Assembly: GCA_023511795.1 (NCBI GenBank)
Contig: JAIMAU010000003.1
Location: 62,001 to 126,000, forward strand
From: Armatimonadota bacterium
GTDB lineage: Bacteria > Armatimonadota > UBA5829 > DTJY01
DNA length: 64,000 nt
Reading direction: 5' to 3'
Under the pieces are notes generated by a model. It was not told the origin of the DNA, searched no databases, and worked only from the letters and a program-made list of their open reading frames with translations. The translations under genes were made by a program, and so were the position numbers. Every line of letters begins with the position of its first letter. Within the stretch, counting starts at the first letter, position 1. This document shows positions 1 through 64,000 of this stretch, in pieces.

Positions 1-63
1 CAATCCTGCTATTGAACCTAAGATACATCTTCCGATTGCAGAAAGTGCTTCACGACGGTTCAT
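1..63 (-). CDS. N-terminal fragment of a Tat-exported protein (cut by window edge)
   Basis: Reading leftwards from the ATG at 63, 21 codons stay open to the window edge. The peptide begins MNRREALSAIGR and continues into a glycine/isoleucine-rich stretch. An Arg-Arg pair followed by E-A-L and then a small hydrophobic core is the layout of a twin-arginine signal peptide, which exports folded and often cofactor-bearing proteins. Only the signal is visible, so the mature protein cannot be named. Gfo/Idh oxidoreductases and sugar isomerase/epimerase proteins of this kind of bacterium often carry such a signal, and the neighbours are sugar genes, but that is only a guess. No convincing Shine-Dalgarno precedes the ATG; the preceding bases are A/T-rich. 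The gap from here to the symporter gene (64-320) shows no further gene. Confidence 0.5.
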   Translation of the reverse strand, partial: MNRREALSAIGRCILGSIAGL

Positions 64-320
64 TTTATATGCTTTTTTTTCGAAAAACCAAGCGCAATTC
101 CCTTTTACTTTTTACCCTAACATGCCAAAGTCAATACCCACTTTTTGCTTGGCCAAACAGCATAAACACTAAATTGGGCTAATAGCTGAACTGCGTTGTC
201 TTTCGCCAGAAGAAATCAAAGGTTGGTTGTATAATTTCAAAGCAGACTTCTGCGGTTGCCGAGGCTTTTCCTAGCAGCCTGGGTAAAAGTCATTAATTTC
301 TTATATTCCGAATGCCTTGA

Positions 321-2099
321 CTACTCAGACCAAACGCGAAGCACGCCGCCAATAAAAAGCACACACATTCCACCAACAGCCATTGCGGTTGCCAGCGAAA
401 AACCCCAAGATGCCGAAATAGCTCCAAAAAGAAATGCTAGGAACCCAGCGATTACCAATGATAAACCAATCTTGCCGCGGAAACTGTTTGGAATCAGTAG
501 AAAAACATCTTTCTCGTCATCAGCACTTTTGCGAAAATACGTCCAAATTCTGACAGGCCCTTCGCTTTGCGCAGGCTTTGTTAGAAGGCTAACGATTGGC
601 GTAACAATTAATGCCGTTCCCGAGCTAACAAAAGGAGCGATATTCCTGAGGGCGGGCTCTAGATGCTTCAATCTTTCATGCCAGCCGACCGCCCATACAT
701 CAACTTTGCCAGGGATAGCACTCATCAAAGGATATAGAATATTTTGGAAATACGTTGGAGTCACCACCAGGTATGTAAGAATGCCAGCCAAGCCACCCAT
801 AAAAAATCCCGCCATTGCCCCCTGCCAGGTTGTACGTTTCCACATCAATCCCCAAATTACTGTGACAACAAATAACGGCAGGTCCACTATTCCAACGACT
901 GTTAGATTAGCTCTGACAGCACCGGAAACAGAATGCATGAGTAGATAATACGCTACCCAAAGCATAAGCGCTCCACAAATAAGAGAGCTAAATCTAGCTG
1001 CATATATTAACTGGCGCTGGCTTGGCTCCTTTCGCTTCATCGCTCGAAATACATCATTTGCGAATAAAGTAGCGACCGAATTGATATCCGCTGTTATGGT
1101 TGAAACCTGTGCAGCAACCAATCCACAAAGCACAAGACCAAGTATGCCCCTTCCCACCTGCGGCAGATATGTAGCCAAGAACCATGGAATCGCATGATCA
1201 GGGTTCTCTATAGGCCCGGGATGTATTTTTGCCAAAGCGACGCCTGGAAGTATCCAAAGAAAAGCAAGCGGGGTTGTTATCAGGCCCGATAGAACCATTC
1301 CTTGCGCTCCAATTCGAGGGTTCCTTGCTCCAAGTGCACGCTGCAGTATTACTTGGTCTACGGTTGCCCACTTTGTAGAAATTAAGAGTATCGCAAGTAT
1401 AAACAACCAATTGAATTCGCTTGCTCCAGCAGGCACCAGTTGGACATGTACTGGCTTCCCATGGGTTTGAAGCCAATTAATCAGTGTTGGCGTACCTCCT
1501 GCCAAGTGAACAGCGATTGGGAGAGTGATTAACCCACCCAGAATAATCAGCGCAAACTGGAGGGAATCCATAATTGCAACCGCCCATGCGCCGCCAATCG
1601 CAGAATACATGATTGCAATTAGTGAGAAAACCATCAGCCAACCCCATGGGTTGTTCCAGCCGGTGATTTGAATGCCTGTTGTCGTTGCAACATAAAGAAA
1701 AATTCCAAGAAATATGCAAAGCCTAATCCCCCAAAAGGCACCAACCAATACACGCAAAAAGCGACTGTATCGGATTTCTAGAAACTCTGGAATTGAACGT
1801 ACTCGCAAACGACGCATGATTGGTATGACAAAAAGCCCCGACAATACCAACGCCATATTGCCAGTCCAATTTTGCCAGATAATCGAGATGCCCCTCTGAA
1901 ATGCGATTCCTCCCATGGAGATGAAGTGGAACATGCTAAGATTAGTAGCGGTTATCGTAGCCCCGAGGATGAAAGGAGTCAACTGCCGACCAGCCACAAA
2001 TATGTCATCCGAGTGCCTGATAAGCTTCGAGAGCGTTAATCCCGCCAACGCAAGACCGCTGAGGAATATGCCGATAATAGCATAGTCAACCCATGTCAT
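321..2099 (-). CDS. Sodium:solute symporter (SSS family)
   Basis: A 592-residue polytopic membrane protein of the sodium/solute symporter family (SglT/PutP/PanF relatives), which couples Na+ entry to uptake of a sugar, amino acid or other small solute. The start MTWVDYAIIGIFLSG and the following VAGRQLTPFILGAT are typical of the first two helices; thirteen or more hydrophobic segments follow, and the last two lie near residues 540-590. It is the third gene of a short operon behind a fucose-isomerase-like enzyme and a 38-residue membrane peptide, with 36 bases between that peptide's stop and this ATG. The context suggests a sugar or sugar-acid substrate. Substrate specificity cannot be read from sequence in this family. 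Confidence 0.88.
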   Translation of the reverse strand: MTWVDYAIIGIFLSGLALAGLTLSKLIRHSDDIFVAGRQLTPFILGATITATNLSMFHFISMGGIAFQRGISIIWQNWTGNMALVLSGLFVIPIMRRLRVRSIPEFLEIRYSRFLRVLVGAFWGIRLCIFLGIFLYVATTTGIQITGWNNPWGWLMVFSLIAIMYSAIGGAWAVAIMDSLQFALIILGGLITLPIAVHLAGGTPTLINWLQTHGKPVHVQLVPAGASEFNWLFILAILLISTKWATVDQVILQRALGARNPRIGAQGMVLSGLITTPLAFLWILPGVALAKIHPGPIENPDHAIPWFLATYLPQVGRGILGLVLCGLVAAQVSTITADINSVATLFANDVFRAMKRKEPSQRQLIYAARFSSLICGALMLWVAYYLLMHSVSGAVRANLTVVGIVDLPLFVVTVIWGLMWKRTTWQGAMAGFFMGGLAGILTYLVVTPTYFQNILYPLMSAIPGKVDVWAVGWHERLKHLEPALRNIAPFVSSGTALIVTPIVSLLTKPAQSEGPVRIWTYFRKSADDEKDVFLLIPNSFRGKIGLSLVIAGFLAFLFGAISASWGFSLATAMAVGGMCVLFIGGVLRVWSE

Positions 2100-2135
2100 A
2101 ATCTAAACCTTGTGATAAAAGTTCACTTCTTCGTC

Positions 2136-2252
2136 TCAGCGCTCTTCCTTGAGTCGTTTAGCGATCTGTCTGAATTCACTTATGGGTACAGCAATCCAGA
2201 TGCACAAAATCAGAAAACCGCATCCTTCAATCGCCCACAGCATCCAATCCAT
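2136..2252 (-). CDS. 38-residue single-pass membrane peptide beside the symporter
   Basis: A short frame starting MDWMLWAIEGCGFLILCIW, followed by a charged tail ending RLKEER. AAGGAG lies seven bases before the ATG, a strong ribosome binding site. One hydrophobic helix of about 20 residues is followed by a basic/acidic cytoplasmic-looking tail. It is placed 42 bases after the fucose-isomerase-like gene and 36 bases before the sodium:solute symporter gene, all on one strand. Small membrane subunits encoded directly upstream of SSS transporters are known elsewhere (for example the YhdT/PanF and DUF485/ActP pairs), so an accessory role in symporter assembly or activity is a reasonable inference. 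I do not recognise the family. Confidence rests on the ribosome binding site and position. Confidence 0.65.
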   Translation of the reverse strand: MDWMLWAIEGCGFLILCIWIAVPISEFRQIAKRLKEER

Positions 2253-2294
2253 AGATAGCTCCTTAATACTAGCAATAAAATATGATTATACCTT

Positions 2295-3755
2295 TCAATC
2301 CGTTCTCACAAATTCAAATGGCGCCTGGCGAGTATATACGCCGGGTATTGCTTGCCCTCCATGGTACACCGCCATACCCAAGTAGTTTCCAAACACCTCA
2401 TGGAGCACATTTCCAACATGTCCACGAGTAACCGCTACATGATGTGTAAAATGATCGAGTAGAATGTCGCGATAGATATGCTGGAGCCGCGGAATCCTAC
2501 ACCACGCCCCGGCACCAAAAGTCGCCGCTGGTCCCTCGAAGAATCCCTGTGCGATAAATGCTTTCCAACCCTCTCCTGGAAGTCCCTGTGCTACTCGGCA
2601 CAAGGTTACTGACCCTGGCCTCACTCGAAGCTCTAGCACACCGGTTGATATCTCTGGACCTATGTGCTTGCTCATGATTCCCTGCACGTTCATTTTTGGC
2701 TTTTCTTTGGCAAAAGAGGGTGGAAAAACGCCACAATGCCAAAGATTCACCAATTCCTGATCGCTGTTGTGTAAATTGTTCCAGTCGAGCAATGCTGCTG
2801 ATGAATTTGATGCAAGCGTAAGTGCATACATCGAGAGTGCGCCGAGCACATCTGCCTCGCACGCAACTGGTACGCCAGCATCTCCTATCCGCCCAAGCAC
2901 TCCACACGCGACTATGCCGTAGTTAAGCTGGAGCGAATTCCAACATTGGACTGCCACTGCATTCATATCGAACTGGACAATCATATCTTCAAGAGCTCGT
3001 TCAAACTTCGCAATCTTTAGAAGTATATCAGGCGAAATGAGCGATGTATCTATCTTTGCCTGGATGTCTTGCATCTTTGCCTGCACTCCAGGCTCGTTGT
3101 CATTAAGCCGATTCGCCGCACCCAGGAGCTCCGATAGATCCTTCAGAACGACTGTAACACCTATCTGTTGAAGCATTTTCTCATCATAGCGGCAGGTCCA
3201 GAACGCCTCTGGGCGCGGTCCTATTTGACCAATGCGTGCTCCGCGCATTCCCTTTATTACTCTGCAGATACGTATAAAATGGTCAAGCTCCGTAAGAAAA
3301 CCGTCCTCACCGGGATAACAAATCGGAGTTTGAGCAATGGTGTATTTTATGCCTGCTTGGCGTAGTGCCTCGGCTATTGAGAGAAGTCCGCAGAAGGCAT
3401 CGCGTCTTGGAAGATTGGGGCGAAGAACTTCTTCCTCATGACAGCCAAAGATCATTACTGGAACGACTTTGCCGGAGCCCTCGACCGCTGTGACACATGC
3501 TTGTTCATCGCCGAAATTCATTGCGCCGATGATTATACCGTCAACTCCAGCTGAGCGGAAAAGTTCGCCACACTTGCGCCCTTCGTCTCGATTCTTGACG
3601 CACCCAGCCTCCGTCACATTCTTGTCAGGGACAACTACCTCAACACCAAGCCTTCCAAACGCATTGAGAGTCTGGTCCCGCATTTTCAGCGCCAGCTCGG
3701 TTGAAAAATAACGCCTGTTTGCGGGAACAAAGCCAATCTTTACAGGCATGCTCAT
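2295..3755 (-). CDS. L-fucose/L-arabinose isomerase-family protein
   Basis: A 486-residue protein of the fucose isomerase-like fold. The N-terminal part (about 1-170) has the Rossmann-like pattern IGFVPANRRYF...VDGIIIGAMNFGDEQA seen in this family, and the C-terminal part (about 300-470) contains the metal/substrate region with ELRVRPGSVTLCRV and HHVAVTRGHVG. Family members interconvert aldoses and ketoses (L-fucose/L-fuculose, L-arabinose/L-ribulose) using a divalent metal; many environmental homologues have unknown sugars. It is first in an operon with a small membrane peptide and a sodium symporter, suggesting uptake and isomerisation of one sugar. ATG at 3755 or 3749 could be the start; AAGGAG is about 11 bases ahead of the first. 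A promoter is visible at 3789-3817. Confidence 0.8.
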   Translation of the reverse strand: MSMPVKIGFVPANRRYFSTELALKMRDQTLNAFGRLGVEVVVPDKNVTEAGCVKNRDEGRKCGELFRSAGVDGIIIGAMNFGDEQACVTAVEGSGKVVPVMIFGCHEEEVLRPNLPRRDAFCGLLSIAEALRQAGIKYTIAQTPICYPGEDGFLTELDHFIRICRVIKGMRGARIGQIGPRPEAFWTCRYDEKMLQQIGVTVVLKDLSELLGAANRLNDNEPGVQAKMQDIQAKIDTSLISPDILLKIAKFERALEDMIVQFDMNAVAVQCWNSLQLNYGIVACGVLGRIGDAGVPVACEADVLGALSMYALTLASNSSAALLDWNNLHNSDQELVNLWHCGVFPPSFAKEKPKMNVQGIMSKHIGPEISTGVLELRVRPGSVTLCRVAQGLPGEGWKAFIAQGFFEGPAATFGAGAWCRIPRLQHIYRDILLDHFTHHVAVTRGHVGNVLHEVFGNYLGMAVYHGGQAIPGVYTRQAPFEFVRTD

Positions 3756-3788
3756 TTTCGCGCTTCTCCTTATCGTTTAATTGCAAAT

Positions 3789-3817
3789 ACAATACCAAAT
3801 AAGAGAGTTTTGGTCAA
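3789..3817 (-). promoter_or_regulatory. Promoter of the fucose-isomerase/symporter operon
   Basis: On the minus strand, TTGACC (3812-3817) and TATTGT (3789-3794) are separated by 17 bases, a good match to a housekeeping sigma promoter. Transcription would begin near 3782, giving a leader of about 27 bases before the ATG at 3755. Confidence 0.6.
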
Positions 3818-3869
3818 GTAAGATTCCAATAAGAGGAAATGATAGTCTCTAGCATACATTTTTCGGATA

Positions 3870-3878
3870 TGATATAAT
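3870..3878 (+). promoter_or_regulatory. Extended -10 promoter of nuoABCD
   Basis: TGATATAAT: a perfect TATAAT hexamer at 3873-3878 preceded by the TGn extension. No good -35 lies 16-18 bases upstream, as is usual for extended -10 promoters. Predicted start near 3885, about 45 bases before the nuoA ATG at 3930. Confidence 0.5.
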
Positions 3879-3929
3879 ACTTGGAATCATGTTTTCTTTG
3901 TGTGTTCTATTGCTTTTGGGGCTAAACCG

Positions 3930-4319
3930 ATGCAAAACAATTACGCATATATTGGGCTATTGGTAATAATTGGAGTTGCGTTCTGCGTTATAGCCATGTG
4001 GCTCTCATGGGCGCTGAGGCCTACGCACAAGTCTGTGGGCTCAAAAAGAGAAACATATGAGTGCGGTGAGGTTCCTTTTGGTGATGCATGGAAGCAATTT
4101 CGCATCGGCTACTACATATTCGCACTGGTATTTGTCATCTTTGACGTCGAAGCCGTATTTATTTTCCCTTGGGCTGCAGTTTTAAAGAGCCTAAAGGCCA
4201 TGCAATTCGGACACATAAACATGGCTGTATTTGCATTTATTGAAATGATGATTTTCATTGCAATCCTGTTAATCGGGCTCATATATGCGTGGTGGAAGGG
4301 AGTTCTGCGGTGGGAATAG
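3930..4319 (+). CDS. nuoA: NADH-quinone oxidoreductase subunit A
   Basis: A small three-helix membrane subunit of complex I (129 residues from this ATG). It contains the family signature [19 protein letters not shown] and the [24 protein letters not shown] helix with its conserved acidic residues. NuoA helps form the quinone chamber together with NuoH, NuoJ and NuoK. The frame could be extended to a GTG at 3900, but [11 protein letters not shown] from 3930 matches the usual family start better and a GGGG run precedes it. It opens a block nuoABCD; the coding end overlaps the nuoB start. Confidence 0.93.
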
Positions 4320-4816
4320 CTGAGAAGCTACCAGAGGGAAACATAATTACTACTTCATTGGATACAGTATTAAATTGGGCACGCACATCTTCCCTTTGGT
4401 ACATGCTCTTTGGCCTCGCATGCTGTGCAATTGAACTGATGGCAACTGGAGCAGCCAGGTTTGATTTCGACAGATTTGGCATGATGTTCCGAGCATCGCC
4501 AAGACAGAGCGACCTAATGATTGTCGCCGGTACAGTCACAAAAAAAATGGCACCCAGAATACGCCGCCTATGGGAGCAGATGGCAGAACCAAGATATGTG
4601 ATTGCGATGGGAGGATGTGCAATATCAGGCGGACCTTTCTACGATTCGTATAGTGTCGTGAAGGGTGTTGACGAAGTTATACCGGTTGATGTTTATCTTC
4701 CCGGCTGTCCGCCGAGACCAGAGGCGCTCCTCCACGCATGCATAAAACTCCGCGAGAAAATCCGTAAGGAGACTATCGCAACAAAAAAACATAATGTGGA
4801 AGCAATAAAGCAATAG
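4310..4816 (+). CDS. nuoB: NADH-quinone oxidoreductase subunit B
   Basis: The subunit that carries the terminal iron-sulfur cluster N2, which passes electrons to quinone. The cluster ligands are visible: the tandem cysteines in [10 protein letters not shown], the cysteine in MGGCAISGG and the cysteine in [10 protein letters not shown] chose the GTG at 4310 because AAGGGAG (4296-4302) lies seven bases before it; the frame extends to another GTG at 4289 that has no ribosome binding site. With this start the gene overlaps the end of nuoA by ten bases. About 168 residues, normal for the family. Confidence 0.93.
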
Positions 4817-4843
4817 AAAGAAAATCACTTAAAAAGTAGTTGT

Positions 4844-4877
4844 TAGCAATTGCTAGCAGGTTTTGAGAAATCTGCTA
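4844..4877 (+). repeat. Overlapping inverted repeats between nuoB and nuoC
   Basis: A perfect 12-base palindrome TAGCAATTGCTA (4844-4855) overlaps the left arm of a second hairpin, TAGCAG (4854-4859) pairing with CTGCTA (4872-4877) around a 12-base loop. The two structures share TA and so exclude each other in RNA. There is no T-run, so this is not an obvious terminator; an mRNA processing or stability element is possible. Confidence 0.4.
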
Positions 4878-4911
4878 CTTTCACTTTATTACTGAACTTG
4901 TCGAAAAAAAA

Positions 4912-5355
4912 ATGACCTTGGAAACTATAAAAAACATAATTGAAGAACGCTTCCCCAACTCAAGCGAAGCATTCGAGGAAGTCTCCGGCAAACCAACGCT
5001 CACAGTCAAAGCCAGCGATATTGTAAAGGTATGCCGATTCCTAAAAGAAAATCCAGACCTCTGCTTTGACTATCTGATGTCGCTCACGGCTGTCGAGTGG
5101 CCCGACCGATTTGACATCGTTTACCATCTCTACTCAATCGAAAAGAAGCACTTCCTAACTTTAAAAATTAAAACTGACAAGGAGAACTGCGAAGTGCCAT
5201 CGATTACGTCGGTTTGGAATGCAGCTAATTGGCAGGAACGAGAGGTCTTCGACATGTTTGGCATTCGATTTGACGGACACCCAAACCTCAAGAGAATACT
5301 TCTCGAACCCACTTGGGAGGGCTTCCCACTGAGAAAGGATTATGTAGAACAATAA
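4912..5355 (+). CDS. nuoC: NADH-quinone oxidoreductase subunit C
   Basis: The 30-kDa-type peripheral-arm subunit of complex I, 147 residues. The diagnostic region is TSVWNAANWQEREVFDMFGIRFDGHPNLKRILLEPTWEG..PLRKDY, including the E-R-E-(V/T)-(F/Y)-D-(M/L)-F-G motif. NuoC has no cofactor and braces NuoD and NuoB next to the quinone site. It is separate from NuoD here, unlike the fused NuoCD of enterobacteria. There are 95 bases between nuoB and nuoC, holding the inverted repeats described separately. The region before the ATG is A-rich and lacks a clear Shine-Dalgarno. Confidence 0.93.
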   Translation: MTLETIKNIIEERFPNSSEAFEEVSGKPTLTVKASDIVKVCRFLKENPDLCFDYLMSLTAVEWPDRFDIVYHLYSIEKKHFLTLKIKTDKENCEVPSITSVWNAANWQEREVFDMFGIRFDGHPNLKRILLEPTWEGFPLRKDYVEQ

Positions 5356-5394
5356 ACAAAGAGTAATTCAAGTATGAAGAAGATGGTCTAGAAT

Positions 5395-6504
5395 ATGCCT
5401 ACAAACACACTAAAAACTGAAGAAATTCAAATAAGTATGGGCCCCCAGCACCCTAGTACACATGGGGTGCTCAGGGTAGTGCTTACGCTGGATGGAGAGA
5501 TAGTTGTTGACGCCCAACCAGATATAGGCTATCTCCACAGGGGCATCGAAAAATTAGCCGAAAAGCGTTCATACCTTCAATTTGTCACCCTTACCGACCG
5601 AACGGACTACCTCTCCTCAATGCTGAACAATGAAGTCTATGCCTTAGCAGTCGAAAAGCTCATGGGCATCGAAGTCCCTGAACGTGCTGAGTTTATCCGA
5701 GTTATTATGATGGAGCTAAATCGCATTGCTAGCCATCTTGTATTTGTAGGAGCTTTTGGACTTGATCTCGGAGCCAGCACACCGTTCATTTATGCCTTCC
5801 GCGAGAGAGAAGATATCGTTGACCTGTTCGAGATGGCCTGTGGAGCACGCTTAACCTACAACTACATCCGACCTGGAGGCGTGGCGCGTGACCTGCCGGC
5901 TGGTTTTGACAAAAAATGTAGGGCTTTCTTAAAAAAGATGCCTGCCCGGATGGACGAGATAGACGATCTCTTCAGCAAGAATGAAATAGTTTTAATTAGG
6001 ACACGCGGAGTCGGCTGTATCTCAGCCGAAGATGCTGTTAATTATGGAATGAGCGGACCAAATTTGCGCGGTTCAGGCGTGCCATTCGACGTCAGAAAGG
6101 ATGACCCATATTCAGTATATGGTCGTTTGGACTTCAAAGTAGTAACGCAAACTTCGGGAGACTGTCTAGGAAGATATCTAGTTCGAACTGGCGAAATTAG
6201 GGAAAGCCTGAAAATCGTTGAACAGGCACTCGACATGCTCCCTGAAGGCGAGTATACTGCCAAAGTACCCAGGGTGCTAAAACCTCCTGCAGGAGAAGTC
6301 TACACCCATATCGAATCATCAAGAGGAGATCTTGGTGTATACCTGATTAGCGATGGTTCTACTAACCCATATCGTCTCCATTGGCGAGCACCATCGTTTA
6401 TTAATTTGGCAGCCCTTAGAGAAATGATGAAAGGCTGGAAAGTAGCTGACACTGTTGCAATCATTGGCAGTCTTGACATAGTCCTAGGTGAAGTTGACAG
6501 ATAA
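5395..6504 (+). CDS. nuoD: NADH-quinone oxidoreductase subunit D
   Basis: The 49-kDa-type subunit, 369 residues, related to [NiFe]-hydrogenase large subunits but without the nickel cysteines. It starts near the conserved ISMGPQHPSTHGVLR, followed by GYLHRGIEK, and includes LNRIASHLVF, RPGGVARDLP, and ends with the conserved IIGSLDIVLGEVDR. The histidine of GPQHPSTHG and the tyrosine region near YLQFVTLTDRTDYLS line the quinone head-group site. It closes the nuoABCD block; the usual nuoEFG do not follow. Instead a membrane PIN-TRAM protein gene starts 13 bases later. Confidence 0.94.
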   Translation: MPTNTLKTEEIQISMGPQHPSTHGVLRVVLTLDGEIVVDAQPDIGYLHRGIEKLAEKRSYLQFVTLTDRTDYLSSMLNNEVYALAVEKLMGIEVPERAEFIRVIMMELNRIASHLVFVGAFGLDLGASTPFIYAFREREDIVDLFEMACGARLTYNYIRPGGVARDLPAGFDKKCRAFLKKMPARMDEIDDLFSKNEIVLIRTRGVGCISAEDAVNYGMSGPNLRGSGVPFDVRKDDPYSVYGRLDFKVVTQTSGDCLGRYLVRTGEIRESLKIVEQALDMLPEGEYTAKVPRVLKPPAGEVYTHIESSRGDLGVYLISDGSTNPYRLHWRAPSFINLAALREMMKGWKVADTVAIIGSLDIVLGEVDR

Positions 6505-6516
6505 GGGGGTGAAAAC

Positions 6517-7737
6517 TTGTCAGCAAGGCCATTTTGGATTCTTCTTGCAATAGCCGCAATCATACTTGTCCTCTGGTTAGTAATTAAGCCTATAGCTGAC
6601 ATGCGCATTACCGACGACCTGTTGGGAATGCACCAGCCTGGTCTAGGCCGTGCAGAGATTAACCAAATGACGTTCGTACAGCGCTGGCTCCAGTGGTACG
6701 CATTCCATCAGGTTAGAGCCATAATAATCACCACAGCCCTTGTACTAATGGGAATTTTTGGTGGAATCCTCATAGCTTCGGTGGTTTTCCGCAATCTAGT
6801 CAGCTTTAGCAAGAAATTCGAGCACATGGACGGCATCGATAAGATTGCATTATTCCTAGGGCTCTCCATTGGCTTATTACTAAGCATCGTATTCGTGCCA
6901 TTCATATCCAGCCGAGCAGGTGATGCTTATTGGTTCCTAGCTATAGTCGTCTTTGTCGCACTGATGTACATTTCGGTATGGACAACCATGAGTATCAAAG
7001 ACGAGCTTAGGCATTACTTTCCTGGGCTGGCGCGAGTCAGCGAACTAGGCACCAAGGAATATCAGAAGCCAAAAGTTCTCGACACGAACGTCATAATTGA
7101 CGGTCGAATTGCAGATATTTGCCGCACAGGATTTCTTGAGGGGACAATTTACGTCCCGAACTTTGTATTAGAGGAGCTAAGGCATATCGCCGATTCGGAA
7201 GACTTCCTTAGGCGAGCTAGGGGCCGCCGAGGCTTAGACATTCTCAACCAAATGCAAAAAGAGCTGAACTTGATTGTAAAAAGCTTTGAGACAGTTGACC
7301 CAACAGATGCTGAAGAGGTTGACGAAAAACTGGTAAAAGTCGCAAAAGACATCGGCGGTTGTATTGTCACCAACGACTTTAACCTAAACAAGGTGGCAGA
7401 ACTTCATGGTGTCACCGTCCTCAATGTAAATGAATTAGCTAATTCGCTCAAGCCGGTAGTGCTTCCAGGTGAGGAACTAACGGTTTCTATAATCAAAGAG
7501 GGCAAGGAGTCTAATCAGGGAATCGCTTATCTAGACGATGGTACAATGATTGTTGTGGAGGGCGGAAAAAAACACATCGGCGAGACCATCGACGTAGTTG
7601 TCACTAGCGTTCTACAGACTGTAGCGGGAAAAATGATTTTTGCAAACCTCAAAGCCGTTCAGGAAGAAGAGGATGAGTTGATTGAGCGCAATATCCGCAA
7701 TTATTCCAGCATCCGGCCTCGGAAGAAGATTAAGTAG
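6517..7737 (+). CDS. Membrane-anchored PIN-TRAM nuclease, YacL type
   Basis: 406 residues, starting with TTG behind AAGGGGGTG. One predicted helix lies at about 6-24, then a soluble stretch of 40 residues, then three helices at about 67-92, 108-131 and 136-156. A PIN nuclease domain follows (about 185-310), with the acidic residues of [15 protein letters not shown] (D189, D195), the glutamates of [10 protein letters not shown] and the aspartate of [13 protein letters not shown]-terminal TRAM RNA-binding domain spans about 325-390 ([22 protein letters not shown]). YacL-like proteins are poorly characterised; the fold predicts metal-dependent RNA cleavage at the membrane. In many bacteria yacL-like genes sit just before ispD, as here. 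Its 3' end overlaps the ispDF start by 56 bases. Confidence 0.85.
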
Positions 7738-8881
7738 GGGGATAAGCAAAGCTTTCGTCCCCCTACTAGGTAAACCACTCATTGTCTTTACACTCCGTCC
7801 TTTTGAACTATCCCCTTCTATTGGTGAGATTGTACTTGTTGTCGGAGAAGACGACGTTCCTCATGCAAAGCAAATTCTGAAAGACTATGACATCAAGAAA
7901 GTTAAACAAGTAGTTGCGGGCGGGAAAGAGCGGCAAGATTCTGTCCGCAATGGCCTTAGCTCAATCTCCTCTGATGCGGAAATTATAGTTATCCATGACG
8001 GAGCACGTCCCTTAGTAAACTCTAAGATTATCGAAGATTCAATTAAAGCTGCAAAGGACTATGGCGCCGCGGTGGCAGCAGTACCCGTCACGGATACAAT
8101 TAAAACCTCCACTAACGGACTATTGGTTGAATCCACGCTAGACCGCAACAAGCTTTACGCAGTTCAAACCCCTCAAACTTTCAAGCGAGAGGTAATTACT
8201 GCCGCTTACGAGCGCGCATATGCCGATGGATTCTACGGTACGGACGATGCCTCCCTGGTTGAGCGCATCGGCATCCCAGTCGTCCTTGTCGCTGGCTCGC
8301 ACGAAAACATAAAGGTCACTACACCAACAGATCTCATAATTGCGGAGGCAATCTTGAGTAAGAGAGTTCCATATTGTTTTCAAACCAAAGTTGGCTATGG
8401 ATACGACGTCCACCAATTAAAAAAAGGTAGAAGGCTATACTTAGGTGGTATCGAGTTTGAGAGTGAGGAAGGACTGATTGGTCACTCGGACGCAGATGTA
8501 ATGCTGCACGCAGTAATGGATGCCGTTCTCGGAGCTGCTGGCCTTGGGGACATTGGAAAATTATTTCCAAATACCGACCCAAAGTACAAAGACATCCGAA
8601 GCACAAAATTATTGGCAGAGGTCGGCAAGTTGATTGCAAGTGAAGGCTGGGCGGTAGGAAATGTTGATGTGATGCTACTAGCCGAGCGCCCCAAAATTTC
8701 GGCTCGAATTGCCGAAATGCGCGCAGAAATCGCGAAAGGACTTGGAATCAGTCGTGACCAAGTGAACATAAAAGCCTCGACATCCGAGGGGCTCGGTTTT
8801 GTCGGCAGAGGTGAGGGCATAGCCTGCCATGCGGTGGCGACAGTATATCCATCCACAAATCATGGAGGAATTCAAAAGTGA
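7682..8881 (+). CDS. ispDF: Bifunctional IspD-IspF (MEP isoprenoid pathway)
   Basis: A 399-residue fusion. Residues 1 to about 230 are IspD, 2-C-methyl-D-erythritol 4-phosphate cytidylyltransferase, with the nucleotide loop [33 protein letters not shown] and [10 protein letters not shown]. Residues about 236-395 are IspF, MECDP synthase, with GYGYDVHQL and the zinc ligands of DVHQ and [15 protein letters not shown], then [16 protein letters not shown] and [13 protein letters not shown]. The enzymes perform non-consecutive steps (3 and 5) of the MEP pathway, which supplies IPP/DMAPP, here needed for quinone tails. Start is TTG inside the nuclease gene behind GGATGAG. The IspDF fusion is well known in alpha- and epsilonproteobacteria. 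Confidence 0.95.
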
Positions 8882-10353
8882 GAAAATACTTACCAACAAT
8901 TACTCGTCTTCCAAAGGGAGAGATTTCTCACCGCCAATTATTTTTTCCCGAAAAGCTCCTTGCCAGCGCATTTGGGGTACGGCATGTCTACGCACCGGTA
9001 AAGAAGGTAGAATGCCAGATTGAAAGCCCTGGACCGAATTTCGAAAACATAATGCTGTGCGACCCACTCCCTATGGAAGATGGCACATATCGGGCTTATG
9101 GTACGGCTAATATTATAGGACAATCGGGGATGCGCATCGGCATCTGGGAATCGTCCAATGCCTTCCACTGGACGCCAAAACTCCTAGGCCAGGTAGAGAT
9201 TGACGGACATGACACTAACCTTATCTCCTTCGAAGGCATCCACGACCAAACATTCCTCACGCACCCAAAAGTTCTACAGCTACCAGATGGGCGATGGCGT
9301 ATGTACTTTTGGAAGCATCGAGAAGGGCATCTGCGCTACCTAATCGCTGAAAGTGAAGACGGCTTACGCTGGTGCGTGCCAAATGTTGAGAAGCCAGCCC
9401 TATACCATCCGCATGACGGCGGCCTATGGAAGCTAGCTGAAGGACTAAGCCCTGAAAAGATGATAGAAATTCCGCTCTCACAAAGCGAGGTTCTGGCGCG
9501 CAAACGCCTTTGGACAAACGACTCGACGCATGTTTATTTCAACGACCAGCTTGGCCGCTTTGAGTGTTATTCTGTCTGGCTTCATCCAGCAATACCAGAC
9601 CGACGGGTAGACGTGGACAACGCGCCGGGAATCCACCGTCTTATCCACCGACGCCTAAGCGAAGATGGCATAAATTGGAGTAACCCTGAGCTCATTCTAA
9701 TGCCCGACGACCGCGACCCATGGGATCTGCAATTCTATTTTTTAGCCGTCCAGTGGCATGAAGACATTATGATAGGCATGCTAGGTTATTATCGCGTTGA
9801 AGACGGGCAGCAAACGATGGACACTGACCTTTGTTTTTCGCACGACGGAAGCTATTGGGAGCGCCCCGTCCGCGGAGGTTGGATTCCTCGTTCGGAAGAA
9901 GGCTCAGGAGCAATGGATACAAAGGGCATTTATGCCGCAAACTCTTGGGTAGACCTGGGCAACCAATGGTTGGTGCTCTATTTTGGAACACCCGACCCGC
10001 ACAATGCAAAGACTCACAGAGTTAAGACTATGGGGTCTTGCTTTGCAAAAAACCGTTTTGTTGGCTTAAGTGCTGGACGCACGCTAGGTGGGTTCATTAC
10101 CGACCCATTTTTCCCTTCCCGCGAAGAAATAGGCGTTGATGCAAACATCCGGGGCTGGTTGAAAGCTGAATTATGCGACGCTTTTGGCAGAAAGCTTCCT
10201 GGCTTTCACCTAAATGACTCGATACCAGTCCAAGGAGACTGCGAAGAACACATTCTTAGGTGGAAAAATGCATCAATTGCCGTCCATCGCTACGAATGCG
10301 TCCGCCTTAGGTTCGAGTTTGTGGACGGCGAGATCTATGGTGTTAATTTCTGA
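8878..10353 (+). CDS. Five-bladed beta-propeller protein, glycosidase-like
   Basis: 491 residues, no signal peptide. Repeated blades of the type DGTYRAYGTANI..MRIGIWESSNAFHWTPK, HPKVLQLPDGRWRMYFWKHR, YLIAESEDGLRW and LCFSHDGSYWERPV are the pattern of GH43/GH32/GH130-like five-bladed propellers, where each blade presents an acidic residue to a central pocket. The exact family and sugar are not recognisable to me; glycoside hydrolase or phosphorylase activity is an inference from fold. The GTG start overlaps the ispDF stop (GTGA) and GGAGG lies ahead, so it is translationally coupled to isoprenoid genes although no functional link is evident. A strong inverted repeat follows at 10387-10453. Confidence 0.65.
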   Translation: MRKYLPTITRLPKGEISHRQLFFPEKLLASAFGVRHVYAPVKKVECQIESPGPNFENIMLCDPLPMEDGTYRAYGTANIIGQSGMRIGIWESSNAFHWTPKLLGQVEIDGHDTNLISFEGIHDQTFLTHPKVLQLPDGRWRMYFWKHREGHLRYLIAESEDGLRWCVPNVEKPALYHPHDGGLWKLAEGLSPEKMIEIPLSQSEVLARKRLWTNDSTHVYFNDQLGRFECYSVWLHPAIPDRRVDVDNAPGIHRLIHRRLSEDGINWSNPELILMPDDRDPWDLQFYFLAVQWHEDIMIGMLGYYRVEDGQQTMDTDLCFSHDGSYWERPVRGGWIPRSEEGSGAMDTKGIYAANSWVDLGNQWLVLYFGTPDPHNAKTHRVKTMGSCFAKNRFVGLSAGRTLGGFITDPFFPSREEIGVDANIRGWLKAELCDAFGRKLPGFHLNDSIPVQGDCEEHILRWKNASIAVHRYECVRLRFEFVDGEIYGVNF

Positions 10354-10386
10354 GATTGGCGACCACTCATATTCAGCGGCAACTTA

Positions 10387-10453
10387 AATAAATCCGCAAC
10401 CAAGGCTTTAACTATCTCCAGCAAAGCAAATAAGAGGCAATTGCGGATTTATT
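10387..10453. terminator. Bidirectional terminator between convergent genes
   Basis: A perfect 13-base inverted repeat, AATAAATCCGCAA (10387-10399) and TTGCGGATTTATT (10441-10453), with a 41-base loop, between the ends of two convergent genes. The A/T-rich outer arm gives a U-rich 3' end in both directions, consistent with termination on either strand. The long loop is unusual for an intrinsic terminator. Confidence 0.6.
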
Positions 10454-10500
10454 CTTCACACCAAATCTATTAGGCGGTCCAAACAACTTTATACGAGCAG

Positions 10501-13500
10501 CTAGTTTATTTCAACCTCTAACTTTGTTGACGCCGCATTACCAGCTTGGTCGATTGACTTAATCTCAACAGTGTGCTTTCCTTTGTCAAGAGGCTGTGTC
10601 ACTACTACGAAAGTTTCGAATTGCGTATCGAATATGCCATCAGAAGCAGCCGCCGCTATCCAATCTCCAGAGTCAACCTTAAATTGGACACCAGCGATCC
10701 CCACTACGTCGTGGAACGTCACACCCTCTACCCTCACAGACCTGTCCGCCAAGATGGTGAGAGTCTTTTTAAACGCATAAACTTTCGGAGCTTTGTTCGT
10801 TACTACGAACGGCTCAGAAATCGCTTCGATAGTAAGAGGATCTATAGGATTACTTGTTCTGTCTGAAGCTACAATTTTGATTAGATATGTTCCATCAGAA
10901 TATTTCGAAGTATCCCATGTAAAGCTTGTTTGCTTGGTTGAAGAAGTATCGGTCTTGACCTCTGCCTTGCTGTCCTCTTCTCTTGAATCTGCATTTTCTT
11001 TAACCTGCTTGCTTGCCTCGGCTATAATTGATGGCGCTTGTTCCATTATCTTGTCTTTTACATCTTGTGGGATTTCGGGATGCTTTTCAAGCTCGGCAGC
11101 CATCTCCGCAATCATTTTCTCAGGGTCATCGTTTTTTATGCTAATCGGCGCAGTTGCCTTTCGATTGAGCTCCTTTTTCTCGGACGACTGCTCTGTCGGC
11201 GAGTTGTTATTCGTTTCTAGTGCAGACTTAACTTTATCGCTCAACTTCTGCCAAGTCGCACCATTATCGGTAGAACAAAAAAGCTCATAAGTTAGAGTAT
11301 CGTTATCTGGGTCAACACCCGTCCACTTGATTGTCTTTCTCTTTGACCATTTTTCTCCTCCCTTAGGCGAGACAAACGTAACCTTTGGGCTTTGATTCTT
11401 AGGGAGAAAAACGATTTCAACATCCCTCAGCTTGGGGCTAATTGAGGCATCTTCGGTAGCAAGCGTTGCTATATACTGAATATATCTTCCTGGTGGACTG
11501 GCAATCTTTGAACCAGATGATAGGTAGGGAGATGACCACTCACTCCATGTGGAATCAGGTTCGGCCACCCACCCTGTGCGTGTTCGTAGTGTAACAGATG
11601 AACCCTTGGGAATCTCCGCAGTCCAAGTAATCACACCCCATGAGGAAGCCTGCCCACAATCGTGCACTGGCGATTCATATGTACCTTCGGTTGTCTTGCC
11701 TACATCTGCCCGGTAAATCGACCCTATATTTCCAGTGCCTGCAAATAAAGTACCATTTGAGACCGCAAGAGATAGAAATTGCACATCATGCTCGTTGCTT
11801 AAGGTGCAGACTGTTTCATCCGGAAATATCTTGAAGACGTTAGACGCATTGAGCGCATAAACATTCCCAGAAGCTTCGGCAACAAGGCCATATATTCCCG
11901 TCCCTGCTTTGTCGTAAAGTACTTTTGAAGGTGCGTTTGGCTCTAGCTTGTAAATGACACCTTTCGGCGATGTTCCCGCAAAAACCACACCACTCTCATT
12001 AACGGTAAGCGCCGTCACAGATTCTTCGGCAGCATCATAAAATACACTAACCTTGCCGGCTGGCGTAATTTTGTAAATTATCCCATTGAGACCAGTGCCA
12101 ACGTAAACATTGTCGTTTCTGTCTACAGCAAGCGAAAGAGCATGGAATTCTGAAGTATCGAGCAGGACTTCTACCTTTGAGTCAGGCGATATTCGGTAAA
12201 CCTTGCATTTATCACCAGTCGCTACATAAATGTTGCCTTTGCCATCGAGTGAAAGAGCCGATATATATTTTTCGTCAGCGTCGAAAAGCACGGTAGCCTT
12301 GCCATCGGCGGCAATTTTCAGAACCTTCCCATTTGGGGAAGTTCCAGCATAGACATTCCCAGCGGAATCCAACGCCAAGCTGTGGATTGCCAACTCATCG
12401 GAGTCATAATAAACAGACGCCGTTCCATCTGCAGCTACTTTATATATGATGCCGTTGTTACCCGTACCTGCAAAAATGTTTCCATTGCCGTCCGGAAGAA
12501 GGGACCATACGAAAGTCTCACTTGACTCAAAAAACGGGTTAATGGAACTTGCCAATACTAGAAGGTCGCCAGAAGTTGCGGCAGTGTTTACAAAGGTGCC
12601 TAGCATAAAATCGCTACGCGTGGTTTGCTTCCAAACTGATGCCGCTCTGCCCACCGGCTTCTCTTCAGTAGATGTTGTAGAAGTAGTAGGAGAAGCAGTC
12701 CCCTTAGAAGATTCTAGCTTGCTCCCCCGCATCTCGGTTTGTTTATCTGTTTTCTGGGGCTCAGACTTGGTGGAAGGCTCAGTCGTCGAGGACAGAACCC
12801 TAGTTTGAATATCACCATACGACGGTATGCCAAATTCCGAATAATTTATCTCCGACGGTTTGCCTTCACTACGCCCCGGAGCCGAACCTTCATCCTGCCC
12901 TTCCTCGCCTGCTTGAGAGCTAGGTGGCTGTGCACTTTCAGGGCCCTTTAGCGCCGTGGACTTCTTCTCGCTCTTTTCCACCTTCTGTACGGAGATTGAA
13001 AGCATTTGCATACCCTGAATGATCCAATCGGTTGAAACAACGGTTTTGATTTCGTCGCGCTCTGTGGCGAGGGCACTGGATTTTGAAGATCTCATTGCAT
13101 CGGCGATGGAGGGTGGAAGCCCAGAGAGCTTCTCTCCACCAATGCTTGGCACAAGCTTTGGAAGCGTGATCTTCGCCACCAATTCGTTGTTCTTTTCACG
13201 CTCCAGAAATTTCCTAACCATTTGCTGGAGGTTTTCAAATGCAGGCTTAGAAGGCGAAATAACCGACTGCCCACCAATAATCAAAGACCCCTGCCCGCCT
13301 TCCTCAGAGACAGCTATCGCCGTGCCAGCGCTGGCGCCGCCTCGGATTTGTATTTGGTAATTTCCCGACGGCATATTCTTCGGAAGCTCTAGCTTGATGG
13401 TTTTCGTCTGTTTTTCGCCTTTGAAAGGCTTAAGCACAACGCCAATCTCAACTGTATCGCCTGGCTTGTACTTGGCCTCCTTTAGGAATACGCGATCGAT

Positions 13501-14904
13501 TTTAGCCGTGGGATGCTTCGGTGTTATGTCTGCCCATAATTCTACTTTCTGAACTGCTACCGGATAGAAGGGGTTAAAGCGAAGCATGCTCAAAATTTGT
13601 ATAAGTTCATTTACTGATTCCATGTCTATCGAGACGGGATCGAAAAAGACATTTTCCCGTGTGATTGTACCTAATTCTTCTGCGGTTACCTGAAGTTTCA
13701 CATTTGCAGTAGCATCGCCTGGGCTGCCCCTTAATTCAAAAATTGCCTCTGCGGTTGCTGCCACAATGAAATTCATTGCAAGCAACGGATGATTGATTAC
13801 TTCGACATGAAAATCCCTCTTTCGGTTGGTTGCCTTGTCAGTGACGTGAACAATTACTGGGATGGTTTCTGCTTTTCTACCAATCTCACCAGCAATAGCC
13901 CAGGGTCTATCCTGAAAAACGCATCCAATCGTCTTAACCGGAGCCGCAATCTTACTCGAGACCATAATACTTGGAAATATATCATACACATATGCGGTAG
14001 TGAGCGGAGCAGCCATTGGGCCAATGCCGTTCATCAAGCCATCTGAGAACATTGGATGTCCGAAGGCAACTATTTTATTTCCTCGGCGATAAGTCACCGT
14101 TCCAATCCCCGTGGCATCAAGATCACCAGTAACGAAAGAAACTCCGACAGCAGCACCTGGCTGGATGTCTATATTTAGATTTGCTTTGTCAACTGCTCTG
14201 CCTGGCCCGGCGATTGGAATCACATTGAATGGCTTGAGACTTTCGCTAAGCCAAGCCATAATTCTAGGCGACATGCTACTAACCAATATATGCGTGGCAA
14301 GCGGACGCATGTACAGAACGCCTGGCTCTGGTGCCAATTGCGTGCCAGCGTAGTCAATGCTTATTTTCGAATAGGACTTCCCATTTAGAGTAATTGGCCG
14401 CTGTAGACCTGTGGTACTAAATGGAAAGAATGTGGACGGCTTGCTTGGCAATTTGGGGTCCCACGCTTCTAGCATATACTGAATTGGCGTTACCATGGCA
14501 ATGGGCTCTTTTCCAAAAGCCTCGCCGTAAGCCAACGCACCAGCAATTTTGCCGTTCAGATAAATGGGGCTTCCGCTCATTCCCTGGATTAAGTTCGCAC
14601 CTCGAGCCGTAATCGGCCCGCCTGTCATCTTAACCAAAATTAGGTCGGTGCCGAAGTTCACCCTTTTCATTATGCCAAGAACTTCAACCTGAAAGGTCTC
14701 GATTTTAGTACCTCGGAAGACCGTCTTACCATAACCCTTCATACCCGGCTTAATTTCGTCGACGAGTATTATGTTTTTTGCATCAGCCGGGTCAATAGGA
14801 GATATTAAATTATTTGCCGCATTGGCATAAAAACCAACAAACAAAGCAAATAAAATGGGGAGAATCCAGAGCCCTTTGAGAGACATGCGCCGAATCCCTT
14901 TCAT
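10501..14904 (-). CDS. Giant exported protein: S55 (SpoIVB-like) protease, beta-propeller and Ig-like domains
   Basis: 1,467 residues. A signal peptide (about 1-30, core LWILPILFALFVGFYANA) is followed by an S55-type domain (about 40-400). This has a PDZ-like IKPGMKGYGKTVFRGTKIETF, the putative catalytic serine S110 in QGMSGSPIYLNGK, and H283 in VAFGHPMFSDG. Residues about 400-780 hold a beta-rich part and a low-complexity Ser/Thr/Lys linker. At about 790-1080 come seven or so propeller blades with the repeat GNIYAGT..NGKVYKI..DGK. After that are an Ig-like module (SPKGGEKWSKRKTIKWTGVDPDNDT), a charged helical insert and a final Ig-like module. The serine motif precedes the histidine motif, the reverse of SpoIVB. 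The role is unknown; periplasmic or surface proteolysis with polymer binding is plausible. The ATG at 14886 (after AAAGGG) may be the real start. Confidence 0.8.
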   Translation of the reverse strand: MKGIRRMSLKGLWILPILFALFVGFYANAANNLISPIDPADAKNIILVDEIKPGMKGYGKTVFRGTKIETFQVEVLGIMKRVNFGTDLILVKMTGGPITARGANLIQGMSGSPIYLNGKIAGALAYGEAFGKEPIAMVTPIQYMLEAWDPKLPSKPSTFFPFSTTGLQRPITLNGKSYSKISIDYAGTQLAPEPGVLYMRPLATHILVSSMSPRIMAWLSESLKPFNVIPIAGPGRAVDKANLNIDIQPGAAVGVSFVTGDLDATGIGTVTYRRGNKIVAFGHPMFSDGLMNGIGPMAAPLTTAYVYDIFPSIMVSSKIAAPVKTIGCVFQDRPWAIAGEIGRKAETIPVIVHVTDKATNRKRDFHVEVINHPLLAMNFIVAATAEAIFELRGSPGDATANVKLQVTAEELGTITRENVFFDPVSIDMESVNELIQILSMLRFNPFYPVAVQKVELWADITPKHPTAKIDRVFLKEAKYKPGDTVEIGVVLKPFKGEKQTKTIKLELPKNMPSGNYQIQIRGGASAGTAIAVSEEGGQGSLIIGGQSVISPSKPAFENLQQMVRKFLEREKNNELVAKITLPKLVPSIGGEKLSGLPPSIADAMRSSKSSALATERDEIKTVVSTDWIIQGMQMLSISVQKVEKSEKKSTALKGPESAQPPSSQAGEEGQDEGSAPGRSEGKPSEINYSEFGIPSYGDIQTRVLSSTTEPSTKSEPQKTDKQTEMRGSKLESSKGTASPTTSTTSTEEKPVGRAASVWKQTTRSDFMLGTFVNTAATSGDLLVLASSINPFFESSETFVWSLLPDGNGNIFAGTGNNGIIYKVAADGTASVYYDSDELAIHSLALDSAGNVYAGTSPNGKVLKIAADGKATVLFDADEKYISALSLDGKGNIYVATGDKCKVYRISPDSKVEVLLDTSEFHALSLAVDRNDNVYVGTGLNGIIYKITPAGKVSVFYDAAEESVTALTVNESGVVFAGTSPKGVIYKLEPNAPSKVLYDKAGTGIYGLVAEASGNVYALNASNVFKIFPDETVCTLSNEHDVQFLSLAVSNGTLFAGTGNIGSIYRADVGKTTEGTYESPVHDCGQASSWGVITWTAEIPKGSSVTLRTRTGWVAEPDSTWSEWSSPYLSSGSKIASPPGRYIQYIATLATEDASISPKLRDVEIVFLPKNQSPKVTFVSPKGGEKWSKRKTIKWTGVDPDNDTLTYELFCSTDNGATWQKLSDKVKSALETNNNSPTEQSSEKKELNRKATAPISIKNDDPEKMIAEMAAELEKHPEIPQDVKDKIMEQAPSIIAEASKQVKENADSREEDSKAEVKTDTSSTKQTSFTWDTSKYSDGTYLIKIVASDRTSNPIDPLTIEAISEPFVVTNKAPKVYAFKKTLTILADRSVRVEGVTFHDVVGIAGVQFKVDSGDWIAAAASDGIFDTQFETFVVVTQPLDKGKHTVEIKSIDQAGNAASTKLEVEIN

Positions 14905-14956
14905 TAAAAGAAGCGGTAAATAGTGCGATAAATCTCGATTCCGGTTTTGTTACTAG

Positions 14957-14986
14957 TTTATATCACCTTCTAGGAATTAGAGTCAA
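14957..14986 (-). promoter_or_regulatory. Promoter of the S55-propeller gene
   Basis: Minus strand: TTGACT (14981-14986), 18-base spacer, TATAAA (14957-14962), with TGn immediately before the -10. It is a strong housekeeping-type promoter. It sits back to back with the nfeD promoter. Confidence 0.65.
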
Positions 14987-15096
14987 GAGAAATCAAAGCC
15001 AACAACTTTTTGGGAAAGGCTTTGGACTTAAAAAACAAAAGGCAATTCTCCTCATAAAGGTTATCTTTACACATCAGACAAACCCAATAGGTTTAC

Positions 15097-15125
15097 TTGA
15101 CTTTTCTAAAGAAAACCTATAAGAT
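15097..15125 (+). promoter_or_regulatory. Promoter of the nfeD-slipin operon
   Basis: TTGACT (15097-15102), 17-base spacer, TAAGAT (15120-15125). Predicted start near 15132, giving a leader of about 39 bases with AAGGAG before the ATG at 15171. Confidence 0.65.
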
Positions 15126-15170
15126 GCTTTCAATGAAAGCCTTTTTTGTAAAAACTTGCAAGGAGAAATC

Positions 15171-16469
15171 ATGCCTAAAACCTTTTCTTCCTTTGCACCG
15201 ATTCTAGCAATTATACTTCTCCCATTATCGGCAATGGCAGCCTCTGCGCCGACAGTAGATGTCATTCGAGTCGAAGGACCCATAGGCCCTGCCATTGCTC
15301 AATATATTCACCGAGCAATCGAAATTGCCGAGCAGGATAACGCCCAAGCGCTTATCATCAAACTGGAAACCCCTGGTGGCCTAGATGATTCGATGCGCGC
15401 CATAGTCAAAGACTTTTTCAATAGCCGTGTACCAATAGTGGTATACGTTTGGCCTCAAGGTGCACGGGCGGCTTCGGCGGGTGCGATAATAACCCTCGCC
15501 TCGCATATTGCGGCCATGAGTCCTGGAACAGCCATTGGTGCGGCACATCCGGTTAACATCGGAGGTGAGCAAGTAGACAAAACCATGGCTACTAAAATTG
15601 AAAACGACGCTGCAGCCTACGCACGCTCCATTGCGAAACGACGTGGAAGGAATGTCGAATGGGCTGAGATGATTGTGCGCAAGAGCATCTCCTCAACCGA
15701 AGAGGAAGCTATAAAAAAGAATGTCATTGACATTATTGCCAAAGATATGCGCAACCTGCTCAATCAGCTTGATGGCAGAAAAGTCAAGACAGCTGATGGA
15801 ATGCATACCATAAACACCAAAGGTGCAACTTTAAAGGAGATTGCGCCTTCAATTCGTGAAAAGTTTCTCCATATAATAAGCAACCCTAATGTCGCTTATA
15901 TCCTCATGCTAATAGCAGTATATGGAATTATTTTCGAGTTGAACAATCCCGGCTCAATATTCCCTGGAGTAATCGGCGGCATCGCCCTTTTACTGGCTTT
16001 ATACTCGTTTGCCATTCTGCCAATCAACCTAACAGGAGTTTTGCTAATCGCCTTCGGGGTAATCCTTTTTGTAACAGATCTCTTTGTTCCAGGACACGGA
16101 ATACTCACAGTAGGAGGGATTATTGCGTTTATTATAGGATCTTTAATCCTTTTTGAAACCAGAACGCCCGCCATGCGAATCTCGATGACGCTTGTAATAA
16201 CAATGACAATTCTGACTGCTGGATTCTTCTTGTTTGCAGTAGGTGCAGGCGCACGCGCTCAAAAACTCAAAGTAGTTACAGGTGCTGAAAACTTAGTTGG
16301 CCAGGTGGTGGAAGCCAGAACCGACCTTAATCCTAAGGGCAAAGTATTTATCGAAGGTGAATACTGGAATGCTATTGCTGAAGGCGAGCCAGTAAAAAAG
16401 GGGGAAAGGGTACGAATAATTGCAGTTGATAAATTAACGCTCAGGGTTAGAAAGGAGAACCAGCTATGA
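15171..16469 (+). CDS. NfeD-family membrane serine protease (ClpP-like, long form)
   Basis: 432 residues from this ATG, chosen because AAGGAG lies six bases upstream; the frame opens earlier at a TTG. A signal peptide (about 1-22) is followed by a ClpP-fold protease domain to about 210 with IKLETPGGLDDSMRAIVKDF, the catalytic serine in GARAASAGAIITLASH, and the lysine in MIVRKSISSTEEEA, a Ser-Lys dyad. About four to five membrane helices (about 230-360) and a C-terminal OB-fold (about 365-432, LVGQVVEARTDLNPKGKVFIEGEYW) complete the long NfeD architecture. In Pyrococcus the homologue 1510-N cleaves stomatin. Here the slipin gene follows with an ATGA overlap, so the two probably form one membrane quality-control unit. 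Confidence 0.92.
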   Translation: MPKTFSSFAPILAIILLPLSAMAASAPTVDVIRVEGPIGPAIAQYIHRAIEIAEQDNAQALIIKLETPGGLDDSMRAIVKDFFNSRVPIVVYVWPQGARAASAGAIITLASHIAAMSPGTAIGAAHPVNIGGEQVDKTMATKIENDAAAYARSIAKRRGRNVEWAEMIVRKSISSTEEEAIKKNVIDIIAKDMRNLLNQLDGRKVKTADGMHTINTKGATLKEIAPSIREKFLHIISNPNVAYILMLIAVYGIIFELNNPGSIFPGVIGGIALLLALYSFAILPINLTGVLLIAFGVILFVTDLFVPGHGILTVGGIIAFIIGSLILFETRTPAMRISMTLVITMTILTAGFFLFAVGAGARAQKLKVVTGAENLVGQVVEARTDLNPKGKVFIEGEYWNAIAEGEPVKKGERVRIIAVDKLTLRVRKENQL

Positions 16470-17239
16470 CAGCAGATGTAACGATTACGGTAATAATTGT
16501 CGCACTTTTCTTTTTTGGTGCAATAGTAATGCCTTCTGCAGTAAGGGTCATCAAAGAATACGAACGAGGAGTTGTCCTCAGGTGGGGACGCTTCAGCCAT
16601 GTAAAATTGCCTGGCTTACGATTTATTATTCCATTTGTAGACACTCTGTTTCGTATTGACCTGCGCATTGTGACGATGGACGTGCCCAAGCAGGAGATGA
16701 TGACGAGGGATAATGTTCCAGTCACCGTTGATGCAGTTGTCTACTTTCGCGTTGTAAATGCTCAAGATGCCGTTTTGAAGATTGAAAATTTTGTAAAAGC
16801 GACGGCTCTAATTGCCCAAACAACCCTTCGAAGCACAGTCGGTCAAGCAATGCTCGACGAGCTCCTATCCGAACGCGAAAAGATAAACGAACACCTTCAA
16901 ACAGTCATCGACGAACAAACCGAGCCATGGGGTGTCAAGGTTACGAGCGTCGAGATTAGAGATGTTATCCTACCCGACGGCATGAAGCGCGCGATGGCAA
17001 AGCAAGCGGAGACTGAACGCGAGCGCCGCGCAAAGATCATCAATGCAGAAGGCGAATTCCAAGCAGCTGAGAAATTGGCTCAAGCTGCGGCGATAATTAG
17101 CAAGGAGCCTGCAGCGATCCAGCTTAGGTTCCTTCAGACACTTACTGAGGTTGCGAGTGAACATAATAGCACAACCATTTTCCCAGTGCCAATAGATTTA
17201 TTCGAGCCTTTTATTAAGAACTTAAAAGAAAAGAAATAG
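16466..17239 (+). CDS. Slipin (stomatin/SPFH-family membrane scaffold)
   Basis: 257 residues. One N-terminal membrane helix (about 5-27) is followed by an SPFH/band-7 domain (VIKEYERGVVLRWGRF, LPGLRFIIPFVDTLFRIDLR, VDAVVYFRVVNAQDAV) and a helical, coiled-coil C-terminal part (KQAETERERRAKIINAEGEFQAAEKL). Slipins oligomerise and organise membrane microdomains. The start ATG overlaps the nfeD stop (ATGA), the classic nfeD-slipin pairing, where the protease is thought to process or regulate the slipin. No other gene follows closely; a structured region begins about 35 bases downstream. Confidence 0.93.
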   Translation: MTADVTITVIIVALFFFGAIVMPSAVRVIKEYERGVVLRWGRFSHVKLPGLRFIIPFVDTLFRIDLRIVTMDVPKQEMMTRDNVPVTVDAVVYFRVVNAQDAVLKIENFVKATALIAQTTLRSTVGQAMLDELLSEREKINEHLQTVIDEQTEPWGVKVTSVEIRDVILPDGMKRAMAKQAETERERRAKIINAEGEFQAAEKLAQAAAIISKEPAAIQLRFLQTLTEVASEHNSTTIFPVPIDLFEPFIKNLKEKK

Positions 17240-17273
17240 GAATCAAAGCTGAGGCATCCTGGGCCGAATCCTG

Positions 17274-17408
17274 TTAAATATGCTTGTTTTTACAAACCAG
17301 CATATTTAACCCCTGAAGGCTTCTAATCTGCCTGCCATAATCAGTATTAGCTCAGGCACGCGGCAAGCAGACCTCCGAGAAGGTCGTTGCAGAGGCGGAC
17401 CTGATTAT
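17274..17408 (+). ncRNA. Candidate structured RNA of unknown class
   Basis: A gene-free stretch with dense potential structure. A hairpin GTTAAATATGCT (17274-17285) / AGCATATTTAAC (17299-17310) is followed by GACCT (17370-17374) / AGGTC (17381-17385) around a CCGAGA loop, inside GCAA (17363-17366) / TTGC (17387-17390). Two further helices cross each other: TCTGCCT (17327-17333) with AGGCGGA (17393-17399, one G-U), and ATAATCAG (17337-17344) with CTGATTAT (17401-17408). They form either a pseudoknot or two alternative folds. A terminator-like hairpin follows at 17412. It could be a riboswitch-like element, a small RNA or a 3' UTR of the slipin operon. I could not match it to a known class. Confidence 0.35.
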
Positions 17409-17411
17409 TCA

Positions 17412-17458
17412 AAAGGAGCGCTAGCAGACTACATCAGTTTCAGCCAGCGCTCCTTTTT
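17412..17458 (+). terminator. Intrinsic terminator after the structured region
   Basis: A perfect 11-base stem AAAGGAGCGCT (17412-17422) / AGCGCTCCTTT (17446-17456) with a 23-base loop, ending in a T5 run. It ends transcription from the left just before the separate promoter at 17480. Confidence 0.7.
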
Positions 17459-17479
17459 GACATCCACTCCACCAAAGGC

Positions 17480-17508
17480 TTGACACCTCGTTCAATTTTC
17501 GCTATTCT
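17480..17508 (+). promoter_or_regulatory. Consensus promoter giving a leaderless mRNA
   Basis: TTGACA (17480-17485), exactly 17 bases, TATTCT (17503-17508). The next six bases lead directly into the ATG at 17515, the position where transcription should start (+1 seven bases after the end of the -10). There is no room for a Shine-Dalgarno, so the message should begin at or next to the start codon. Confidence 0.65.
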
Positions 17509-17514
17509 CAGCGC

Positions 17515-19578
17515 ATGAGCAACGAACTAAGAGAAGCAATCCAAGCTGGGAGGATCCTCCGCAATTCCTGGCCCCTTTGTTTAAGAGAACATGTTAATCT
17601 CTATATTGGCAGTGGCCGTGCTGGTGCATGCTTTGATGCATATGGCTTGATGAACAATGGATTTCGCGGGAAGCCATCCGAGACAATAAGCAACACGCGC
17701 CTAATGCATGCTGACCACTGGCATCGAGGCGCATGGGGGCTTGACTACTGGCTACCGGTCGCCCGCATTGCATGGGCAACTACACCACATGAACCGCCGT
17801 TGAAGTATCGGCAAGAACTCGACATTTATGAAGGCAGGCTTCGAACGCAAATATGCCGGCCAAGCCTGCGATATGACATCGCCTCCTATTTTCATCCCTA
17901 CCGCCGAGATCTTCTCGCCATAGACTTGCGATTTGAATCTATTGGAAAGCAAATACCAGATATAATCGTATCGCCTGAGACGGACGTCCATACCCACTAC
18001 AACCAACATCTGATTGGGAAAGCACAAGGCATAATCTTTGATTCGGAAGCAAAGAGGTGGATTTGCCGCATAAAAGTAGGCAACGCAGACAGCTTCTTAT
18101 GCTTGCGGATTATTAGCACCCAAGGGGATTGCCATATCAAAGCCGGCACCGACGGCTTGAATATTAGATTTGAAGGGGAAAGTGGAAGTCACTTATTGTT
18201 AGTTGGCGTCGGCGGCGCTCACCGTAAGCAAGAAATTGAGCACGAACTTGATTCGATTCGCTCGCCTGAGCAATTCGCCGCAGAAGCAGCGCAAGCCTGG
18301 CATAGGCGATGGGGCGATGCATTTATAAACATTCCTGTGCCGCAGTACCAAGCACTTTGGGCAAGGTCCTTATTCTATGTGTTGTCAAGCTATGCGCCAG
18401 ATGTTCGAGCCCCAGCACCCCCGAACGGATGGTCTGGTAACTGTTGGCCATTTGGATTCCCACAGGATCTCTCATTTATTCACCCTGCCCTCCTAAGACT
18501 AGGACATCTCGACATTGCCCGCTCGTGGGTTGAATTCTACCGCCAAAGGCTTCAGAACATGCAGGAGTATACTAGGAGGGTTTACGGCGCCGAGGGTGCA
18601 ATGTGGGCATGGGAATTCCCAATCGGGCCTGATTCAAAACTCTTAAGCGACGGCTACCCAAACTATTGCCAATTTGAAATCCACAACGCCGCGTACCCAG
18701 CAAGAATGGCTCGTGAAGCTGCCATGCATATTCGAAATCAAGAGTGGACATTAGAGGTAGCCTGGCCTATTGTCAAAGAATCGGCGCGGTTCTTCGGCTC
18801 AATCCTAAAACCAGAAGATGATAGGACTTGGGGCATCCAAATCAAACCCTCGATGGGGCAGGATGAAATGGGCGGAATAAATGCTAAAAACTACCTTTGC
18901 GCTCTTTTTAGCGCTCATTATGCGCTCAAGATTGCACTAGAAATGGCTGAGGAACTTGACCAGCACGAACCCGAGTTTGACCGCTGGAAACAGATTCTCA
19001 CCGATGGACTTGCTTTCAAGCGCCTATATGATGAAACATCTGGGGTATGTGCTACTTGCGAAGGACAATCAGGAAGCGAGCAAATAGGCAAAGAAAAACA
19101 TCCTGTCCAGCTCAACCCACTAATTTTCCTACCAATGCGACAGGTGGATGACCATGTGCTTCGTGCCTACGAACGACGTTACGATATCTGTGCCGGAGTT
19201 AGAGAGAACATATATTACGGGTGGACACTTGCCGCATATCTCCTCGCCGCGTCACACATGAAGGATGCCGATGGTTTGCTCCACGAGCTTGGCCAATTCC
19301 TACGGGGAAAATATGTTGACCCAGATTGGATTCAGATATACGAAACCTCAGGAGCAGTCGGAAGTCCTTTCTACGTCACCAGCCACGGCCTTTACCTCCA
19401 AGCACTTAACGATGCCCTGGTTTCCGACTACTGGGGGGAGACCCAGATTGGAGCATCATGCCCCAAGGACTGGATTGATGTATCCTTCCACCGTCTTCGC
19501 ACGGCAGATGGGTGCATTCATTCCGGCCAGAAAGTGGGTGAGGACTGGAAAGTGTCCACAGAGGAACGCCCAGTATGA
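17515..19578 (+). CDS. Glycosidase-like protein with (alpha/alpha)6 barrel
   Basis: 687 residues, no signal peptide. An N-terminal beta-sandwich (about 1-270; NLYIGSGRAGACFDAYG, SYFHPYRRDLLAIDLRFES) precedes an (alpha/alpha)6-barrel (about 280-640). The barrel carries ALWARSLFYVLSSYAPD, NCWPFGFPQDLSFIHPALLRLGH, MWAWEFPIGPD, GQDEMGGINAKNYLCA and the late EISGAVG-like ETSGAVGSPFYVTSHG. This layout is that of GH65/GH95-type enzymes, cytoplasmic phosphorylases or glycosidases. The exact family and substrate are not certain. The mRNA appears leaderless. The next gene begins within its stop (ATGA), so the two are coupled; that partner carries an export signal. Confidence 0.65.
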   Translation: MSNELREAIQAGRILRNSWPLCLREHVNLYIGSGRAGACFDAYGLMNNGFRGKPSETISNTRLMHADHWHRGAWGLDYWLPVARIAWATTPHEPPLKYRQELDIYEGRLRTQICRPSLRYDIASYFHPYRRDLLAIDLRFESIGKQIPDIIVSPETDVHTHYNQHLIGKAQGIIFDSEAKRWICRIKVGNADSFLCLRIISTQGDCHIKAGTDGLNIRFEGESGSHLLLVGVGGAHRKQEIEHELDSIRSPEQFAAEAAQAWHRRWGDAFINIPVPQYQALWARSLFYVLSSYAPDVRAPAPPNGWSGNCWPFGFPQDLSFIHPALLRLGHLDIARSWVEFYRQRLQNMQEYTRRVYGAEGAMWAWEFPIGPDSKLLSDGYPNYCQFEIHNAAYPARMAREAAMHIRNQEWTLEVAWPIVKESARFFGSILKPEDDRTWGIQIKPSMGQDEMGGINAKNYLCALFSAHYALKIALEMAEELDQHEPEFDRWKQILTDGLAFKRLYDETSGVCATCEGQSGSEQIGKEKHPVQLNPLIFLPMRQVDDHVLRAYERRYDICAGVRENIYYGWTLAAYLLAASHMKDADGLLHELGQFLRGKYVDPDWIQIYETSGAVGSPFYVTSHGLYLQALNDALVSDYWGETQIGASCPKDWIDVSFHRLRTADGCIHSGQKVGEDWKVSTEERPV

Positions 19579-21731
19579 AAAATTCCAAAATTTCGCTCTG
19601 CTTTGTTCTAATTTTGATAAGCTCGACATGTTGCGCAGGAGGCAAAGAATTGAACCTATCTTTCTGCTCAAGCATTAAAAATGACTTATATTCGGCCCTA
19701 AAAAGCTGTGGATATAAATGCCCCAGATCCGATACGGCCATAGACGCTGTCAAGCATGCCAAGCCAGGGTCGGGAGTCCTCGTACTCGCTGATGGTTACC
19801 CAAGCGTACGAATCCACATCGACCCTGCAGTTTTTGACATTGCCGCCAATAAAAGGCTTAAGCTTTATATTGAATATCCAGAAGCTATACCGAATATAGA
19901 GCTAGCCGAGCCAAGAAAGGTGTGTTGGGAACGCATAGTCGTAGCATCAAGCACATTCGGTGAACACTTACCAATGCTTCAAATCCTTACTGCTCACGAA
20001 TGCGTCTTTATACCATGCAAAGCAGAAAAGCCACTTCTTGTATTTGCCCGGGTGGCAGGATTTGACAAAGCAGTCTTCGGCCTTCCACAAGAAACACATC
20101 CCGCCCTTTTTGAAAAAGAAAACCTTCTAATTGCAACGACCAAATTGAGCAGTTTCATCACCAGCAGGTATGCTCCAACTAAAGCTTGGCAGGCTGTCTG
20201 GGAACATATACTTTCCGTCCTCGACCCTGAGAACCGCCCAAGCATCGAGTGGACGCCCATTGTCAGACCAATGTTTGGGCCAAGTCAACCGCTACCAAAG
20301 GACTTCGAAGCACGGGCCTTCAAAAAGGCAGTAGAATACTATCATCATTCCCGCCTTCTTATACACTCATCTGAAGAAGAAGAAATACACCGGCTGCTGA
20401 AAGCGGGACTTGAAACCAGGCCTGTTCCCAGACCCGATTCTGCTTCCGGCGATGGCTCGCACGGCATTCTAGAAGGCTATGCTTCCCAAATTAGATATGA
20501 TGGAAGCCAAGACCAAAGAATACCTATTCGCTCAGACTGCAACGCAGAGGTGGCAATGGTGCTTGCGCTCAGCTGGGCGGTAAATGGGGATGCGAAAAGC
20601 CGAAATGTTGCGCAGAACTTGCTAGACTATGTTTACTTCACATCGGGCATGCACAGCCGAGAAAGAGGTAATCCCGAGCACCCAGCCTTCGGACTCATCA
20701 GTTGGGGGAACATCGCTCCAGCGTGGGAGATTGCCAACTACAGCGATGACAACGCACGTGTTGCACTAAGCACTATGGTCGCCGCCGCATGCCTAAATAC
20801 AGATAGATGGGATGAGAACCTCCTACGCATCCTTCTCGCAAACTTGCGTACTACCGGCACACTCGGCTTTCGAGGTGACCGTATTGACATGCCAAATATT
20901 GAAGCACAAGGATGGAAAGCATATAATGACTCGCCGACAATCAACTATTCACCTCATCATGAGTCATACCTTTGGGCGTGCAACCTTTGGGCATACAAGC
21001 AGACCGGCTATAAGCCATTCATCGAACGAACAAAAACGGCAATCCGCATGACAATGGAGGCATATCCCAATGGTTGGCGATGGAAAGACAGCATTGAGCG
21101 CTCGAGAATGCTTCTCTGCCTTGCCTGGCTAGTTCGACTAGAGGATACTCCCTTACACCGACAGTGGCTGTATCAAATTGCAGACGACCTGATTGCTAGG
21201 CAGGACAAGTCGGGAGCAATTCAAGAACTCTTTGGCAGTGGGCCAACCGGTTTCAACATACCTCAATCAAACGAAGCATATGGAACTACCGAGACCCCAC
21301 TAATACAAGAGAACGGCGATCCAGCAAGCGACCAGCTTTACACAACCGGCTTTGCGCTTCTTGGATTCCATGAAGCATATGCCGCTACTGGAGACAAACG
21401 GTTAAAACAAGCCGAGGATAAGTTGGCAGAATTCCTCTGCCGCATCCAAGTTAAAGCACCGAAAATTCCCTATTTAGATGGGACTTGGTTCAGAGCCTTC
21501 GACTACCGCAAATGGGACTATTGGTCGGCTTCGGGCGACATTGGCTGGGGAGCATGGTGCGTTGAAAGCGGCTGGGGGCCAGCTTGGATAACCACAGTCC
21601 TCGGCCTTAGACTGAAAGGCACTTCAATTTGGGATCTCACTTCTGGCAGCCGGATAATTGAGAAATTCCACACAGTCCAACAGCAAATGTCAGCAAACAA
21701 AGGTGGACCTTGGGCAAAAATTGGCAATTGA
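19575..21731 (+). CDS. Exported protein with alpha/alpha-toroid domain, glycosidase-like
   Basis: 718 residues. A signal peptide (KISLCFVLILISSTCCAGG) ends in a Cys-Cys pair that only loosely resembles a lipobox, so either a lipoprotein or a soluble secreted protein is possible. Residues about 25-230 are beta-rich. From about 240 a helical toroid follows, with SDCNAEVAMVLALSWAVNGD, ISWGNIAPAWEIANYSDDNARVAL, NYSPHHESYLWACNLWAYKQTG and a late SASGDIGWGAWCVESGWGPAWITTVLGL. The alternating paired helices resemble six-hairpin glycosidases or uronyl hydrolases, but I recognise no catalytic signature. Its start codon overlaps the stop of the cytoplasmic glycosidase-like gene, suggesting a shared carbohydrate substrate. 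Confidence 0.6.
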   Translation: MKNSKISLCFVLILISSTCCAGGKELNLSFCSSIKNDLYSALKSCGYKCPRSDTAIDAVKHAKPGSGVLVLADGYPSVRIHIDPAVFDIAANKRLKLYIEYPEAIPNIELAEPRKVCWERIVVASSTFGEHLPMLQILTAHECVFIPCKAEKPLLVFARVAGFDKAVFGLPQETHPALFEKENLLIATTKLSSFITSRYAPTKAWQAVWEHILSVLDPENRPSIEWTPIVRPMFGPSQPLPKDFEARAFKKAVEYYHHSRLLIHSSEEEEIHRLLKAGLETRPVPRPDSASGDGSHGILEGYASQIRYDGSQDQRIPIRSDCNAEVAMVLALSWAVNGDAKSRNVAQNLLDYVYFTSGMHSRERGNPEHPAFGLISWGNIAPAWEIANYSDDNARVALSTMVAAACLNTDRWDENLLRILLANLRTTGTLGFRGDRIDMPNIEAQGWKAYNDSPTINYSPHHESYLWACNLWAYKQTGYKPFIERTKTAIRMTMEAYPNGWRWKDSIERSRMLLCLAWLVRLEDTPLHRQWLYQIADDLIARQDKSGAIQELFGSGPTGFNIPQSNEAYGTTETPLIQENGDPASDQLYTTGFALLGFHEAYAATGDKRLKQAEDKLAEFLCRIQVKAPKIPYLDGTWFRAFDYRKWDYWSASGDIGWGAWCVESGWGPAWITTVLGLRLKGTSIWDLTSGSRIIEKFHTVQQQMSANKGGPWAKIGN

Positions 21732-21773
21732 TATCAAAAACAAACCTTTGCCAGCTTTGAAATGTGGGGCATC

Positions 21774-22583
21774 TCAGAACAATTTTCGTTGATAACTGCG
21801 TTTGCCTGGCCGCCAGGTTAGGCTTACGGTATCGCGAAGGGCTACCTCAAGTACAGCATTCCTAAGGCCGGCTTTAGAAAGCTGGCGCTGAACATATTTG
21901 CGAGCCAAGCGAGGAGAGTTGTTCGTTTCACTAAGATGCGCAAGCCAATAACATGTAGGGCGGCCGCTCGATGCATGCTCTAATATCAAATTCGCCGCCG
22001 CTTCATTTGAAAGGTGGCCGCGATTGCTCAATATTCGAGATTTTAGGAACCACGGGTATGGACCGCTAATTAACTTTTCAACATCGTGATTTGACTCAAC
22101 AATCGCTAAGTTTGCACCTTCAACCTTCTCAAGGATATCTTTTCTGGCCACCCCTGTATCTGTTACCAACGATACTTTCCAGAACTTGTAATAAACGTTA
22201 TATCCCACTGGCTCGACCGCATCATGGGAGACTGGGAATGACTCGACAAGAATATCCTTCAATGCTAAAGACGACCCGGTCTCTATAACCAACCAATTTG
22301 AGGGAATTTGCCCGAAAGCAATTTCTGAAAGGGTTGCAAAGTTCGCAACAACTGGGATATTGTAAAAACGAGATAATACATAGGCGCTTTTAGAATGGTC
22401 GCCATGTTCGTGGGTAAGGAAGATAGCATCTAGGTCGGCCAGCGATACGTAAAATTTCGACAGCCTCTTTTTGAGCTGCCGCACAGACAAACCCGCATCA
22501 AGTAGAATTTTCGTACCCCCGGCCTGGACCAGCATGGAGTTTCCCGAACTCCCGCTGCCCAGCGAATGAACAGAGAAATCCAA
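21774..22583 (-). CDS. WalJ/YycJ-like metallo-beta-lactamase-fold hydrolase
   Basis: 269 residues. The N-terminal VHSLGSGSSGNSMLVQAGGTKILLDAG and the metal motif THEHGDHSK (H-x-H-x-D-H) define the WalJ/YycJ group of the metallo-beta-lactamase superfamily, with further ligands in VSHDAVEPVGY and SNRGHLSNEAA. These are predicted dinuclear-zinc nucleases or phosphodiesterases; in Firmicutes the gene accompanies the WalRK system and has been tied to replication and mismatch repair. Here it stands alone between convergent and divergent genes. The frame starts with TTG (no ATG available near the conserved N terminus). A TTGTAA-17-TATAAT promoter lies about 43 bases upstream. Confidence 0.88.
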   Translation of the reverse strand: MDFSVHSLGSGSSGNSMLVQAGGTKILLDAGLSVRQLKKRLSKFYVSLADLDAIFLTHEHGDHSKSAYVLSRFYNIPVVANFATLSEIAFGQIPSNWLVIETGSSLALKDILVESFPVSHDAVEPVGYNVYYKFWKVSLVTDTGVARKDILEKVEGANLAIVESNHDVEKLISGPYPWFLKSRILSNRGHLSNEAAANLILEHASSGRPTCYWLAHLSETNNSPRLARKYVQRQLSKAGLRNAVLEVALRDTVSLTWRPGKRSYQRKLF

Positions 22584-22625
22584 TTTATTTTAGCCCCGTC
22601 TACCGCGGTCTCAATTTTCGAATAA

Positions 22626-22654
22626 ATTATAACATATAACGATTGGGATTACAA
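22626..22654 (-). promoter_or_regulatory. Promoter of the WalJ-like gene
   Basis: Minus strand: TTGTAA (22649-22654), 17 bases, TATAAT (22626-22631) preceded by TGn. The perfect -10 with extension makes this convincing. It is divergent from the serC promoter just to its right. Confidence 0.6.
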
Positions 22655-22691
22655 GCCGCCGGGGGACCGTTAACCAAATCAAGTCAACGTC

Positions 22692-22721
22692 TTGCACGCC
22701 ATAGCGCTTATCTGGTAATAT
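22692..22721 (+). promoter_or_regulatory. Promoter of serC
   Basis: TTGCAC (22692-22697), 18 bases, TAATAT (22716-22721) with a TGn extension at 22713. Predicted start near 22728; the serC ATG follows at 22755 with AAGGAG ahead. Confidence 0.6.
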
Positions 22722-22754
22722 AGAACTACGAAATCTCTATTCAAGGAGCAACGC

Positions 22755-23834
22755 ATGGCACGAGTATACAACTTCAATGCCGGACCCGCCGCCCTCCCTC
22801 TCCCTGTTCTTGAGAAGGCACAGGCGGAAATGCTCGATTGTGGAGGCGAGGGCATGTCTGTCATGGAAATGTCCCATCGCTCGAAGTTCTACTCCGCGCT
22901 AAACGACGCGGCAGAGGAAAACGTCCGAAAGCTTATGGGAATCTCGGACGACTATGCCGTCCTTTTCCTTCAAGGAGGAGCAAGCCTTCAGTTCGCTATG
23001 ATTCCAATGAATCTGCGCAGAAAAGGAAAGACGGCTGACTATATCCACACAGGAAGTTGGTCATCAAAAGCAATCAAAGAAGCCAAGGTTACTGGAAGTG
23101 TTAATATCGCTTGGGACGGCAAGGACGAAAACTACATGCGCATTCCGAAAGAGAGCGAGCTCAACTTGAGTCCTGATGCCGAATATGTACACATATGCTC
23201 AAATGAGACGATAGGAGGCATCCGCTATCCTACATTCCCAAAAACTACAGCCCCATTGGTCGCCGATATGTCGAGTGAGATAATGTCCAGAGTGATAGAC
23301 GTAAATCAGTTTGGATTGATTTACGCTGGGGCGCAAAAAAACCTAGGGCCATCAGGATTAGCTCTCGTTATCATCCGAAAAGACCTGATGGATCGCTGTC
23401 CAGAAGATGTTCCAATATTCCTACGATACAAGACGCACGCAGAGGAAAAGAGCCTTTACAACACGCCAAATACATGGGCGGTCTACATTCTAAAACTCGT
23501 GACCGATTGGGTAACCTCTCTCGGTGGCATAGAAGCAATACAGAAAATAAACGAAGCAAAAGCAAAGGCAATCTATGATGTGCTAGACTCAAGCGACTTT
23601 TGGATTACCCCTGCTGACAAGGAAAGCCGCTCAATTATGAACGTAGTTTGGCGCCTGCCAAGCGAGGAACTCGAAGAAGCCTTTGTCAACGAAGCTAAAA
23701 AAGAAGGATTAGTAGGTCTAAAAGGTCACCGATCTGTTGGCGGGCTCCGTGCAAGCATTTATAATGCCGTAGGTCAGGATGCTGTAGACGCCCTCGTCTC
23801 ATTCATGAAAGAGTTCGAGCGCAAGAACGGATAA
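22755..23834 (+). CDS. serC: Phosphoserine aminotransferase
   Basis: 359 residues, full length. It converts 3-phosphohydroxypyruvate and glutamate to phosphoserine and 2-oxoglutarate in serine biosynthesis, and can serve pyridoxal phosphate synthesis. Visible features are the start VYNFNAGPAALP, EMSHRSKFY, LQGGASLQF, and the PLP lysine K195 in IYAGAQKNLGPSG, followed by RYKTHAEEKSLYNTPNTW. The C-terminal LVGLKGHRSVGGLRASIYNA binds the phosphate group. Single-gene transcription unit: own promoter, AAGGAG six bases before the ATG, and a strong terminator right after the stop. Confidence 0.97.
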   Translation: MARVYNFNAGPAALPLPVLEKAQAEMLDCGGEGMSVMEMSHRSKFYSALNDAAEENVRKLMGISDDYAVLFLQGGASLQFAMIPMNLRRKGKTADYIHTGSWSSKAIKEAKVTGSVNIAWDGKDENYMRIPKESELNLSPDAEYVHICSNETIGGIRYPTFPKTTAPLVADMSSEIMSRVIDVNQFGLIYAGAQKNLGPSGLALVIIRKDLMDRCPEDVPIFLRYKTHAEEKSLYNTPNTWAVYILKLVTDWVTSLGGIEAIQKINEAKAKAIYDVLDSSDFWITPADKESRSIMNVVWRLPSEELEEAFVNEAKKEGLVGLKGHRSVGGLRASIYNAVGQDAVDALVSFMKEFERKNG

Positions 23835-23859
23835 ACTGACAAATGAAAAATTGTTGATG

Positions 23860-23892
23860 AAAGGCCGGGGCATGCCCTGGCCTTTTGTTTTT
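23860..23892 (+). terminator. Intrinsic terminator after serC
   Basis: AAAGGCC-G-GGGC pairs with GCCC-T-GGCCTTT around a two- to four-base loop, followed by a T-rich run (TTTTGTTTTT). Textbook rho-independent terminator. Confidence 0.85.
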
Positions 23893-24078
23893 ATGGAATT
23901 CACAACATTTAGATAAGCAGGATTCCAAACTCCGTATTGCTAAATCAATAGCAACATTGATTTTCTTTTAACCTTAAGCTACCAAACTTATCAAATGGCG
24001 AGAACAAAACCTATTTCTTGTTCTTTGATGCTAAGCTCCAACTGCTATATAGTCTTCCAAGGGAGAAAAGAATCAGCA

Positions 24079-26019
24079 ATGATAAAGATAACTTACATAC
24101 TTATCGCATTGACAACGGCATCATTAGCCGCCTCTGAGTCTACAGCAAACAAGCAAAAGATGAATCTGCCTATCATTACTGGCAATTTCAGCGTATTATG
24201 GATCCAACATTCACCGGTTGGAGCATTTCCGGATCCTGCGTTTAACGGCGAACCTGTGCCGCCGGCGGAAAACTGGTCAGCATACGCCAAGACTGGCATA
24301 AAGGCATACGAAGACTATGTGGCATGGGGTGCGGTTGAACGCGAACCTGGCAAATGGGATTGGAGCAGACAGATAGAAGTTGCCAAGAAGCAAAATGCAG
24401 GAGGTTTGGAATATGATCCATATCTTTGGCTCCAAAATCCGCCTGCCTGGATGCGCGAGGGGAAGTTGCCAAACGAACCTGATGCTCCTAGTCATTTCAC
24501 AATGATGAAATGCCTTGAGCATGACGAGGAAACGTATACATTTTCAATATGGGATCCTGCAACCCTTAAATGGTTCGACCGATTCTACAAGGAAATGTCA
24601 AAGGCGCTTGGCGGGAAAATCGGGAGAACCTACGTTGGGCTTGTCGGCCCTTATGGGGAAGGGAATTACCCGCTTCCAATTCCCGATTGGGTGAAAATTG
24701 GCCATTGCCACGAAGGCTATTGGTGTGGCGATAAATACGCCCGCAAAGCTTTCTGCGAAGATTTTCAAAAGCACTACCGCAGTCTAGAGTCATTGAACAA
24801 AGCTTGGGGGACCAATTTCCGTAAATGGGAAGACCTAGAGTTTCCACCCGAGATAAAAGCAGGAAGGGTGCTGAAAGCTGAAGAACGCAACGATCCAAAG
24901 TCACGACGGCGCTGGGTGGATTTCATCAAGTGGTATCACCAATCGATCATTGACTTCTCGGTTGAAGTAGCAAAAATTGCCTGCAGATATTTCCCTCCTC
25001 AGAAGCTAAAGATGAAGCCAGGCGGCTCTGCAGGTGGTGTAAACCCAATCGCCTGGGGAACATACTGTCCAGGGTATGCAAAAGCTATCGGAGAGCTGAA
25101 GGTGAGAAGCTCAAATGGCAAGATTAGACTCCAACCAGCCGACTGCCACGGAAAGCCATTTGGCGACAGATGGTATGGAACTGCCTATCGGTTCTATGGC
25201 ATTCCACTCACCACTGAGCCTGCTGGAGGTCTCGATAGGAGAACCTTCCTTCGCCGGGTCTTCATGGACGCTAGCAATGGCGCAACCGAAATGTTCAGCT
25301 ATGAATGGGACAAGCACAAACTAGATGGCTTGAGGTGGATACACCTCTATCGTGGCATACCCTCGATTACCGACGTTGCCGTTTATTGCCCAACAACATG
25401 GTACCGAATGAATGGCGACCTGTGGCCCGCAATTCACACTGCTGACTCTCTACGCGACATCACGGACTTTGAGGTGGCAGACGAACTTCTAATTGAAGAT
25501 GGCTATCTTGAAAATAGCAAAATTCGTGTGCTCATATGGCTACAAGGCTCGGTTGTGGAGCGCACAGTTATGCAGAAAATTGTAAAATGGATTAAAAGCG
25601 GCGGCATACTCGTCGCTGGAATGCCAAAACCCCCAACAGATGTTGAAGGCCGAGATGACTTAGGAATAATTTTATCTGCCGGAAACCGCTCATCATCGAC
25701 GACTGCAGAAACCACCATATTCTCGCTAGGCAAAGGCTTGATAATTAGATATTCAAAGGAACCAAAGCCAAAAGATCAAACCTTTAGGGAGTTGGTTTAT
25801 AAGGCAGTTTACCATCCCGAACAGTTCAAACCAGGCCTAAAAGGCGCTCCAGAAATTGATGGCAAGTCTGACGGTGTCTGGACCGCAGTCTTCCCTGATA
25901 TGCTTCTTCTATATAACAACAACGACAAACCTGTGGATGTTGAGCACCATTGGTGCGGGCAGATAATCAAATGCCGCATTATTGAAGGTGAGTTAATCAA
26001 AATCCCTGCTAGGAAATAG
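24079..26019 (+). CDS. Secreted beta-galactosidase-like (GH-A clan type) protein
   Basis: 646 residues from the ATG at 24079, which opens a signal peptide (MIKITYILIALTTASLAA); the frame runs further upstream but that part is not signal-like. The core resembles a GH42/GH14-type TIM barrel: WSAYAKTGIKAYEDYVAWGAVEREPGKWDWS early, then LEYDPYLWLQNPPAWMREG, VGLVGPYGEGNYPLP (candidate acid/base glutamate in YGEGNY), and PLTTEPAGGLDRRTFLRRVFMDASNGATEMFSYEWDK (candidate nucleophile region). A trimerisation-like alpha/beta domain follows (about 430-560). The substrate is not evident. A loosely spaced AAGGGAG lies about 13 bases before the start. It stands alone after the serC terminator. Confidence 0.65.
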   Translation: MIKITYILIALTTASLAASESTANKQKMNLPIITGNFSVLWIQHSPVGAFPDPAFNGEPVPPAENWSAYAKTGIKAYEDYVAWGAVEREPGKWDWSRQIEVAKKQNAGGLEYDPYLWLQNPPAWMREGKLPNEPDAPSHFTMMKCLEHDEETYTFSIWDPATLKWFDRFYKEMSKALGGKIGRTYVGLVGPYGEGNYPLPIPDWVKIGHCHEGYWCGDKYARKAFCEDFQKHYRSLESLNKAWGTNFRKWEDLEFPPEIKAGRVLKAEERNDPKSRRRWVDFIKWYHQSIIDFSVEVAKIACRYFPPQKLKMKPGGSAGGVNPIAWGTYCPGYAKAIGELKVRSSNGKIRLQPADCHGKPFGDRWYGTAYRFYGIPLTTEPAGGLDRRTFLRRVFMDASNGATEMFSYEWDKHKLDGLRWIHLYRGIPSITDVAVYCPTTWYRMNGDLWPAIHTADSLRDITDFEVADELLIEDGYLENSKIRVLIWLQGSVVERTVMQKIVKWIKSGGILVAGMPKPPTDVEGRDDLGIILSAGNRSSSTTAETTIFSLGKGLIIRYSKEPKPKDQTFRELVYKAVYHPEQFKPGLKGAPEIDGKSDGVWTAVFPDMLLLYNNNDKPVDVEHHWCGQIIKCRIIEGELIKIPARK

Positions 26020-26035
26020 TAAAATATCTCGCATC

Positions 26036-26056
26036 CCAAGGTAGAAACAGCCTTGG
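26036..26056 (+). repeat. Small hairpin after the galactosidase-like gene
   Basis: CCAAGG (26036-26041) pairs with CCTTGG (26051-26056) around a nine-base loop shortly after the stop codon. No strong T-run follows, so at best it is a weak terminator. Confidence 0.3.
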
Positions 26057-26188
26057 TATTCCAGCCACCTGATGCACTGTTGAATTTGGTTTGGGGGTGT
26101 TTATTGGTACAAAGAATGAGGATTGTGATTTCAGGATTATTCGAGGACACCAAAGCTAATTCCTTGGCGCTTAGAAGAAAAGCGCAAA

Positions 26189-26220
26189 GAGGAAAGAGAA
26201 CCTAGGTTGTCTCTTTCCTC
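26189..26220. terminator. Hairpin terminator between convergent genes
   Basis: A perfect 11-base stem GAGGAAAGAGA (26189-26199) / TCTCTTTCCTC (26210-26220) with a short loop that is itself nearly palindromic (AACCTAGGTT). It lies about 45 bases past the end of the acyl-CoA dehydrogenase gene on the minus strand, with TTT following in that direction. Confidence 0.6.
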
Positions 26221-26265
26221 CGCTGTTTCATTTTGTCCGGCAGTTAGCTCAGGCTGAATTAATTA

Positions 26266-27429
26266 TTAATCACCGCTTGCTGCTGCTGCGATTAAGCCCT
26301 TAGAAATTTCCTCGCGCTGTATTTGATTGGTCCCCTCGTATATCTGGGTTATTTTTGCGTCGCGCATGTATTTTTCAATTGGATATTCCTTCATATACCC
26401 ATATCCGCCGAAAATTTGGAGGGCATTAGTTGTGACCTCCATCGCCACGTCAGATGCAAAGCACTTAGCCATGGCAGAATACATTGCAGCTTTCTTGGGC
26501 TTCGCTTGGTCAATCCACCTGGCGGTCGCATAGATAAGTGCCCTTGCTGCTTCAATCTTCATTGCCATATCCGCCATCATCCACCGCAACCCTTGGAAAG
26601 CACAAATCGGTTGGCCAAACTGATGTCGCTCACGAGAGTATTTCACTGCTAGGTCCAGCGCCCCCTGAGCAATTCCAAGCGCTTGGGCGGCGACGCCGGG
26701 GCGTGATACGTCGAATGTCTTCATTGCGATGAAGAAACCCATGCCTTCCTTACCAAGAAGATTCTCCTTCGGCACCCGGCAGTCTTGAAAAATCAACTCG
26801 CGGGTAGCGGATGCCCGTATGCCCATCTTGTTCTCTTTCTTTCCGAAGGAAAAGCCCGGCGTGCCTTTTTCTACGATGATTGCGGAAATTCCACGTGGGC
26901 CTCTGGTGGGATCGGTAACGCAAAAAACGGTGTATATTTCGGCTTCACCACCATTGGTAATCCACTGCTTTGTGCCATTGAGGATGTAATGGTCACCATC
27001 AAGAACTGCCTTTGTCGCAACAGCACTTGCATCCGAACCTGCATTTGCCTCAGTTAGTGCAAAAGCAGCCAGCGTACCCGAAGCAATCCTAGGGAGATAC
27101 TTCGCCTTCTGCTCCTCGTTTCCGGCAATAAGTATAGGCATAGTTCCTAGACCAGTTGCCGCAAACCCTAGGGATATGCCGCCGCAAGCTTTGGAAAGCT
27201 CCTCGGTTACTATGCACATGTTTGTGATAGGCATGCCTAGGTCCATGCCCTCGTATTCCTCGGGAATAAAAACGCGGAAAAGGTCCGCATCGGCGATTGC
27301 CTTGGTTATTTCCCAAGGGAACTCCCCAGTCTCATCAAATTCGGCGGCAACGGGACGTATGCGCTTCTCTGCAATTTCACGCGCAACTTCGCGCATCATT
27401 TGCTGTTCTTCCGTGAAGAAGTAATCCAT
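26266..27429 (-). CDS. Acyl-CoA dehydrogenase
   Basis: 387 residues, the standard length. An FAD flavoenzyme that forms the 2,3-double bond of acyl-CoA and passes electrons to ETF. Signatures seen: an all-helical N terminus (YFFTEEQQMMREVAREIAEK), the FAD-binding FALTEANAGSDASAVATKA, WITNGGEAEIYTVF, the helix RHQFGQPICAFQG, and the C-terminal QIFGGYGYMKEYPIEKYMRDAKITQIYEGTNQIQR with the catalytic glutamate expected in YEGTNQ. The chain-length preference is not readable. It appears monocistronic, with GAGG before the ATG and a hairpin terminator downstream. No ETF or thiolase gene is nearby. Confidence 0.95.
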   Translation of the reverse strand: MDYFFTEEQQMMREVAREIAEKRIRPVAAEFDETGEFPWEITKAIADADLFRVFIPEEYEGMDLGMPITNMCIVTEELSKACGGISLGFAATGLGTMPILIAGNEEQKAKYLPRIASGTLAAFALTEANAGSDASAVATKAVLDGDHYILNGTKQWITNGGEAEIYTVFCVTDPTRGPRGISAIIVEKGTPGFSFGKKENKMGIRASATRELIFQDCRVPKENLLGKEGMGFFIAMKTFDVSRPGVAAQALGIAQGALDLAVKYSRERHQFGQPICAFQGLRWMMADMAMKIEAARALIYATARWIDQAKPKKAAMYSAMAKCFASDVAMEVTTNALQIFGGYGYMKEYPIEKYMRDAKITQIYEGTNQIQREEISKGLIAAAASGD

Positions 27430-27464
27430 ATTCGATACCTCATTCCTCGTCCTTAAAACTTGAA

Positions 27465-27504
27465 GGGCATGGATTCAGAAATTCATAATCTGAAAATTTT
27501 GCCC
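27465..27504. repeat. Hairpin upstream of the acyl-CoA dehydrogenase gene
   Basis: GGGC (27465-27468) pairs with GCCC (27501-27504), and inside it TTCAGA (27474-27479) pairs with TCTGAA (27489-27494). It lies 36-75 bases upstream of the start codon in a 283-base gap where I see nothing else. It might be an operator or 5' UTR hairpin. Confidence 0.3.
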
Positions 27505-27712
27505 TGAAAATATATCATTTAAAGGTGTTGTTCAGCGCCATAATCAGGCTCTACAACCAAGGGGATTTTCACCGAATTCCAATGGTGTTCCTTCTTTAAA
27601 ACGGACTTGAAGCTTTGTAATAGAATAATTTTTATGGAAAATGCTTATTATCCGAACATCTGTAGAAAATTAGGCTAGTTTCTTAGAGGCTTTTAATTTC
27701 TAAAACTAACTT

Positions 27713-29506
27713 TTAGGATTTGATTTCTTCCTCAGCAACAATCTCCTCGAATTGCATATCATAAAGGCGTTTGTAGAGACCACCTAATGAGAGGAGTTCT
27801 TCATGCGTGCCGACTTCCTGCACACGGCCATCCTCAATCACCATGATCATATCGGCCTCGATGATGGTTGATAGCCTGTGCGCAATAACAAAAGAAGTTC
27901 TGCCTTTCAACAGCTGTCTCAGCGCTTGCTGGATAAGCATCTCGGTTTGGGTATCGACGCTAGAGGTGGCCTCATCAAGTATTAAAATCCTAGGGTCGGC
28001 AAGGAGCGCACGTGCAAATGAAATAAGCTGCTTTTGTCCAGCCGAAAGCTTTGAGCCGCCCTCACGAACATCGGTATCGTAACCCCTCGGCATCTCAATA
28101 ATGAAATCATGCGCACCAACAGTTTTTGCCGCTGCCTCGACTTCTTGATCGGTCGCGTCCAAACGACCATAGCGTATATTCTCTTTAATGCTTCCAGGAA
28201 AGAGAAATGGATCTTGGAGGACCACACCCATTTGTTTCCGCAACGAACGCATTGAAACAGTGCGTATATCAATGCCATCTATCAAAATTGCCCCATCTGT
28301 TACATCATACTGCCTGCTCAAGAGATTGATTATCGTTGTCTTTCCAGCACCAGTTGGACCTACAAAGGCTACCGTCTGCCCAGCTTTGACATGGAAACTC
28401 ACATCTTTAAGAACTAGCGTCTTGTCGTATGCAAAGTTTACATGTCGGAACTCAACATCCCCGCGAATCGGCGGCATCTCAATGCAGTTTGGTTTGTCAC
28501 AAACATCTGGTTGAGTTTCCAATATTTCAAATATTCGCTCAGCACCAGCCATTGCCGACTGCATAGTGTGATAGAGGTTGCTTAGGTCTCGAATAGGTTG
28601 AAAGAACTGATTCATATATTGCACGAACTCCACCAATATACCTATGGTGAGTACCCCTGCTGCAACCCTAAGTCCGCCATACCAATAAACCATACAGACT
28701 GCTACCATACTGAGCACAGATATTATAGGCACAAAGGTTGCGTGCACACGAGCTGCGTTCATAAACGCTCGCCGATTCTCCAGATTCACCTGCTTGAAAC
28801 GGCGCAAGTTTTCTTTCTCTCGCGAAAACGATTTGACCACGCGAACGCCCGATACATTTTCAGCAACAGTAGCCGTAACGGTTGCAACCTTCTGGCGAAC
28901 ATCCCTATAAGCAATTCTAGCTTTTGTGCGAAATACCGAGGTTACTATCCACATAAATGGCACAAGGCTGAACGTCATCAATGAAAGTTGAAGATTTTCC
29001 CGCACCAGGATTACTATAATTCCTATAAGCATTCCAACGTCCGCAATTATGGATAAAGTTCCCGAAGTTAACAACTCATTTACTGCTTCCACATCGCTTG
29101 TGAGCCTAGCAATCAATCTACCAACCTCGCGCCGGTCGAAGAAGCTTAAGGACATGTTCTGAATATGAGAAAAGAGACGATGTCGGATATCATGAAGGAC
29201 GCTTTGGCCAAGCCGCGATACAGATAACGTCTGCCAATAACTTGCCAACCACCTGGCAAGATATGTAACAACGTAAAGAATTGCAACAATTTCAAGCACA
29301 CGCAAATTCTTCGCGGATATGCCTTCGTCTATTGCCGCTTTCCATAATTTAGGTATTATTAGTCCCAAGCCAGAGGTCATCAGAACTGTCAATGTTGCAA
29401 TTACAAGTTGACTCTTGTATGGCCTCAGAAATACAAGCATTTTCCTTGTCAACTTGGGATCGAAAGCTTTTCCCAATACTTCATCGTCGTAGTATGGCTT
29501 AGGCAT
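27713..29506 (-). CDS. ABC exporter half-transporter, catalytic-site subunit
   Basis: 597 residues: a six-helix type IV exporter domain (about 25-325) and a nucleotide-binding domain (about 345-590). Walker A is GPTGAGKTT, the signature is LSAGQ (487-491), Walker B is ILILDEATSS with the catalytic glutamate E512, and the switch histidine H543 lies in VIAHRLST. It starts inside the stop region of the partner gene (eight-base overlap, AGGAGG ahead), so the two are made together as a heterodimer. Compared with the partner, this one keeps a normal Walker B and switch histidine but has a changed signature (LSAGQ). Substrate unknown; lipid or multidrug export is typical. Confidence 0.9.
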   Translation of the reverse strand: MPKPYYDDEVLGKAFDPKLTRKMLVFLRPYKSQLVIATLTVLMTSGLGLIIPKLWKAAIDEGISAKNLRVLEIVAILYVVTYLARWLASYWQTLSVSRLGQSVLHDIRHRLFSHIQNMSLSFFDRREVGRLIARLTSDVEAVNELLTSGTLSIIADVGMLIGIIVILVRENLQLSLMTFSLVPFMWIVTSVFRTKARIAYRDVRQKVATVTATVAENVSGVRVVKSFSREKENLRRFKQVNLENRRAFMNAARVHATFVPIISVLSMVAVCMVYWYGGLRVAAGVLTIGILVEFVQYMNQFFQPIRDLSNLYHTMQSAMAGAERIFEILETQPDVCDKPNCIEMPPIRGDVEFRHVNFAYDKTLVLKDVSFHVKAGQTVAFVGPTGAGKTTIINLLSRQYDVTDGAILIDGIDIRTVSMRSLRKQMGVVLQDPFLFPGSIKENIRYGRLDATDQEVEAAAKTVGAHDFIIEMPRGYDTDVREGGSKLSAGQKQLISFARALLADPRILILDEATSSVDTQTEMLIQQALRQLLKGRTSFVIAHRLSTIIEADMIMVIEDGRVQEVGTHEELLSLGGLYKRLYDMQFEEIVAEEEIKS

Positions 29507-31238
29507 ACTGTTCCTCCTGGGCGCGGAATTGGAGGTTGTAAATCTCAGCGTAAAGGCCGCCTTTAGCTAGAAGCTCCTCGTGAGTGCCTACCTCGACGAT
29601 TCTGCCTTTATCAAGCACAACAATTTTATCTGCTCTCTTGACCGTAGATATGCGCTGGGCAATGACAAAGGTAGTGCGTGATTCAGTCAGCGATACAAGC
29701 GCCTTTTGAATGAGCATTTCCGTCTCGGTATCCACACTTGAAGTTGAGTCATCTAAGATAAGTATGGGCGGATTCATAAGAAGTGCACGAGCGATTGCTA
29801 CCCTCTGCTTCTGACCGCCCGAAAGGTTTACCCCACGCTCGCCTATTTGTGTATCATAGCCATCAGGCAAAGAATCTATGAAATCATGGATGTTCGCGGC
29901 CTTAGCCGCCTCAATCACTTCCTCCAGCGAAGCATCGGGTTTCCCATAAGCGATGTTTTCCCGTGCAGAATCGCCGAAAAGGAACGTTTCCTGAGCAACA
30001 ATTCCAATATTTCGCCTGAGCGATTCCAGCTTGTATTCTCGAATATCTACCCCATCTATAAGAATTGCACCCTCTGTCACGTCATAAAACCTTGGCAAAA
30101 GATTAATGATTGTACTCTTCCCCGAGCCTGTTGGTCCAACAAGGGCAACCATTTCTCCTGGCTTCACTTCTAAATTGATGTTGCTCAGCACGCGGCTACC
30201 ATCGCTGTAGCTAAAAGAGACATTTCTGAATTCGACATGCCCACGACAGTTTTTGAGCTCCTTCGTTCCATCTTTTAAATGGGTTTCCGGATGTGTATCC
30301 AGTATCTCAAAAATCCTATCCGCAGCGGCGACAGCATTTTGCGCCATATTCACAATCCATCCAGTCATGCGCACAGACGAAATTAGGCGCACAAGGTATG
30401 CGTTAAACGCCACAAGTTCACCAAGCTTCAACGTCCCACTAATTACTTGGGAGCCACCATACAAAAGAACCAAGGTTGTCCCCATTGCAGCAAGGAAATC
30501 CATCATCGGCATATAAACTGCAGACACCTGGGCAGCCTCCAAGTTCCGCTCAAGTAATGCATAAGATTGTTTGTCGAACTTGGCGATTTCATGGTCTTCG
30601 CGAGCAAATGTCTTTACAACGCGGATACCAAGCAAATTCTGCTGAATTGCTGTGGTCATGTCGCCTCTTTGGTTTTGTATTGCGGTGAAAAGAGGACGGA
30701 TACGTCCACCATATCTAAAAACGGCTGAGATTAAGAACGGCGTTGTGGAAAGGGCAATCAGGGCAAGCTTCCAGTTCATATAAATACACATAAAAAGCAC
30801 CCCGATGAAAACCAACCCATCGCTAAGCAAGTGCATTAAGCCGTGGCCGAGAAATCGCCTAAGCATGTCCACATCTGAAGTTGCCCTGGAAATCAGCTGG
30901 CCAGTTTCAGCTTCATCATGATAGCTAAATGACAGCCGCTGGATGTGGTCAAATAAGCGGTTGCGAATATCATATATAGTTCGATGCGCAATGTACTCTG
31001 TAAGATATTGCTGGCCAAACCAGAAAAACCCACGGATAATCGCAATCCCTACTATTCCAAGGGATAGATATGGTATCAAGTAATACTTACCACTCTTTAA
31101 GCCTTCGTCGATTATCAATCTAATAAATTGCGGGTTTAGCAGGTCGAAGCCAGTCACAGCAAATAGGCAAATTGTTGCCAGAAGTATCCAATGCCAATAT
31201 TTGATAGCAAAGGCAATCAGTCTTCTGACCGTTTGCAT
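29499..31238 (-). CDS. ABC exporter half-transporter, degenerate-site subunit
   Basis: 579 residues, membrane domain about 15-310 and nucleotide-binding domain about 335-575. Walker A is GPTGSGKST (368-376) and the signature LSGGQ is intact (472-476). The residue after the Walker B aspartate is D497 instead of glutamate (ILILDDSTSS), and the switch histidine is replaced by glutamine, Q528, in VIAQRIST. These are the known marks of the degenerate subunit in heterodimeric exporters such as TM287/288 and BmrCD. Its own changed Walker B faces the partner's LSAGQ, giving one degenerate and one full ATP site. First gene of the pair, with GGGAG before the ATG. Confidence 0.9.
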   Translation of the reverse strand: MQTVRRLIAFAIKYWHWILLATICLFAVTGFDLLNPQFIRLIIDEGLKSGKYYLIPYLSLGIVGIAIIRGFFWFGQQYLTEYIAHRTIYDIRNRLFDHIQRLSFSYHDEAETGQLISRATSDVDMLRRFLGHGLMHLLSDGLVFIGVLFMCIYMNWKLALIALSTTPFLISAVFRYGGRIRPLFTAIQNQRGDMTTAIQQNLLGIRVVKTFAREDHEIAKFDKQSYALLERNLEAAQVSAVYMPMMDFLAAMGTTLVLLYGGSQVISGTLKLGELVAFNAYLVRLISSVRMTGWIVNMAQNAVAAADRIFEILDTHPETHLKDGTKELKNCRGHVEFRNVSFSYSDGSRVLSNINLEVKPGEMVALVGPTGSGKSTIINLLPRFYDVTEGAILIDGVDIREYKLESLRRNIGIVAQETFLFGDSARENIAYGKPDASLEEVIEAAKAANIHDFIDSLPDGYDTQIGERGVNLSGGQKQRVAIARALLMNPPILILDDSTSSVDTETEMLIQKALVSLTESRTTFVIAQRISTVKRADKIVVLDKGRIVEVGTHEELLAKGGLYAEIYNLQFRAQEEQYA

Positions 31239-31342
31239 GATTCTTATCTCCCATCGGCGGCCAGAATTTCCCTAATATAGCCGCACGCCTAATAACTTGT
31301 TCAGCATAAATGCTCGTTCATCCTCCCATTATGTATCCGAGG

Positions 31343-31371
31343 TTGACATTCACTCTCTGGTGTGATACCAT
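31343..31371 (+). promoter_or_regulatory. Promoter of tyrS
   Basis: TTGACA (31343-31348), 17 bases, TACCAT (31366-31371), preceded by TGA (extended -10). Predicted start near 31378. I see no T-box leader between here and the gene. Confidence 0.55.
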
Positions 31372-31419
31372 TTCGCCGGCTTTTTTCATTACTTACTAAC
31401 TTTTGAGGATTTGCAAAAA

Positions 31420-32652
31420 TTGATTTCCAAACTTCCAATAGACGAGCAAATGGAGATCATTCGGCGCGGGACGCTCGAAATTGTTCCCGAGGACGAACTT
31501 CGCGCAAAGCTTGAGAAAGCCCAAAAGACAGGCAAACCCCTCAAGCTCAAGCTCGGCCTCGACCCAACAGCGCCAGATATTCACCTTGGACACACAGTTG
31601 TTCTGCGCAAGATGCGGCAATTCCAAGAGCTGGGCCATGAAGTGGTGATAATCATTGGCGACTTCACTGCAAGCATTGGCGACCCATCTGGCCGCTCGGC
31701 AACCCGCCCAATGCTTACTCCCGAAGAGATTGCCGCCAATGCGAAGACCTATGAGGACCAGTACTGCCTAGTACTTGACCGAGAGAAGACAAAAGTTCGA
31801 TTTAACAGCGAATGGCTCAGTCCTCTTACTTTTGCGGATGTAATCTATATTACATCCAAAATTACAGTAGCACGTATTTTAGAAAGGGATGACTTCCAAT
31901 CGCGATTGGCTGCCGGAGAGCCAATAGGCATGCATGAGATATTGTATCCGGTATGCCAAGCATATGATTCGGTAGCTTTGGAATCGGATGTCGAACTTGG
32001 CGGTCTAGACCAAAAGTTTAATATACTAACAGCTCGCGATTTCCAACGCCAATTTGGACAGGAACCCGAAGTCGCTATATTTATGCCCATTCTGGTAGGT
32101 TTGGACGGCGTCCAGAAAATGAGCAAGTCACTTGGCAATTATATTGGAGTCTCCGAACCGCCAAATGACATGTTCGGAAAGATAATGTCAATTCCTGATA
32201 ATTTAATGATTCAATATTTTGAACTATTGACAGACGTGCAAATGTCGGAAATAAAAGAAATCGAAGCCGGCCTTGCAAGCGGAAAGCTTCACCCGATGGA
32301 AGTCAAGAAGCGATTAGCACGCGAGATAGTGACAATTTATCATGGAGCAGAAGCAGCGGCGGCGGCTCAAGCAGAGTTTGAGCGCGTATTTAGCGAGCGC
32401 GAGCTCCCATCTGAGATCGAACCAATTAACGTACCGGCGTCGATATTAAAAGACGGAAAAATTTGGATACCGAGGCTTATTGTACAGGCAGGATTCGCGC
32501 CTTCAAACAGCGAAGCAAGACGGCTCATTCAGCAGGGGGCTGTCACCCTTGATGGCAAGCGCGTTGATGATCCAAACGCCGAAATATCTATCCAAACAGG
32601 CCAAGTGCTCCGCGTCGGGAAGTTAAGATTTGGAAGAATTGTAATAGTGTAG
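31420..32652 (+). CDS. tyrS: Tyrosyl-tRNA synthetase
   Basis: About 410 residues, charging tRNA-Tyr with tyrosine. Class I signatures: HLGH in PTAPDIHLGHTVVL (HIGH motif) and KMSKS in GVQKMSKSLGN; also GDFTASIGDPSGRS and EILYPVCQAYDSVALESDVELGG. A C-terminal S4-like RNA-binding domain lies at about 340-410 (VQAGFAPSNSEARRLIQQGAVTLDGKRV). The layout is that of the TyrZ-type enzyme. Start: TTG at 31411 or 31420 in the same frame; GAGG at 31405-31408 is only two bases from the first and 11 from the second, so I prefer the second without being certain. Confidence 0.96.
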   Translation: MISKLPIDEQMEIIRRGTLEIVPEDELRAKLEKAQKTGKPLKLKLGLDPTAPDIHLGHTVVLRKMRQFQELGHEVVIIIGDFTASIGDPSGRSATRPMLTPEEIAANAKTYEDQYCLVLDREKTKVRFNSEWLSPLTFADVIYITSKITVARILERDDFQSRLAAGEPIGMHEILYPVCQAYDSVALESDVELGGLDQKFNILTARDFQRQFGQEPEVAIFMPILVGLDGVQKMSKSLGNYIGVSEPPNDMFGKIMSIPDNLMIQYFELLTDVQMSEIKEIEAGLASGKLHPMEVKKRLAREIVTIYHGAEAAAAAQAEFERVFSERELPSEIEPINVPASILKDGKIWIPRLIVQAGFAPSNSEARRLIQQGAVTLDGKRVDDPNAEISIQTGQVLRVGKLRFGRIVIV

Positions 32653-32675
32653 GGTAATTTCCCTCTTCCCGTAGT

Positions 32676-32709
32676 AAGATTGCGAGGTTAAACCTCTGTT
32701 AACAATCTT
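32676..32709 (+). terminator. Hairpin after tyrS, possible terminator
   Basis: AAGATTG (32676-32682) pairs with CAATCTT (32703-32709), enclosing GAGGT/ACCTC. It ends about 40 bases before the nuoH promoter. There is no clean T-run, so termination would be weak or protein-assisted. Confidence 0.4.
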
Positions 32710-32748
32710 CAAATAAAATATCAATTGAAGAGGAAAAGGGAAGCAATA

Positions 32749-32778
32749 TTGACTGTTGCAAATATATTGGAATATAAT
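32749..32778 (+). promoter_or_regulatory. Promoter of nuoHIJKLMN-menG-prenyl synthase operon
   Basis: TTGACT (32749-32754), 18 bases, TATAAT (32773-32778): five of six and six of six matches to consensus. Predicted start near 32785, an 80-base leader before nuoH. Confidence 0.7.
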
Positions 32779-32865
32779 GTTGGCATTTGCTAGACATCGC
32801 CCGCCAAGCAAATTCTTAAAATGGCAAATACTAAATGAATAGCTCCCTCCACGATGGAGGTAAAC

Positions 32866-33912
32866 GTGTTGACATTGACAGAGATAATAAAATGGGTTTT
32901 CAAGCTACTACACATTCCGCTGGACTATGTTCAGCCGGCGGTTATGTTTGTAAGCGCCATAATCGTGCTTTTCTTCATACTATTTATAGTCCTGTACTTG
33001 GTTTATGGCCTTAGGAAAATCATGGGGTGGATTCAGGCAAGGATTGGGCCAAACCGTGTTGGACCCGAAGGATTAGCACAGACAATAGCAGATGCGATAA
33101 AACTCCTAACCAAGGAAGACACCATCCCAGCATGCGCCGACAAATGGCCCTTTATCATCGCGCCCATTATAGTCTTTGTCCCTGCGTACCTTGTTTACCT
33201 GGTAATCCCGTTTGGCGACAACGGGTGGGTTCTTCAAGACCTGAACATTGGAGTGCTTTACTTGGTCGCAGTGATGTCCATACCAATCGTCGGCATTATT
33301 ACAGCAGGCTGGGCGTCAAATAACAAGTGGTCGCTTTTGGGCGCGTTCCGAGCGGCGGCTCAAATTATAAGCTACGAGATACCATTAGTTCTTGCAATGA
33401 TTCCGCCGGTAATGTTGGCTGGTACATTAAGCACGCAAGGCATTGTCATAGCCCAATCTGGCACATGGTTTGGCATCATACCCAAATGGTTCATCGCAAG
33501 TCAAATTTTAGGGTTTCTAATTTACCTAGCCGCCGCACTTGCGGAAACCAATCTAACACCATTCGACATCATGGAGGCAGAATCAGAGCTTGTTGCAGGC
33601 TATAACACTGAATATAGCGGAATGAAATTCGCACTATTCTTCCTAGCAGAGTTCGCTGGAATGTTCTCAATATCAGCAATTGCGACTACGCTTTTCCTAG
33701 GCGGATGGCTACCAATTCACCCAGCACTGTCGTTTATCCCATCCGTGGTGTGGTTCTTTGTGAAATCGCTATCGTTGGTTTTCGTGCTCATGTGGATAAG
33801 GTCTACTCTCCCAAGAGTAAGGGTGGACCAACTCATGAGCTTTGGTTGGAAGGTGCTCATTCCACTTGCTCTACTTAATATTGCTTGGACTGGCGTGCTG
33901 ATACTTGCTTAA
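32866..33912 (+). CDS. nuoH: NADH-quinone oxidoreductase subunit H
   Basis: The membrane subunit that links the peripheral arm to the proton-pumping arm and forms much of the quinone cavity. It has eight or nine helices. Signatures: WIQARIGPNRVGPEGLAQTIADAIKLLTKED, AAAQIISYEIPL, and the loop ALAETNLTPFDIMEAESELVAGYNTEYSGMKFALFF. I place the start at GTG 32866 because GGAGG (32856-32860) lies five bases ahead of it; the frame opens at an ATG (32854) that overlaps this ribosome binding site. About 348 residues. First gene of the second complex I block, behind a strong promoter. Confidence 0.94.
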   Translation: MLTLTEIIKWVFKLLHIPLDYVQPAVMFVSAIIVLFFILFIVLYLVYGLRKIMGWIQARIGPNRVGPEGLAQTIADAIKLLTKEDTIPACADKWPFIIAPIIVFVPAYLVYLVIPFGDNGWVLQDLNIGVLYLVAVMSIPIVGIITAGWASNNKWSLLGAFRAAAQIISYEIPLVLAMIPPVMLAGTLSTQGIVIAQSGTWFGIIPKWFIASQILGFLIYLAAALAETNLTPFDIMEAESELVAGYNTEYSGMKFALFFLAEFAGMFSISAIATTLFLGGWLPIHPALSFIPSVVWFFVKSLSLVFVLMWIRSTLPRVRVDQLMSFGWKVLIPLALLNIAWTGVLILA

Positions 33913-33951
33913 TACAAAAGACCTAAAGCGTTGTTGCGCAATAAAATTAAT

Positions 33952-34473
33952 ATGCAAAGTCTTAAAATTATAAACTCACACTTGAAAGAAGCCTGGTATA
34001 CGCTCTACAGTATCGCAAAGGGTCACATTGTTACCATCAGGAACCTCTTCCGCAAAAAAGTAACAGTTCAGTATCCTGAGCAAAGATTAGAGTTGCCCGA
34101 AGGATACAGAGGCGCCCCATGTCTGCCAGTAGATCCTGAAACTGGAATTGACCGCTGTATTGGCTGTGGAGCATGCGCGCGAATTTGTCCCACACAAACA
34201 ATCACCGTGGAGTCCCATATGGGTGAAGACAAGAAGCGCATAGTCGACAAATTCGTTATCAACATCGGCCTTTGTATGTTCTGCGGCTTATGTGAGGAAG
34301 TATGTCCAGTAAGCGCAATCAAAATGAGCCGTGAGTATGAGCTAGCAGATTTCTCTCGCGATTCATTAATTTACGACCGCAAAAGATTGAATGAGATTGG
34401 TGGGGTCCAAGAAACGAAAGACGAACCACAAAAGAAAGAGAAGGTATCGACCTTGGCAAAGGAGGGCGAATAG
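33952..34473 (+). CDS. nuoI: NADH-quinone oxidoreductase subunit I
   Basis: The TYKY-type subunit carrying two [4Fe-4S] clusters (N6a, N6b) that relay electrons to NuoB. Both cysteine motifs are present: CIGCGACARICP and CMFCGLCEEVCPVSAI. The N-terminal amphipathic region (LKEAWYTLYSIAKGHIVTIRNLFRKKVTVQYPE) anchors it on the membrane arm. About 173 residues from this ATG; the frame continues to a TTG at 33931, and neither start has a clear Shine-Dalgarno. The C-terminal tail after DRKRLNEIGG is lysine/glutamate-rich. Confidence 0.93.
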   Translation: MQSLKIINSHLKEAWYTLYSIAKGHIVTIRNLFRKKVTVQYPEQRLELPEGYRGAPCLPVDPETGIDRCIGCGACARICPTQTITVESHMGEDKKRIVDKFVINIGLCMFCGLCEEVCPVSAIKMSREYELADFSRDSLIYDRKRLNEIGGVQETKDEPQKKEKVSTLAKEGE

Positions 34474-35001
34474 GTGACAATATCATTACCTGAATTGCCA
34501 ACTTTATCGCAACTAGCCTTTTTGATTATTGCCGCAACCGTAGTCTTTTCAGCCATGCTTGTCGTCACACTACGCAACATATTCCACTCACTTCTCTTTC
34601 TGGTGGTTACGTTTCTTGGAGTTGCTGGAGTATTTCTCCTGCTTGCTGCCGATTTTCTCGCGGCTGTGCAGGTGTTAATTTACATAGGAGCAATTATTGT
34701 TCTAATGATGTTCGCACTGATGCTAACGCACCGCGTAATGTCTGCTGATGTAACTCAGACATCAGGACAATGGGTGCTAGCGATACCGGTCAGCGTGGGG
34801 CTACTTACTTTCATGTTCCAAGTATTCGTGAAGCACCCGTGGGGTATGAAAGCAGCCTACACAAAACCAACAGCCGCCGTGATTGGCACGCAGTTGCTAA
34901 CGAAATACGTTCTCCCGTTCGAATTGGCATCAGTTATACTGCTGGTTGCCATGGTTGGAGCAATAGTCCTTGCCAAGGAGGAGAAAGATGATCCCGCTTG
35001 A
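34474..35001 (+). CDS. nuoJ: NADH-quinone oxidoreductase subunit J
   Basis: 175 residues with five membrane helices, the ND6 homologue, whose third helix helps couple quinone reduction to proton pumping. Typical features: VTLRNIFHSLLFLVVTFLGVAGVFLLLAADFLAAVQVLIYIGAIIVLMMFALMLTHR and the last helix ASVILLVAMVGAIVLAKEE. GTG start directly after the nuoI stop, with GGAGG about eight bases ahead. Its end overlaps nuoK by 14 bases. Confidence 0.93.
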   Translation: MTISLPELPTLSQLAFLIIAATVVFSAMLVVTLRNIFHSLLFLVVTFLGVAGVFLLLAADFLAAVQVLIYIGAIIVLMMFALMLTHRVMSADVTQTSGQWVLAIPVSVGLLTFMFQVFVKHPWGMKAAYTKPTAAVIGTQLLTKYVLPFELASVILLVAMVGAIVLAKEEKDDPA

Positions 35002-35296
35002 ATGGTATCTTGCACTCTCCGCAATTCTCTTTTGCATAGGAGTTTTCGGCGTAATGAGTCGGAGAAATGCAATCGGTATCCTAATGGGAATTGAGTTGAT
35101 GCTAAATGCGGCGAATATCAACCTTGTCGCATTTGGCAGCTTTCACAAGCCAGCAGTATTGACCGGTCACATATTCGCAGTTTTTGTTATGACGATTGCA
35201 GCAGCTGAGGCTGCAGTTGGTTTGGCAATTATTATCGCCGTATACCGCAGTAGATTGCACATTAATGTAGACAAGATTCATGAGATGAAGTGGTGA
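34988..35296 (+). CDS. nuoK: NADH-quinone oxidoreductase subunit K
   Basis: 102 residues, three helices, the ND4L homologue. The ATG at 34988 follows AAGGAGGAG; the frame opens slightly earlier at a TTG that would add MPRRRK. It includes WYLALSAILFCIGVFGVMSRRNAIGILMGIELMLNAANINLVAF with the conserved membrane glutamate of GIELMLN, and a second acidic residue in AAAEAAVGLAI, both part of the central proton path. It overlaps nuoJ, and its stop overlaps the nuoL start by one base (TGATG). Confidence 0.94.
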   Translation: MIPLEWYLALSAILFCIGVFGVMSRRNAIGILMGIELMLNAANINLVAFGSFHKPAVLTGHIFAVFVMTIAAAEAAVGLAIIIAVYRSRLHINVDKIHEMKW

Positions 35297-37302
35297 TGAA
35301 TCACATTTACGATACAATACTTGGATTGACATGGCTGATACCCATTTTGCCCCTGGCGGCATTCTGTTTGGTCTTGCTAACCGGCAGGAGAGGGCCCGGG
35401 CAAGGCGCATATGTCGCCATAACAGCAATTGTATTGTCATTCATTCTAGCTGTCCTAGTTAGCAGAATTACGATAGCCCGCTATTTTGTGGGAGGGCACG
35501 AGTTCGAACCATTTGCCCGAAGTGTAGAATGGCTAACCGTCGGCGGAGTCACTATCCACATGGGATTTATGGTGGATCAGCTAACGGTGATGATGCTTCT
35601 AGTAGTCACCATCGTGGCAATGCTGGTACAAATATATTCGGTCGGCTACATGCATGGTGATCCCAGATATCCTAGGTTCTTTGCCTACCTTTCTCTGTTC
35701 AGTGCCGCAATGCTTGGGCTTGTAACCGCCGACAACCTCATTCTCCTATTTGTCTCATGGGAACTAGTTGGGCTAACATCGTACTTGCTTATTGGTTTTT
35801 GGTTTGAGAAACCAGAGGCGATGCGAGCGGCAAAAAAGGCATTCATCGTGACCCGCGTTGGTGACCTGGGCTTCCTGCTCGGAGTGCTGCTGCTTTTCCA
35901 ATACACTGGAACAGTCCAGCTTAGCGAGATATTTGCACGTGTACCCACGCTGGTAGAAGCAACTTACAATATCGGAAGGCTGGCATTCTCATTCCTACCA
36001 CTAGTAGGGATTCTGCTATTCATGGGAGCTGTCGGCAAGTCGGCGCAATTCCCGCTTCATGTCTGGCTGCCGGATGCAATGGAAGGTCCTACTCCAGTCA
36101 GCGCCCTAATCCATGCGGCAACAATGGTTGCAGCTGGCGTCTACCTAGTCGGGCGAATGTACCCTATTTTTCACTACCAAGAAGGATCGGTCTCACTGAC
36201 AGTTGTTGCAGTAATTGGCGCAATAACGGCATTTATGGCAGCAACGATTGCAACTGTGATAAATGATATGAAGCGCGTGTTGGCATACTCGACAATAAGC
36301 CAACTCGGGTATATGATGCTTGGCTTAGGCGTGGGCGGATATACCGCTGGCTTGCTCCATCTCATGACTCATGCGTTCTTTAAAGCAAACCTATTTCTTG
36401 GAGCCGGTAGCGTTATCCATGCAACTGGTGTGCAGAACATTCAAGAAATGGGCGGCTTGAAGAAAAAGATGCCTGTGACTTTTTGGACATTCGTAATAAG
36501 TGCAGCGGCACTTGCAGGCTTACCACTGACAGCAGGATTCTTCAGCAAAGATGAAATATTGCTTGAGGTATTTCATGCAAGCAAACCACTTTTCGTCGTC
36601 GGCGTTCTTGCGGCGTTTCTCACAGCGTTCTACATGACCCGCTTAGTCGTCCTTGCATTCCTCGGAAAGCCAAGGAGACCCGATATCCATGCACACGAGA
36701 GCCCAAGGGTAATGGTTCTGCCGCTTGTAGTGCTCGGCATCCTCTCAATAGTCGCCGGATACGTGGCTTGGCCATGGAAAAACGTATTCCACCACTTCAT
36801 CCATTATGGTGAAGGCGAAGCAACTTTCAGTTGGCTAGTAGCGTGTATTGCGACACTAGCGGCAGTCGGTGGAATTGGCCTCGGAGCCATGATGTATGTA
36901 AAGCCTGTGATATCTCCAGCGGCTTTAAAGAAGCGGCTTCATCCTATTTATGTTCTATTGGAAAACAAGTACTACATCGATGAGATTTATTGGACTTTGA
37001 TAGTAGTGCCATTCTTAGAAGTTTCGAGGCTTCTTGGGATATTCGATCAAAAGATTATCGATGGCATAGTCAACGGAATCGCCTGGCTTACTGTTTGGCT
37101 TTCTATACTCTACGGCTGGTTCGATAAATGGGTCATAGATGGCCTTGTGAACATCATTGGACTAGTTCCAAAAGTAACTGGGCGAACATTGCGCTTTGTT
37201 CAGACGGGCGTGCTACAAAATTACGTGCTCGTTGCATTTTTAGGGGTACTAGTTATGGCTTGGCTTTATCTACATAGAGCCTGGATACTTGTATATAGAT
37301 AA
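35296..37302 (+). CDS. nuoL: NADH-quinone oxidoreductase subunit L
   Basis: About 668 residues, the largest antiporter-like proton-pumping subunit (ND5 homologue) with a long lateral helix at its C terminus. Signatures: FLLFVSWELVGLTSYLLIGFW-like region, AAKKAFIVTRVGDLGFLLG, QFPLHVWLPDAMEGPTPVSALIHAATMVAAGVYL with the key lysine preceding in GKSAQF, and THAFFKANLFLGAGSVIHA. ATG at 35296 is used; two GTG codons just upstream are in frame. It fits between nuoK and nuoM without gaps of note. Confidence 0.95.
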   Translation: MNHIYDTILGLTWLIPILPLAAFCLVLLTGRRGPGQGAYVAITAIVLSFILAVLVSRITIARYFVGGHEFEPFARSVEWLTVGGVTIHMGFMVDQLTVMMLLVVTIVAMLVQIYSVGYMHGDPRYPRFFAYLSLFSAAMLGLVTADNLILLFVSWELVGLTSYLLIGFWFEKPEAMRAAKKAFIVTRVGDLGFLLGVLLLFQYTGTVQLSEIFARVPTLVEATYNIGRLAFSFLPLVGILLFMGAVGKSAQFPLHVWLPDAMEGPTPVSALIHAATMVAAGVYLVGRMYPIFHYQEGSVSLTVVAVIGAITAFMAATIATVINDMKRVLAYSTISQLGYMMLGLGVGGYTAGLLHLMTHAFFKANLFLGAGSVIHATGVQNIQEMGGLKKKMPVTFWTFVISAAALAGLPLTAGFFSKDEILLEVFHASKPLFVVGVLAAFLTAFYMTRLVVLAFLGKPRRPDIHAHESPRVMVLPLVVLGILSIVAGYVAWPWKNVFHHFIHYGEGEATFSWLVACIATLAAVGGIGLGAMMYVKPVISPAALKKRLHPIYVLLENKYYIDEIYWTLIVVPFLEVSRLLGIFDQKIIDGIVNGIAWLTVWLSILYGWFDKWVIDGLVNIIGLVPKVTGRTLRFVQTGVLQNYVLVAFLGVLVMAWLYLHRAWILVYR

Positions 37303-37320
37303 CATGGAGGCAGAAGCCTT

Positions 37321-38838
37321 ATGGATTCGTGGATACTGACGCTAATAACCTTTGTACCGTTGGTGGGAGCACTGGCGGTTCTATTCATCCCAAAGGGAAA
37401 ACATGGGGCAATTAAATGGACCTCGCTGTTATTCAGCCTGGTGCCACTGGCGCTGTCAATCATGCTTTGGGCTGGCTATGACGCGTCTAAGGCAGGAATA
37501 CAGTATGTAGTCAAGATTCCTTGGATTCGGGTGCTTAACGTCCACTACTACATGGGCGTTGACGGAATCAGCATTCCGTTTATATTTCTGACAGCGCTTT
37601 TGACCACACTTTCGCTAGTCTACTCCTGGATAGTAACCGAGCGGCCGAAGGAATACTTTCTACTATTCCTTTTCCTCGAAACGGGAATGATAGGAGTATT
37701 CACATCGCTGGACTTCTTCCTCTTCTACTTGTTCTGGGAGATAAGCCTGGTGCCGATGTATTTTATCATTGGTGTATGGGGCGGGCCGAGAAAGGAGTAT
37801 GCAGCTATCAAGTTCTTTTTATATACGCTTGTCGGAAGCGTTGCAATGCTTCTCGCGATAATCGGCGTATATTTCTACACCGACCCACACACTTTCAGCA
37901 TTCCAGAAGCCATCCAGCAGCTTCCTTTTGCCGGCAATTTTGCCTTACAATCGTTAGCATTTTGGGCGTTTTTCCTCGCTTTTGCGATCAAAGTGCCAAT
38001 GTGGCCTTTCCACACATGGCTTCCGGATGCACACGTCGAGGCGCCCACTGCTGGGAGCGTGATTCTTGCAGGCATCCTCCTGAAACTTGGCGGGTATGGC
38101 TTTTTGCGCATACTACTTCCAATGCTACCTGAAGCGTCACATGCTTACGCAACATGGGTTGCAATACTAGCGCTAATTAGCATCATATACGGCGGACTAG
38201 TAGCAATGGCGCAAAAAGACATGAAAAAGCTCATTGCATATTCCTCGGTGAATCACATGGGCTTTGTCATGCTCGGAGTAGCAGCGGCGATGGCTGCCAC
38301 AAACGCAAGCAAGATGGCAGATAAGGTAATCGCATTGAACGGTGCCACCTTGCAAATGTTTAGCCATGGACTGCTTACTGGTGCATTATTCCTTTTGGTA
38401 GGTGTGATATATGAACGAACACACAACCGCGACCTTGACCAGTTTGGCGGCTTAGGCGCGAAAATTCCAATTTACGCCGGCCTCTTAAGCTTTATGGCGT
38501 TTGGATCGCTTGGCCTTCCGGGGCTGTCTGGCTTCATATCCGAATTTCTTGTTTTTCGAGGGGCAATCCCCATCTTTACAGTCATCTCCGCTTTAGGCGT
38601 AATTGGCATAGTCATCAATGCCGCATATTTGCTTTGGATGCTCCAAAGGGTTCTTCTTGGTCCACTAAACCCCAAATGGGCTGAAATCACAGATACCGAT
38701 GCAAGGGAGATCATAAGCCTCGTGCCGCTTGCCGCACTCTCGCTTTTGGTAGGAATTCTCCCTTCCTTGATAATCCGAACATTTGATGGCTCACTCCAAC
38801 AGATTGTGCAACTAGTATCAAGGAGCGCCGGAGGTTAA
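37321..38838 (+). CDS. nuoM: NADH-quinone oxidoreductase subunit M
   Basis: 505 residues, antiporter-like subunit (ND4 homologue) with 14 helices. Features: YYMGVDGISIPFIFLTALLTTL, LFYLFWEISLVPMYFIIGVWGG with the conserved glutamate, FAIKVPMWPFHTWLPDAHVEAPTAGSVILAGILLKLGGYG, and HGLLTGALFLLVGVIYERTH. GGAGG about ten bases before the ATG. It pumps one proton per turnover in the membrane arm. Confidence 0.95.
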   Translation: MDSWILTLITFVPLVGALAVLFIPKGKHGAIKWTSLLFSLVPLALSIMLWAGYDASKAGIQYVVKIPWIRVLNVHYYMGVDGISIPFIFLTALLTTLSLVYSWIVTERPKEYFLLFLFLETGMIGVFTSLDFFLFYLFWEISLVPMYFIIGVWGGPRKEYAAIKFFLYTLVGSVAMLLAIIGVYFYTDPHTFSIPEAIQQLPFAGNFALQSLAFWAFFLAFAIKVPMWPFHTWLPDAHVEAPTAGSVILAGILLKLGGYGFLRILLPMLPEASHAYATWVAILALISIIYGGLVAMAQKDMKKLIAYSSVNHMGFVMLGVAAAMAATNASKMADKVIALNGATLQMFSHGLLTGALFLLVGVIYERTHNRDLDQFGGLGAKIPIYAGLLSFMAFGSLGLPGLSGFISEFLVFRGAIPIFTVISALGVIGIVINAAYLLWMLQRVLLGPLNPKWAEITDTDAREIISLVPLAALSLLVGILPSLIIRTFDGSLQQIVQLVSRSAGG

Positions 38839-38841
38839 CGA

Positions 38842-40335
38842 GTGGATTTCAAGCTTGCTTACATAGCTCCTGAGTTGATTTTAACTATTGGCGGGATGCT
38901 TGTTCTAATAATTGGACTCGCAATGCGAAACCGCATGGCCGCCGAACGGGTGGATATCTTGTCACCAGAAACGGCAAGTATCGCTGTTCTGCTTGCAGCG
39001 CTTGCCTCCTCGATTTGGCTCATGGCGCACGTGGGCCAAGGCAAATGGCAATTTGGGCAAATTTTTGCTGTTGATGGTTTCGCTATCTTTTTCAAGGTAA
39101 TCGCTTTGGTTTCAACAATTCTAGTCATCTTAATGTCGGTAGACTTTTTCAGAAAAGTGAGCTTCCACCGAGGAGAATATTATGCATTGCTCGTGTTCGC
39201 AACGCTAGCCATCACTACAATGGCAGCCTCAGCCGACATGATTATGATATACCTGTCGCTGGAGTTCCTAAGCATCACGTCGTATATCCTTACGGGTTAC
39301 CTGAAGCATGACTTAAAGTCAAACGAAGCCGCTCTTAAATTTTTCTTGTATGGGTCAATTGCAGCTGCTGCAATGATTTACGGCATGTCAATCCTTTATG
39401 GCTTGACAGGAACGACTAATTTGCTTGAAATGCATGCAAAGCTTATCTCGCCCGTAGAACCGATTCCCTCGACTTACCTTCCGCTGCTATTCCTAGCAAT
39501 CTTGCTAGTAATGGTTGGATTTGGATTTAAAATAGCAGCCGTGCCGTTCCATCAATGGGCCCCAGATACTTACGAAGGAGCGCCGACTCCAATAACAGCT
39601 TTCCTATCAGTCGGGTCTAAGGCTGCAGGATTTGCAGTATTGGCCAGGGTCCTTTCAAGCGGAATCACTGCAGGGTCGTTCCATTGGACCTCGTTTATCG
39701 CTGCATTATCCGCCGCAAGCATGACGCTTGGAAACTTGACGGCTATACCTCAGCTAAACATAAAAAGAATGCTAGCATACTCAAGCATTGCGCAGGCGGG
39801 ATACATCCTTGTCGGCGTTGCTTCAATGCCGTTCAGCGAGCAATACGGGCTACAATCTGTGCTTCTCTATGTGTTTATTTACTTATTCATGAATCTCGGA
39901 GCGTTCGCAGTTGTGACAATCATTTCAGCAAAACTTGGATCGGATGAAATAGATGACTACTCAGGCCTAATCAGCCGCTCGCCATTTGCCGCAGCCTCTC
40001 TTGCAATCTTCCTGCTTGCTTTGGCTGGCATACCTCCGACTGCAGGTATCTTAGCCAAATTCTATATTTTTCTAGCAGCAATCAACTCTGGAATCGACTA
40101 CCTTTTCTGGCTGGCTGTGATAGCGATTGCAAACACCGTAATATCGGTATACTATTACATGAACGTAGCCCGAGTAATGTTCTTTGTGAAGCCCAAAAAC
40201 AGCGAGCCAATTCGCATATCTCGGCCACTGGCATTTGTGCTTGTGATAACCTTAACAATGACGGTGGTGGTGCTATTATACCCCCAGCCTTTCATCCTTA
40301 TAGCTCATGCCTCAACGAAAATGCTAGGTAAGTAG
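38842..40335 (+). CDS. nuoN: NADH-quinone oxidoreductase subunit N
   Basis: 497 residues, antiporter-like subunit (ND2 homologue). Features: LEFLSITSYILTGYLKHDLKSNEAALKFFLYGS, GFGFKIAAVPFHQWAPDTYEGAPTPITAFLSVGSKAAGFAVL, and LALAGIPPTAGILAKFYIFLAAINSG. GTG start with GGAGG eight bases ahead, three bases after the nuoM stop. It ends the complex I part of the operon; menG begins 65 bases later. Confidence 0.95.
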   Translation: MDFKLAYIAPELILTIGGMLVLIIGLAMRNRMAAERVDILSPETASIAVLLAALASSIWLMAHVGQGKWQFGQIFAVDGFAIFFKVIALVSTILVILMSVDFFRKVSFHRGEYYALLVFATLAITTMAASADMIMIYLSLEFLSITSYILTGYLKHDLKSNEAALKFFLYGSIAAAAMIYGMSILYGLTGTTNLLEMHAKLISPVEPIPSTYLPLLFLAILLVMVGFGFKIAAVPFHQWAPDTYEGAPTPITAFLSVGSKAAGFAVLARVLSSGITAGSFHWTSFIAALSAASMTLGNLTAIPQLNIKRMLAYSSIAQAGYILVGVASMPFSEQYGLQSVLLYVFIYLFMNLGAFAVVTIISAKLGSDEIDDYSGLISRSPFAAASLAIFLLALAGIPPTAGILAKFYIFLAAINSGIDYLFWLAVIAIANTVISVYYYMNVARVMFFVKPKNSEPIRISRPLAFVLVITLTMTVVVLLYPQPFILIAHASTKMLGK

Positions 40336-40400
40336 CCGTTTCTTTGATAATTGGGTTCGAAGCTCCCCACATTGACTACCACACAGCTTGCGGAGTAAAC

Positions 40401-41144
40401 ATGAGTCTGCAGATTGAGCAGATAACAAAATTGGAAAAAAATAAAGCCTGTTCAAGAGAAGAATACATCGAGTGTTTGTTTGCTAGCATTGCCAAAAGAT
40501 ATGACATAGCAAACACAATTCTCAGTCTGAACTTGCACAAGTCATGGCGAAAATTCACACTCAGGCAAACCAAGCTAGCCAATGGCGATACAGCCGTTGA
40601 TATTTGTACAGGAACTGGCGACTTAGCAATAGAAATTGCACGTGCAGTTGGAACAGGTAAAGTTATTGCAGTTGACTTTTGCCGGCCCATGCTTGATTTA
40701 TGTGTCCGCAAGCTCGACCGATTAGGAATAAAAAATATTAGCTTAATTCAGGGCAACGCTGAAAACCTACCACTACCATCAAATGTTTACAAAGCCGCAA
40801 CAATTGGCTTTGGCATACGAAATGTTAGTAATGTTGAGCGTGCGTTCTCCGAAATGGCTCGCGTTGTAGCACCCGGAGGAAGTGTAGTATGCCTTGAATT
40901 CTCACGTCCCAAGGGCAAGCTTTTTGCCCGGATGTATAACTTTTACTCCCATAGAATCCTTCCACTAATTGGTGGCCTGCTGAGCGGCAGCCGTGAAGCA
41001 TATGAATATCTCAATCTGTCAATCGATTCGTTTCTTTCAAGAGAGGAACTTTCGGATATAATGAAAAAAGTTGGGTTGCAAGATATTGAAGTGTTTGACC
41101 TTACGGGCGGCATAGTAGCCGTTCATGTTGGAGTTAAAAAATGA
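40401..41144 (+). CDS. menG: Demethylmenaquinone/ubiquinone methyltransferase (MenG/UbiE)
   Basis: 247 residues from the ATG at 40401, chosen because GGAG lies six bases ahead; the frame extends to a TTG at 40344. A class I SAM methyltransferase with motif I VDICTGTGDLAIEIA, then NAENLPLPSNVYKAATIGFGIRNV and FSRPKGKLFARMYNFYSHRILPLIGG, the UbiE signatures. It methylates the quinone ring in the last step of menaquinone (or a late step of ubiquinone) synthesis. Its place after nuoN, with the polyprenyl synthase overlapping its stop, puts quinone synthesis under the complex I promoter. Menaquinone is the likelier product here, by inference. Confidence 0.93.
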   Translation: MSLQIEQITKLEKNKACSREEYIECLFASIAKRYDIANTILSLNLHKSWRKFTLRQTKLANGDTAVDICTGTGDLAIEIARAVGTGKVIAVDFCRPMLDLCVRKLDRLGIKNISLIQGNAENLPLPSNVYKAATIGFGIRNVSNVERAFSEMARVVAPGGSVVCLEFSRPKGKLFARMYNFYSHRILPLIGGLLSGSREAYEYLNLSIDSFLSREELSDIMKKVGLQDIEVFDLTGGIVAVHVGVKK

Positions 41145-42157
41145 GTATTTCAAGCACCGCTGGAGCCGAAAGCTTGGCACCAAGGCTTAAGTTTCTTACC
41201 CTAATAGAAGATGACTTGCGAAAAGTCGAGAACCGCCTTGAAAACGAACTTGAATCACGGATTGAAACCGCGTATGCAGCCTCAAATCACATCCTTAAGG
41301 CAGGCGGGAAACGCCTTCGGCCAGCTCTTGTGCTCCTATCTGCTCGCGCTTGCACAGGTAAATCGGCTTCCGACCGCCTAGTAGATGTAGCCGCTAGTGC
41401 CGAGTTGGTGCATATGGCCACCCTATTACACGATGATGTGATAGACGAAGCGGAATCAAGGCGCGGGCGCACGACGGCAAATTCACTTTGGGGAAACAAA
41501 GCTTCTGTCTTAACAGGCGACTACATGCTTTCCAAGGCATTTTCCCTCCTGACGCGAAGTGCAAGTCCCAGAGTATTGAGAGCAGTTGCAGAGGCAGCCG
41601 TTAAAATGTGTGAAGGCGAGATTAGGCAAATAGAGCTTCGACGGCGCCAGGACCCTACAATTGAATCTTATCTGGAAATGATTCAAGATAAAACCGCTGC
41701 CTTTATGTCCATGTGTTGCCGCATTGGTGCACTATGTGTATCTGCACCTACAAAAACCGAAGCCGCTCTTAGTTTATACGGTCGAAACCTTGGTCTTGCA
41801 TTTCAAATCACCGATGACCTTTTGGATTTAATTGGTAACCCAAAGGTTACTGGAAAACCTATTGGCGGAGACATTCGCGAAGGAAAGGCAACTTTGCCAA
41901 TTATCCTAGCAACCCTCAGAGCATCTCAACCGGAACGCGTCTCCATTTGGCAAATAATTGCAAGCGGTTCGGCATCTACGAAAGATATTGAGTTTGTCCG
42001 CCGGGTTGCTGAGGATACAGGCGCACTAGAGGAAACCCATTCGGTTGCAGAAAAATTCGCGACCGACGCTATCGAGAAACTTAAGGAGCTTCCGGACTCG
42101 CCAGCATTGGCATCCCTCAGAGAATTGGCAGAATACGTTCTTTCCAGGGACCGCTGA
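41141..42157 (+). CDS. Long-chain polyprenyl diphosphate synthase (quinone side chain)
   Basis: 338 residues. A trans-prenyltransferase with both aspartate-rich motifs: HDDVIDEAESRRG (DDxxD) and ITDDLLDLIG, plus the substrate-binding GGKRLRPALVLLSARA. Small residues before the first motif (ATLLHDD) suit a long product such as heptaprenyl or octaprenyl diphosphate, as in HepT/IspB enzymes. It would make the isoprenoid tail for the quinone methylated by MenG, whose stop overlaps this start (ATGA). A strong inverted repeat follows at 42185-42253. Confidence 0.92.
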   Translation: MSISSTAGAESLAPRLKFLTLIEDDLRKVENRLENELESRIETAYAASNHILKAGGKRLRPALVLLSARACTGKSASDRLVDVAASAELVHMATLLHDDVIDEAESRRGRTTANSLWGNKASVLTGDYMLSKAFSLLTRSASPRVLRAVAEAAVKMCEGEIRQIELRRRQDPTIESYLEMIQDKTAAFMSMCCRIGALCVSAPTKTEAALSLYGRNLGLAFQITDDLLDLIGNPKVTGKPIGGDIREGKATLPIILATLRASQPERVSIWQIIASGSASTKDIEFVRRVAEDTGALEETHSVAEKFATDAIEKLKELPDSPALASLRELAEYVLSRDR

Positions 42158-42184
42158 CCTAAAGTTCGCATAATTATCAGAATA

Positions 42185-42253
42185 TCAACAATAAGGGCGA
42201 AGTTTTGGCGCCAATGAGTTCGACCGCTTGTTGCACTTCGCCCTTATTGTTGA
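42185..42253. terminator. 18-bp perfect inverted repeat, bidirectional terminator
   Basis: TCAACAATAAGGGCGAAG (42185-42202) and CTTCGCCCTTATTGTTGA (42236-42253), 18 perfect base pairs with a 33-base loop that contains a further palindrome TTGGCGCCAA (42205-42214). It separates the ends of two convergent operons. The outer arms are A/T-rich in both directions, so it can act as a terminator for both. Confidence 0.65.
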
Positions 42254-42277
42254 AGAGAAAGATAACTCTACATTACT

Positions 42278-43264
42278 CTAGGGTCTGCGTTTTATTCCAC
42301 TGCACAGCCGCCTTCTAAACACCGTCGCTACACATGTCAGCATAGCCGATAGGCTGAGCAGCGATCCAGGCTCTGGCACAGGCGTCAAAGTAGATATAAC
42401 CCCCACTGTGTCTCCACCAATCAGCACTGACAAACTGTTGTCGAGAGCTGAATACCTCAGAGTAGTAAGATAATGATAAGGGTTATGCACCGACGCAAAG
42501 CCGGTTGCTACTGCTGAACCATTCGCCAGCTTGTAAAGTGTGCCGCCGCTAGTGAAGAAAATATTACCCAAGACGTCTAGCTCCATATCATATGGAGAAC
42601 TGATAGAGCTTGCCAAGATCTGGCCGTCAGCCTGGGTTAGACTGGTTGGGCCAATAGCGCTTGCTACATCTGCAGCACTGAATCGCAAAATAGAATCGCC
42701 ACCACGAGCCCAAGCAGTTGCATATAACAAATTATCCGAGCCATCGAATGCCAAAGGGCCAGAATAGCCACTCAATCCAATTACTATCTCATCGGCCATG
42801 CCATCAAATAAAAACACCTTTTGTCCTGCCCATTCAGGATTGGCCGAAACGAAAGCTTGGCCTAAGGAATTAAACTCCAAATCGAAATTATTCTGAAGCG
42901 TTCCAATCAACTGTGGATTGCTACCATCCAAACCCATCTGCCAAATGGTACCATTTGAACTCTCTCCGAAGTAAATAGCTCCCCCTCTTACTTTGACAAA
43001 TGAACCATAGACCGGCGAATTGAATGTGTAAAGTGTACTCACATTTCCATCACTAGTCACCTTTACGATACGATTCCCCGAAAAAGCCACAAAGTTGCCA
43101 TCCGGCAGCCTATCAAAACCAGCAACGTATTCGCCAGGCTGTATCTGGAACACTATGTCCTGAACGGCATAACCAGTAGGCCCATCCAAGTATGCCGCAT
43201 AAGCAAGTCCGGCAAAACTTAATAGAGCAACTGTCATAATTAATAAGAGACTTTTTCTAACCAT
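42278..43264 (-). CDS. PEP-CTERM surface protein with beta-propeller-like repeats
   Basis: 328 residues from the ATG at 43264, which follows AAAGGAG with seven-base spacing; the frame opens 20 codons earlier. A signal peptide (KSLLLIMTVALLSFAGLAYA) precedes beta-rich repeats such as GFDRLPDGNFVAFSGNRIVKVTSDGN, GAIYFGESSNGTIWQMGLDGSN and ELDVLGNIFFTSGGTLYKLANG, in the style of NHL/SMP-30-like propellers. The C terminus has VPEPGSLL, a hydrophobic helix and the basic tail FRRRL, a PEP-CTERM sorting signal removed by an exosortase. No exosortase is in the window. It lies 100 bases after the OB-fold surface protein on the same strand and may share the B12 riboswitch transcript. Confidence 0.8.
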   Translation of the reverse strand: MVRKSLLLIMTVALLSFAGLAYAAYLDGPTGYAVQDIVFQIQPGEYVAGFDRLPDGNFVAFSGNRIVKVTSDGNVSTLYTFNSPVYGSFVKVRGGAIYFGESSNGTIWQMGLDGSNPQLIGTLQNNFDLEFNSLGQAFVSANPEWAGQKVFLFDGMADEIVIGLSGYSGPLAFDGSDNLLYATAWARGGDSILRFSAADVASAIGPTSLTQADGQILASSISSPYDMELDVLGNIFFTSGGTLYKLANGSAVATGFASVHNPYHYLTTLRYSALDNSLSVLIGGDTVGVISTLTPVPEPGSLLSLSAMLTCVATVFRRRLCSGIKRRP

Positions 43265-43364
43265 TAGTGATCTCCTTTCCGCGAATTTGTTCAGTTTTTG
43301 CATTAAAAAAATGAGTTGTTTCAAACAAAGTAGTAATTGAAAATATACCTAGCCCATACACCTC

Positions 43365-44798
43365 CTAACTACTAATTACTAAAATATCGTCCTGCTTGCG
43401 AACCTTGACGATAGCAATTATTCCCTTGCCTTCTTCCTGTTCAAAAGAAGCAATACCGGTCACTATTACATACTGTCCCTCAGCTGGCGATGTTAGACCC
43501 GCACAACGAACTTTGAGTCCCAGACCATCCAGTGAGCCGTCGTTGAGGAAAAAGTACCCATCGCCCGTGGAAGTTACTCTACCCCAGGTAGTAATAAGAA
43601 GACCAGCGTTGCTAAGCCCAGCACTGCTTCCTACCCTAGAGTTGGGCATTCCTAATGGCTTTGGGGGCAAACCTGCTGACATCTTATAAATTCGCGCATT
43701 ATCTATGAAACAATCGTTGTTCTCTATACCGAGTGTACCTATGACAGCGATACGGTCGCCCTCCGAAATCGAAGAGGCTGTTGTTCGCACACATATTCCG
43801 CTAGACCGGTCCTCTTCTTGGATATAAACCTCGCCGGCAAAGACGGCGCTGACGACTTTGCCGGCGAGCGCGACAACCGTTCCCGTGGGCTGCCTTTTCA
43901 CCTCACCGACGGGGGTGGTACCGGTGAGTGGTGAAACACAGGAGACGGCATCAATTTCGGCGGATATTTCTCCTAGGAATCCCGCATTATCACCCACCAA
44001 TGCATCGGTAATCCTGATGAAGTGGAAACATGGGAGATTTGCATATTCAAACGGCTGTATAGGCACACCGGGTGATATCTCCTTAACAGCTTCAGCAATG
44101 TCAAAAGCGTCTCCACCGCCCGAACCATCGTCTATCAGCAAGCTCTGCGGGTCGCCCTCAATGCTTCTGCGGTCGGGCACGGTATAAAACTCCTCAGGTG
44201 TTTTGCCAGGTGGAAGTGCAAGGGTCGGCGTATACTCCGCATAGTTCCTCAGAATGGTTGCCGAGTAGCCAGTATCGCAGTTCTCTGCTGGCGAGCCGAT
44301 TAACTGAGAAGGTAGTTTATTTGGTAGGACCAGATACCACTCGTCATCCGCAAGGCCATTTCCGTTTTTATCCATGCTAATCTCAATGAATGCTGGTTCT
44401 TGCCACCTATATGTTGGGTCGCCACCCACCCACACTGGATTGCCAAAAACAATGCAGTCCAACCCATGGAGGTTCCTAGGATCATCCCAAACAGGGTGGT
44501 CGAACGCAAGCACTATGCGCCCACCATCACCAAGGCTTACCAACGACTCATTGCATGGCTCGGAAACAGTTCCTCCCTGTGGAGGACCCAAAGTTTTTAG
44601 GGGATTGTTGAACTTTGGATTATTCACCCACTGGCCAGGTCCGGGTGAATACTCAATCACGCTTGAAGCAAACCGCCCTGCAAACACGCGCCCCGAAGTC
44701 ACACAGGCGCAAAGGAGAAAAAGCAAGAAGTAATGCAAAAAAAGTAATGGGCAAGACCTCCCTTGCTTTTTCTCCGACATCTTATGTTTTGCGTTCAT
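43365..44798 (-). CDS. Secreted protein: B12-locus-type surface domain plus tandem OB-like modules
   Basis: 477 residues from ATG 44798 (GGGGG about eight bases ahead); an upstream ATG at 44825 overlaps the previous stop as ATGA and is also possible. A signal peptide (FLHYFLLFLLCACVTSGRVFA) is followed by a domain (about 45-270) with YSPGPGQWVNNPKFN, SLGDGGRIVLAFDHPV, LDCIVFGNPVW, EPAFIEISMDKNGNGLADDEWYLV and FHFIRITDAL. From memory this pattern (gly-rich SLG, FGN, EP..V.V..D.NGNG..DD.WYEL) occurs in cell-surface proteins of Bacteroidetes B12 uptake loci. Two OB-like modules follow (about 300-380 and 395-470; GKVVSAVFAGEVYIQEED and GRVTSTGDGYFFLNDGS). It is second gene after a cobalamin riboswitch. 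Function unproven. Confidence 0.7.
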   Translation of the reverse strand: MNAKHKMSEKKQGRSCPLLFLHYFLLFLLCACVTSGRVFAGRFASSVIEYSPGPGQWVNNPKFNNPLKTLGPPQGGTVSEPCNESLVSLGDGGRIVLAFDHPVWDDPRNLHGLDCIVFGNPVWVGGDPTYRWQEPAFIEISMDKNGNGLADDEWYLVLPNKLPSQLIGSPAENCDTGYSATILRNYAEYTPTLALPPGKTPEEFYTVPDRRSIEGDPQSLLIDDGSGGGDAFDIAEAVKEISPGVPIQPFEYANLPCFHFIRITDALVGDNAGFLGEISAEIDAVSCVSPLTGTTPVGEVKRQPTGTVVALAGKVVSAVFAGEVYIQEEDRSSGICVRTTASSISEGDRIAVIGTLGIENNDCFIDNARIYKMSAGLPPKPLGMPNSRVGSSAGLSNAGLLITTWGRVTSTGDGYFFLNDGSLDGLGLKVRCAGLTSPAEGQYVIVTGIASFEQEEGKGIIAIVKVRKQDDILVISS

Positions 44799-44821
44799 CT
44801 TGCTACCCCCATGGAATATTC

Positions 44822-45730
44822 TCATTCAAGATCAAATAGCTCGTTGCTATCAGGACCGAACCAGCCAACCTTGAATCTCCTATTGTCCCCCCGATAGTTG
44901 TTTTTTGGAATAGTAAATGTCATCGCCTCAGACGACACATGCCCATCACACCAGGCTACATTCGCCCGCCCGTTATGTCTAAAATGGATAGACGGCATGG
45001 TGTGGGTTTTGGATACGCCTCTCGCATCAACAAAATAAGGAGGTTCGCAGAAGGAATACTCAATGAGATGTTGACTTGGATAGCCCTGGGGCATCGCAGT
45101 GTCTGTGAACATAACAGTGCGTTCTGGATGCTTGACCATATGTATTGCCGCAGTCGTCTGAGCAGCCTGGGGGGTCATGCCGTAAAGCCAATAACTTCCC
45201 CCAATGTACATAGCGTTGTACCCGTAGCCGCCACCACCTGACTCAAAAGCATTTCCGCTCCTATCAAGCAAGCCTACCAAGGGACATTCTTTAACTTCTG
45301 CGCTTTTGCCTAAGTATGGAAACAGCGGGCCTTTCTCAGGCTGGAATTTTGTCCTGCCATCCGATGTTTCTCGCCATCCATGCCAACGCCAATGTCCTCC
45401 TGAACCATCGAAAATGTCCACAGCCGCAGGAACGAACCTACCGTCATAGTCTTGTGCATAAAGTCGGTTGGCTAGAACAAGTTGCTTAAGGTTCGCCGCA
45501 CACTTCGCCTTGGCTGCTGCCTGTCGTGCGGATATAAAAACGGGGAACAAGATTGCGGCTAGCAATGCAATTATTACAATGACAACGAGAAGCTCGATTA
45601 GCGAAAAACCATCCTCTCTTAATTGCAGAGAAGATGAAAGCTTCTTATAAACAAAACGGGCTCTCGTCTTCGCCCAGATGCCTTTTTCAACGAGAGCCCG
45701 GCAAGTTGCGCCGAACAAACGCTCTGCCAT
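44822..45730 (-). CDS. Pseudopilin-like H-X9-DG protein, first gene after the B12 riboswitch
   Basis: 302 residues. A type IV prepilin N terminus is present: after 41 residues comes G41 then FSLIELLVVIVIIALLAAI, with the conserved glutamate at +5 of the mature protein. The leader is unusually long, but the ATG has GGAGG six bases ahead. The body (about 70-290) matches the large family of pseudopilin-like proteins ending in an H-X9-DG motif, seen here as HNGRANVAWCDG, common in Planctomycetes, Lentisphaerae and Armatimonadota. It would be cleaved by a prepilin peptidase and held in the membrane or a pilus-like fibre. Its expression is predicted to be controlled by cobalamin through the riboswitch at 45762-45945, which is the notable feature. 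Confidence 0.85.
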   Translation of the reverse strand: MAERLFGATCRALVEKGIWAKTRARFVYKKLSSSLQLREDGFSLIELLVVIVIIALLAAILFPVFISARQAAAKAKCAANLKQLVLANRLYAQDYDGRFVPAAVDIFDGSGGHWRWHGWRETSDGRTKFQPEKGPLFPYLGKSAEVKECPLVGLLDRSGNAFESGGGGYGYNAMYIGGSYWLYGMTPQAAQTTAAIHMVKHPERTVMFTDTAMPQGYPSQHLIEYSFCEPPYFVDARGVSKTHTMPSIHFRHNGRANVAWCDGHVSSEAMTFTIPKNNYRGDNRRFKVGWFGPDSNELFDLE

Positions 45731-45761
45731 CTTTGCCTCCGAAGACGGTCGAAAGCTGCGA

Positions 45762-45945
45762 AACAGGCAGGTCTTCTGACTTACGGATCAACCGAGTGCC
45801 GGCTCCTTCCCATCCCGATTCCTTCGGAACAGTGGTTTGCGCCGGCCTCGTCCCCGATTACAGCGGCGGGCCCGTGACGGACTTTCACCGTCTTCCCTCT
45901 TAGGTGCCCTTCTGTTTGTAACAGACAAGGCACAACCTGCTCGCA
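45762..45945 (-). ncRNA. Cobalamin riboswitch
   Basis: Read on the minus strand, the segment contains the core elements of the cobalamin aptamer in order: P1 5' strand GCAGGT, the GGGAAGACGGTGAAAGTCC block, CCCGCCGCTGTAATCGGGG, CCACTG with GGGATGGGAAGG, GATCCGTAAGTC and the 3' P1 strand AGTCAGAAGACCTGCC. All spacing is as in AdoCbl-type switches. It lies between a near-consensus promoter and the pseudopilin-like gene. The 9-base segment GAAGACGGT (45887-45895) is perfectly complementary to ACCGTCTTC (45741-45749) placed right before the GGAGG ribosome binding site, and TGCCT after P1 can pair with AGGCA covering that site, so translational control is likely. Confidence 0.95.
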
Positions 45946-45968
45946 AGCATATTCAGTTGTCAGCCGTA

Positions 45969-45997
45969 ATCATAACAAACCTTTGCTAGTCTGTCAA
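45969..45997 (-). promoter_or_regulatory. Promoter of the cobalamin-riboswitch operon
   Basis: Minus strand: TTGACA (45992-45997), exactly 17 bases, TATGAT (45969-45974). Predicted start near 45962, about 17 bases before the aptamer begins. It is among the best promoter matches in the window. Confidence 0.75.
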
Positions 45998-46034
45998 GCA
46001 ATTTAAAGTAATTTTGCAGATATTTTTTCTAGTT

Positions 46035-46925
46035 CTACTTTGCCCTCTCTGGTAGCAGGTTTAAATTGCATTTCATCTGCACATTCATCTTCATTTGGTT
46101 TGGGCCACCATTCTGTCCTTTGAAGGACATATTCATTTGCATAGTCCCATTTCCCTCTGCCTTAATCAAACGCCCCTGGTCGGGTGAGAAATACATTAAG
46201 AAGTTAGTTGCAATGTCTGCTTTGCCACTAACTTCGCCATTAGATTTTTGGAGGGCTGCCATAGCCTGCGCTATATCCATTTCTCCAGTGCTGTTCTGCT
46301 GGATTACCGCCGCACGCTCCTTTCCAATCTCGGCATCCAAACGCAGTAGTTTCATCTCAGCGTGAAAAGTCCCCGCGCCTGGAAATGGAGAGGGTATGTC
46401 TTGCCTCCAAGTTTCACCAATTTTTACTGGCTTTGCAGGGAAGAAAGTATGCTGTGAGAAATTAGCCAAATCACCAAACGGAATTTCGTTAAAAAGGGAT
46501 TTTAGGTTCTGCACATCAATTGACTTGATCATTCCTAACTTTGACATTACATATGTAAATGGGGGCATTTTATCAGCAGGGAGGTCAGTAGATTGGCCCA
46601 TCATATCTATTTTCATAGATTCAATTGCCGCTACAATCTCAGCGTCACCGTTTTCTAAGATACGCTTTGTCTGTTGGCTGACTATTCCTGTCATTCGCCC
46701 ATACATGGGCGGAATGGCAGACGCTTCCGGGATGTCGGCTTGCATGACCACGTCGAAAGTCAATTCCAAATTATATCTTAGAAGCTCTTTTTCTTTGAAC
46801 TTGTACTCAAAAAGAATCCCCGAGGCATTAGGCTCTGGTGATTGGACAACTCCCTGCCCCAATGCTTGCGTTGCGACCGCCAAAAGCACCACACAGAAAA
46901 CTAGAGCCGCAAAAATTCGTGACAT
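46035..46925 (-). CDS. Exported protein of unknown function
   Basis: 296 residues with a clear signal peptide (IFAALVFCVVLLAVATQALG). The mature part is beta-rich: LFEYKFKEKELLRYNLELTFDVVMQ, GIVSQQTKRILENGDAEIVAAIESMKIDM, KIGETWRQDIPSPFPGAGTFHAEMKLLRL, and a C-terminal MQMNMSFKGQNGGPNQMKMNVQM. This outline resembles DUF6263-type secreted proteins, which have no known function; I would not go further. It lies upstream of the B12-controlled operon but ends before that promoter, so it is a separate unit with its own extended -10 promoter. Confidence 0.6.
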   Translation of the reverse strand: MSRIFAALVFCVVLLAVATQALGQGVVQSPEPNASGILFEYKFKEKELLRYNLELTFDVVMQADIPEASAIPPMYGRMTGIVSQQTKRILENGDAEIVAAIESMKIDMMGQSTDLPADKMPPFTYVMSKLGMIKSIDVQNLKSLFNEIPFGDLANFSQHTFFPAKPVKIGETWRQDIPSPFPGAGTFHAEMKLLRLDAEIGKERAAVIQQNSTGEMDIAQAMAALQKSNGEVSGKADIATNFLMYFSPDQGRLIKAEGNGTMQMNMSFKGQNGGPNQMKMNVQMKCNLNLLPERAK

Positions 46926-46953
46926 TGCATCTAACCCCCATTTTTTCTAAAGA

Positions 46954-46962
46954 TTATAACAC
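46954..46962 (-). promoter_or_regulatory. Extended -10 promoter of the secreted protein gene
   Basis: Minus strand TGTTATAAT: TATAAT at 46954-46959 with a TGn extension and no good -35. Predicted start near 46947, about 22 bases before the ATG, with a GGGGGTT ribosome binding site between. Confidence 0.45.
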
Positions 46963-47006
46963 CTAAACCTCTTTTTATCCAGTGATTCACTTCTGCTAAA
47001 AAGCAC

Positions 47007-47036
47007 TTGACAGAATACAGTATAGCAGGGTAGACT
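47007..47036 (+). promoter_or_regulatory. Promoter of the MFS transporter gene
   Basis: TTGACA (47007-47012), 18 bases, TAGACT (47031-47036). Predicted start near 47043; AAAGGAG occurs just after it, but the gene's own start lies about 50 bases further. Confidence 0.45.
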
Positions 47037-47092
47037 TGCCCAAAGGAGCAGATAAACGATCTACATAGAAGAGCATAATTGGTGGAGGAATA

Positions 47093-48358
47093 ATGGGCGA
47101 AACTACAATTACCGAATCAAGTATATCTAAGAATAAACCAGCTAGTGAAGGCAATCTGTGGCTGATTCTACTGGTTGCATGGCTCGGTTGGATGTTTGAT
47201 GGAATGGAGATGGGATTCTATTCAGTGCTGGCTGCTCCAGCACTGAAGGAGCTCCTAAAAATTGAAGATGCAACCGCAATTGCTCCCACAGTCACCCATA
47301 TGTTCGCGCTTTTCCTCCTAGGAGCAGCGATTGGTGGCTTTATCTTTGGACGACTTGGTGACAAGATTGGCCGCACCAAGACGATGATCCTTACCATAGG
47401 CTTATATTCACTCTGTACAGGATTGACTGCGCTTACGCAGAACGTTTGGCAATTCGGTTTGTGCCGATTCATCGGCGCAATGGGCCTTGGTGGTGAGTGG
47501 GGACTCGGCATAGCACTCGTGATGGAGACCTGGCCAAATGCTCGGCGTCCTGTTCTAGCTGGGCTTCTTGGGAGTGCTGCTAATGTCGGATTTTTAGTTA
47601 GCTCGCTTATTAATTTAGCAATTGGCGACGTGGTAAGCTGGCGTCATATATTTGCAATTGGACTCGTGCCTGCCTTGCTTACCCTAGTTATTCGAATTGG
47701 CGTAAAAGAGCCTGAGCGATGGATGCGCGTGCGCGAGCGCAAAGAACGTCAAGATGTCCTCCAAATATTCGAAGGTCCGTATTTCCGCAAGACTGTTGTC
47801 TGCCTCATTTTATCCTCGATAAGCATTGTAGGAACTTGGGGCATTTTCCAGCTCATACCTACTTGGGTAAACGCAATGGTTGGCGGACTAGCACCTGACG
47901 AGCGCGCTCGGTCGGCAATGTATATGGCCTTTGGGCAAATATTTGGCTCATTCATCGGCGGCCCTATGGCAGAATGGTTTGGACGGAGGATATCGTTCAG
48001 TTTATACTGCATTGGAAGCCTGGTATCTGGTTTAATAATGTACAGCATGGTACATGAATACGGACCATTCCTTCTTGGAATGGCTGTTGTAATGGGCATC
48101 TTCACAACTACCTTTTTCGGGTGGTTCCCCCTCTATTTGCCTGAAATCTATCCGACCCGCATTCGCGCTACCGGAGAAGGGCTTACTTTCAACTTTGGAC
48201 GAATCCTCGCGGCGGTGGCTGTGTTTAACACGGGATATATAGTGAAGGCACTTGGTGGTTATGCCCAACAAGGGTTCTGGATGTCTTTTGTATTCGCTCT
48301 GGGCCTTATACTCATTTGGCTCGTCCCAGAGACCAAAGGCTGTGAATTGCCAGAGTAA
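47093..48358 (+). CDS. MFS transporter (sugar/aromatic-acid porter type)
   Basis: 421 residues, twelve predicted helices. The first helix region WLGWMFDGMEMGFYSVLAAPAL carries the aspartate typical of the aromatic acid:H+ symporter (AAHS) and related groups. The loop 2-3 motif FGRLGDKIGRTK and FIGAMGLGGEWGLGIALVMETWP in helix 4-5 are as expected, as is LPEIYPTRIRATGEGLTFNFGRI near the end. Transport direction and substrate cannot be fixed; uptake of an organic acid or sugar by proton symport is most likely. The gene has its own promoter and is followed by a hairpin shared with the convergent oxidoreductase gene. Confidence 0.87.
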   Translation: MGETTITESSISKNKPASEGNLWLILLVAWLGWMFDGMEMGFYSVLAAPALKELLKIEDATAIAPTVTHMFALFLLGAAIGGFIFGRLGDKIGRTKTMILTIGLYSLCTGLTALTQNVWQFGLCRFIGAMGLGGEWGLGIALVMETWPNARRPVLAGLLGSAANVGFLVSSLINLAIGDVVSWRHIFAIGLVPALLTLVIRIGVKEPERWMRVRERKERQDVLQIFEGPYFRKTVVCLILSSISIVGTWGIFQLIPTWVNAMVGGLAPDERARSAMYMAFGQIFGSFIGGPMAEWFGRRISFSLYCIGSLVSGLIMYSMVHEYGPFLLGMAVVMGIFTTTFFGWFPLYLPEIYPTRIRATGEGLTFNFGRILAAVAVFNTGYIVKALGGYAQQGFWMSFVFALGLILIWLVPETKGCELPE

Positions 48359-48381
48359 AAAAGCATTACGCCAGAATCAAA

Positions 48382-48414
48382 AGGGCCGGCGGAAAATCAG
48401 CACCCACCGGCCCT
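48382..48414. terminator. Hairpin between convergent MFS and oxidoreductase genes
   Basis: AGGGCCGG (48382-48389) / CCGGCCCT (48407-48414) with a 17-base loop. On the minus strand it is followed by TTTTGATT, the T-run expected for terminating the oxidoreductase gene; on the plus strand an A-run follows. Confidence 0.65.
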
Positions 48415-48428
48415 AAAATCATCACCAA

Positions 48429-49454
48429 TCAACCCAAACTCCCCACGGGTACAGCACAACCTTTTTCGGCTGACTTCCAAGCAGCCTCGGTGAGCTCGAT
48501 TACCCGCAATCCACAAATCGGGGGTGCCCAGACCTCATCCCTGCCCAAAATTGCATCAATGAAGTTTGTATCCGGGTCCGAAGCGGGTGGAAGATCCTCA
48601 GGTTGGAAGATTTTACCATCAATGCCGCATTGACTTAGCTGGCCGTTGCGGTAGAAGAGTATTCCTTCCTCGCCCCAAATTGTGAAGTCTTCGTAAAATG
48701 CAGGTGCATCGCCAACGATGCTGACGGTTCCTTGGGCACTTTCTTTAAACTTGAGAGCAAGGGCGGAGTTTATGTCCACTGGTGTGCCGCAGTTGTCAAT
48801 ATAGGCAAAAACCTCTTCAACCGCTAAGCCAGTCGTCCAAAGAATAATGTCAATAAGATGGCTGCCGGAATCGTTCAGCTGACCACCGCCGCTAAGCTCT
48901 GGGACCTGCCTCCACTTGCCTGCTGTGCCTTTTTTCCAGTTCTGGCACTGCAGAGCTGAAACAAAGGCAACCTTCCCAATTCCGCCTTCGTCGACCACCT
49001 TCTTAATATAGCGATATTGAGGTTGATAATGACGCTGGTATGAAACAACAATTATGCGTTTCTTTTCTTCGGCATTGGCAATTAGCTTGTTTGCATGCTC
49101 AACACAGCAAACCATTGGTTTTTCCAAGCACACATGAAGGCCACGGTTGATAGATTCCATTGCTTGTTCAAAGTGAAGGGTATGCGGAGTTGCAATCTCC
49201 ACCGCATCCATTTCAACTTTGTCAAGCATTTCACGGTAGTCTTTAAACACAGGAACATTATCGAGTGCCTTCTTTTGCTGTTCGTCGAGACCGCCGTGCC
49301 CAGCTTGAATAAATTCCTTTAGGCGAGCAATGCTTTCCTCACTTGGATCTGCAAGGGCAACAATTTCTGCATCCGGATTTTTGATTAGCCGGGCTGCATG
49401 GCCTCGTGCTATTCCGCCACAGCCAATCATACCTACTCTAACTTTTTCCGCCAT
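48429..49454 (-). CDS. Gfo/Idh/MocA-family oxidoreductase
   Basis: 341 residues. An N-terminal Rossmann fold with RVGMIGCGGIARGHAARL (NAD(P) binding) and the family motif CLEKPMVCCVEHANKL, whose lysine is usually catalytic. The C-terminal half (about 130-330) is the GFO/IDH/MocA alpha/beta domain with GGGQLNDSGSHLIDIILWTTG, containing the conserved aspartate and histidine. Members oxidise or reduce sugars, inositols and sugar nucleotides; the substrate is not evident. It lies 106 bases downstream of kdsA on the same strand, with GAGAGGAG before its ATG, so it may be the last gene of the LPS operon or a separate unit. The hairpin at 48382 ends it. Confidence 0.9.
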   Translation of the reverse strand: MAEKVRVGMIGCGGIARGHAARLIKNPDAEIVALADPSEESIARLKEFIQAGHGGLDEQQKKALDNVPVFKDYREMLDKVEMDAVEIATPHTLHFEQAMESINRGLHVCLEKPMVCCVEHANKLIANAEEKKRIIVVSYQRHYQPQYRYIKKVVDEGGIGKVAFVSALQCQNWKKGTAGKWRQVPELSGGGQLNDSGSHLIDIILWTTGLAVEEVFAYIDNCGTPVDINSALALKFKESAQGTVSIVGDAPAFYEDFTIWGEEGILFYRNGQLSQCGIDGKIFQPEDLPPASDPDTNFIDAILGRDEVWAPPICGLRVIELTEAAWKSAEKGCAVPVGSLG

Positions 49455-49560
49455 TGATTTTTAACTCCTCTCTAATTCGAAGCTTTTAGAATGAAAACCA
49501 TGTACTCAGATGCTATATATCTTTTTAAATTTTGCCTAACATTTTCCAACAAACAAGATT

Positions 49561-50388
49561 TTAACACGCCGTCTTTACAAGCTTATCGATTGCTTTCGCC
49601 TGCTCCAAAATCACCTTCAGCGAGTCCAACTGTAGCATGGTTGCGGCATCAGAAAGCGCTTTACTGGGGTTGGGATGCACCTCCAAGAAAAGGGCATCAA
49701 TGCCTACTGCGCACGCAGCCCGAACGAGATGCGGTACGAACTGTGGGTCTCCACCCGATGCCATCCCAAGGCCTCCTGGCCGCTGAACGCTATGCGTTGC
49801 GTCGAAGACTACCGGGCAACCGGTTTCTCTCATGATGACTAAACTTCTCATGTCTACAACTAGATTGCCATATCCAAAAGTTGTCCCGCGCTCGGTAAGC
49901 AAGATGTTCTCGTTTCCCGCCGATTTCGCTTTTTCTACAAGGTTTCCAACGTCGGATGGAGCAAGAAACTGTGCTTTCTTGATATTCAGCGGTTTTCCAG
50001 TCTTCGCAGCAGCTACAAGCAAGTCTGTTTGGCGGCAAAGGAATGCAGGTATTTGAATGACGTCCACTACTTCAGACACAGGTGCCGCCTGCCAAGCTTC
50101 GTGAATATCAGTTAGAACAGGGATTCCAAACTCTGATTTGATTCTTGAAAGTATCTCAAGGCCTTTCTCAAGCCCAGGCCCTCGAAACGAAGATATTGAA
50201 AGACGATTCGCCTTGTCAAAAGAGGCTTTGAATATATATCCCATACTCAAGACCTGGCAGATGTCCTTCACCTGACTTGCTATCTCGCGGCAAAGATCTT
50301 CACTCTCAATCACACAAGGTCCGGCAATTAGAGCAATGGGCTTGCTACCGCCGATTGTTACGTCTCCAACATTAATCTCTTTCGTCAT
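49561..50388 (-). CDS. kdsA: 3-deoxy-8-phosphooctulonate synthase (Kdo-8-P synthase)
   Basis: 275 residues. It condenses phosphoenolpyruvate with arabinose 5-phosphate to give Kdo-8-phosphate, the first committed step to Kdo. Signatures: [90 protein letters not shown] and [12 protein letters not shown]. It overlaps the preceding fusion gene by ATGA and has GGAGGAG ahead. Last clearly coupled gene of the LPS operon. Confidence 0.96.
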
Positions 50389-51620
50389 TTTTCTCCTCCA
50401 AGCAACCGCCTCACTTTTTCAAGGTCTTCGTGGGTATCAACGCTAGTCGGGGAAAAGGCGGCTTCAACCATCTTTATCTTATATCCATGTTCAAGCGCTC
50501 GAAGCTGCTCAAGCGATTCAGTCTTCTCGAGCGACGTGGGGGTCAGGCTGGCAAAAGTAAAAAGGAAGTCGCGCCGATATGCATAAATGCCGATGTGCTT
50601 GCGAACCATCGAGTGCTCAGGATGTCTAGGATAAGGTATCCATGACCGCGAGAAGTAGAGCGCAAAACCTTGCTGGTCTGTAACAACTTTAACTACCGCA
50701 GGATTTTCTGCCTCTTCGGGAACAGCTAATCCACACATTAGGCTTGCCATTGGCATTGTTGGGTCATCGACCATCGTGCAAACAAGTGCATCAACAGCAC
50801 TTGGGTCGAGAAGCGGCTCATCGCTCTGAATATTAACTATTATGTCAGCAACTATATCTTTAGCTGCCTCAGCGATTCTATCTGTACCCGAACGGTGTGC
50901 CTCAGAAGTCATGATTATCTTGCCGCCAAACGATTCTACGCATTGTTTTATCTCGACATCGGGTGTTGCTACAATAACATCGTTAAGGAGATGAGCAGAG
51001 GAGGCTCTTTCGTAAACCCACCTGATCATGGGCTTGCCGCCTATATCTAGAAGTGGCTTATTTGGAAGGCGAGTTGCGGCAAGGCGAGCCGGAATTATAC
51101 CAACCGCGGTTTGCGAACCACACTTATCAAAAGCTGGTTCTATTGGTTTTCTAGCCCGAACTTCTGCAATAAGTCGTGAGGTAGACTTTCCTTCTACCAG
51201 AGGGAGAATCGCGATGCGCCCGCCATAAGAACGCACTGCCTCAGCCTCGGGAAGCTGGTCGGGGGTATAATCCCCTCCTTTGACGTGGATATCCGGCTTC
51301 AATTCAAGTATTAGATTGGTGGGAGTAAGCTCTGAAAACAGCGAGACGTAATCCACAGATTCAAGTGCGGCCAATATTTCGGCGCGTTCAAATTCCGGCA
51401 CTAACGGCCTTTCAGGTCCTTTGATTCGTCGAACTGATTCGTCAGTATTAAGGCCGACGATTAGGCAATCCCCCAAAGCTTTTGCCATTTCAAGGTAGCG
51501 AACGTGGCCAATATGGAGTATATCGAAACAGCCATTGGTGAACACAATTGTTTTACCTGCTTGCCGAAGGTTATCTATAATACCTTTGAGCACTGAACGG
51601 CGGACTATTTTTGTCTTCAC
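50385..51620 (-). CDS. Fusion: heptose-1-P adenylyltransferase (RfaE2) + CMP-Kdo synthetase (KdsB)
   Basis: 411 residues from the GTG at 51620, which overlaps the kinase stop (GTGA) and has GGAGG eight bases ahead; the frame opens seven codons earlier at a TTG. Residues about 1-160 are RfaE domain II, a nucleotidyltransferase with [22 protein letters not shown] (HIGH motif) and [10 protein letters not shown], which makes ADP-heptose from heptose 1-phosphate. Residues about 171-411 are KdsB, with [42 protein letters not shown] and [11 protein letters not shown], which activates Kdo as CMP-Kdo. Two sugar-activation steps for the LPS inner core are joined in one chain. In most bacteria RfaE2 is fused to the kinase (HldE) and KdsB is free; here the kinase is separate and adjacent. 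Confidence 0.93.
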
Positions 51621-52612
51621 TCCATTGGCCTCCGTTCGCAATCGAGCATAGAACGGATTTCCTCTCTTGATACAGTAGCCACGCCTACCTTCCTAACAAC
51701 CGCGCCGCCTGCGCAATTTGCAAGCACACTAGCTTCAAGAACGGTGGCACCTGCTGCGAGTGCAAGCGCAAGAACACTCACAACAGTATCTCCAGCGCCT
51801 GCAACATCGTAGACCTCAACCAAGTGCGCAGGTATCGCTTCCATTTCACCATTCAGGCCAAACAAAGCCATGCCCTGTGGACCACGAGTAATCAGTAGGT
51901 TCTGGGGCTGAAGCATTGAGAAGAGCCGCTTCGCTGCGCGCAAAAGTTGACGTTCAGAAGTGATGTAAATCCCTGTGGCTGCTTCCGCCTCAGACTGATT
52001 CATTGTGATAATATTTGCAAACTTGAAGTGTTTTGCATTTCGCGGCTTTGGATTGACAACAACAACTTTTTTGTATTTTCTAGCTGATTCGATAATAGAC
52101 CGGACAATCTCACTTGTCGCCATACCCTTGTCGTAATCAGAAAATACGATAATATCTGCGGCCGGCAGGAGCTCCTCTATTAAGGACATGACTTTCTTAA
52201 GCACTGACCTCCCGATTTTCTTCCTGCTTTCTCGGTCAACGCGGACAATCTGCTGGTTGTGTGCAATTATCCTGGTTTTCCTCGTAGTTGGCCTATTAAA
52301 ATCGGTAACCAAGCCACCTATGAAGACGCCCGCCTTTTCCAAGTGCTCGGCAAGCTTCTGCCCAGCTGCATCCTCACCAATAACACCAATAACGGACGAC
52401 ACTCCATCCAGCGCTTGGATGTTGTTTACTACGTTAGTTGCCCCTCCTGGAGTTGAACTTTCCTCGCGCACCTCAACCACCATGACTGGCGCCTCAGGCG
52501 ATATGCGCTTTACATCACCCCACACATACTCATCAAGCATCACATCGCCTATAACAAGCACATGTTTGCCAACCATTCCGTCGAGTATTTCCTCAAACCT
52601 GGACTTCGTCAA
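51617..52612 (-). CDS. rfaE1: D-glycero-beta-D-manno-heptose-7-phosphate kinase (HldE kinase part)
   Basis: 331 residues of the PfkB/ribokinase fold. GKHVLVIGDVMLDEYVWGDVKRISPEAPV is the HldE/RfaE1 N-terminal signature, GGATNVVNNIQAL binds substrate, and VYDVAGAGDTVVSVLALALAAGA holds the catalytic aspartate of the GAGD motif. It phosphorylates heptose 7-phosphate at O1; the adenylyl transfer is done by the next gene's first domain. TTG start overlapping the previous stop (TTGA), AAGGAG ahead. GmhA, GmhB and HldD, also needed for ADP-L-glycero-heptose, are not in the window. Confidence 0.94.
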   Translation of the reverse strand: MTKSRFEEILDGMVGKHVLVIGDVMLDEYVWGDVKRISPEAPVMVVEVREESSTPGGATNVVNNIQALDGVSSVIGVIGEDAAGQKLAEHLEKAGVFIGGLVTDFNRPTTRKTRIIAHNQQIVRVDRESRKKIGRSVLKKVMSLIEELLPAADIIVFSDYDKGMATSEIVRSIIESARKYKKVVVVNPKPRNAKHFKFANIITMNQSEAEAATGIYITSERQLLRAAKRLFSMLQPQNLLITRGPQGMALFGLNGEMEAIPAHLVEVYDVAGAGDTVVSVLALALAAGATVLEASVLANCAGGAVVRKVGVATVSREEIRSMLDCERRPME

Positions 52613-53574
52613 GGTCGTTCTCCTTTTCCTAACTCTTCCATAACAGCATGTGCTAAAAGGGGAATCATTATTTCATGGTGTCCAGTAAGAGCATATCCTT
52701 TGCCCCCCAAGTACTCTATGCGTTTAACAACCTGTTGGGTTGGTCTATATTGCTGGATGAAATCAAAATTTGCGCCAACAGCTCCTGAAAAATCAAATCC
52801 CAAATTCCGCAAAATCGCGAAGGCTTTCAACACTACCTCTGGGAGTACAACAGCTGAGCCAAAATTAAGCAAGACGCCGCCCTGCCCAAGGTTTTTCATA
52901 ACGCATGTGAGTATTCTGAAGTCTCGCATTGTAGCATCCCCATAAGCCGCACCATCAGCGGACGGGTGCATATGCGTGATATCCGTTCCTAGCGCAACAT
53001 GAATGGTGACCGGAATGCCTAGCGAATATCCTGACGCTTGTATGCTTAGTTTAGCGTTGGGAGCCTTCGCCTCAAGCAGAGCTTTGCCAATAGATTCGCC
53101 CAAACCAAGCCCTTGCTGGTGTGCAACCACAGCCGCTTGATTTAGAAACTCTGCAGTCTCACATGCCATGCCGAAAGTCCCATCCTTTAATCCAGACGCC
53201 ACATTTTCAGATGTACTACCAAAGAGTGCAACTTCCGCGTCGTGAATTGCTCCAGCACCGTTCATTGCCACCGTTGTAAGAATTTTGTTAGACATAAGTT
53301 CTATAATTACTGGGCTGAGGCCGCATTTTATTACATGTGCGCCCATGCAAGCAATCACCGGTTTCCCAGCCCTTCGAGCGCAAGCAATAGCGAACACAAG
53401 CTCACGTAACGAACTCCCAGCAAGTATATTTGGAATGGAGTTTAGAAATTCGGCGAAACTTCTGCCCGCAGCCGGTGCCTTGCCAAACTGCTCTGCATTG
53501 ACCATGCTTGTCCTGTCTTTGATGCTCAGCTTTTTAAGCCCCGATAAGTCTATTTCATCGTATTTTGACCCCAT
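52609..53574 (-). CDS. Deoxyhypusine-synthase-like protein
   Basis: 321 residues. The order and spacing of motifs recall deoxyhypusine synthase: VIACMGAHVIKCGLSPVIIELM, TTVAMNGAGAIHDAEVALFG (in place of the TTAGGVEED region), a TDITHMHPSADGAAYG segment and a late VLLNFGSAVVLPEVVLKAFAILRNLG. The last aligns with the GGGxxKHH region that carries the catalytic lysine in eukaryotic and archaeal enzymes, but here the stretch at about 237-247 has no lysine. It overlaps both neighbours within the LPS operon. An NAD-binding enzyme with another substrate, perhaps a sugar or lipid-A modification, is possible; eIF5A modification is not expected in bacteria. Function not known. Confidence 0.65.
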   Translation of the reverse strand: MGSKYDEIDLSGLKKLSIKDRTSMVNAEQFGKAPAAGRSFAEFLNSIPNILAGSSLRELVFAIACARRAGKPVIACMGAHVIKCGLSPVIIELMSNKILTTVAMNGAGAIHDAEVALFGSTSENVASGLKDGTFGMACETAEFLNQAAVVAHQQGLGLGESIGKALLEAKAPNAKLSIQASGYSLGIPVTIHVALGTDITHMHPSADGAAYGDATMRDFRILTCVMKNLGQGGVLLNFGSAVVLPEVVLKAFAILRNLGFDFSGAVGANFDFIQQYRPTQQVVKRIEYLGGKGYALTGHHEIMIPLLAHAVMEELGKGERP

Positions 53575-54334
53575 TTTTTATCCCTAGTGCCTCCCAGAGC
53601 TTGACATATCTCAAAAACACGCGGGCAGACATAAGAACCGCTGCAATAAACCCATGCAAACCGTCGCGCCAGCCTCCCTTGTAAAAGTAAACCTCCACAA
53701 ACTTGCTAGGCATCGCCATTATCAATGAAAGTGTTATTGATTTGGGCAGTCGCCCCTCCTTTATCATAGCATCAGCCTCGATTGATGTATATCTGTCAGC
53801 TTTCCTAACAAAATCGGCCACTGTCTGGTAAGTATAGTGTCTTAATGGCGCAGAGAGTTTCCCTATCCGAACACTTGGGTCCTTAATCTCTACACACTCA
53901 TGTAGCGGTATGACCTTGAACCTCCCCACATTTCGCTTGAAGAACCGCAGCTGGCGGTCGGGATACCATCCACCATGGCGCATCCAACGGCCGAGGAAAT
54001 TGTTTAAACGGGGAATTGAATAAGCATCGGCGCTGTCGGAGTTGACAGCCCACCAAAGTTCTTTAGCCAACTCGGAAGTGACCTCTTCGTCTGCATCGAG
54101 GCTTAATATCCAATCACCGTTGGCTTGGTCTAGTGCATAGTTCTTTTGATTTGCATAGCCGTCCCATTCGCGATGGAAAACTCTACATTCATATTCTTTG
54201 CATATATCTAGGGTAGTATCTGTGCTTCCCGAGTCAACAACAATTATCTCATCCGCCCACTTCACACTCTCTAAACAACGGCGAATATTTGCCTCTTCAT
54301 TCTTCGTAATGATTACCACAGATGTCCTAGTCAC
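53555..54334 (-). CDS. Glycosyltransferase family 2 (WaaE/KdtX-like)
   Basis: 259 residues. TSVVIITKNEEANIRRCLESVKWADEIIVVDSGSTD is the GT2 donor-binding start, followed by YANQKNYALDQANGDWILSLDADEEVT with the DxD-type motif, and GGWYPDRQLRFFKRNVGRF. The WADEIIVVDSGSTD and HREWDGYANQKN pattern is the WaaE/KdtX type that adds a hexose to LPS core heptose. A C-terminal hydrophobic/amphipathic stretch may associate with the membrane. GTG start with GGAGG five bases ahead, directly after the preceding gene's stop. Confidence 0.87.
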   Translation of the reverse strand: MTRTSVVIITKNEEANIRRCLESVKWADEIIVVDSGSTDTTLDICKEYECRVFHREWDGYANQKNYALDQANGDWILSLDADEEVTSELAKELWWAVNSDSADAYSIPRLNNFLGRWMRHGGWYPDRQLRFFKRNVGRFKVIPLHECVEIKDPSVRIGKLSAPLRHYTYQTVADFVRKADRYTSIEADAMIKEGRLPKSITLSLIMAMPSKFVEVYFYKGGWRDGLHGFIAAVLMSARVFLRYVKLWEALGIKNGVKIR

Positions 54335-55279
54335 TTATTCCTCCAAAAAATAACGCATGCCAAACCTGCCCATCACAAAATCTCTAACGCCCCCCTCGAA
54401 CCCCCGCCTTTTAGATGTCTGACCGGAAATTAAAAGCAACAGGTACTTGAGTGGAAATCGAACGATAACATTCGCCCAAAACACAACTGAACGCAGACCT
54501 AAAAGGTTCTTCTTGCCCCACAACAGGCGGTTTCTTGTGCGATAATATTGTCCTATATCACGGCTAGTTTTATCAATAGCCTTAGACATGCTTGCGCCAC
54601 ATTGATGGTAAACAGATGCGCTAGGAACGTGCCAAAGTGTATATCCTGCTTTAGCCGCTCTTGAGCAAAGATCGCTTTCTTCGAAATATAAGCCAAACCG
54701 TTCATCAAACATGCCTATATTTCGGATGCAAGACACCCGCGCAAACATTGCCGCGCCATTCACAAACTCAATTTTCCATGGGTCAAGCGGTAGCTTCTTG
54801 TTAGCATACCCTCGCACTATGCGGATTGTTCCCTGCAACCAATCCCATCGGCCACCTATGAACCATTGGTCATCAGGTTTGCCAATATCAAAAATTCTAG
54901 GACCGAAGAACACCCCATCTGGATGTTCCTCTGCCGCCCTAAAAAGTTCTGCCAAGGCAGAGGAATCCAGCTTGATATCTGAGTTCAAAAGGAAAGCATA
55001 CTTCGCCCCAATCTCCATTGCCCTACTGATGCCGACATTCATGCCACCCGCGTATCCTAGGTTTTCTTTGTTTTCAATTACCTCTATTCGATTACCAAAG
55101 CGTTCCTTCAATAAATCAACCGAACCGTCCCTAGAATTGTTATCCACCACAATGATTGAAAGCACTCCGTCGAAATCAGAGGTTAGTAGAGACTCAACAC
55201 ACTGTGAAGTCAACTCAGGTGTTCGCCAATTCAGAACTATTGCTGCGACGGATGGCTCTACTATATTTACTTTAGACAT
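54335..55279 (-). CDS. Glycosyltransferase family 2 (rhamnosyltransferase-like)
   Basis: 314 residues. GT2 fold: AAIVLNWRTPELTSQCVESLL, SIIVVDNNSRDGSVDLLKERFG, NLGYAGGMNVGISRAMEIGAKYAFLLNSDIKLD (the DxD-equivalent NSD) and GMFDERFGLYFEESDLCSRAAKAGYTLWHVP, the acceptor-side motif E-x-x-D-L-x-x-R. This arrangement is common in rhamnosyl- and other O-antigen or core transferases. A basic C-terminal segment (RFPLKYLLLLISGQTSKRRG) could bind the membrane. It overlaps the upstream family 9 gene by 13 bases. Confidence 0.85.
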   Translation of the reverse strand: MSKVNIVEPSVAAIVLNWRTPELTSQCVESLLTSDFDGVLSIIVVDNNSRDGSVDLLKERFGNRIEVIENKENLGYAGGMNVGISRAMEIGAKYAFLLNSDIKLDSSALAELFRAAEEHPDGVFFGPRIFDIGKPDDQWFIGGRWDWLQGTIRIVRGYANKKLPLDPWKIEFVNGAAMFARVSCIRNIGMFDERFGLYFEESDLCSRAAKAGYTLWHVPSASVYHQCGASMSKAIDKTSRDIGQYYRTRNRLLWGKKNLLGLRSVVFWANVIVRFPLKYLLLLISGQTSKRRGFEGGVRDFVMGRFGMRYFLEE

Positions 55280-56256
55280 TCGCCTACCGCCTCCACAACT
55301 TTCTCAACCGTGATATTTCTCATGCATATGCGATCACTGCAACTTGTCTTCATGCACGGTGCACACGGCACCCCAGCAGTAACAATGCGGTTTCTATTGC
55401 CCAAAGGTCCGGTCAAATCATGCCTAGTGGGCCCAAACAGTGCAACAACAGGCACACCCATGGTAGCGGCAAGATGCATTACTCCCGAGTCCACTCCAAC
55501 AAAAACCTTAGCCATTTCCAGTACAGCCGCAAGATCTGCCACTGATGTTTTTCCTAACAAGTCCACAATGGCACCGTCTGATTGTTCAATGATTCTATCG
55601 CGTTCAGCACCCACTATTACTGATGCAAAGCCGAACTCGCTATGGAGAAGACTAGCAAGAGAAACAAAGCCTTCATGTGTCCATTGTTTTATTTCACGGG
55701 TTGAACCTGGAGCAAGAACTGCATAATTTGCAGACTTAGGGAGCCCAGCTGAACTAAGCAAATCGCTTGCCCGTTGCCGCTCTGCCTTCGTGAGTTTTAT
55801 TAAGCCTACGTAATCATTTTTCTCAATAGGGCATCCAATTGCTTCTACCAGTCGCAGACTATTAGATATAGATGGAGGACCAAACTTTTTGACCCGGTAA
55901 GTCAAACCAGGGCCTCTAAATCCAACTTTAGCTTTAGGTCCGGCAATCGCCGCAAGAATCGCACTCTCAGTTGACATTGAAAAGAGCATGGCTAGATCAA
56001 CTCGCTCCCTGCGTAGTTTTAGCGCCAGCCTAATTTTTGCCGACAAGGGACCATAAGGACGCTCCAAAACACTATCAACTAGGCCCGTGAGCATTAACAA
56101 CTCCCGATGGGCTGAACGCGCCACGCTTACTATGCGTGCCTTTTGAAAATGATGCCGAAGATTATAAAGTGCAGGGAGTGTAAACATTAGATCACCAAGT
56201 TGGTTAAGGTGAAAACACACTATTTTTTCAGGATTGTTCAATTGGGTCATCCTCAT
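55267..56256 (-). CDS. Glycosyltransferase family 9 (heptosyltransferase-like)
   Basis: 329 residues. The N terminus KIVCFHLNQLGDLMFTLPALYNLRHHFQKARI and the C-terminal FVGVDSGVMHLAATMGVPVVALFGPTRHDLTGPLG are hallmark GT9 motifs; the late CAPCMKTSCSDRICMRNITVEKVVEAV contains the cysteine cluster seen in many family members. GT9 enzymes use ADP-heptose to build the LPS inner core. This fits with the heptose kinase and adenylyltransferase genes downstream. Start uncertain between ATG 56256 and a TTG five codons in. Confidence 0.88.
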   Translation of the reverse strand: MRMTQLNNPEKIVCFHLNQLGDLMFTLPALYNLRHHFQKARIVSVARSAHRELLMLTGLVDSVLERPYGPLSAKIRLALKLRRERVDLAMLFSMSTESAILAAIAGPKAKVGFRGPGLTYRVKKFGPPSISNSLRLVEAIGCPIEKNDYVGLIKLTKAERQRASDLLSSAGLPKSANYAVLAPGSTREIKQWTHEGFVSLASLLHSEFGFASVIVGAERDRIIEQSDGAIVDLLGKTSVADLAAVLEMAKVFVGVDSGVMHLAATMGVPVVALFGPTRHDLTGPLGNRNRIVTAGVPCAPCMKTSCSDRICMRNITVEKVVEAVGECLK

Positions 56257-56273
56257 GCGGTAAAACTAGAAAG

Positions 56274-57425
56274 CTAACGATGTGGGGCTGTAAGCTCATT
56301 GGATAATTGAACTGGAATTCCCTTTGACGCAAGAACCTCTTCATACACCCTAAGCGTTCTATCAACCATTCTATCTACACTAAATTGTTCTCGGACTATG
56401 CGCCTACCTTCTTCTCCCATATGCCGCCGCACATCCGGGTAGGGCAAAATCGACAAAATCGCCTGACCAAGCGCATCTGGATCTTTGGGGGGTATTAATA
56501 GACCACTTACGCCATCCTGGACGACTTCAGGAATGCCCCCAACCGGTGTGGCGATAACGGGAAGACCAGCAGCCATTGCTTGAAGTATGGCGACCCCAAG
56601 CCCTTCCATAATTGCCGGATGCACGAGCAAATCAAGTTCCGACAAAATGCGCGGAATATCCCTTCTGAACCCCGCGAATATAACCTTATCGGCGATTCCG
56701 AGATGCTCAGCATGCTGTTTAAGTTTCGGCAGCAAGACACCTTTGCCTAATACAAGCAACCTAGCATTTGGGCACTTTTTGAGCACAGCGGGGAAAGCTT
56801 CAAAAAGGTATTTATGCCCTTTGCGCTCGATAAGCTGAGCAATAATTCCGATAAGCAATGCATCTTCGGGTATTCCTAATTCCTTTCTCAGTAGACCATC
56901 GCCGCCATTTCCATAAACACTAGCATCAATAGTACTGTGAACGCAGACTATTTTTGAAGGTTCAACACCACCAGCGATAAGTATATCTCTAATGGCATTC
57001 GAAACAGTTATGATCTTATCGCAGAGGCAACCGTATTTTAGCTGGGAGATGAAGCGGTTATTAATCGGATAATCTACCCGTCTTGAGAGAATTACTGCAC
57101 TTGTCTTGCAAATACGTGCTGCAATGCCACCCCAAAAATCGGCACCTCGGCGGCTATGGAGGTGGACAATATCAGGCTGGGATTTTCGCAGAAAGCTTAA
57201 TATCTTAAAAAACAAAGTTATGTCAAGCTCATTTCTGAATCGTATCGGCACAACAGGTAGCCCCGCCGCAAGCATTTCTTGGTGGATACCACTGCCGGCA
57301 GGACATATCAGGTTTGCCTCATGCCCACGACGTATAAGACCATCAACAAGATAGACGACTTGCGTGGGCCCGCCAAGGGAATTCATCCCCGTCTCAATAT
57401 GTACCGTGCAAAGTTTCTTTTTCAA
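56274..57425 (-). CDS. Glycosyltransferase family 4
   Basis: 383 residues from the TTG at 57425, which overlaps the upstream stop (TTGA) and has GGAG six bases ahead; an ATG five codons earlier is in frame. GT-B fold: N-terminal TVHIETGMNSLGGPTQVVYLVDGLIRRGHE, then HLHSRRGADFWGGIAARI, and the C-terminal donor domain IGIIAQLIERKGHKYLFEAF and HPAIMEGLGVAILQAMAAGLPVIATPVGGIPEVV with the E-x7-E motif. Retaining transferase for an LPS core or O-chain sugar; donor not known. Confidence 0.9.
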   Translation of the reverse strand: MKKKLCTVHIETGMNSLGGPTQVVYLVDGLIRRGHEANLICPAGSGIHQEMLAAGLPVVPIRFRNELDITLFFKILSFLRKSQPDIVHLHSRRGADFWGGIAARICKTSAVILSRRVDYPINNRFISQLKYGCLCDKIITVSNAIRDILIAGGVEPSKIVCVHSTIDASVYGNGGDGLLRKELGIPEDALLIGIIAQLIERKGHKYLFEAFPAVLKKCPNARLLVLGKGVLLPKLKQHAEHLGIADKVIFAGFRRDIPRILSELDLLVHPAIMEGLGVAILQAMAAGLPVIATPVGGIPEVVQDGVSGLLIPPKDPDALGQAILSILPYPDVRRHMGEEGRRIVREQFSVDRMVDRTLRVYEEVLASKGIPVQLSNELTAPHR

Positions 57426-58522
57426 GGATTTCTCCTGCATGCAGATTGGACATTTGTTTCTAGAGTCAATAGTCTCTCAACAGCAGCTAATATATCCTCA
57501 GGCGAAATAGCTTTCATGCAATCAAAATCTTTACATGTCGGGTGTCGGAAACAAGGTATGCAAGGAAGATTCTTAGCAACGGGGATAAAGTTGTGCTTCT
57601 TCACAAAGTACTGCCATCCACTTGGTCCAAAAACCCCGACGACCGGCCGGTCTAGGGCTACTGCTACATGAAGAAGGCCTGTATCAACTGCTATGATAAG
57701 ATTACACTGTTCAATTACCGCCGCTGCTTGCCTCAATGTGGTTCGTCCCGCAAGGCTAACTGCCTCATGCCTCATTTGAATTTTTATTCTTTCAATCAGA
57801 GGTATATCTACCGATGAACCCAGAAAAACGGGAAGCGCGTTAAAGCAAGAGACAAGTCTATCCGCCAGTATGGCCCACCCCTCTTCCGTCCAATGCTTGT
57901 TTGGCCAAGTGGTCGCCGGGCAAAGCGCAACTATTGGTCGCTGTTCTCCCGAAAGATACTTTCCGATAAGGCTGCAAGCACAAGCACGGTCGTCTTCGTT
58001 GATAGGAACGTGCATGTGAATGTCCTCAGACTCGATTCCTAGAGGACGCAATATATCCAAGTAAGCCTGTGAGTTGCGTATTCTGGTTTCGTTGCTTGGA
58101 TAACGAATGTTATAGAAAAGCGATGCTCCTTCTCGAACGCAATCGAAACCCAGACGATAACGTGCTCCGGTTAGCAACCCTATAATTGCACTACGAAGAA
58201 GCCCTTGCAAGTCAATCACTAAGTCAAAACGCTTGCTCCTCAAAATAGCGTTTATTTCGGTTAAGCCTGACAAGAAATACCTCAAGCGGGTGAGTACCCC
58301 ACCCTTAGTCAAATTGCGGGTCCAAACTATTACCTCATCGAGATATGGATTACCAATTAAGATATCCTTTGATTTCTCTTCTACTATCCAAGCAATATAT
58401 GCTTTCGGAAAAGCTTGCCTCAATGCTTTTACAACTGGCGTTGCCATCACAACATCGCCTATTGAACTCAGCTTTATTATTAATATCCGCTCGGAGCCTG
58501 TCAGTGATAATCTTCTTGTCAT
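57422..58522 (-). CDS. Glycosyltransferase family 9 (heptosyltransferase, WaaC/WaaF-like)
   Basis: 366 residues. ERILIIKLSSIGDVVMATPVVKALRQAFPKAYIAWIVEEKSKDIL is very like WaaC/WaaF N termini; FDLVIDLQGLLRSAIIGLLTGARYRLGFD, CPATTWPNKHWTEEGWAILADRL and IAVDTGLLHVAVALDRPVVGVFGPSGW complete the pattern, again with a cysteine cluster near the end (CIPCFRHPTCKDFDC). It probably adds the first or second heptose to Kdo2-lipid A. ATGA overlap with lpxK. Confidence 0.9.
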   Translation of the reverse strand: MTRRLSLTGSERILIIKLSSIGDVVMATPVVKALRQAFPKAYIAWIVEEKSKDILIGNPYLDEVIVWTRNLTKGGVLTRLRYFLSGLTEINAILRSKRFDLVIDLQGLLRSAIIGLLTGARYRLGFDCVREGASLFYNIRYPSNETRIRNSQAYLDILRPLGIESEDIHMHVPINEDDRACACSLIGKYLSGEQRPIVALCPATTWPNKHWTEEGWAILADRLVSCFNALPVFLGSSVDIPLIERIKIQMRHEAVSLAGRTTLRQAAAVIEQCNLIIAVDTGLLHVAVALDRPVVGVFGPSGWQYFVKKHNFIPVAKNLPCIPCFRHPTCKDFDCMKAISPEDILAAVERLLTLETNVQSACRRNP

Positions 58523-59646
58523 TTTGGTCCATCAAAATTCTCGACACAATTGGCAACAATATTCCAAAAACCTTCCTCATCGTCAAGATACATTGTTATC
58601 CCCACAACTACAACAGGAAACTCCATTTCGGAGCTCAGCTTTACAGAGTCTTTTTCAGTAGTAATGATAAACTCAGCACCGCTCTTTTTTGCTAATGCGC
58701 ATACCCTTGTCAAGTCTTCTTTTGAATAGAGATGATGGTCGCGAAAGTGTGCACGGCCCGCAATTATTGCTCCAATCCGCTCAACCGTTTGCTCGAAAGC
58801 CTCGGGGCGTGCGATAGATGAAAGAACAAAGACCTTCCTACCTTTTATTTCTTTCTGATGCAGATGACCACCATCCTGCAAACATGTTAGATGTGTGACT
58901 CGATAGCCTGTTATAAAGATCTTGGCGTTCGGGGCTACTTTTTTAATTTTAGATACAGCCTCAGCTATATCCTTTTCCGAACGCGTATAGAGCTTGCCAG
59001 TAATAAGGATAATCCCTGCCTTTTTAAGAGCGTTCGGAGGCTCTCGAAGGCGACCTGCTGGAATCAATCTGCCATTGTCAAAGGGATTGTTTCCATCAAC
59101 CAATACGACATCAAGGTCTCGGTGGAGCTTCCAGACTTGGAGGCCATCATCCAGCACGCACACATTTGCACCAAAGTCTTGTGTAGCCATCCTGCCTGTA
59201 TGCTCCCTATCCTTTCCCGTTAGAATGGGCACACCTTTAAGCTGCCGCGCAAGCATGACAGGTTCATCGCCCACATCAACAGCAGACATAAGCGTGTTTT
59301 TGCCATCGGAAACCAGTGCAAAGCGGCCGTGGAGAATTCCGCCGTATCCGTAACTTAATACAGCAGGATTCCATCCCCTGCCTATCAATCCGTCGCAAAC
59401 ATATCTAACGGCAGGCGTCTTCCCGGTTCCACCGACGGTCAGATTTCCAATGCTTATTACGGGGCAGCAAAGCCGCCTTTTTCGCCTTATGCGAAGGTGA
59501 AATGGTAGGAGGTAAAGCCAAATTGCAAGCCGATAAATCCATGAAAGCCCTAGCAAGCCAAGCCTTATGAGGCGTGCAAGCAAATCCTTGCGACCTCCGT
59601 AAACCACGTCGAGGAGAAAATCTTCTGTGCTGCGGCTAACCTCCAC
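58519..59646 (-). CDS. lpxK: Tetraacyldisaccharide 4'-kinase
   Basis: 375 residues. It phosphorylates the 4' position of the lipid A disaccharide at the inner membrane. Evidence: an N-terminal hydrophobic stretch, CPVISIGNLTVGGTGKTPAVRYV (Walker A), LSYGYGG, VGDEPVMLARQLKGVPI, NVCVLDDGLQVWKLHRDLDVVLVDG and RPEAFEQTVERIGAIIAGRAHFRDHHLYSKEDL. GTG start with a GGGGG site just upstream, overlapping the waaA stop by 11 bases. Confidence 0.95.
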   Translation of the reverse strand: MEVSRSTEDFLLDVVYGGRKDLLARLIRLGLLGLSWIYRLAIWLYLLPFHLRIRRKRRLCCPVISIGNLTVGGTGKTPAVRYVCDGLIGRGWNPAVLSYGYGGILHGRFALVSDGKNTLMSAVDVGDEPVMLARQLKGVPILTGKDREHTGRMATQDFGANVCVLDDGLQVWKLHRDLDVVLVDGNNPFDNGRLIPAGRLREPPNALKKAGIILITGKLYTRSEKDIAEAVSKIKKVAPNAKIFITGYRVTHLTCLQDGGHLHQKEIKGRKVFVLSSIARPEAFEQTVERIGAIIAGRAHFRDHHLYSKEDLTRVCALAKKSGAEFIITTEKDSVKLSSEMEFPVVVVGITMYLDDEEGFWNIVANCVENFDGPK

Positions 59647-60928
59647 GTTGTCCCCCTATGAGGTGTGCAATCAACTCGGCACACCGCTCCGAAGCACCTC
59701 TATTGTCTGCAACCAGCTTTCGGCAGACCGCTGTTATGTTTGCCAAGTTTTCTGGATTGGTTAGGAGTAGCCTCGCACGCTCAGCAAGCTCTCCGGCATT
59801 TCTAACCTCAAAGCCGACACCAGCAGAAATTGCTAGTTGGCTTATATCACGGAAATTCTGCATATATGGCCCAAAAATCACCGGCTTCCCCTGGAGGATT
59901 GGCTGAAAAATGCTATGCCCACCCTTTGGAACCAAACTACCACCAACAAAGGTAACGTTTGCAACAGAATATACAGACGCTAGCTCACCAAAAGTATCTA
60001 GAACTAGCACGTCAAACCCCTCAGTCCTTCCAACCGTACGCCTTGTACAAGAAAAACCTTTGCTTGTCACGAAAGACACTATCTCATCCGCACGTTCTAT
60101 TTGCCGCGGTGCAATTACCAACTTAAGATTAGGTAAGTCTTGTTTTAATGAACCATACGCATCAAGAACAATTTTTTCCTCCCCCGGATTCGTGCTACCG
60201 GCAACCAAGACTGGAATACCTTCCGCGATTCCTAGGTCAGCACGGAGCTTGCTGACCTCACTTTCATGCATCTCGGCCCCATCCTGGTCAAACTTCAAAT
60301 TTCCGACTACCTGAACAGATTCAGGCCGGGCACCAAGCGCAAGTATTCTCTCAGCGTCCATATCAGACTGCATGCAGCAATAGTCAACATTCTTAATTGC
60401 CCACGACAGGAGCCAACGCCATCTCATTCCGCGCTTAAAGCTTCGGTCGGATATCCTTCCATTTACAAGAACTGTTGGCACCCCTCTTCGCTTTGCAGCA
60501 GCAAGGAAATTTGGCCATATCTCTGTTTCTACCATTACAAATACATCAGGATGCACTCTATTCAGCGCACGAGCCACAATAAATGGGTAGTCAAGCGGGA
60601 AATACGAGACCTTGTCGGCAGCTTTTGCAGATTTTTGAGCAACCTCATTGCCTGTCTGAGTAATTGTAGTTACAAGTATTAGGTCATCCGGTCTAAGCAA
60701 GCGCAATGCGTTTAAAAGAGGAACAGACGCAATTATCTCGCCCACAGAAGCTGCATGAACCCATATTGCTTTACGCCCTTGCTGGCGCATTGCTAACTTG
60801 GGAAGTCCCCCAAGGTTTTCACGCCAGGATTTATTAGATTTACGGCTAACAAAAATGCGCCATAGATAATAAATAAAGATCCCAGGCAAGCAAAGGAAAA
60901 GTAGCAGGTTATAAACAAGCGCCGTCAA
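59636..60928 (-). CDS. waaA: 3-deoxy-D-manno-octulosonic acid transferase
   Basis: 430 residues. It adds one or two Kdo residues to lipid IVA. Features: an N-terminal membrane anchor (LVYNLLLFLCLPGIFIYYLW), AIWVHAASVGEIIASVPLLNAL with the catalytic glutamate, VMVETEIWPNFLAAAKRRGVPTVLVNGRIS, VVGNLKFDQD, LVAGSTNPGEE, VIAPRQIERADEI and FVGGSLVPKGGHSIFQPILQGKPVIFGPYMQNF. TTG start overlapping the acyltransferase stop. All are canonical WaaA motifs. Confidence 0.95.
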   Translation of the reverse strand: MTALVYNLLLFLCLPGIFIYYLWRIFVSRKSNKSWRENLGGLPKLAMRQQGRKAIWVHAASVGEIIASVPLLNALRLLRPDDLILVTTITQTGNEVAQKSAKAADKVSYFPLDYPFIVARALNRVHPDVFVMVETEIWPNFLAAAKRRGVPTVLVNGRISDRSFKRGMRWRWLLSWAIKNVDYCCMQSDMDAERILALGARPESVQVVGNLKFDQDGAEMHESEVSKLRADLGIAEGIPVLVAGSTNPGEEKIVLDAYGSLKQDLPNLKLVIAPRQIERADEIVSFVTSKGFSCTRRTVGRTEGFDVLVLDTFGELASVYSVANVTFVGGSLVPKGGHSIFQPILQGKPVIFGPYMQNFRDISQLAISAGVGFEVRNAGELAERARLLLTNPENLANITAVCRKLVADNRGASERCAELIAHLIGGQRGG

Positions 60929-61596
60929 TCGCTTTTCTCCTCTCCTACCATTTCCTCAGCTTGACGTTGAACATCGTCCAAGATTCTCTTTAGCATTAGC
61001 TCTGGCTTCTCAACTGCTTCCAAAGTCGCACCCTTGCCTAAAGTGATAGGTTCGCTGTAGACGATTGCGCACTTTGAGAAAGGCAAAGGTATTGCATACT
61101 TATCCCATGTTGGTAGCAGCTTCTGTCTTCGGGCAGCAGCGCCGATTGGAATTATAGGACAGCCAGAACGCTGAGCCATAAATATAATACCTTCTTGGAC
61201 TTGCCTACGTGGACCCTTTGGTCCGTCTGGAGTTATTGCGAGTATCTCACCATCCTCCAATTTCTTGCAAGCAGCGAGGGCGGCCTTGACTGCGCCGCGA
61301 CCTGAGGAACCTCGAATTGTTTTGTATCCAAATCTGCTAACTACTCCTGTTTGTATTTCGCCATCCCGTGAAAGCGAGGTTATCGCCCATATGCCCATTC
61401 CGCGGCAGTGGTATATGGGCAGAAGCGTTCGTCCATGCCACACAGCCATAATGAACCCTTGCCCTGACTCAATAAGCTTCTGCACATGCTCAAAGCCAAC
61501 AACTTTTTTGCGAGTAGTCAGCCCGATGATGCTAACAAATAGCCAGGCAAGGAAAGATATTAACCGGCACTTTGTGTCCTCTCCTAGCAGACGCAC
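60925..61596 (-). CDS. DUF374-type lysophospholipid/lipid A acyltransferase
   Basis: 223 residues. A membrane-associated acyltransferase of the DUF374 group: LISFLAWLFVSIIGLTTRKKV, then FIMAVWHGRTLLPIYHCRG (histidine of the acceptor site), GEIQTGVVSRFGYKTIRGSSGRGAVKAALAACKKLEDGEILAITPDGPKGPRRQVQEGIIFMAQ. Position between msbA and waaA suggests it performs the late (Kdo-dependent) acylation of lipid A in place of LpxL, which is absent from the window. GTG start behind AAGGGGAG. The lipid A role is inference from context. Confidence 0.85.
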   Translation of the reverse strand: MRLLGEDTKCRLISFLAWLFVSIIGLTTRKKVVGFEHVQKLIESGQGFIMAVWHGRTLLPIYHCRGMGIWAITSLSRDGEIQTGVVSRFGYKTIRGSSGRGAVKAALAACKKLEDGEILAITPDGPKGPRRQVQEGIIFMAQRSGCPIIPIGAAARRQKLLPTWDKYAIPLPFSKCAIVYSEPITLGKGATLEAVEKPELMLKRILDDVQRQAEEMVGEEKSD

Positions 61597-61599
61597 AAG

Positions 61600-63417
61600 C
61601 TATCTCCCCTTGGCAGCCGTGTTGACTTGGGCGTTGTTTCGGCTTTGGACAGAGTAGAGCTTGGCATAGAGGCCGTTTTGTTTGATTAGTTCATTGTGTG
61701 TGCCCATCTCAACGATTTGACCTTTGTCCATTACGATAATTTTGTCGGCATTGACAATTGTAGACAAACGATGGGCGATAATAAGGGTAGTCCGATTGCT
61801 CATTAAGCGGTCGAGCGCTTCTTGCACAATTGCCTCAGAAGCAACATCAAGCGATGATGTGGCCTCATCAAGAATTAGAAGTTTTGGATTCTTCAGAAGT
61901 GCCCGTGCGATTGCCAAGCGCTGTCTCTCGCCACCTGAAAGTTTTACACCGCGCTCGCCAACAAGAGTATTGTAACCTTGCGGCAAACGCTCGATGAAAT
62001 CGTGAGCATTCGCCGCCTTTGCAGCTTCGATGATCTCCGAATCTGTCGCTCCTATTCGTCCGTACGCTATGTTTTCTTTCACACTGGAGCTGAAAAGAAC
62101 AGTATCCTGCGGGACAATGCCTATCTGTTTTCTAAGGGAGCTTGCTTTCACATCACGCACATCAATACCATCTATGAGCACAGCGCCGCTCGTGACGTCG
62201 TAGAATCGGAGGATGAGACTAGCAACCGTTGATTTTCCTGCGCCGCTTGGGCCTACGAGCGCAACGTGCTGGCCGGGCTCGATGGTGAACGATATGTTTT
62301 TAAGAACAGTCTCTCCAGTTTGGTAAGAAAAGCAAACATCTTTAAATTCAACCAATCCCTTGATTGGTGGCATGTCAATTGCATCGGGCTTGTCTTGAAC
62401 TTCTGGAATTTCATCTAGTATGTCAAAAATCCTTTGCGCTCCAGCCATGGTTTGGTGATATGTGACGCTTATCCTGCCAACATCCTTTGCCGCCACGCTG
62501 ATTCGCTCCAAGGCAACTAGGAAGCCAAACAGCGCACCAACTGTAAATTGTGGGAACTCCGGGCTGCCTACCATGCTACCACCATACCACAAGACAAATG
62601 CTATGCCAGATACTCCTATGAGCTCAAGAGTCGGCGCCATCGCCGCACTTCGCCTTACGGCCAACATCGCAGCCCCATAGGTCCGCCGGTTTTCATCCTT
62701 GAATCTTGACTTTTCGTAGTCCTCCATGCTGAATGACTTCACAATTGCTATTGCAGACAACGTCTCTTGGACAATTGCCGCTATGTCGGCAAGCTTTACT
62801 TGCAAAACCTCGGTGAGACTTCTCATGCCTCTGCTGATTTTGATGACCACATAGTACATAAGCGGCAGAAGGATAAGCGAGATTAATGCTAGTTTCCAGT
62901 TCATCATGAAAACCTTGCCTGTAAGAACCAAGATGGTAAGTGGAGCAGAGACAACTTGTATAATGCTATGCGAGGAGTTCTGCACAAGGCTTATGTCATT
63001 CGTCATTCGCGAAAGCAAGTGTCCAGTTTTTGTCCGCTCGAAAAAGCCCAATGAAAGGTTCTGGAGATGTGAAAAAAGATCATTCCTCAAACGTACTGCA
63101 ATCTTGGTAGTAGCCGACGAGATTAAGAAAACTTGGCCATACGTCAGGAACCATTTCAATATGTGGATTCCAACTATTTGTAGCGAAGCAAGTGCAACGA
63201 GCCGCGAATTTCGCAGGGCGGCAGCATTAACTACATCGGTTATCAATTCAATAAACCAATATTGGATGCCAGCAATTGCGGCAGTACATACCAACCCCAA
63301 CCCGAATAGATGCCAATGTGCCGTATAGTACCTTAACAGGCGCTTTTCGGGAGAAAGCTCGCCTATATTCTTCTGTTCCTCGAATTTATCCTCTTTGATT
63401 TTATCTAGTTTTTTCAT
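61600..63417 (-). CDS. msbA: ABC exporter, MsbA-like lipid A flippase
   Basis: 605 residues. Six-helix exporter domain (about 40-345) and nucleotide-binding domain (about 365-600). The ATPase motifs are intact: VALVGPSGAGKST, LSGGERQRLAIARALL, LLILDEATSSLD and LIIAHRLSTI, so it can work as a homodimer. Between lpxB and waaA its natural job is flipping lipid A or core-lipid A across the inner membrane. It overlaps lpxB by 17 bases; AAGGA precedes the ATG. A charged N-terminal extension (about 1-30) precedes the first helix. Confidence 0.92.
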   Translation of the reverse strand: MKKLDKIKEDKFEEQKNIGELSPEKRLLRYYTAHWHLFGLGLVCTAAIAGIQYWFIELITDVVNAAALRNSRLVALASLQIVGIHILKWFLTYGQVFLISSATTKIAVRLRNDLFSHLQNLSLGFFERTKTGHLLSRMTNDISLVQNSSHSIIQVVSAPLTILVLTGKVFMMNWKLALISLILLPLMYYVVIKISRGMRSLTEVLQVKLADIAAIVQETLSAIAIVKSFSMEDYEKSRFKDENRRTYGAAMLAVRRSAAMAPTLELIGVSGIAFVLWYGGSMVGSPEFPQFTVGALFGFLVALERISVAAKDVGRISVTYHQTMAGAQRIFDILDEIPEVQDKPDAIDMPPIKGLVEFKDVCFSYQTGETVLKNISFTIEPGQHVALVGPSGAGKSTVASLILRFYDVTSGAVLIDGIDVRDVKASSLRKQIGIVPQDTVLFSSSVKENIAYGRIGATDSEIIEAAKAANAHDFIERLPQGYNTLVGERGVKLSGGERQRLAIARALLKNPKLLILDEATSSLDVASEAIVQEALDRLMSNRTTLIIAHRLSTIVNADKIIVMDKGQIVEMGTHNELIKQNGLYAKLYSVQSRNNAQVNTAAKGR

Positions 63418-64000
63418 GTTCCTTGTTATTTAGCAACTCAATTACCAAATCAGCAGTCTTCTCAACTGCCCCAGGGCTTCCCAAAAGTGCCTTGACCTCC
63501 GCAAGATCACCTATCATCTTTTCACGCTCGGGTGTCTGGGAAATGAGCTTAGCCATTAATTCTGAAATTCTTTCTGGTGATGCCTCTTCTTGAATAAGTT
63601 CGGGACATGCTAAGCGATCTAAGATGATATTAGGCATTCCGATGAACTTTATAGCCCTCCTGCGCATTTTGTATTCGAGCGCAAGAAGTTTCGAGCCTTT
63701 GTAAATTATCACCATAGGGCACCCAAGTATCGCTGCCTCGATTGTTGCTGTTCCTGATGCAATCACCGCCGCTCGGGAATACACCAATGTTTCATATGTA
63801 ATATCCGTTGCCATAAAGAACTTTGTTCCCTTATATCGAGACAATTTCTCATTAATTTCCTCTGGATTTATCGACTGTGCTAACGGGATAACAAATTGCA
63901 CCTTCGAAAACTTCTTACTTATTTTTTCCGCGGCACCTAATAATGCCGGAAGATTATATCTTACCTCGTGCGCTCTGCTACCGGGCAGAAGCCCGACTAT
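63401..64000 (-). CDS. lpxB: Lipid A disaccharide synthase, C-terminal part (cut by window edge)
   Basis: The frame is open to the window edge, so 199 residues of the C-terminal half are seen. LLPGSRAHEVRYNLPALLGAA is the LpxB (GT19) signature, followed by DITYETLVYSRAAVIASGTATIEAAILGCPMVIIYKGSKL, the donor-binding region with the glutamate of ATIEAAI, and a C-terminal helical tail. LpxB joins UDP-diacylglucosamine with lipid X to give the lipid A disaccharide. It is upstream in the operon; the upstream lpx genes are probably beyond the window. Confidence 0.95.
   Translation of the reverse strand: MVGLLPGSRAHEVRYNLPALLGAAEKISKKFSKVQFVIPLAQSINPEEINEKLSRYKGTKFFMATDITYETLVYSRAAVIASGTATIEAAILGCPMVIIYKGSKLLALEYKMRRRAIKFIGMPNIILDRLACPELIQEEASPERISELMAKLISQTPEREKMIGDLAEVKALLGSPGAVEKTADLVIELLNNKEHEKTR

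Follow-up and report, generated by a model that had tools for sequence, protein, structure and literature searches.

The intergenic stretch behind a slipin gene of an Armatimonadota bacterium very probably makes its own small folded RNA, with its own start and stop signals, and the comparative data are best read as pointing to a new small regulatory RNA that is confined to this lineage, is independently transcribed, and is absent from Rfam. The window analyzed here, a stretch of 64,000 nucleotides, comes from contig 3 of a genome assembly (G000) of 35 contigs that is 97.6% complete. Within it, the predicted small RNA occupies positions 17349 to 17460 of the forward strand, with the 5' end placed from the spacing of a -10-like block and the 5' edge of helix P1 and the 3' end placed from the terminator, and we consider it likely that this segment of about 110 nt is independently transcribed and noncoding. 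Sequence comparison shows that promoter-like blocks at fixed spacing, a covarying 53-nt core, and a terminator are kept as a unit in seven genomes. The first-pass annotation of this DNA had proposed a structured RNA from 17274 to 17458; the RNA predicted here is shorter.

Genomic setting of the predicted RNA

The upstream neighbor is the slipin (SPFH/Band 7) gene at 16466 to 17239 on the forward strand (PF01145, E value of 6.6e-42), which is preceded by nfeD at 15156 to 16469, a gene that matched NfeD families. The downstream neighbor, at 17515 to 19578 on the same strand, encodes a protein of 687 amino acids without a Pfam match, and the gap between slipin and this gene is 275 bases. An ordinary promoter-like TTGACA-17-TATTCT of the 687-amino-acid gene was found at 17480 to 17508, which lies beyond the terminator of the RNA and bears out the earlier proposal that the downstream gene has its own promoter there. 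The 687-amino-acid protein is present in all four family f1 genomes that carry the RNA, with distant copies in G017 and G024, and was not found in G002, an f1 genome in which the RNA was also not found by the model searches described below. Its mRNA is probably leaderless in the window, and GGAGG precedes the start in G003. Elsewhere in the window, the gene at 10501 to 14904 on the reverse strand encodes a 1,467-amino-acid protein that contains propeller-like repeats and a peptidase S55 domain of the SpoIVB type, and a Cobalamin riboswitch (Rfam RF00174, 118.7 bits) lies at 45749 to 45955, also on the reverse strand.

The segment from 17349 to 17460 folded with a z score of -4.53, and none of 200 shuffled sequences folded as well. 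Its counterparts in G003 and G004 gave z scores of -2.95 and -5.18 (0 of 200 shuffles each), and the whole region delimited by the first-pass annotation gave -4.95 (0 of 200). The complement of that region folded equally well relative to shuffles, and the RNA was assigned to the forward strand because in G003 the T's after the terminator stem are on that strand only, as judged by eye.

Homologues in other genomes

Homologues of the RNA were found in 7 of the 28 genomes of the class (G000, G001, G003, G004, G018, G020, and G024), spanning three families (f1, f4, and f5), and their core helices covary, as a search for conserved copies with compensatory changes had been meant to reveal. At the DNA level, a search of 41 genomes gave matches at an E value of 1 in 27 of them, and the only strong ones besides the window itself were in G001, with 97% identity over the whole stretch, and in G003, with 79% identity over 17332 to 17403 (E value of 2.8e-9) between the same two genes as in the window. 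Between G000 and G003, identity was 9/9 in the -10-like block TGCCATAAT and 43/53 in the core, compared to 2/7 between the -10 and +1, 36/93 in the upstream flank, and 4/21 behind the terminator. The core and the -10-like block are thus conserved, and the flanks are not. No reading frame in the RNA was seen by eye to be conserved among the homologues.

Further homologues were identified with three models, for which the E values are rough since the calibration was short: a covariance model of the core built from three sequences (R1), the core alone (R2), and the block, core, and terminator together (R3). The R1 match in G004 was weak (E value of 0.123) and was backed by the presence of TGCCATAAT 20 nt upstream and of a terminator behind it. 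Among the 28 class genomes, R3 detected the RNA of G020 at 2.1e-5, and when it was applied to 15 loci with a close slipin (L040 to L054, 62 kb), it detected those of G020 (3.4e-7), G024 (2.2e-6), and G018 (3.6e-5), each of which lies directly behind slipin. With R2, neither G018 nor G024 was found at an E value of 1, and G020 scored 17.5 bits (E value of 0.037 in 21 kb). The RNA is therefore directly behind slipin in six genomes, which are 6 of the 18 examined genomes with a close slipin, and elsewhere in G004. The other 12 close-slipin loci, searched without filters, yielded ten matches up to an E value of 5, the best at 13.2 bits and 0.051, and none was accepted. The whole-genome search scores only part of the candidates and missed G018 and G024, so the absence of the RNA elsewhere is not proved.

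The setting in G004 is different. No slipin was found there at an E value of 1e-30, and since this assembly is 97% complete and in about 200 contigs, the gene could be missing from it. The RNA adjoins an open reading frame (ORF) whose translation reads like a small VOC-type protein, an ORF diverges from the RNA upstream, and the orthologue of the 687-amino-acid gene is on a different contig than the RNA.

Several groups of matches were not counted. R1 matches in 6 of 10 genomes, and matches in 8 of 12 genomes in another search, had no NGCNATAAT block, the family pattern of TGCCATAAT, at the right distance as judged by eye, and one such match falls in what reads as a groEL gene. R3 matches in G014 (21.7 bits) and G010 (16.2 bits) are not on the contigs that carry the slipin matches of these genomes, and matches on the opposite strand, in that search and in a further one, coincide with the palindromic terminator. 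A 27-base core pattern allowing up to three mismatches was present in 19 of the 28 genomes, approximately the same as for a backward control, and exact matches occurred only in G000, G001, G003, and G004. Of 291 genomes, 17 (13 outside f1) contained a pattern of block plus core, and R3, run on 14 of the 15 loci of those 13 (all but L150), found nothing. At 11 loci with distant slipin relatives, R3 gave only two partial matches (9.7 bits, E value of 0.67). A phage or plasmid element was not supported, as there was no blastn match at an E value of 0.1 in phage or plasmid collections, and the single pattern match in a viral contig was without the upstream block.

A second possible small RNA was observed behind the first in G018 (L042:2480-2600, forward strand) and in G020 (L045:924-985, reverse strand). 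It gave sub-threshold matches of 35.1 and 28.7 bits to the Rfam family RF02278, "Betaproteobacteria toxic small RNA," for which the cut-off is 50. Upstream of it in G018 is TTGGCACGCTTTTTGCA, which we take to resemble a sigma-54 promoter, and a terminator-like hairpin with a T-run follows.

Covariation in the structured core

The conserved core, from 17352 to 17404, is 53 nt long and consists of three helices: P1 (17352-17356/17400-17404), P3 (17363-17366/17387-17390), and P4 (17370-17374/17381-17385). P4 is the nested stem, GACCT/AGGTC, that the first-pass annotation had noted around a CCGAGA loop, and it closes this hexaloop at 17375 to 17380. A fourth, short helix, P2 (CGC/GCG), is not complete in G004. 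In a structural alignment made by hand, and thereby fitted to the structure, of the six distinct homologues (G001 was left out, its core being identical to that of G000), 77 of the 84 pair cells of P1, P3, and P4 were kept, a count reached by none of 2,000 shuffles, and 8 of the 14 pairs were changed on both sides, which was equaled in 2 of 2,000. All three helices contained compensatory changes. When the sequences were instead aligned with MAFFT without structure, 92.9% of the 56 cells of the eight P3 and P4 pairs were paired and four pairs were changed on both sides, with 0 and 8 of 500 shuffles, respectively, as good, and at most 50% of cells were paired when the alignment was slid. From that same alignment, RNAalifold proposed P1, P3, and P4 by itself. 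Covariation within f1 alone was weak (two pairs; 49 of 500 shuffles as good). The folding of the core alone (17349 to 17410) was modest, with a z score of -1.84 and 9 of 200 shuffles as good, and for the four sequences folded in this way the counts were 9, 4, 8, and 9 of 200.

Unpaired positions are conserved as well. The hexaloop reads CCGAGA, CUAAGA, CCACAA, CUGAGA, CUGAGA, and CGGAGU in the six distinct sequences, so that its first C is present in 6/6 and GAG in 4/6, and GCR in the internal loop is present in 5/6. An anti-Shine-Dalgarno loop (ACCUCC in G000) was considered and rejected, as it is not retained in the sequences of f4 and f5.

Terminator and the slipin 3' end

The putative intrinsic terminator, from 17411 to 17458 on the forward strand, has a stem of 17411-17422/17446-17457 followed by T's, in agreement with the terminator hairpin described earlier. 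In the four f1 sequences, 40 of the 40 cells of its 10-pair stem were kept and three pairs were compensated; 2 of 500 shuffles were as good for the cells kept and 90 of 500 for the three compensated pairs. The covarying stem together with the T's in f1 thus has the expected form of an intrinsic terminator, although a simple terminator scan of the window did not list it. The terminator of G004 is of a different sequence and also lies behind the core, and that of G020 has a poor T-run.

A 12-bp A+T-rich hairpin (17273-17284/17299-17310, forward strand) is the element with which the earlier proposal began, and it was confirmed when a G-C pair one base outside the original start was counted. It pairs 10/11 in G001, with one pair broken, and has no sequence counterpart in G003 or G004; it probably belongs to the 3' end of slipin and not to the RNA. 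By eye, a hairpin and T-run belonging to slipin precede the RNA in G003 and G024, and in G018 the slipin hairpin carries only three T's.

Promoter-like blocks upstream of the core

Three blocks precede the RNA on the forward strand. The -10-like block TGCCATAAT, at 17333 to 17341, is identical in G000, G001, G003, and G004, and its variants are GGCGATAAT in G020, CGCCATAAT in G024, and GGCAATAAT in G018; for the last three genomes this conservation is partly circular, since TGCCATAAT is part of the model that detected them. In all six distinct sequences, ATAAT sits 11 to 12 nt before the NAGG of P1 (CGGG in G004), and the stretch between the two is variable. The -35-like block, CTGAA at 17313 to 17317, follows the family pattern CTRWR, with CTGAA, CTGTG, CTAAT, CTAAA, CTATA, and CTAAA in the six homologues. 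It was the best conserved 5-mer upstream, 20 to 21 nt before the NGCNATAAT block, in a search in which no motif was fixed beforehand and a shift of one was allowed, and 2 of 1,500 shuffles were as good; in a control without G020, the best window moved by one and 10 of 1,500 shuffles were as good. The third block is a T-tract, GTTTTT at 17286 to 17291, the spacing of which is conserved and which may act as an UP element or may belong to the slipin 3' end. GTTTT lies 36 to 37 nt before the NGCNATAAT block in five homologues (0 of 3,000 shuffles as good with G000 left out). In G000 it lies 47 nt before the block, which is 11 bp, or one helical turn, farther out. On all six sequences without shifts, the T-tract was the best 5-mer (1 of 1,000 shuffles as good). 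The shuffles for all of these blocks ignore relatedness, which is real here, as three of the six sequences come from f1 and two from f5; G001 was dropped from these tests, from the sigma-factor comparison below, and from the test on the hand alignment because its core is identical to that of G000 and its promoter nearly so. The -35-like block and the T-tract are absent from models R1 to R3.

An excerpt of PMC2613000 places UP elements at -60 to -40, a range that includes the T-tract at about -50, and also quotes that no clear extended -10 promoters are known that have neither a -35 match nor an activator site. The T-tract is found in G004 too, where slipin was not detected at the threshold given above, and it follows the hairpin behind slipin in G003 and G024, where it may serve as the slipin terminator. 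Taken together, these blocks suggest that the RNA has its own promoter at a fixed distance.

This promoter-like arrangement was compared to those of two sigma factors. The FliA (sigma-28) consensus is given in an excerpt of PMC7286023 as TAAAGTTT-N11-GCCGATAA. Upstream of the RNA, a TAAA-like element stands 15 to 16 nt before NGCNATAA; its matches sum to 18/24 over the six sequences versus a shuffled mean of 9.95 (0 of 3,000), for a motif that was chosen after the data were seen. Against TAAA-N15-GCCGATAA, the -10 part matches at 5 to 7 of 8 positions. The likeness is incomplete: the second base of the -10 is G and not C, TAAA is exact in only 2/6 (G020 and G024), and G003 matches at 1/4. An extended -10 sigma-70 element (TGnTATAAT) is matched by TGCCATAAT at 7/8 positions in f1, but beyond f1 neither the T of TGn nor the first -10 base is conserved, and TTGACA scored 16 versus 14.4 expected, with 895 of 3,000 shuffles as good. 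The -35/-10 pattern therefore looks, from its sequence, more like sigma-28 than sigma-70.

Crossing helices proposed from the single sequence

Two crossing helices had been proposed to form a pseudoknot or to alternate. Both exist letter for letter, TCTGCCT/AGGCGGA at 17327-17333/17393-17399 and ATAATCAG/CTGATTAT at 17337-17344/17401-17408, but they are not conserved, and their crossing is at the level of chance. In dinucleotide shuffles of the region, crossing pairs of helices of at least 7 bp arose in 260 of 300 and of at least 8 bp in 98 of 300; a helix of at least 11 bp arose in 32 of 300, and the region itself holds two. The first helix pairs 6/7 in G001, 5/7 in G003, and 3/7 in G004, and the second 8/8, 2/8, and 3/8, respectively. 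Judged by this pairing, the first helix is no longer intact in the sister species G001, and both are lost in G003 and G004. Their 5' arms (17327-17333 and 17337-17344) overlap the -10-like block. A conserved pseudoknot or pair of alternating helices was rejected on the grounds that such crossings are common in shuffles and the helices are lost in relatives. What looks like a "crossing helix" in a single sequence can thus consist of promoter DNA and accidental pairing, and only a comparison exposes this.

A separate complementarity was observed between 17327 to 17336, just upstream of the -10, and 17362 to 17371 in the core (9/10 in G000 and 10/11 in G003). The fractions of shuffles as good were marginal (P values of 0.137 in G000, 0.036 in G001, 0.014 in G003, and 0.597 in G004). 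If real, it would favor a longer RNA and so counts against the reading of about 110 nt.

Comparison to known RNA classes

The claim that the RNA stands alone, has a terminator of its own, and is unknown to Rfam was supported by the covarying homologues and by the Rfam searches. Rfam 15 gave no match at the RNA locus at its cut-offs, and at E values up to 10 five sub-threshold matches touched the region, the best at 19.5 bits against a cut-off of 82. There was no match at an E value of 1 on the RNAs of G003 and G004 or on those of G018, G020, and G024, beside which four sub-threshold matches were found. Like 6S RNA (RF00013) and the bacterial small SRP RNA (RF00169), the predicted RNA would be a short, stable, stand-alone RNA, but these two identities were rejected, as both RNAs were found elsewhere above cut-off in 5/5 family genomes and neither matched here. 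The closer likeness is to intergenic, intrinsically terminated small RNAs of the Hfq-associated kind, with which it shares promoter-like blocks, a length of about 110 nt, a stem-loop core, a terminator, and an encoded Hfq, and from which it differs in that almost no unpaired 5' end is predicted. In the open-access literature, searches for Armatimonadetes with small RNA and noncoding RNA and for Armatimonadota with riboswitch returned no paper, and a search for slipin, NfeD, and small RNA returned nothing related by title.

Function and alternative explanations

The RNA probably acts in trans as a small regulatory RNA. This reading draws on its being a unit separate from slipin, the differing next genes, the lack of a conserved reading frame, its distinctness from 6S and SRP RNA, and the presence of Hfq, which was found in 5/5 family genomes. 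In the mechanism that we envisage, RNA polymerase would start near 17349, the 5' end of the transcript would be sealed into P1 after only about three free nucleotides, and transcription would end in the T-run near 17460. The released RNA would then act in trans, which is the least certain step. Recognition by an mRNA or a protein would be through the conserved unpaired letters of the hexaloop and internal loop, and Hfq could bind at the U-tail.

Whether the partner would be an mRNA or a protein divides this reading. That the same stand-alone RNA binds a protein, as a sponge or scaffold, instead of base pairing is a serious possibility, to which we give somewhat less than even weight. The conserved unpaired letters of the folded core and the small number of unpaired 5' nucleotides predicted are consistent with it, as is the failure to find target pairing at the downstream gene start. 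There, pairing with the start of the 687-amino-acid gene in G000 ranked 28 of 45 in the window and was not supported, with 199 of 500 shuffled targets as good, and the corresponding counts of 10 of 500 in G003 and 62 of 500 in G004 were moderate to weak. Against protein binding, Hfq is present and allows a base-pairing mode, and the conservation of the unpaired letters comes from only six distinct sequences.

The usual position behind slipin points to another possible origin for the RNA, as a processed 3' untranslated product of the nfeD-slipin mRNA, in which read-through would release the core or leave it protecting the 3' end. The RNA is directly behind slipin in six of the seven genomes that carry it, and the G000 hairpin behind slipin is without a clean T-run. 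We nevertheless regard this origin as rather unlikely: G004 has the RNA without a detected slipin and with an ORF diverging upstream, in G003 and G024 a separate slipin hairpin with a T-run comes ahead of the RNA, and the promoter-like blocks are conserved at fixed spacing. Synteny with slipin is conserved, yet the RNA looks like a separate unit.

It is very unlikely that the conserved element works as DNA, as a two-way terminator or protein-binding site, and not as a functional RNA. The terminator stem is palindromic, with T's after it on both strands in G000, and inverted repeats between the upstream stretch and the core exist, but compensatory changes occur in all three core helices, and for P3 and P4 also on the unfitted alignment, the T's are on one strand only in G003, and the setting in G004 is different. 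Finally, the suggestion that the RNA is aptamer-like, so that the terminator would be the expression platform of a cis-regulatory riboswitch or attenuator controlling the downstream gene, draws on the terminator immediately after a structured core and is highly improbable, because the potentially alternating helices are not conserved and have their 5' arms within or overlapping promoter-like DNA, the downstream gene has its promoter-like site beyond the terminator (as do, by eye, its orthologues in G003 and G004, the latter on another contig than the RNA), and the next ORF differs among homologues and is convergent in G004, G018, and G024, so that the RNA is not a riboswitch of the next gene; no known aptamer class was matched in Rfam 15, where a new class would not match.

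The preferred reading of an independently transcribed regulatory RNA may be extended, speculatively and at rather long odds, to a new RNA class of this Armatimonadota class, marked by a hexaloop that is mostly C-N-G-A-G-N and a GCR internal loop, transcribed with a sigma-28-like sigma factor and an upstream element, and serving as a regulator, by protein binding or base pairing, with ties to the physiology of the membrane or of motility. Such a link to the membrane or motility, if true, would explain the lasting neighborhood of the RNA with nfeD and slipin. A conserved RNA unknown to Rfam provides a concrete candidate in a phylum whose regulatory RNAs seem to have been little studied.

Follow-up and report, generated by a model that had tools for sequence, protein, structure and literature searches.

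A BtuH-like domain and a prepilin recur together behind cobalamin riboswitches in Armatimonadota and other phyla

Introduction

What does a secreted protein encoded behind a cobalamin riboswitch do in an Armatimonadota bacterium (GTDB lineage UBA5829; DTJY01), and which of its neighbors act with it? The gene lies in a 64,000-nucleotide stretch of assembly GCA_023511795.1 (contig JAIMAU010000003.1, positions 62,001 to 126,000), the whole of which we call the window. A first-pass annotation, made from the sequence alone, had described a secreted protein in which an N-terminal domain is fused to two OB-like modules. It assigned the spaced motifs of this domain to 'cell surface protein' genes of Bacteroidetes B12 riboswitch loci, called their role undefined, and proposed that handling corrinoids or their carrier proteins is the task of the domain itself, a point to be checked by counting how many profile matches sit beside a cobalamin riboswitch.

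The statement of an undefined role is outdated. For BtuH2 (PDB 7biz), direct binding of free cyanocobalamin was demonstrated in 2022 along with a crystal structure and a solved complex, which defines the role of the domain in Bacteroidetes (PMC8941943). The dissociation constant for B12 measured by SPR is ~6 pM, a value that, according to its authors, lies beyond the instrument limits and calls for caution (PMC8941943). A second structure, 8blw, contains BtuB1–BtuG1, where a BtuH domain is fused to BtuG1 (PMC10404256). BtuH has been described from gut Bacteroidetes and a few Firmicutes homologs, and btuB lies in the same operon for >80% of gut btuH homologs (PMC8941943); in Bacteroidetes it is a common neighbor but not a required one.

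Results

Organization of the operon

The operon reads, on the minus strand, promoter, cobalamin riboswitch, DUF1559 prepilin, BtuH-domain gene and PEP-CTERM propeller (Table 1), with no TonB receptor among its genes. The earlier placement of the BtuH-domain gene beside a B12 riboswitch therefore holds for the operon as a whole, but the gene comes second and the prepilin first. Only 19 nt separate the end of the aptamer from the pilin ATG, and this interval contains no terminator-like site, which suggests translational control by the riboswitch. Within positions 45959–45720 of the minus strand, ACCGTCTTC, located before the pilin Shine–Dalgarno sequence, perfectly complements GAAGACGGT in the aptamer core, a pairing that may represent the expression platform, though the MFE fold pairs ACCGTCTTC locally.

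Table 1 Features of the cobalamin-riboswitch operon in the window.
Feature	Position	Strand	Remarks
Sigma-70-like promoter, TTGACA-17-TATGAT	45969..45997	minus	11/12 consensus match; 0.3 expected in shuffles; consensus match only
Cobalamin riboswitch aptamer, RF00174	45749..45955	minus	118.7 bits; sole one in the 3.09 Mb assembly
DUF1559 / H-X9-DG prepilin-like protein	44822..45730	minus	First operon gene; NCBIfam/Pfam models
Prepilin C-terminal tail VGWFGPDSNELFDLE	44825..44869	minus	Typical of riboswitch-linked pilins
BtuH-domain protein gene	43365..44825	minus	ORF of 486 aa; secreted, tandem OB folds; alternative start 44798
BtuH-like B12-binding domain	43935..44678	minus	Residues ~50–297; phmmer, family profile, Foldseek
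DKNGNGLADDEW loop	44337..44372	minus	Residues 152–163; likely Ca-binding DxNxNGxxDD loop, common to BtuH2
OB module 1	43671..43928	minus	Residues ~300–385; AlphaFold model and Foldseek; approximate boundaries
OB module 2	43368..43613	minus	Residues ~405–486; AlphaFold model and Foldseek; approximate boundaries; weak Pfam RMI2 match
Secreted YWTD/NHL-type beta-propeller, PEP-CTERM signal	42278..43264	minus	Likely start ATG 43264; ORF start 43324

The ATG at 44825 has only an ATGA overlap with the pilin stop. The start at 44798 chosen by the first-pass annotation, with GGGGG 7 nt upstream, is plausible from the sequence. All four N-terminal motifs quoted earlier are found in the 486-aa protein, which is confirmed as a secreted N-terminal domain followed by two OB folds. 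Judged by eye, its signal region contains a hydrophobic stretch with a cysteine (LLCACVTSG) and lacks a classical lipobox. Searches with Pfam and NCBIfam returned weak RMI2 and LIC_13355 matches alone and no usable name for the N-terminal domain.

A BtuH-like domain followed by generic OB modules

By sequence, profile and predicted fold, the N-terminal domain is a homologue of BtuH. A single-sequence phmmer search of the PDB matched 8blw_B (E 8.3e-9) and 7biz_A (E 6.5e-8) over residues 51–166, with the alignment continuing weakly near residues 233–294; on these alignments, exemplified by NGNGLADDEWYLV against NGNGLPDDEWYEL, the assignment to the Bacteroidetes motifs proved right. A 17-row family profile raised the significance to 1.8e-29 for 8blw_B and 5.9e-21 for 7biz_A and matched nothing else in the PDB. 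The AlphaFold model (pLDDT 86.6, pTM 0.78) gave the same two structures as top PDB matches in Foldseek (7biz, 2.9e-10; 8blw, 4.7e-10), with low whole-chain TM-scores of ~0.3, as expected if the flanking domains differ. The domain is a divergent member of the known BtuH type. A profile of a divergent subtype (A2) found no PDB relative by itself, so the link of A2 to B12 comes from synteny, shared motifs and the A1 profile.

In the same Foldseek search, 7biz and 8blw are followed by proteins with OB folds, HIN domains, RMI2 and Ten1 among them, supporting the tandem OB modules proposed earlier. The special weight that had been placed on their fusion to the domain did not survive, as the OB pair is generic in this Armatimonadota class and lies outside the core common to several phyla. 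We dropped the fusion as a functional clue because the pair occurs in many class proteins away from the sole riboswitch. The module recurs class-wide, often in proteins of 500–2000 aa (e.g., G000:C2:121798 and G000:C4:11112 in the window's own genome).

Residues of the ligand pocket

In BtuH2, Asn399 contacts the cobamide phosphate and Gln333 the ribose (PMC8941943). Adding 100 to the 7biz chain numbering gives the published numbers, and Q333, N399 and F401 all fit. Asn399 corresponds to N129 of the window protein and does not vary among the 67 sequences compared, which come from several phyla; Gln333 corresponds to Q65, with Gln in 43 of the 47 sequences that have a letter at this position. 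The F401 position is Phe in 47 of 67 relatives and Val131 here. BtuH2 and the window protein also have in common a DxNGNGxxDDEW loop, for which we infer a role in Ca2+ binding.

The corrin-side contacts of BtuH2 are not retained. W577 of BtuH2 is F283 here and varies across the family, and for H476, Y510 and W511, which lie in an unalignable loop, no clear equivalents are seen; the His476, Tyr510, Trp511 and Trp577 contacts are those described for BtuH2 and do not necessarily define the family. As these residues are not kept, the details of ring-side binding must differ from BtuH2. Taken at the level of sequence, cobamide binding by the window domain is likely.

Association with cobalamin riboswitches

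The 28 genomes of the class contain 26 genes for the domain, 23 of which could be assessed. A hand count placed 22 of these 23 on the same strand as a riboswitch and at most 3.5 kb downstream of it, and the exception (G241:C3:82579) has a riboswitch ~6 kb away. We then scanned one genome per species across 84,980 species with a protein pattern that is blind to RNA, obtaining 158 relatives and keeping 80 loci, which were searched with a covariance model trained on 14 riboswitches of Armatimonadota. Of the 80 loci, 72 have a same-strand riboswitch upstream and seven of the rest are truncated by a contig edge, so that the association holds for 72 of the 73 that can be assessed, distributed over Armatimonadota, Phycisphaerae, Hydrogenedentota and other groups. 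Among the 72 matches, 67 fall below 1e-5 and five are weak (E 0.006–0.7); L180 is the one assessable locus where the riboswitch is truly absent. Such counts are essentially impossible under random placement in a rough binomial estimate with assumed gene numbers, with the reservation that related genomes are not independent. In distant Armatimonadota families, RF00174 is found at three loci (L094, L095, L096) and the AdoCbl-II riboswitch RF01689 at another (L100), and neither search found a cobalamin-class riboswitch at L093, L098 or L099.

With matches overwhelmingly beside cobalamin riboswitches, the count strongly supports the proposal that the domain is itself concerned with corrinoids. Given this near-total association, we conclude that the BtuH-like domain very probably handles corrinoids.

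The prepilin as conserved partner

The conserved partner of the domain, missed by the first-pass annotation, is the prepilin and not the OB modules. The protein scores above the cut-offs of three models (TIGR02532, 28.3 bits, cut-off 16.3; TIGR04294, 27.3, cut-off 19; PF07596, 30.9, cut-off 23.3) and has an N-terminal methylation motif and an H-X9-DG motif. Its predicted structure (pLDDT 94.4, pTM 0.90) gave only weak pilin matches in a fold search, and its predicted C-terminal domain had no solved-fold match. The VGWFGPDSNELFDLE-type tail is absent from those pilin paralogs of the same genome whose ends were read.

A search with the window pilin (E<1e-15) revealed such a pilin next to the domain at 67 of the 80 loci, in nearly all cases bearing a GWFGxxDNxLFDL-like tail; the remaining matches at this threshold are two tail-less pilins in L180, far from the domain. 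An alignment of 59 pilin sequences shows little or no variation in RWHGxR, CP, FE..GG.GYN, HFRH, DGH, GW.G and N. The class has two subtypes, one combining a GWFG-type tail with one BtuH-like subtype (10 loci) and the other a GxLSxDDSAYDL-type tail with the second BtuH-like subtype (11 loci), so that the BtuH and pilin subtypes correspond in 21 of 21 class loci (a Fisher value for this match ignores shared ancestry). In six Hydrogenedentota, one ORF joins the BtuH-like protein to the pilin, with a membrane segment before the prepilin motif. Synteny, matched subtypes and fusion together argue for the pilin and the BtuH-like protein being functional partners; the mechanism is a separate matter. 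The combination of riboswitch, BtuH-like domain and dedicated prepilin is found repeatedly in different phyla.

The fused ORFs (L142, L158, L164, L166, L171 and L173) measure ~800–1100 aa; each combines a signal peptide and the BtuH-like domain with TSP3/Ig-like regions, a membrane segment resembling a sorting signal and, internally, a prepilin (GFTLIELL). At four loci of three further genomes (L078, L081, L082 and L083 in G237–G239), a DUF1559 pilin follows the riboswitch and no gene could be recognised as BtuH-like; of the two components, the pilin may be under such regulation more widely.

The propeller and gene orders in other lineages

Profile searches with the third operon gene returned LDLR/YWTD, SconeE and PQQ-type propellers, with neither BtuG nor YncE among the matches listed. 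On these matches, a BtuG identity for this gene was rejected.

Gene order varies between lineages. The usual order in Armatimonadota of the class is riboswitch, pilin, BtuH-like gene and propeller. In the Phycisphaerae loci that were read, the riboswitch precedes a protein with a PEP-CTERM-like tail, the BtuH-like gene and the pilin, the first of these genes being called a propeller from size, position and weak matches only. Hydrogenedentota place a larger BtuH-like protein, with TSP3/Ig-type parts where read, after the riboswitch and before the pilin, and the gap between riboswitch and domain is ~230–330 nt in many of them. In a deltaproteobacterial metagenome-assembled genome (L137, 6256–11764), the riboswitch stands ahead of genes for a TonB receptor, a PKD lipoprotein with the BtuH-like domain and a second PKD protein similar to propellers, an arrangement that recalls Bacteroides in a genome from outside Bacteroidota.

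Outer membrane, receptors and use of B12

A Kdo/heptose cluster at positions 49561–52612 of the minus strand of the window encodes KdsA, an HldE-II::KdsB fusion and HldE-I, with KdsA, KdsB and both HldE halves above cut-offs; these genes make an LPS-type outer membrane very probable for this organism. Its genome also encodes the B12-dependent NrdJ. A FecCD-family match is present in every class genome that is ≥90% complete and ≤5% contaminated, and the FecCD protein of the window's genome has BtuC as its best match and lies beside a BtuF-like protein, below curated cut-offs.

Five genomes with the module (G220, G221, G233, G234 and G236, with completeness of 94%, 80%, 100%, 100% and 97%) gave no TonB-dependent receptor with two Pfam models, bearing in mind that drafts can miss genes. 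As some TonB receptor is present in 15 of the 20 module genomes, we rejected simple mutual exclusion of module and receptor, and the claim is limited to these five receptor-less genomes and to two that have a riboswitch–BtuB arrangement. In the latter, both from the window's family (G223 and G225, loci L063 and L064), a riboswitch precedes a TonB-B12-like receptor (1.3e-80 and 1.4e-74, below cut-off) accompanied by ExbB/ExbD/TonB-like genes, and the BtuH-like domain was not found. A PduO-type adenosyltransferase-like gene follows the riboswitch at L064 and L062. The domain thus keeps company with a TonB receptor in some lineages, but apparently does without one in five class genomes.

The window's own genome has a TonB receptor on contig C11, in one run with a NikR-like regulator, an ECF-type CbiM/Q/O-like transporter and ExbB/ExbD/TonB (L189, 982–8171), probably a nickel/cobalt uptake locus. 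Because of its neighbors, the NikR-like regulator and the ECF Ni/Co-type transporter, we set this receptor aside as a BtuB, and it may yet have a role in B12.

Discussion

We judge with good confidence that the operon is a cobamide-capture system that low intracellular B12 turns on. Homology and context give the capture step good support. B12 scarcity would relieve the riboswitch and allow expression of the operon, whose three proteins would all be exported. Extracellular corrinoids would then be captured by the BtuH domain, which would hold them by the nucleotide loop with the aid of Ca2+, while the sorted propeller and the OB modules would tether or dock the BtuH protein at the surface. The prepilin could form or cap a short pseudopilus on which the loaded protein is displayed or by which it is relayed, a role that we infer from synteny, co-variation and fusion, and a BtuF–BtuC-type inner-membrane transporter encoded elsewhere in the genome would take up the cobamide. 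The pilin is a candidate for the outer-membrane crossing of cobamides. That a B12-regulated pseudopilin and a BtuH-type protein go as far as replacing BtuB across the outer membrane, providing TonB-independent cobamide uptake in diderm Armatimonadota, Phycisphaerae and Hydrogenedentota, is a bolder proposal that we hold to be rather doubtful.

The operon might instead encode an adhesion organelle of B12 starvation, in which the BtuH fold is kept, cobamide binding is lost, and the pilin and sorted surface proteins attach the cell to surfaces or to corrinoid-producing neighbors. The identity of the partners, a pilin and a PEP-CTERM surface protein, fits this reading, as do the OB modules seen in so many class proteins and the absence of the corrin-ring contacts of BtuH2. 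But the phosphate-contacting Asn is invariant in all 67 sequences from several phyla, the deltaproteobacterial locus has the domain and a TonB receptor together downstream of a cobalamin riboswitch, and the OB modules lie outside the conserved core, making adhesion without capture improbable.

Binding to corrinoid carrier proteins or corrinoid-bearing particles rather than to free cobamide, also raised by the first-pass annotation, draws on the resemblance of the propeller partner to the YWTD propellers of the LDL-receptor family, which bind proteins. We know of no corrinoid carrier in such environments. This reading becomes very unlikely in view of the homologous BtuH2, which binds free cyanocobalamin directly in a solved complex (PMC8941943). 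That the riboswitch serves the pilin gene alone, with the BtuH-like gene a bystander, as the pilin-only loci of G237–G239 might suggest, has next to no chance: the pilin and BtuH-like genes of the window overlap by ATGA, the order differs in Phycisphaerae and Hydrogenedentota with the BtuH-like gene still behind the riboswitch and often directly so, and the association at 72 of 73 loci refutes it in practice.

In further phyla, represented here mostly by metagenome assemblies, the BtuH domain forms the center of a conserved module behind the riboswitch. The module hints at what one portion of the large DUF1559 family may do and poses a testable question, namely how outer-membraned bacteria with no TonB-dependent receptor at all take up cobamides. 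In the part of the open literature that was searched, titles and abstracts contained no link of a cobalamin riboswitch with PEP-CTERM, DUF1559/prepilin or pilin, and no earlier account of the riboswitch–pilin–BtuH module, which to that extent is new.

Among known systems, the DUF4465 lipoproteins BtuJ and BtuK resemble the window protein only in the concept of riboswitch-linked extracellular B12 binding; they form a different family, and Pfam DUF4465 gave no match here at E<=1. The BtuG surface propellers likewise stand in B12 operons, but the window propeller is LDLR/YWTD-like and PEP-CTERM sorted, and its sequence suggests no B12 binding. The closest relatives are BtuH2 (BT_1956, 7biz) and the H domain of BtuG1 (BT_1490, 8blw) of Bacteroides thetaiotaomicron, whose homologous domain also belongs to a cobalamin-riboswitch locus, has a surface or extracellular location, and keeps the Gln/Asn nucleotide-loop contacts and the DxNGNGxxDDEW loop. 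In the window protein, the domain stands at the N-terminus ahead of the OB folds, whereas a PKD or propeller part precedes it in the Bacteroides proteins; it is apparently plainly secreted and not a lipoprotein, and its corrin-side residues differ from those of BtuH2. Unlike the BtuH2 and BtuG1 systems, its operon has a prepilin and a sorted propeller in place of btuB and btuG. The window pilin, finally, has the N-methylation motif, the long N-terminal helix and the H-X9-DG motif of DUF1559 prepilins in general, but belongs to a subfamily tied to cobalamin riboswitches and distinguished by invariant RWHGxR and FE..GGYGYN motifs and by its GWFGxxDNxLFDL (or GxLSxDDSAYDL) tail.
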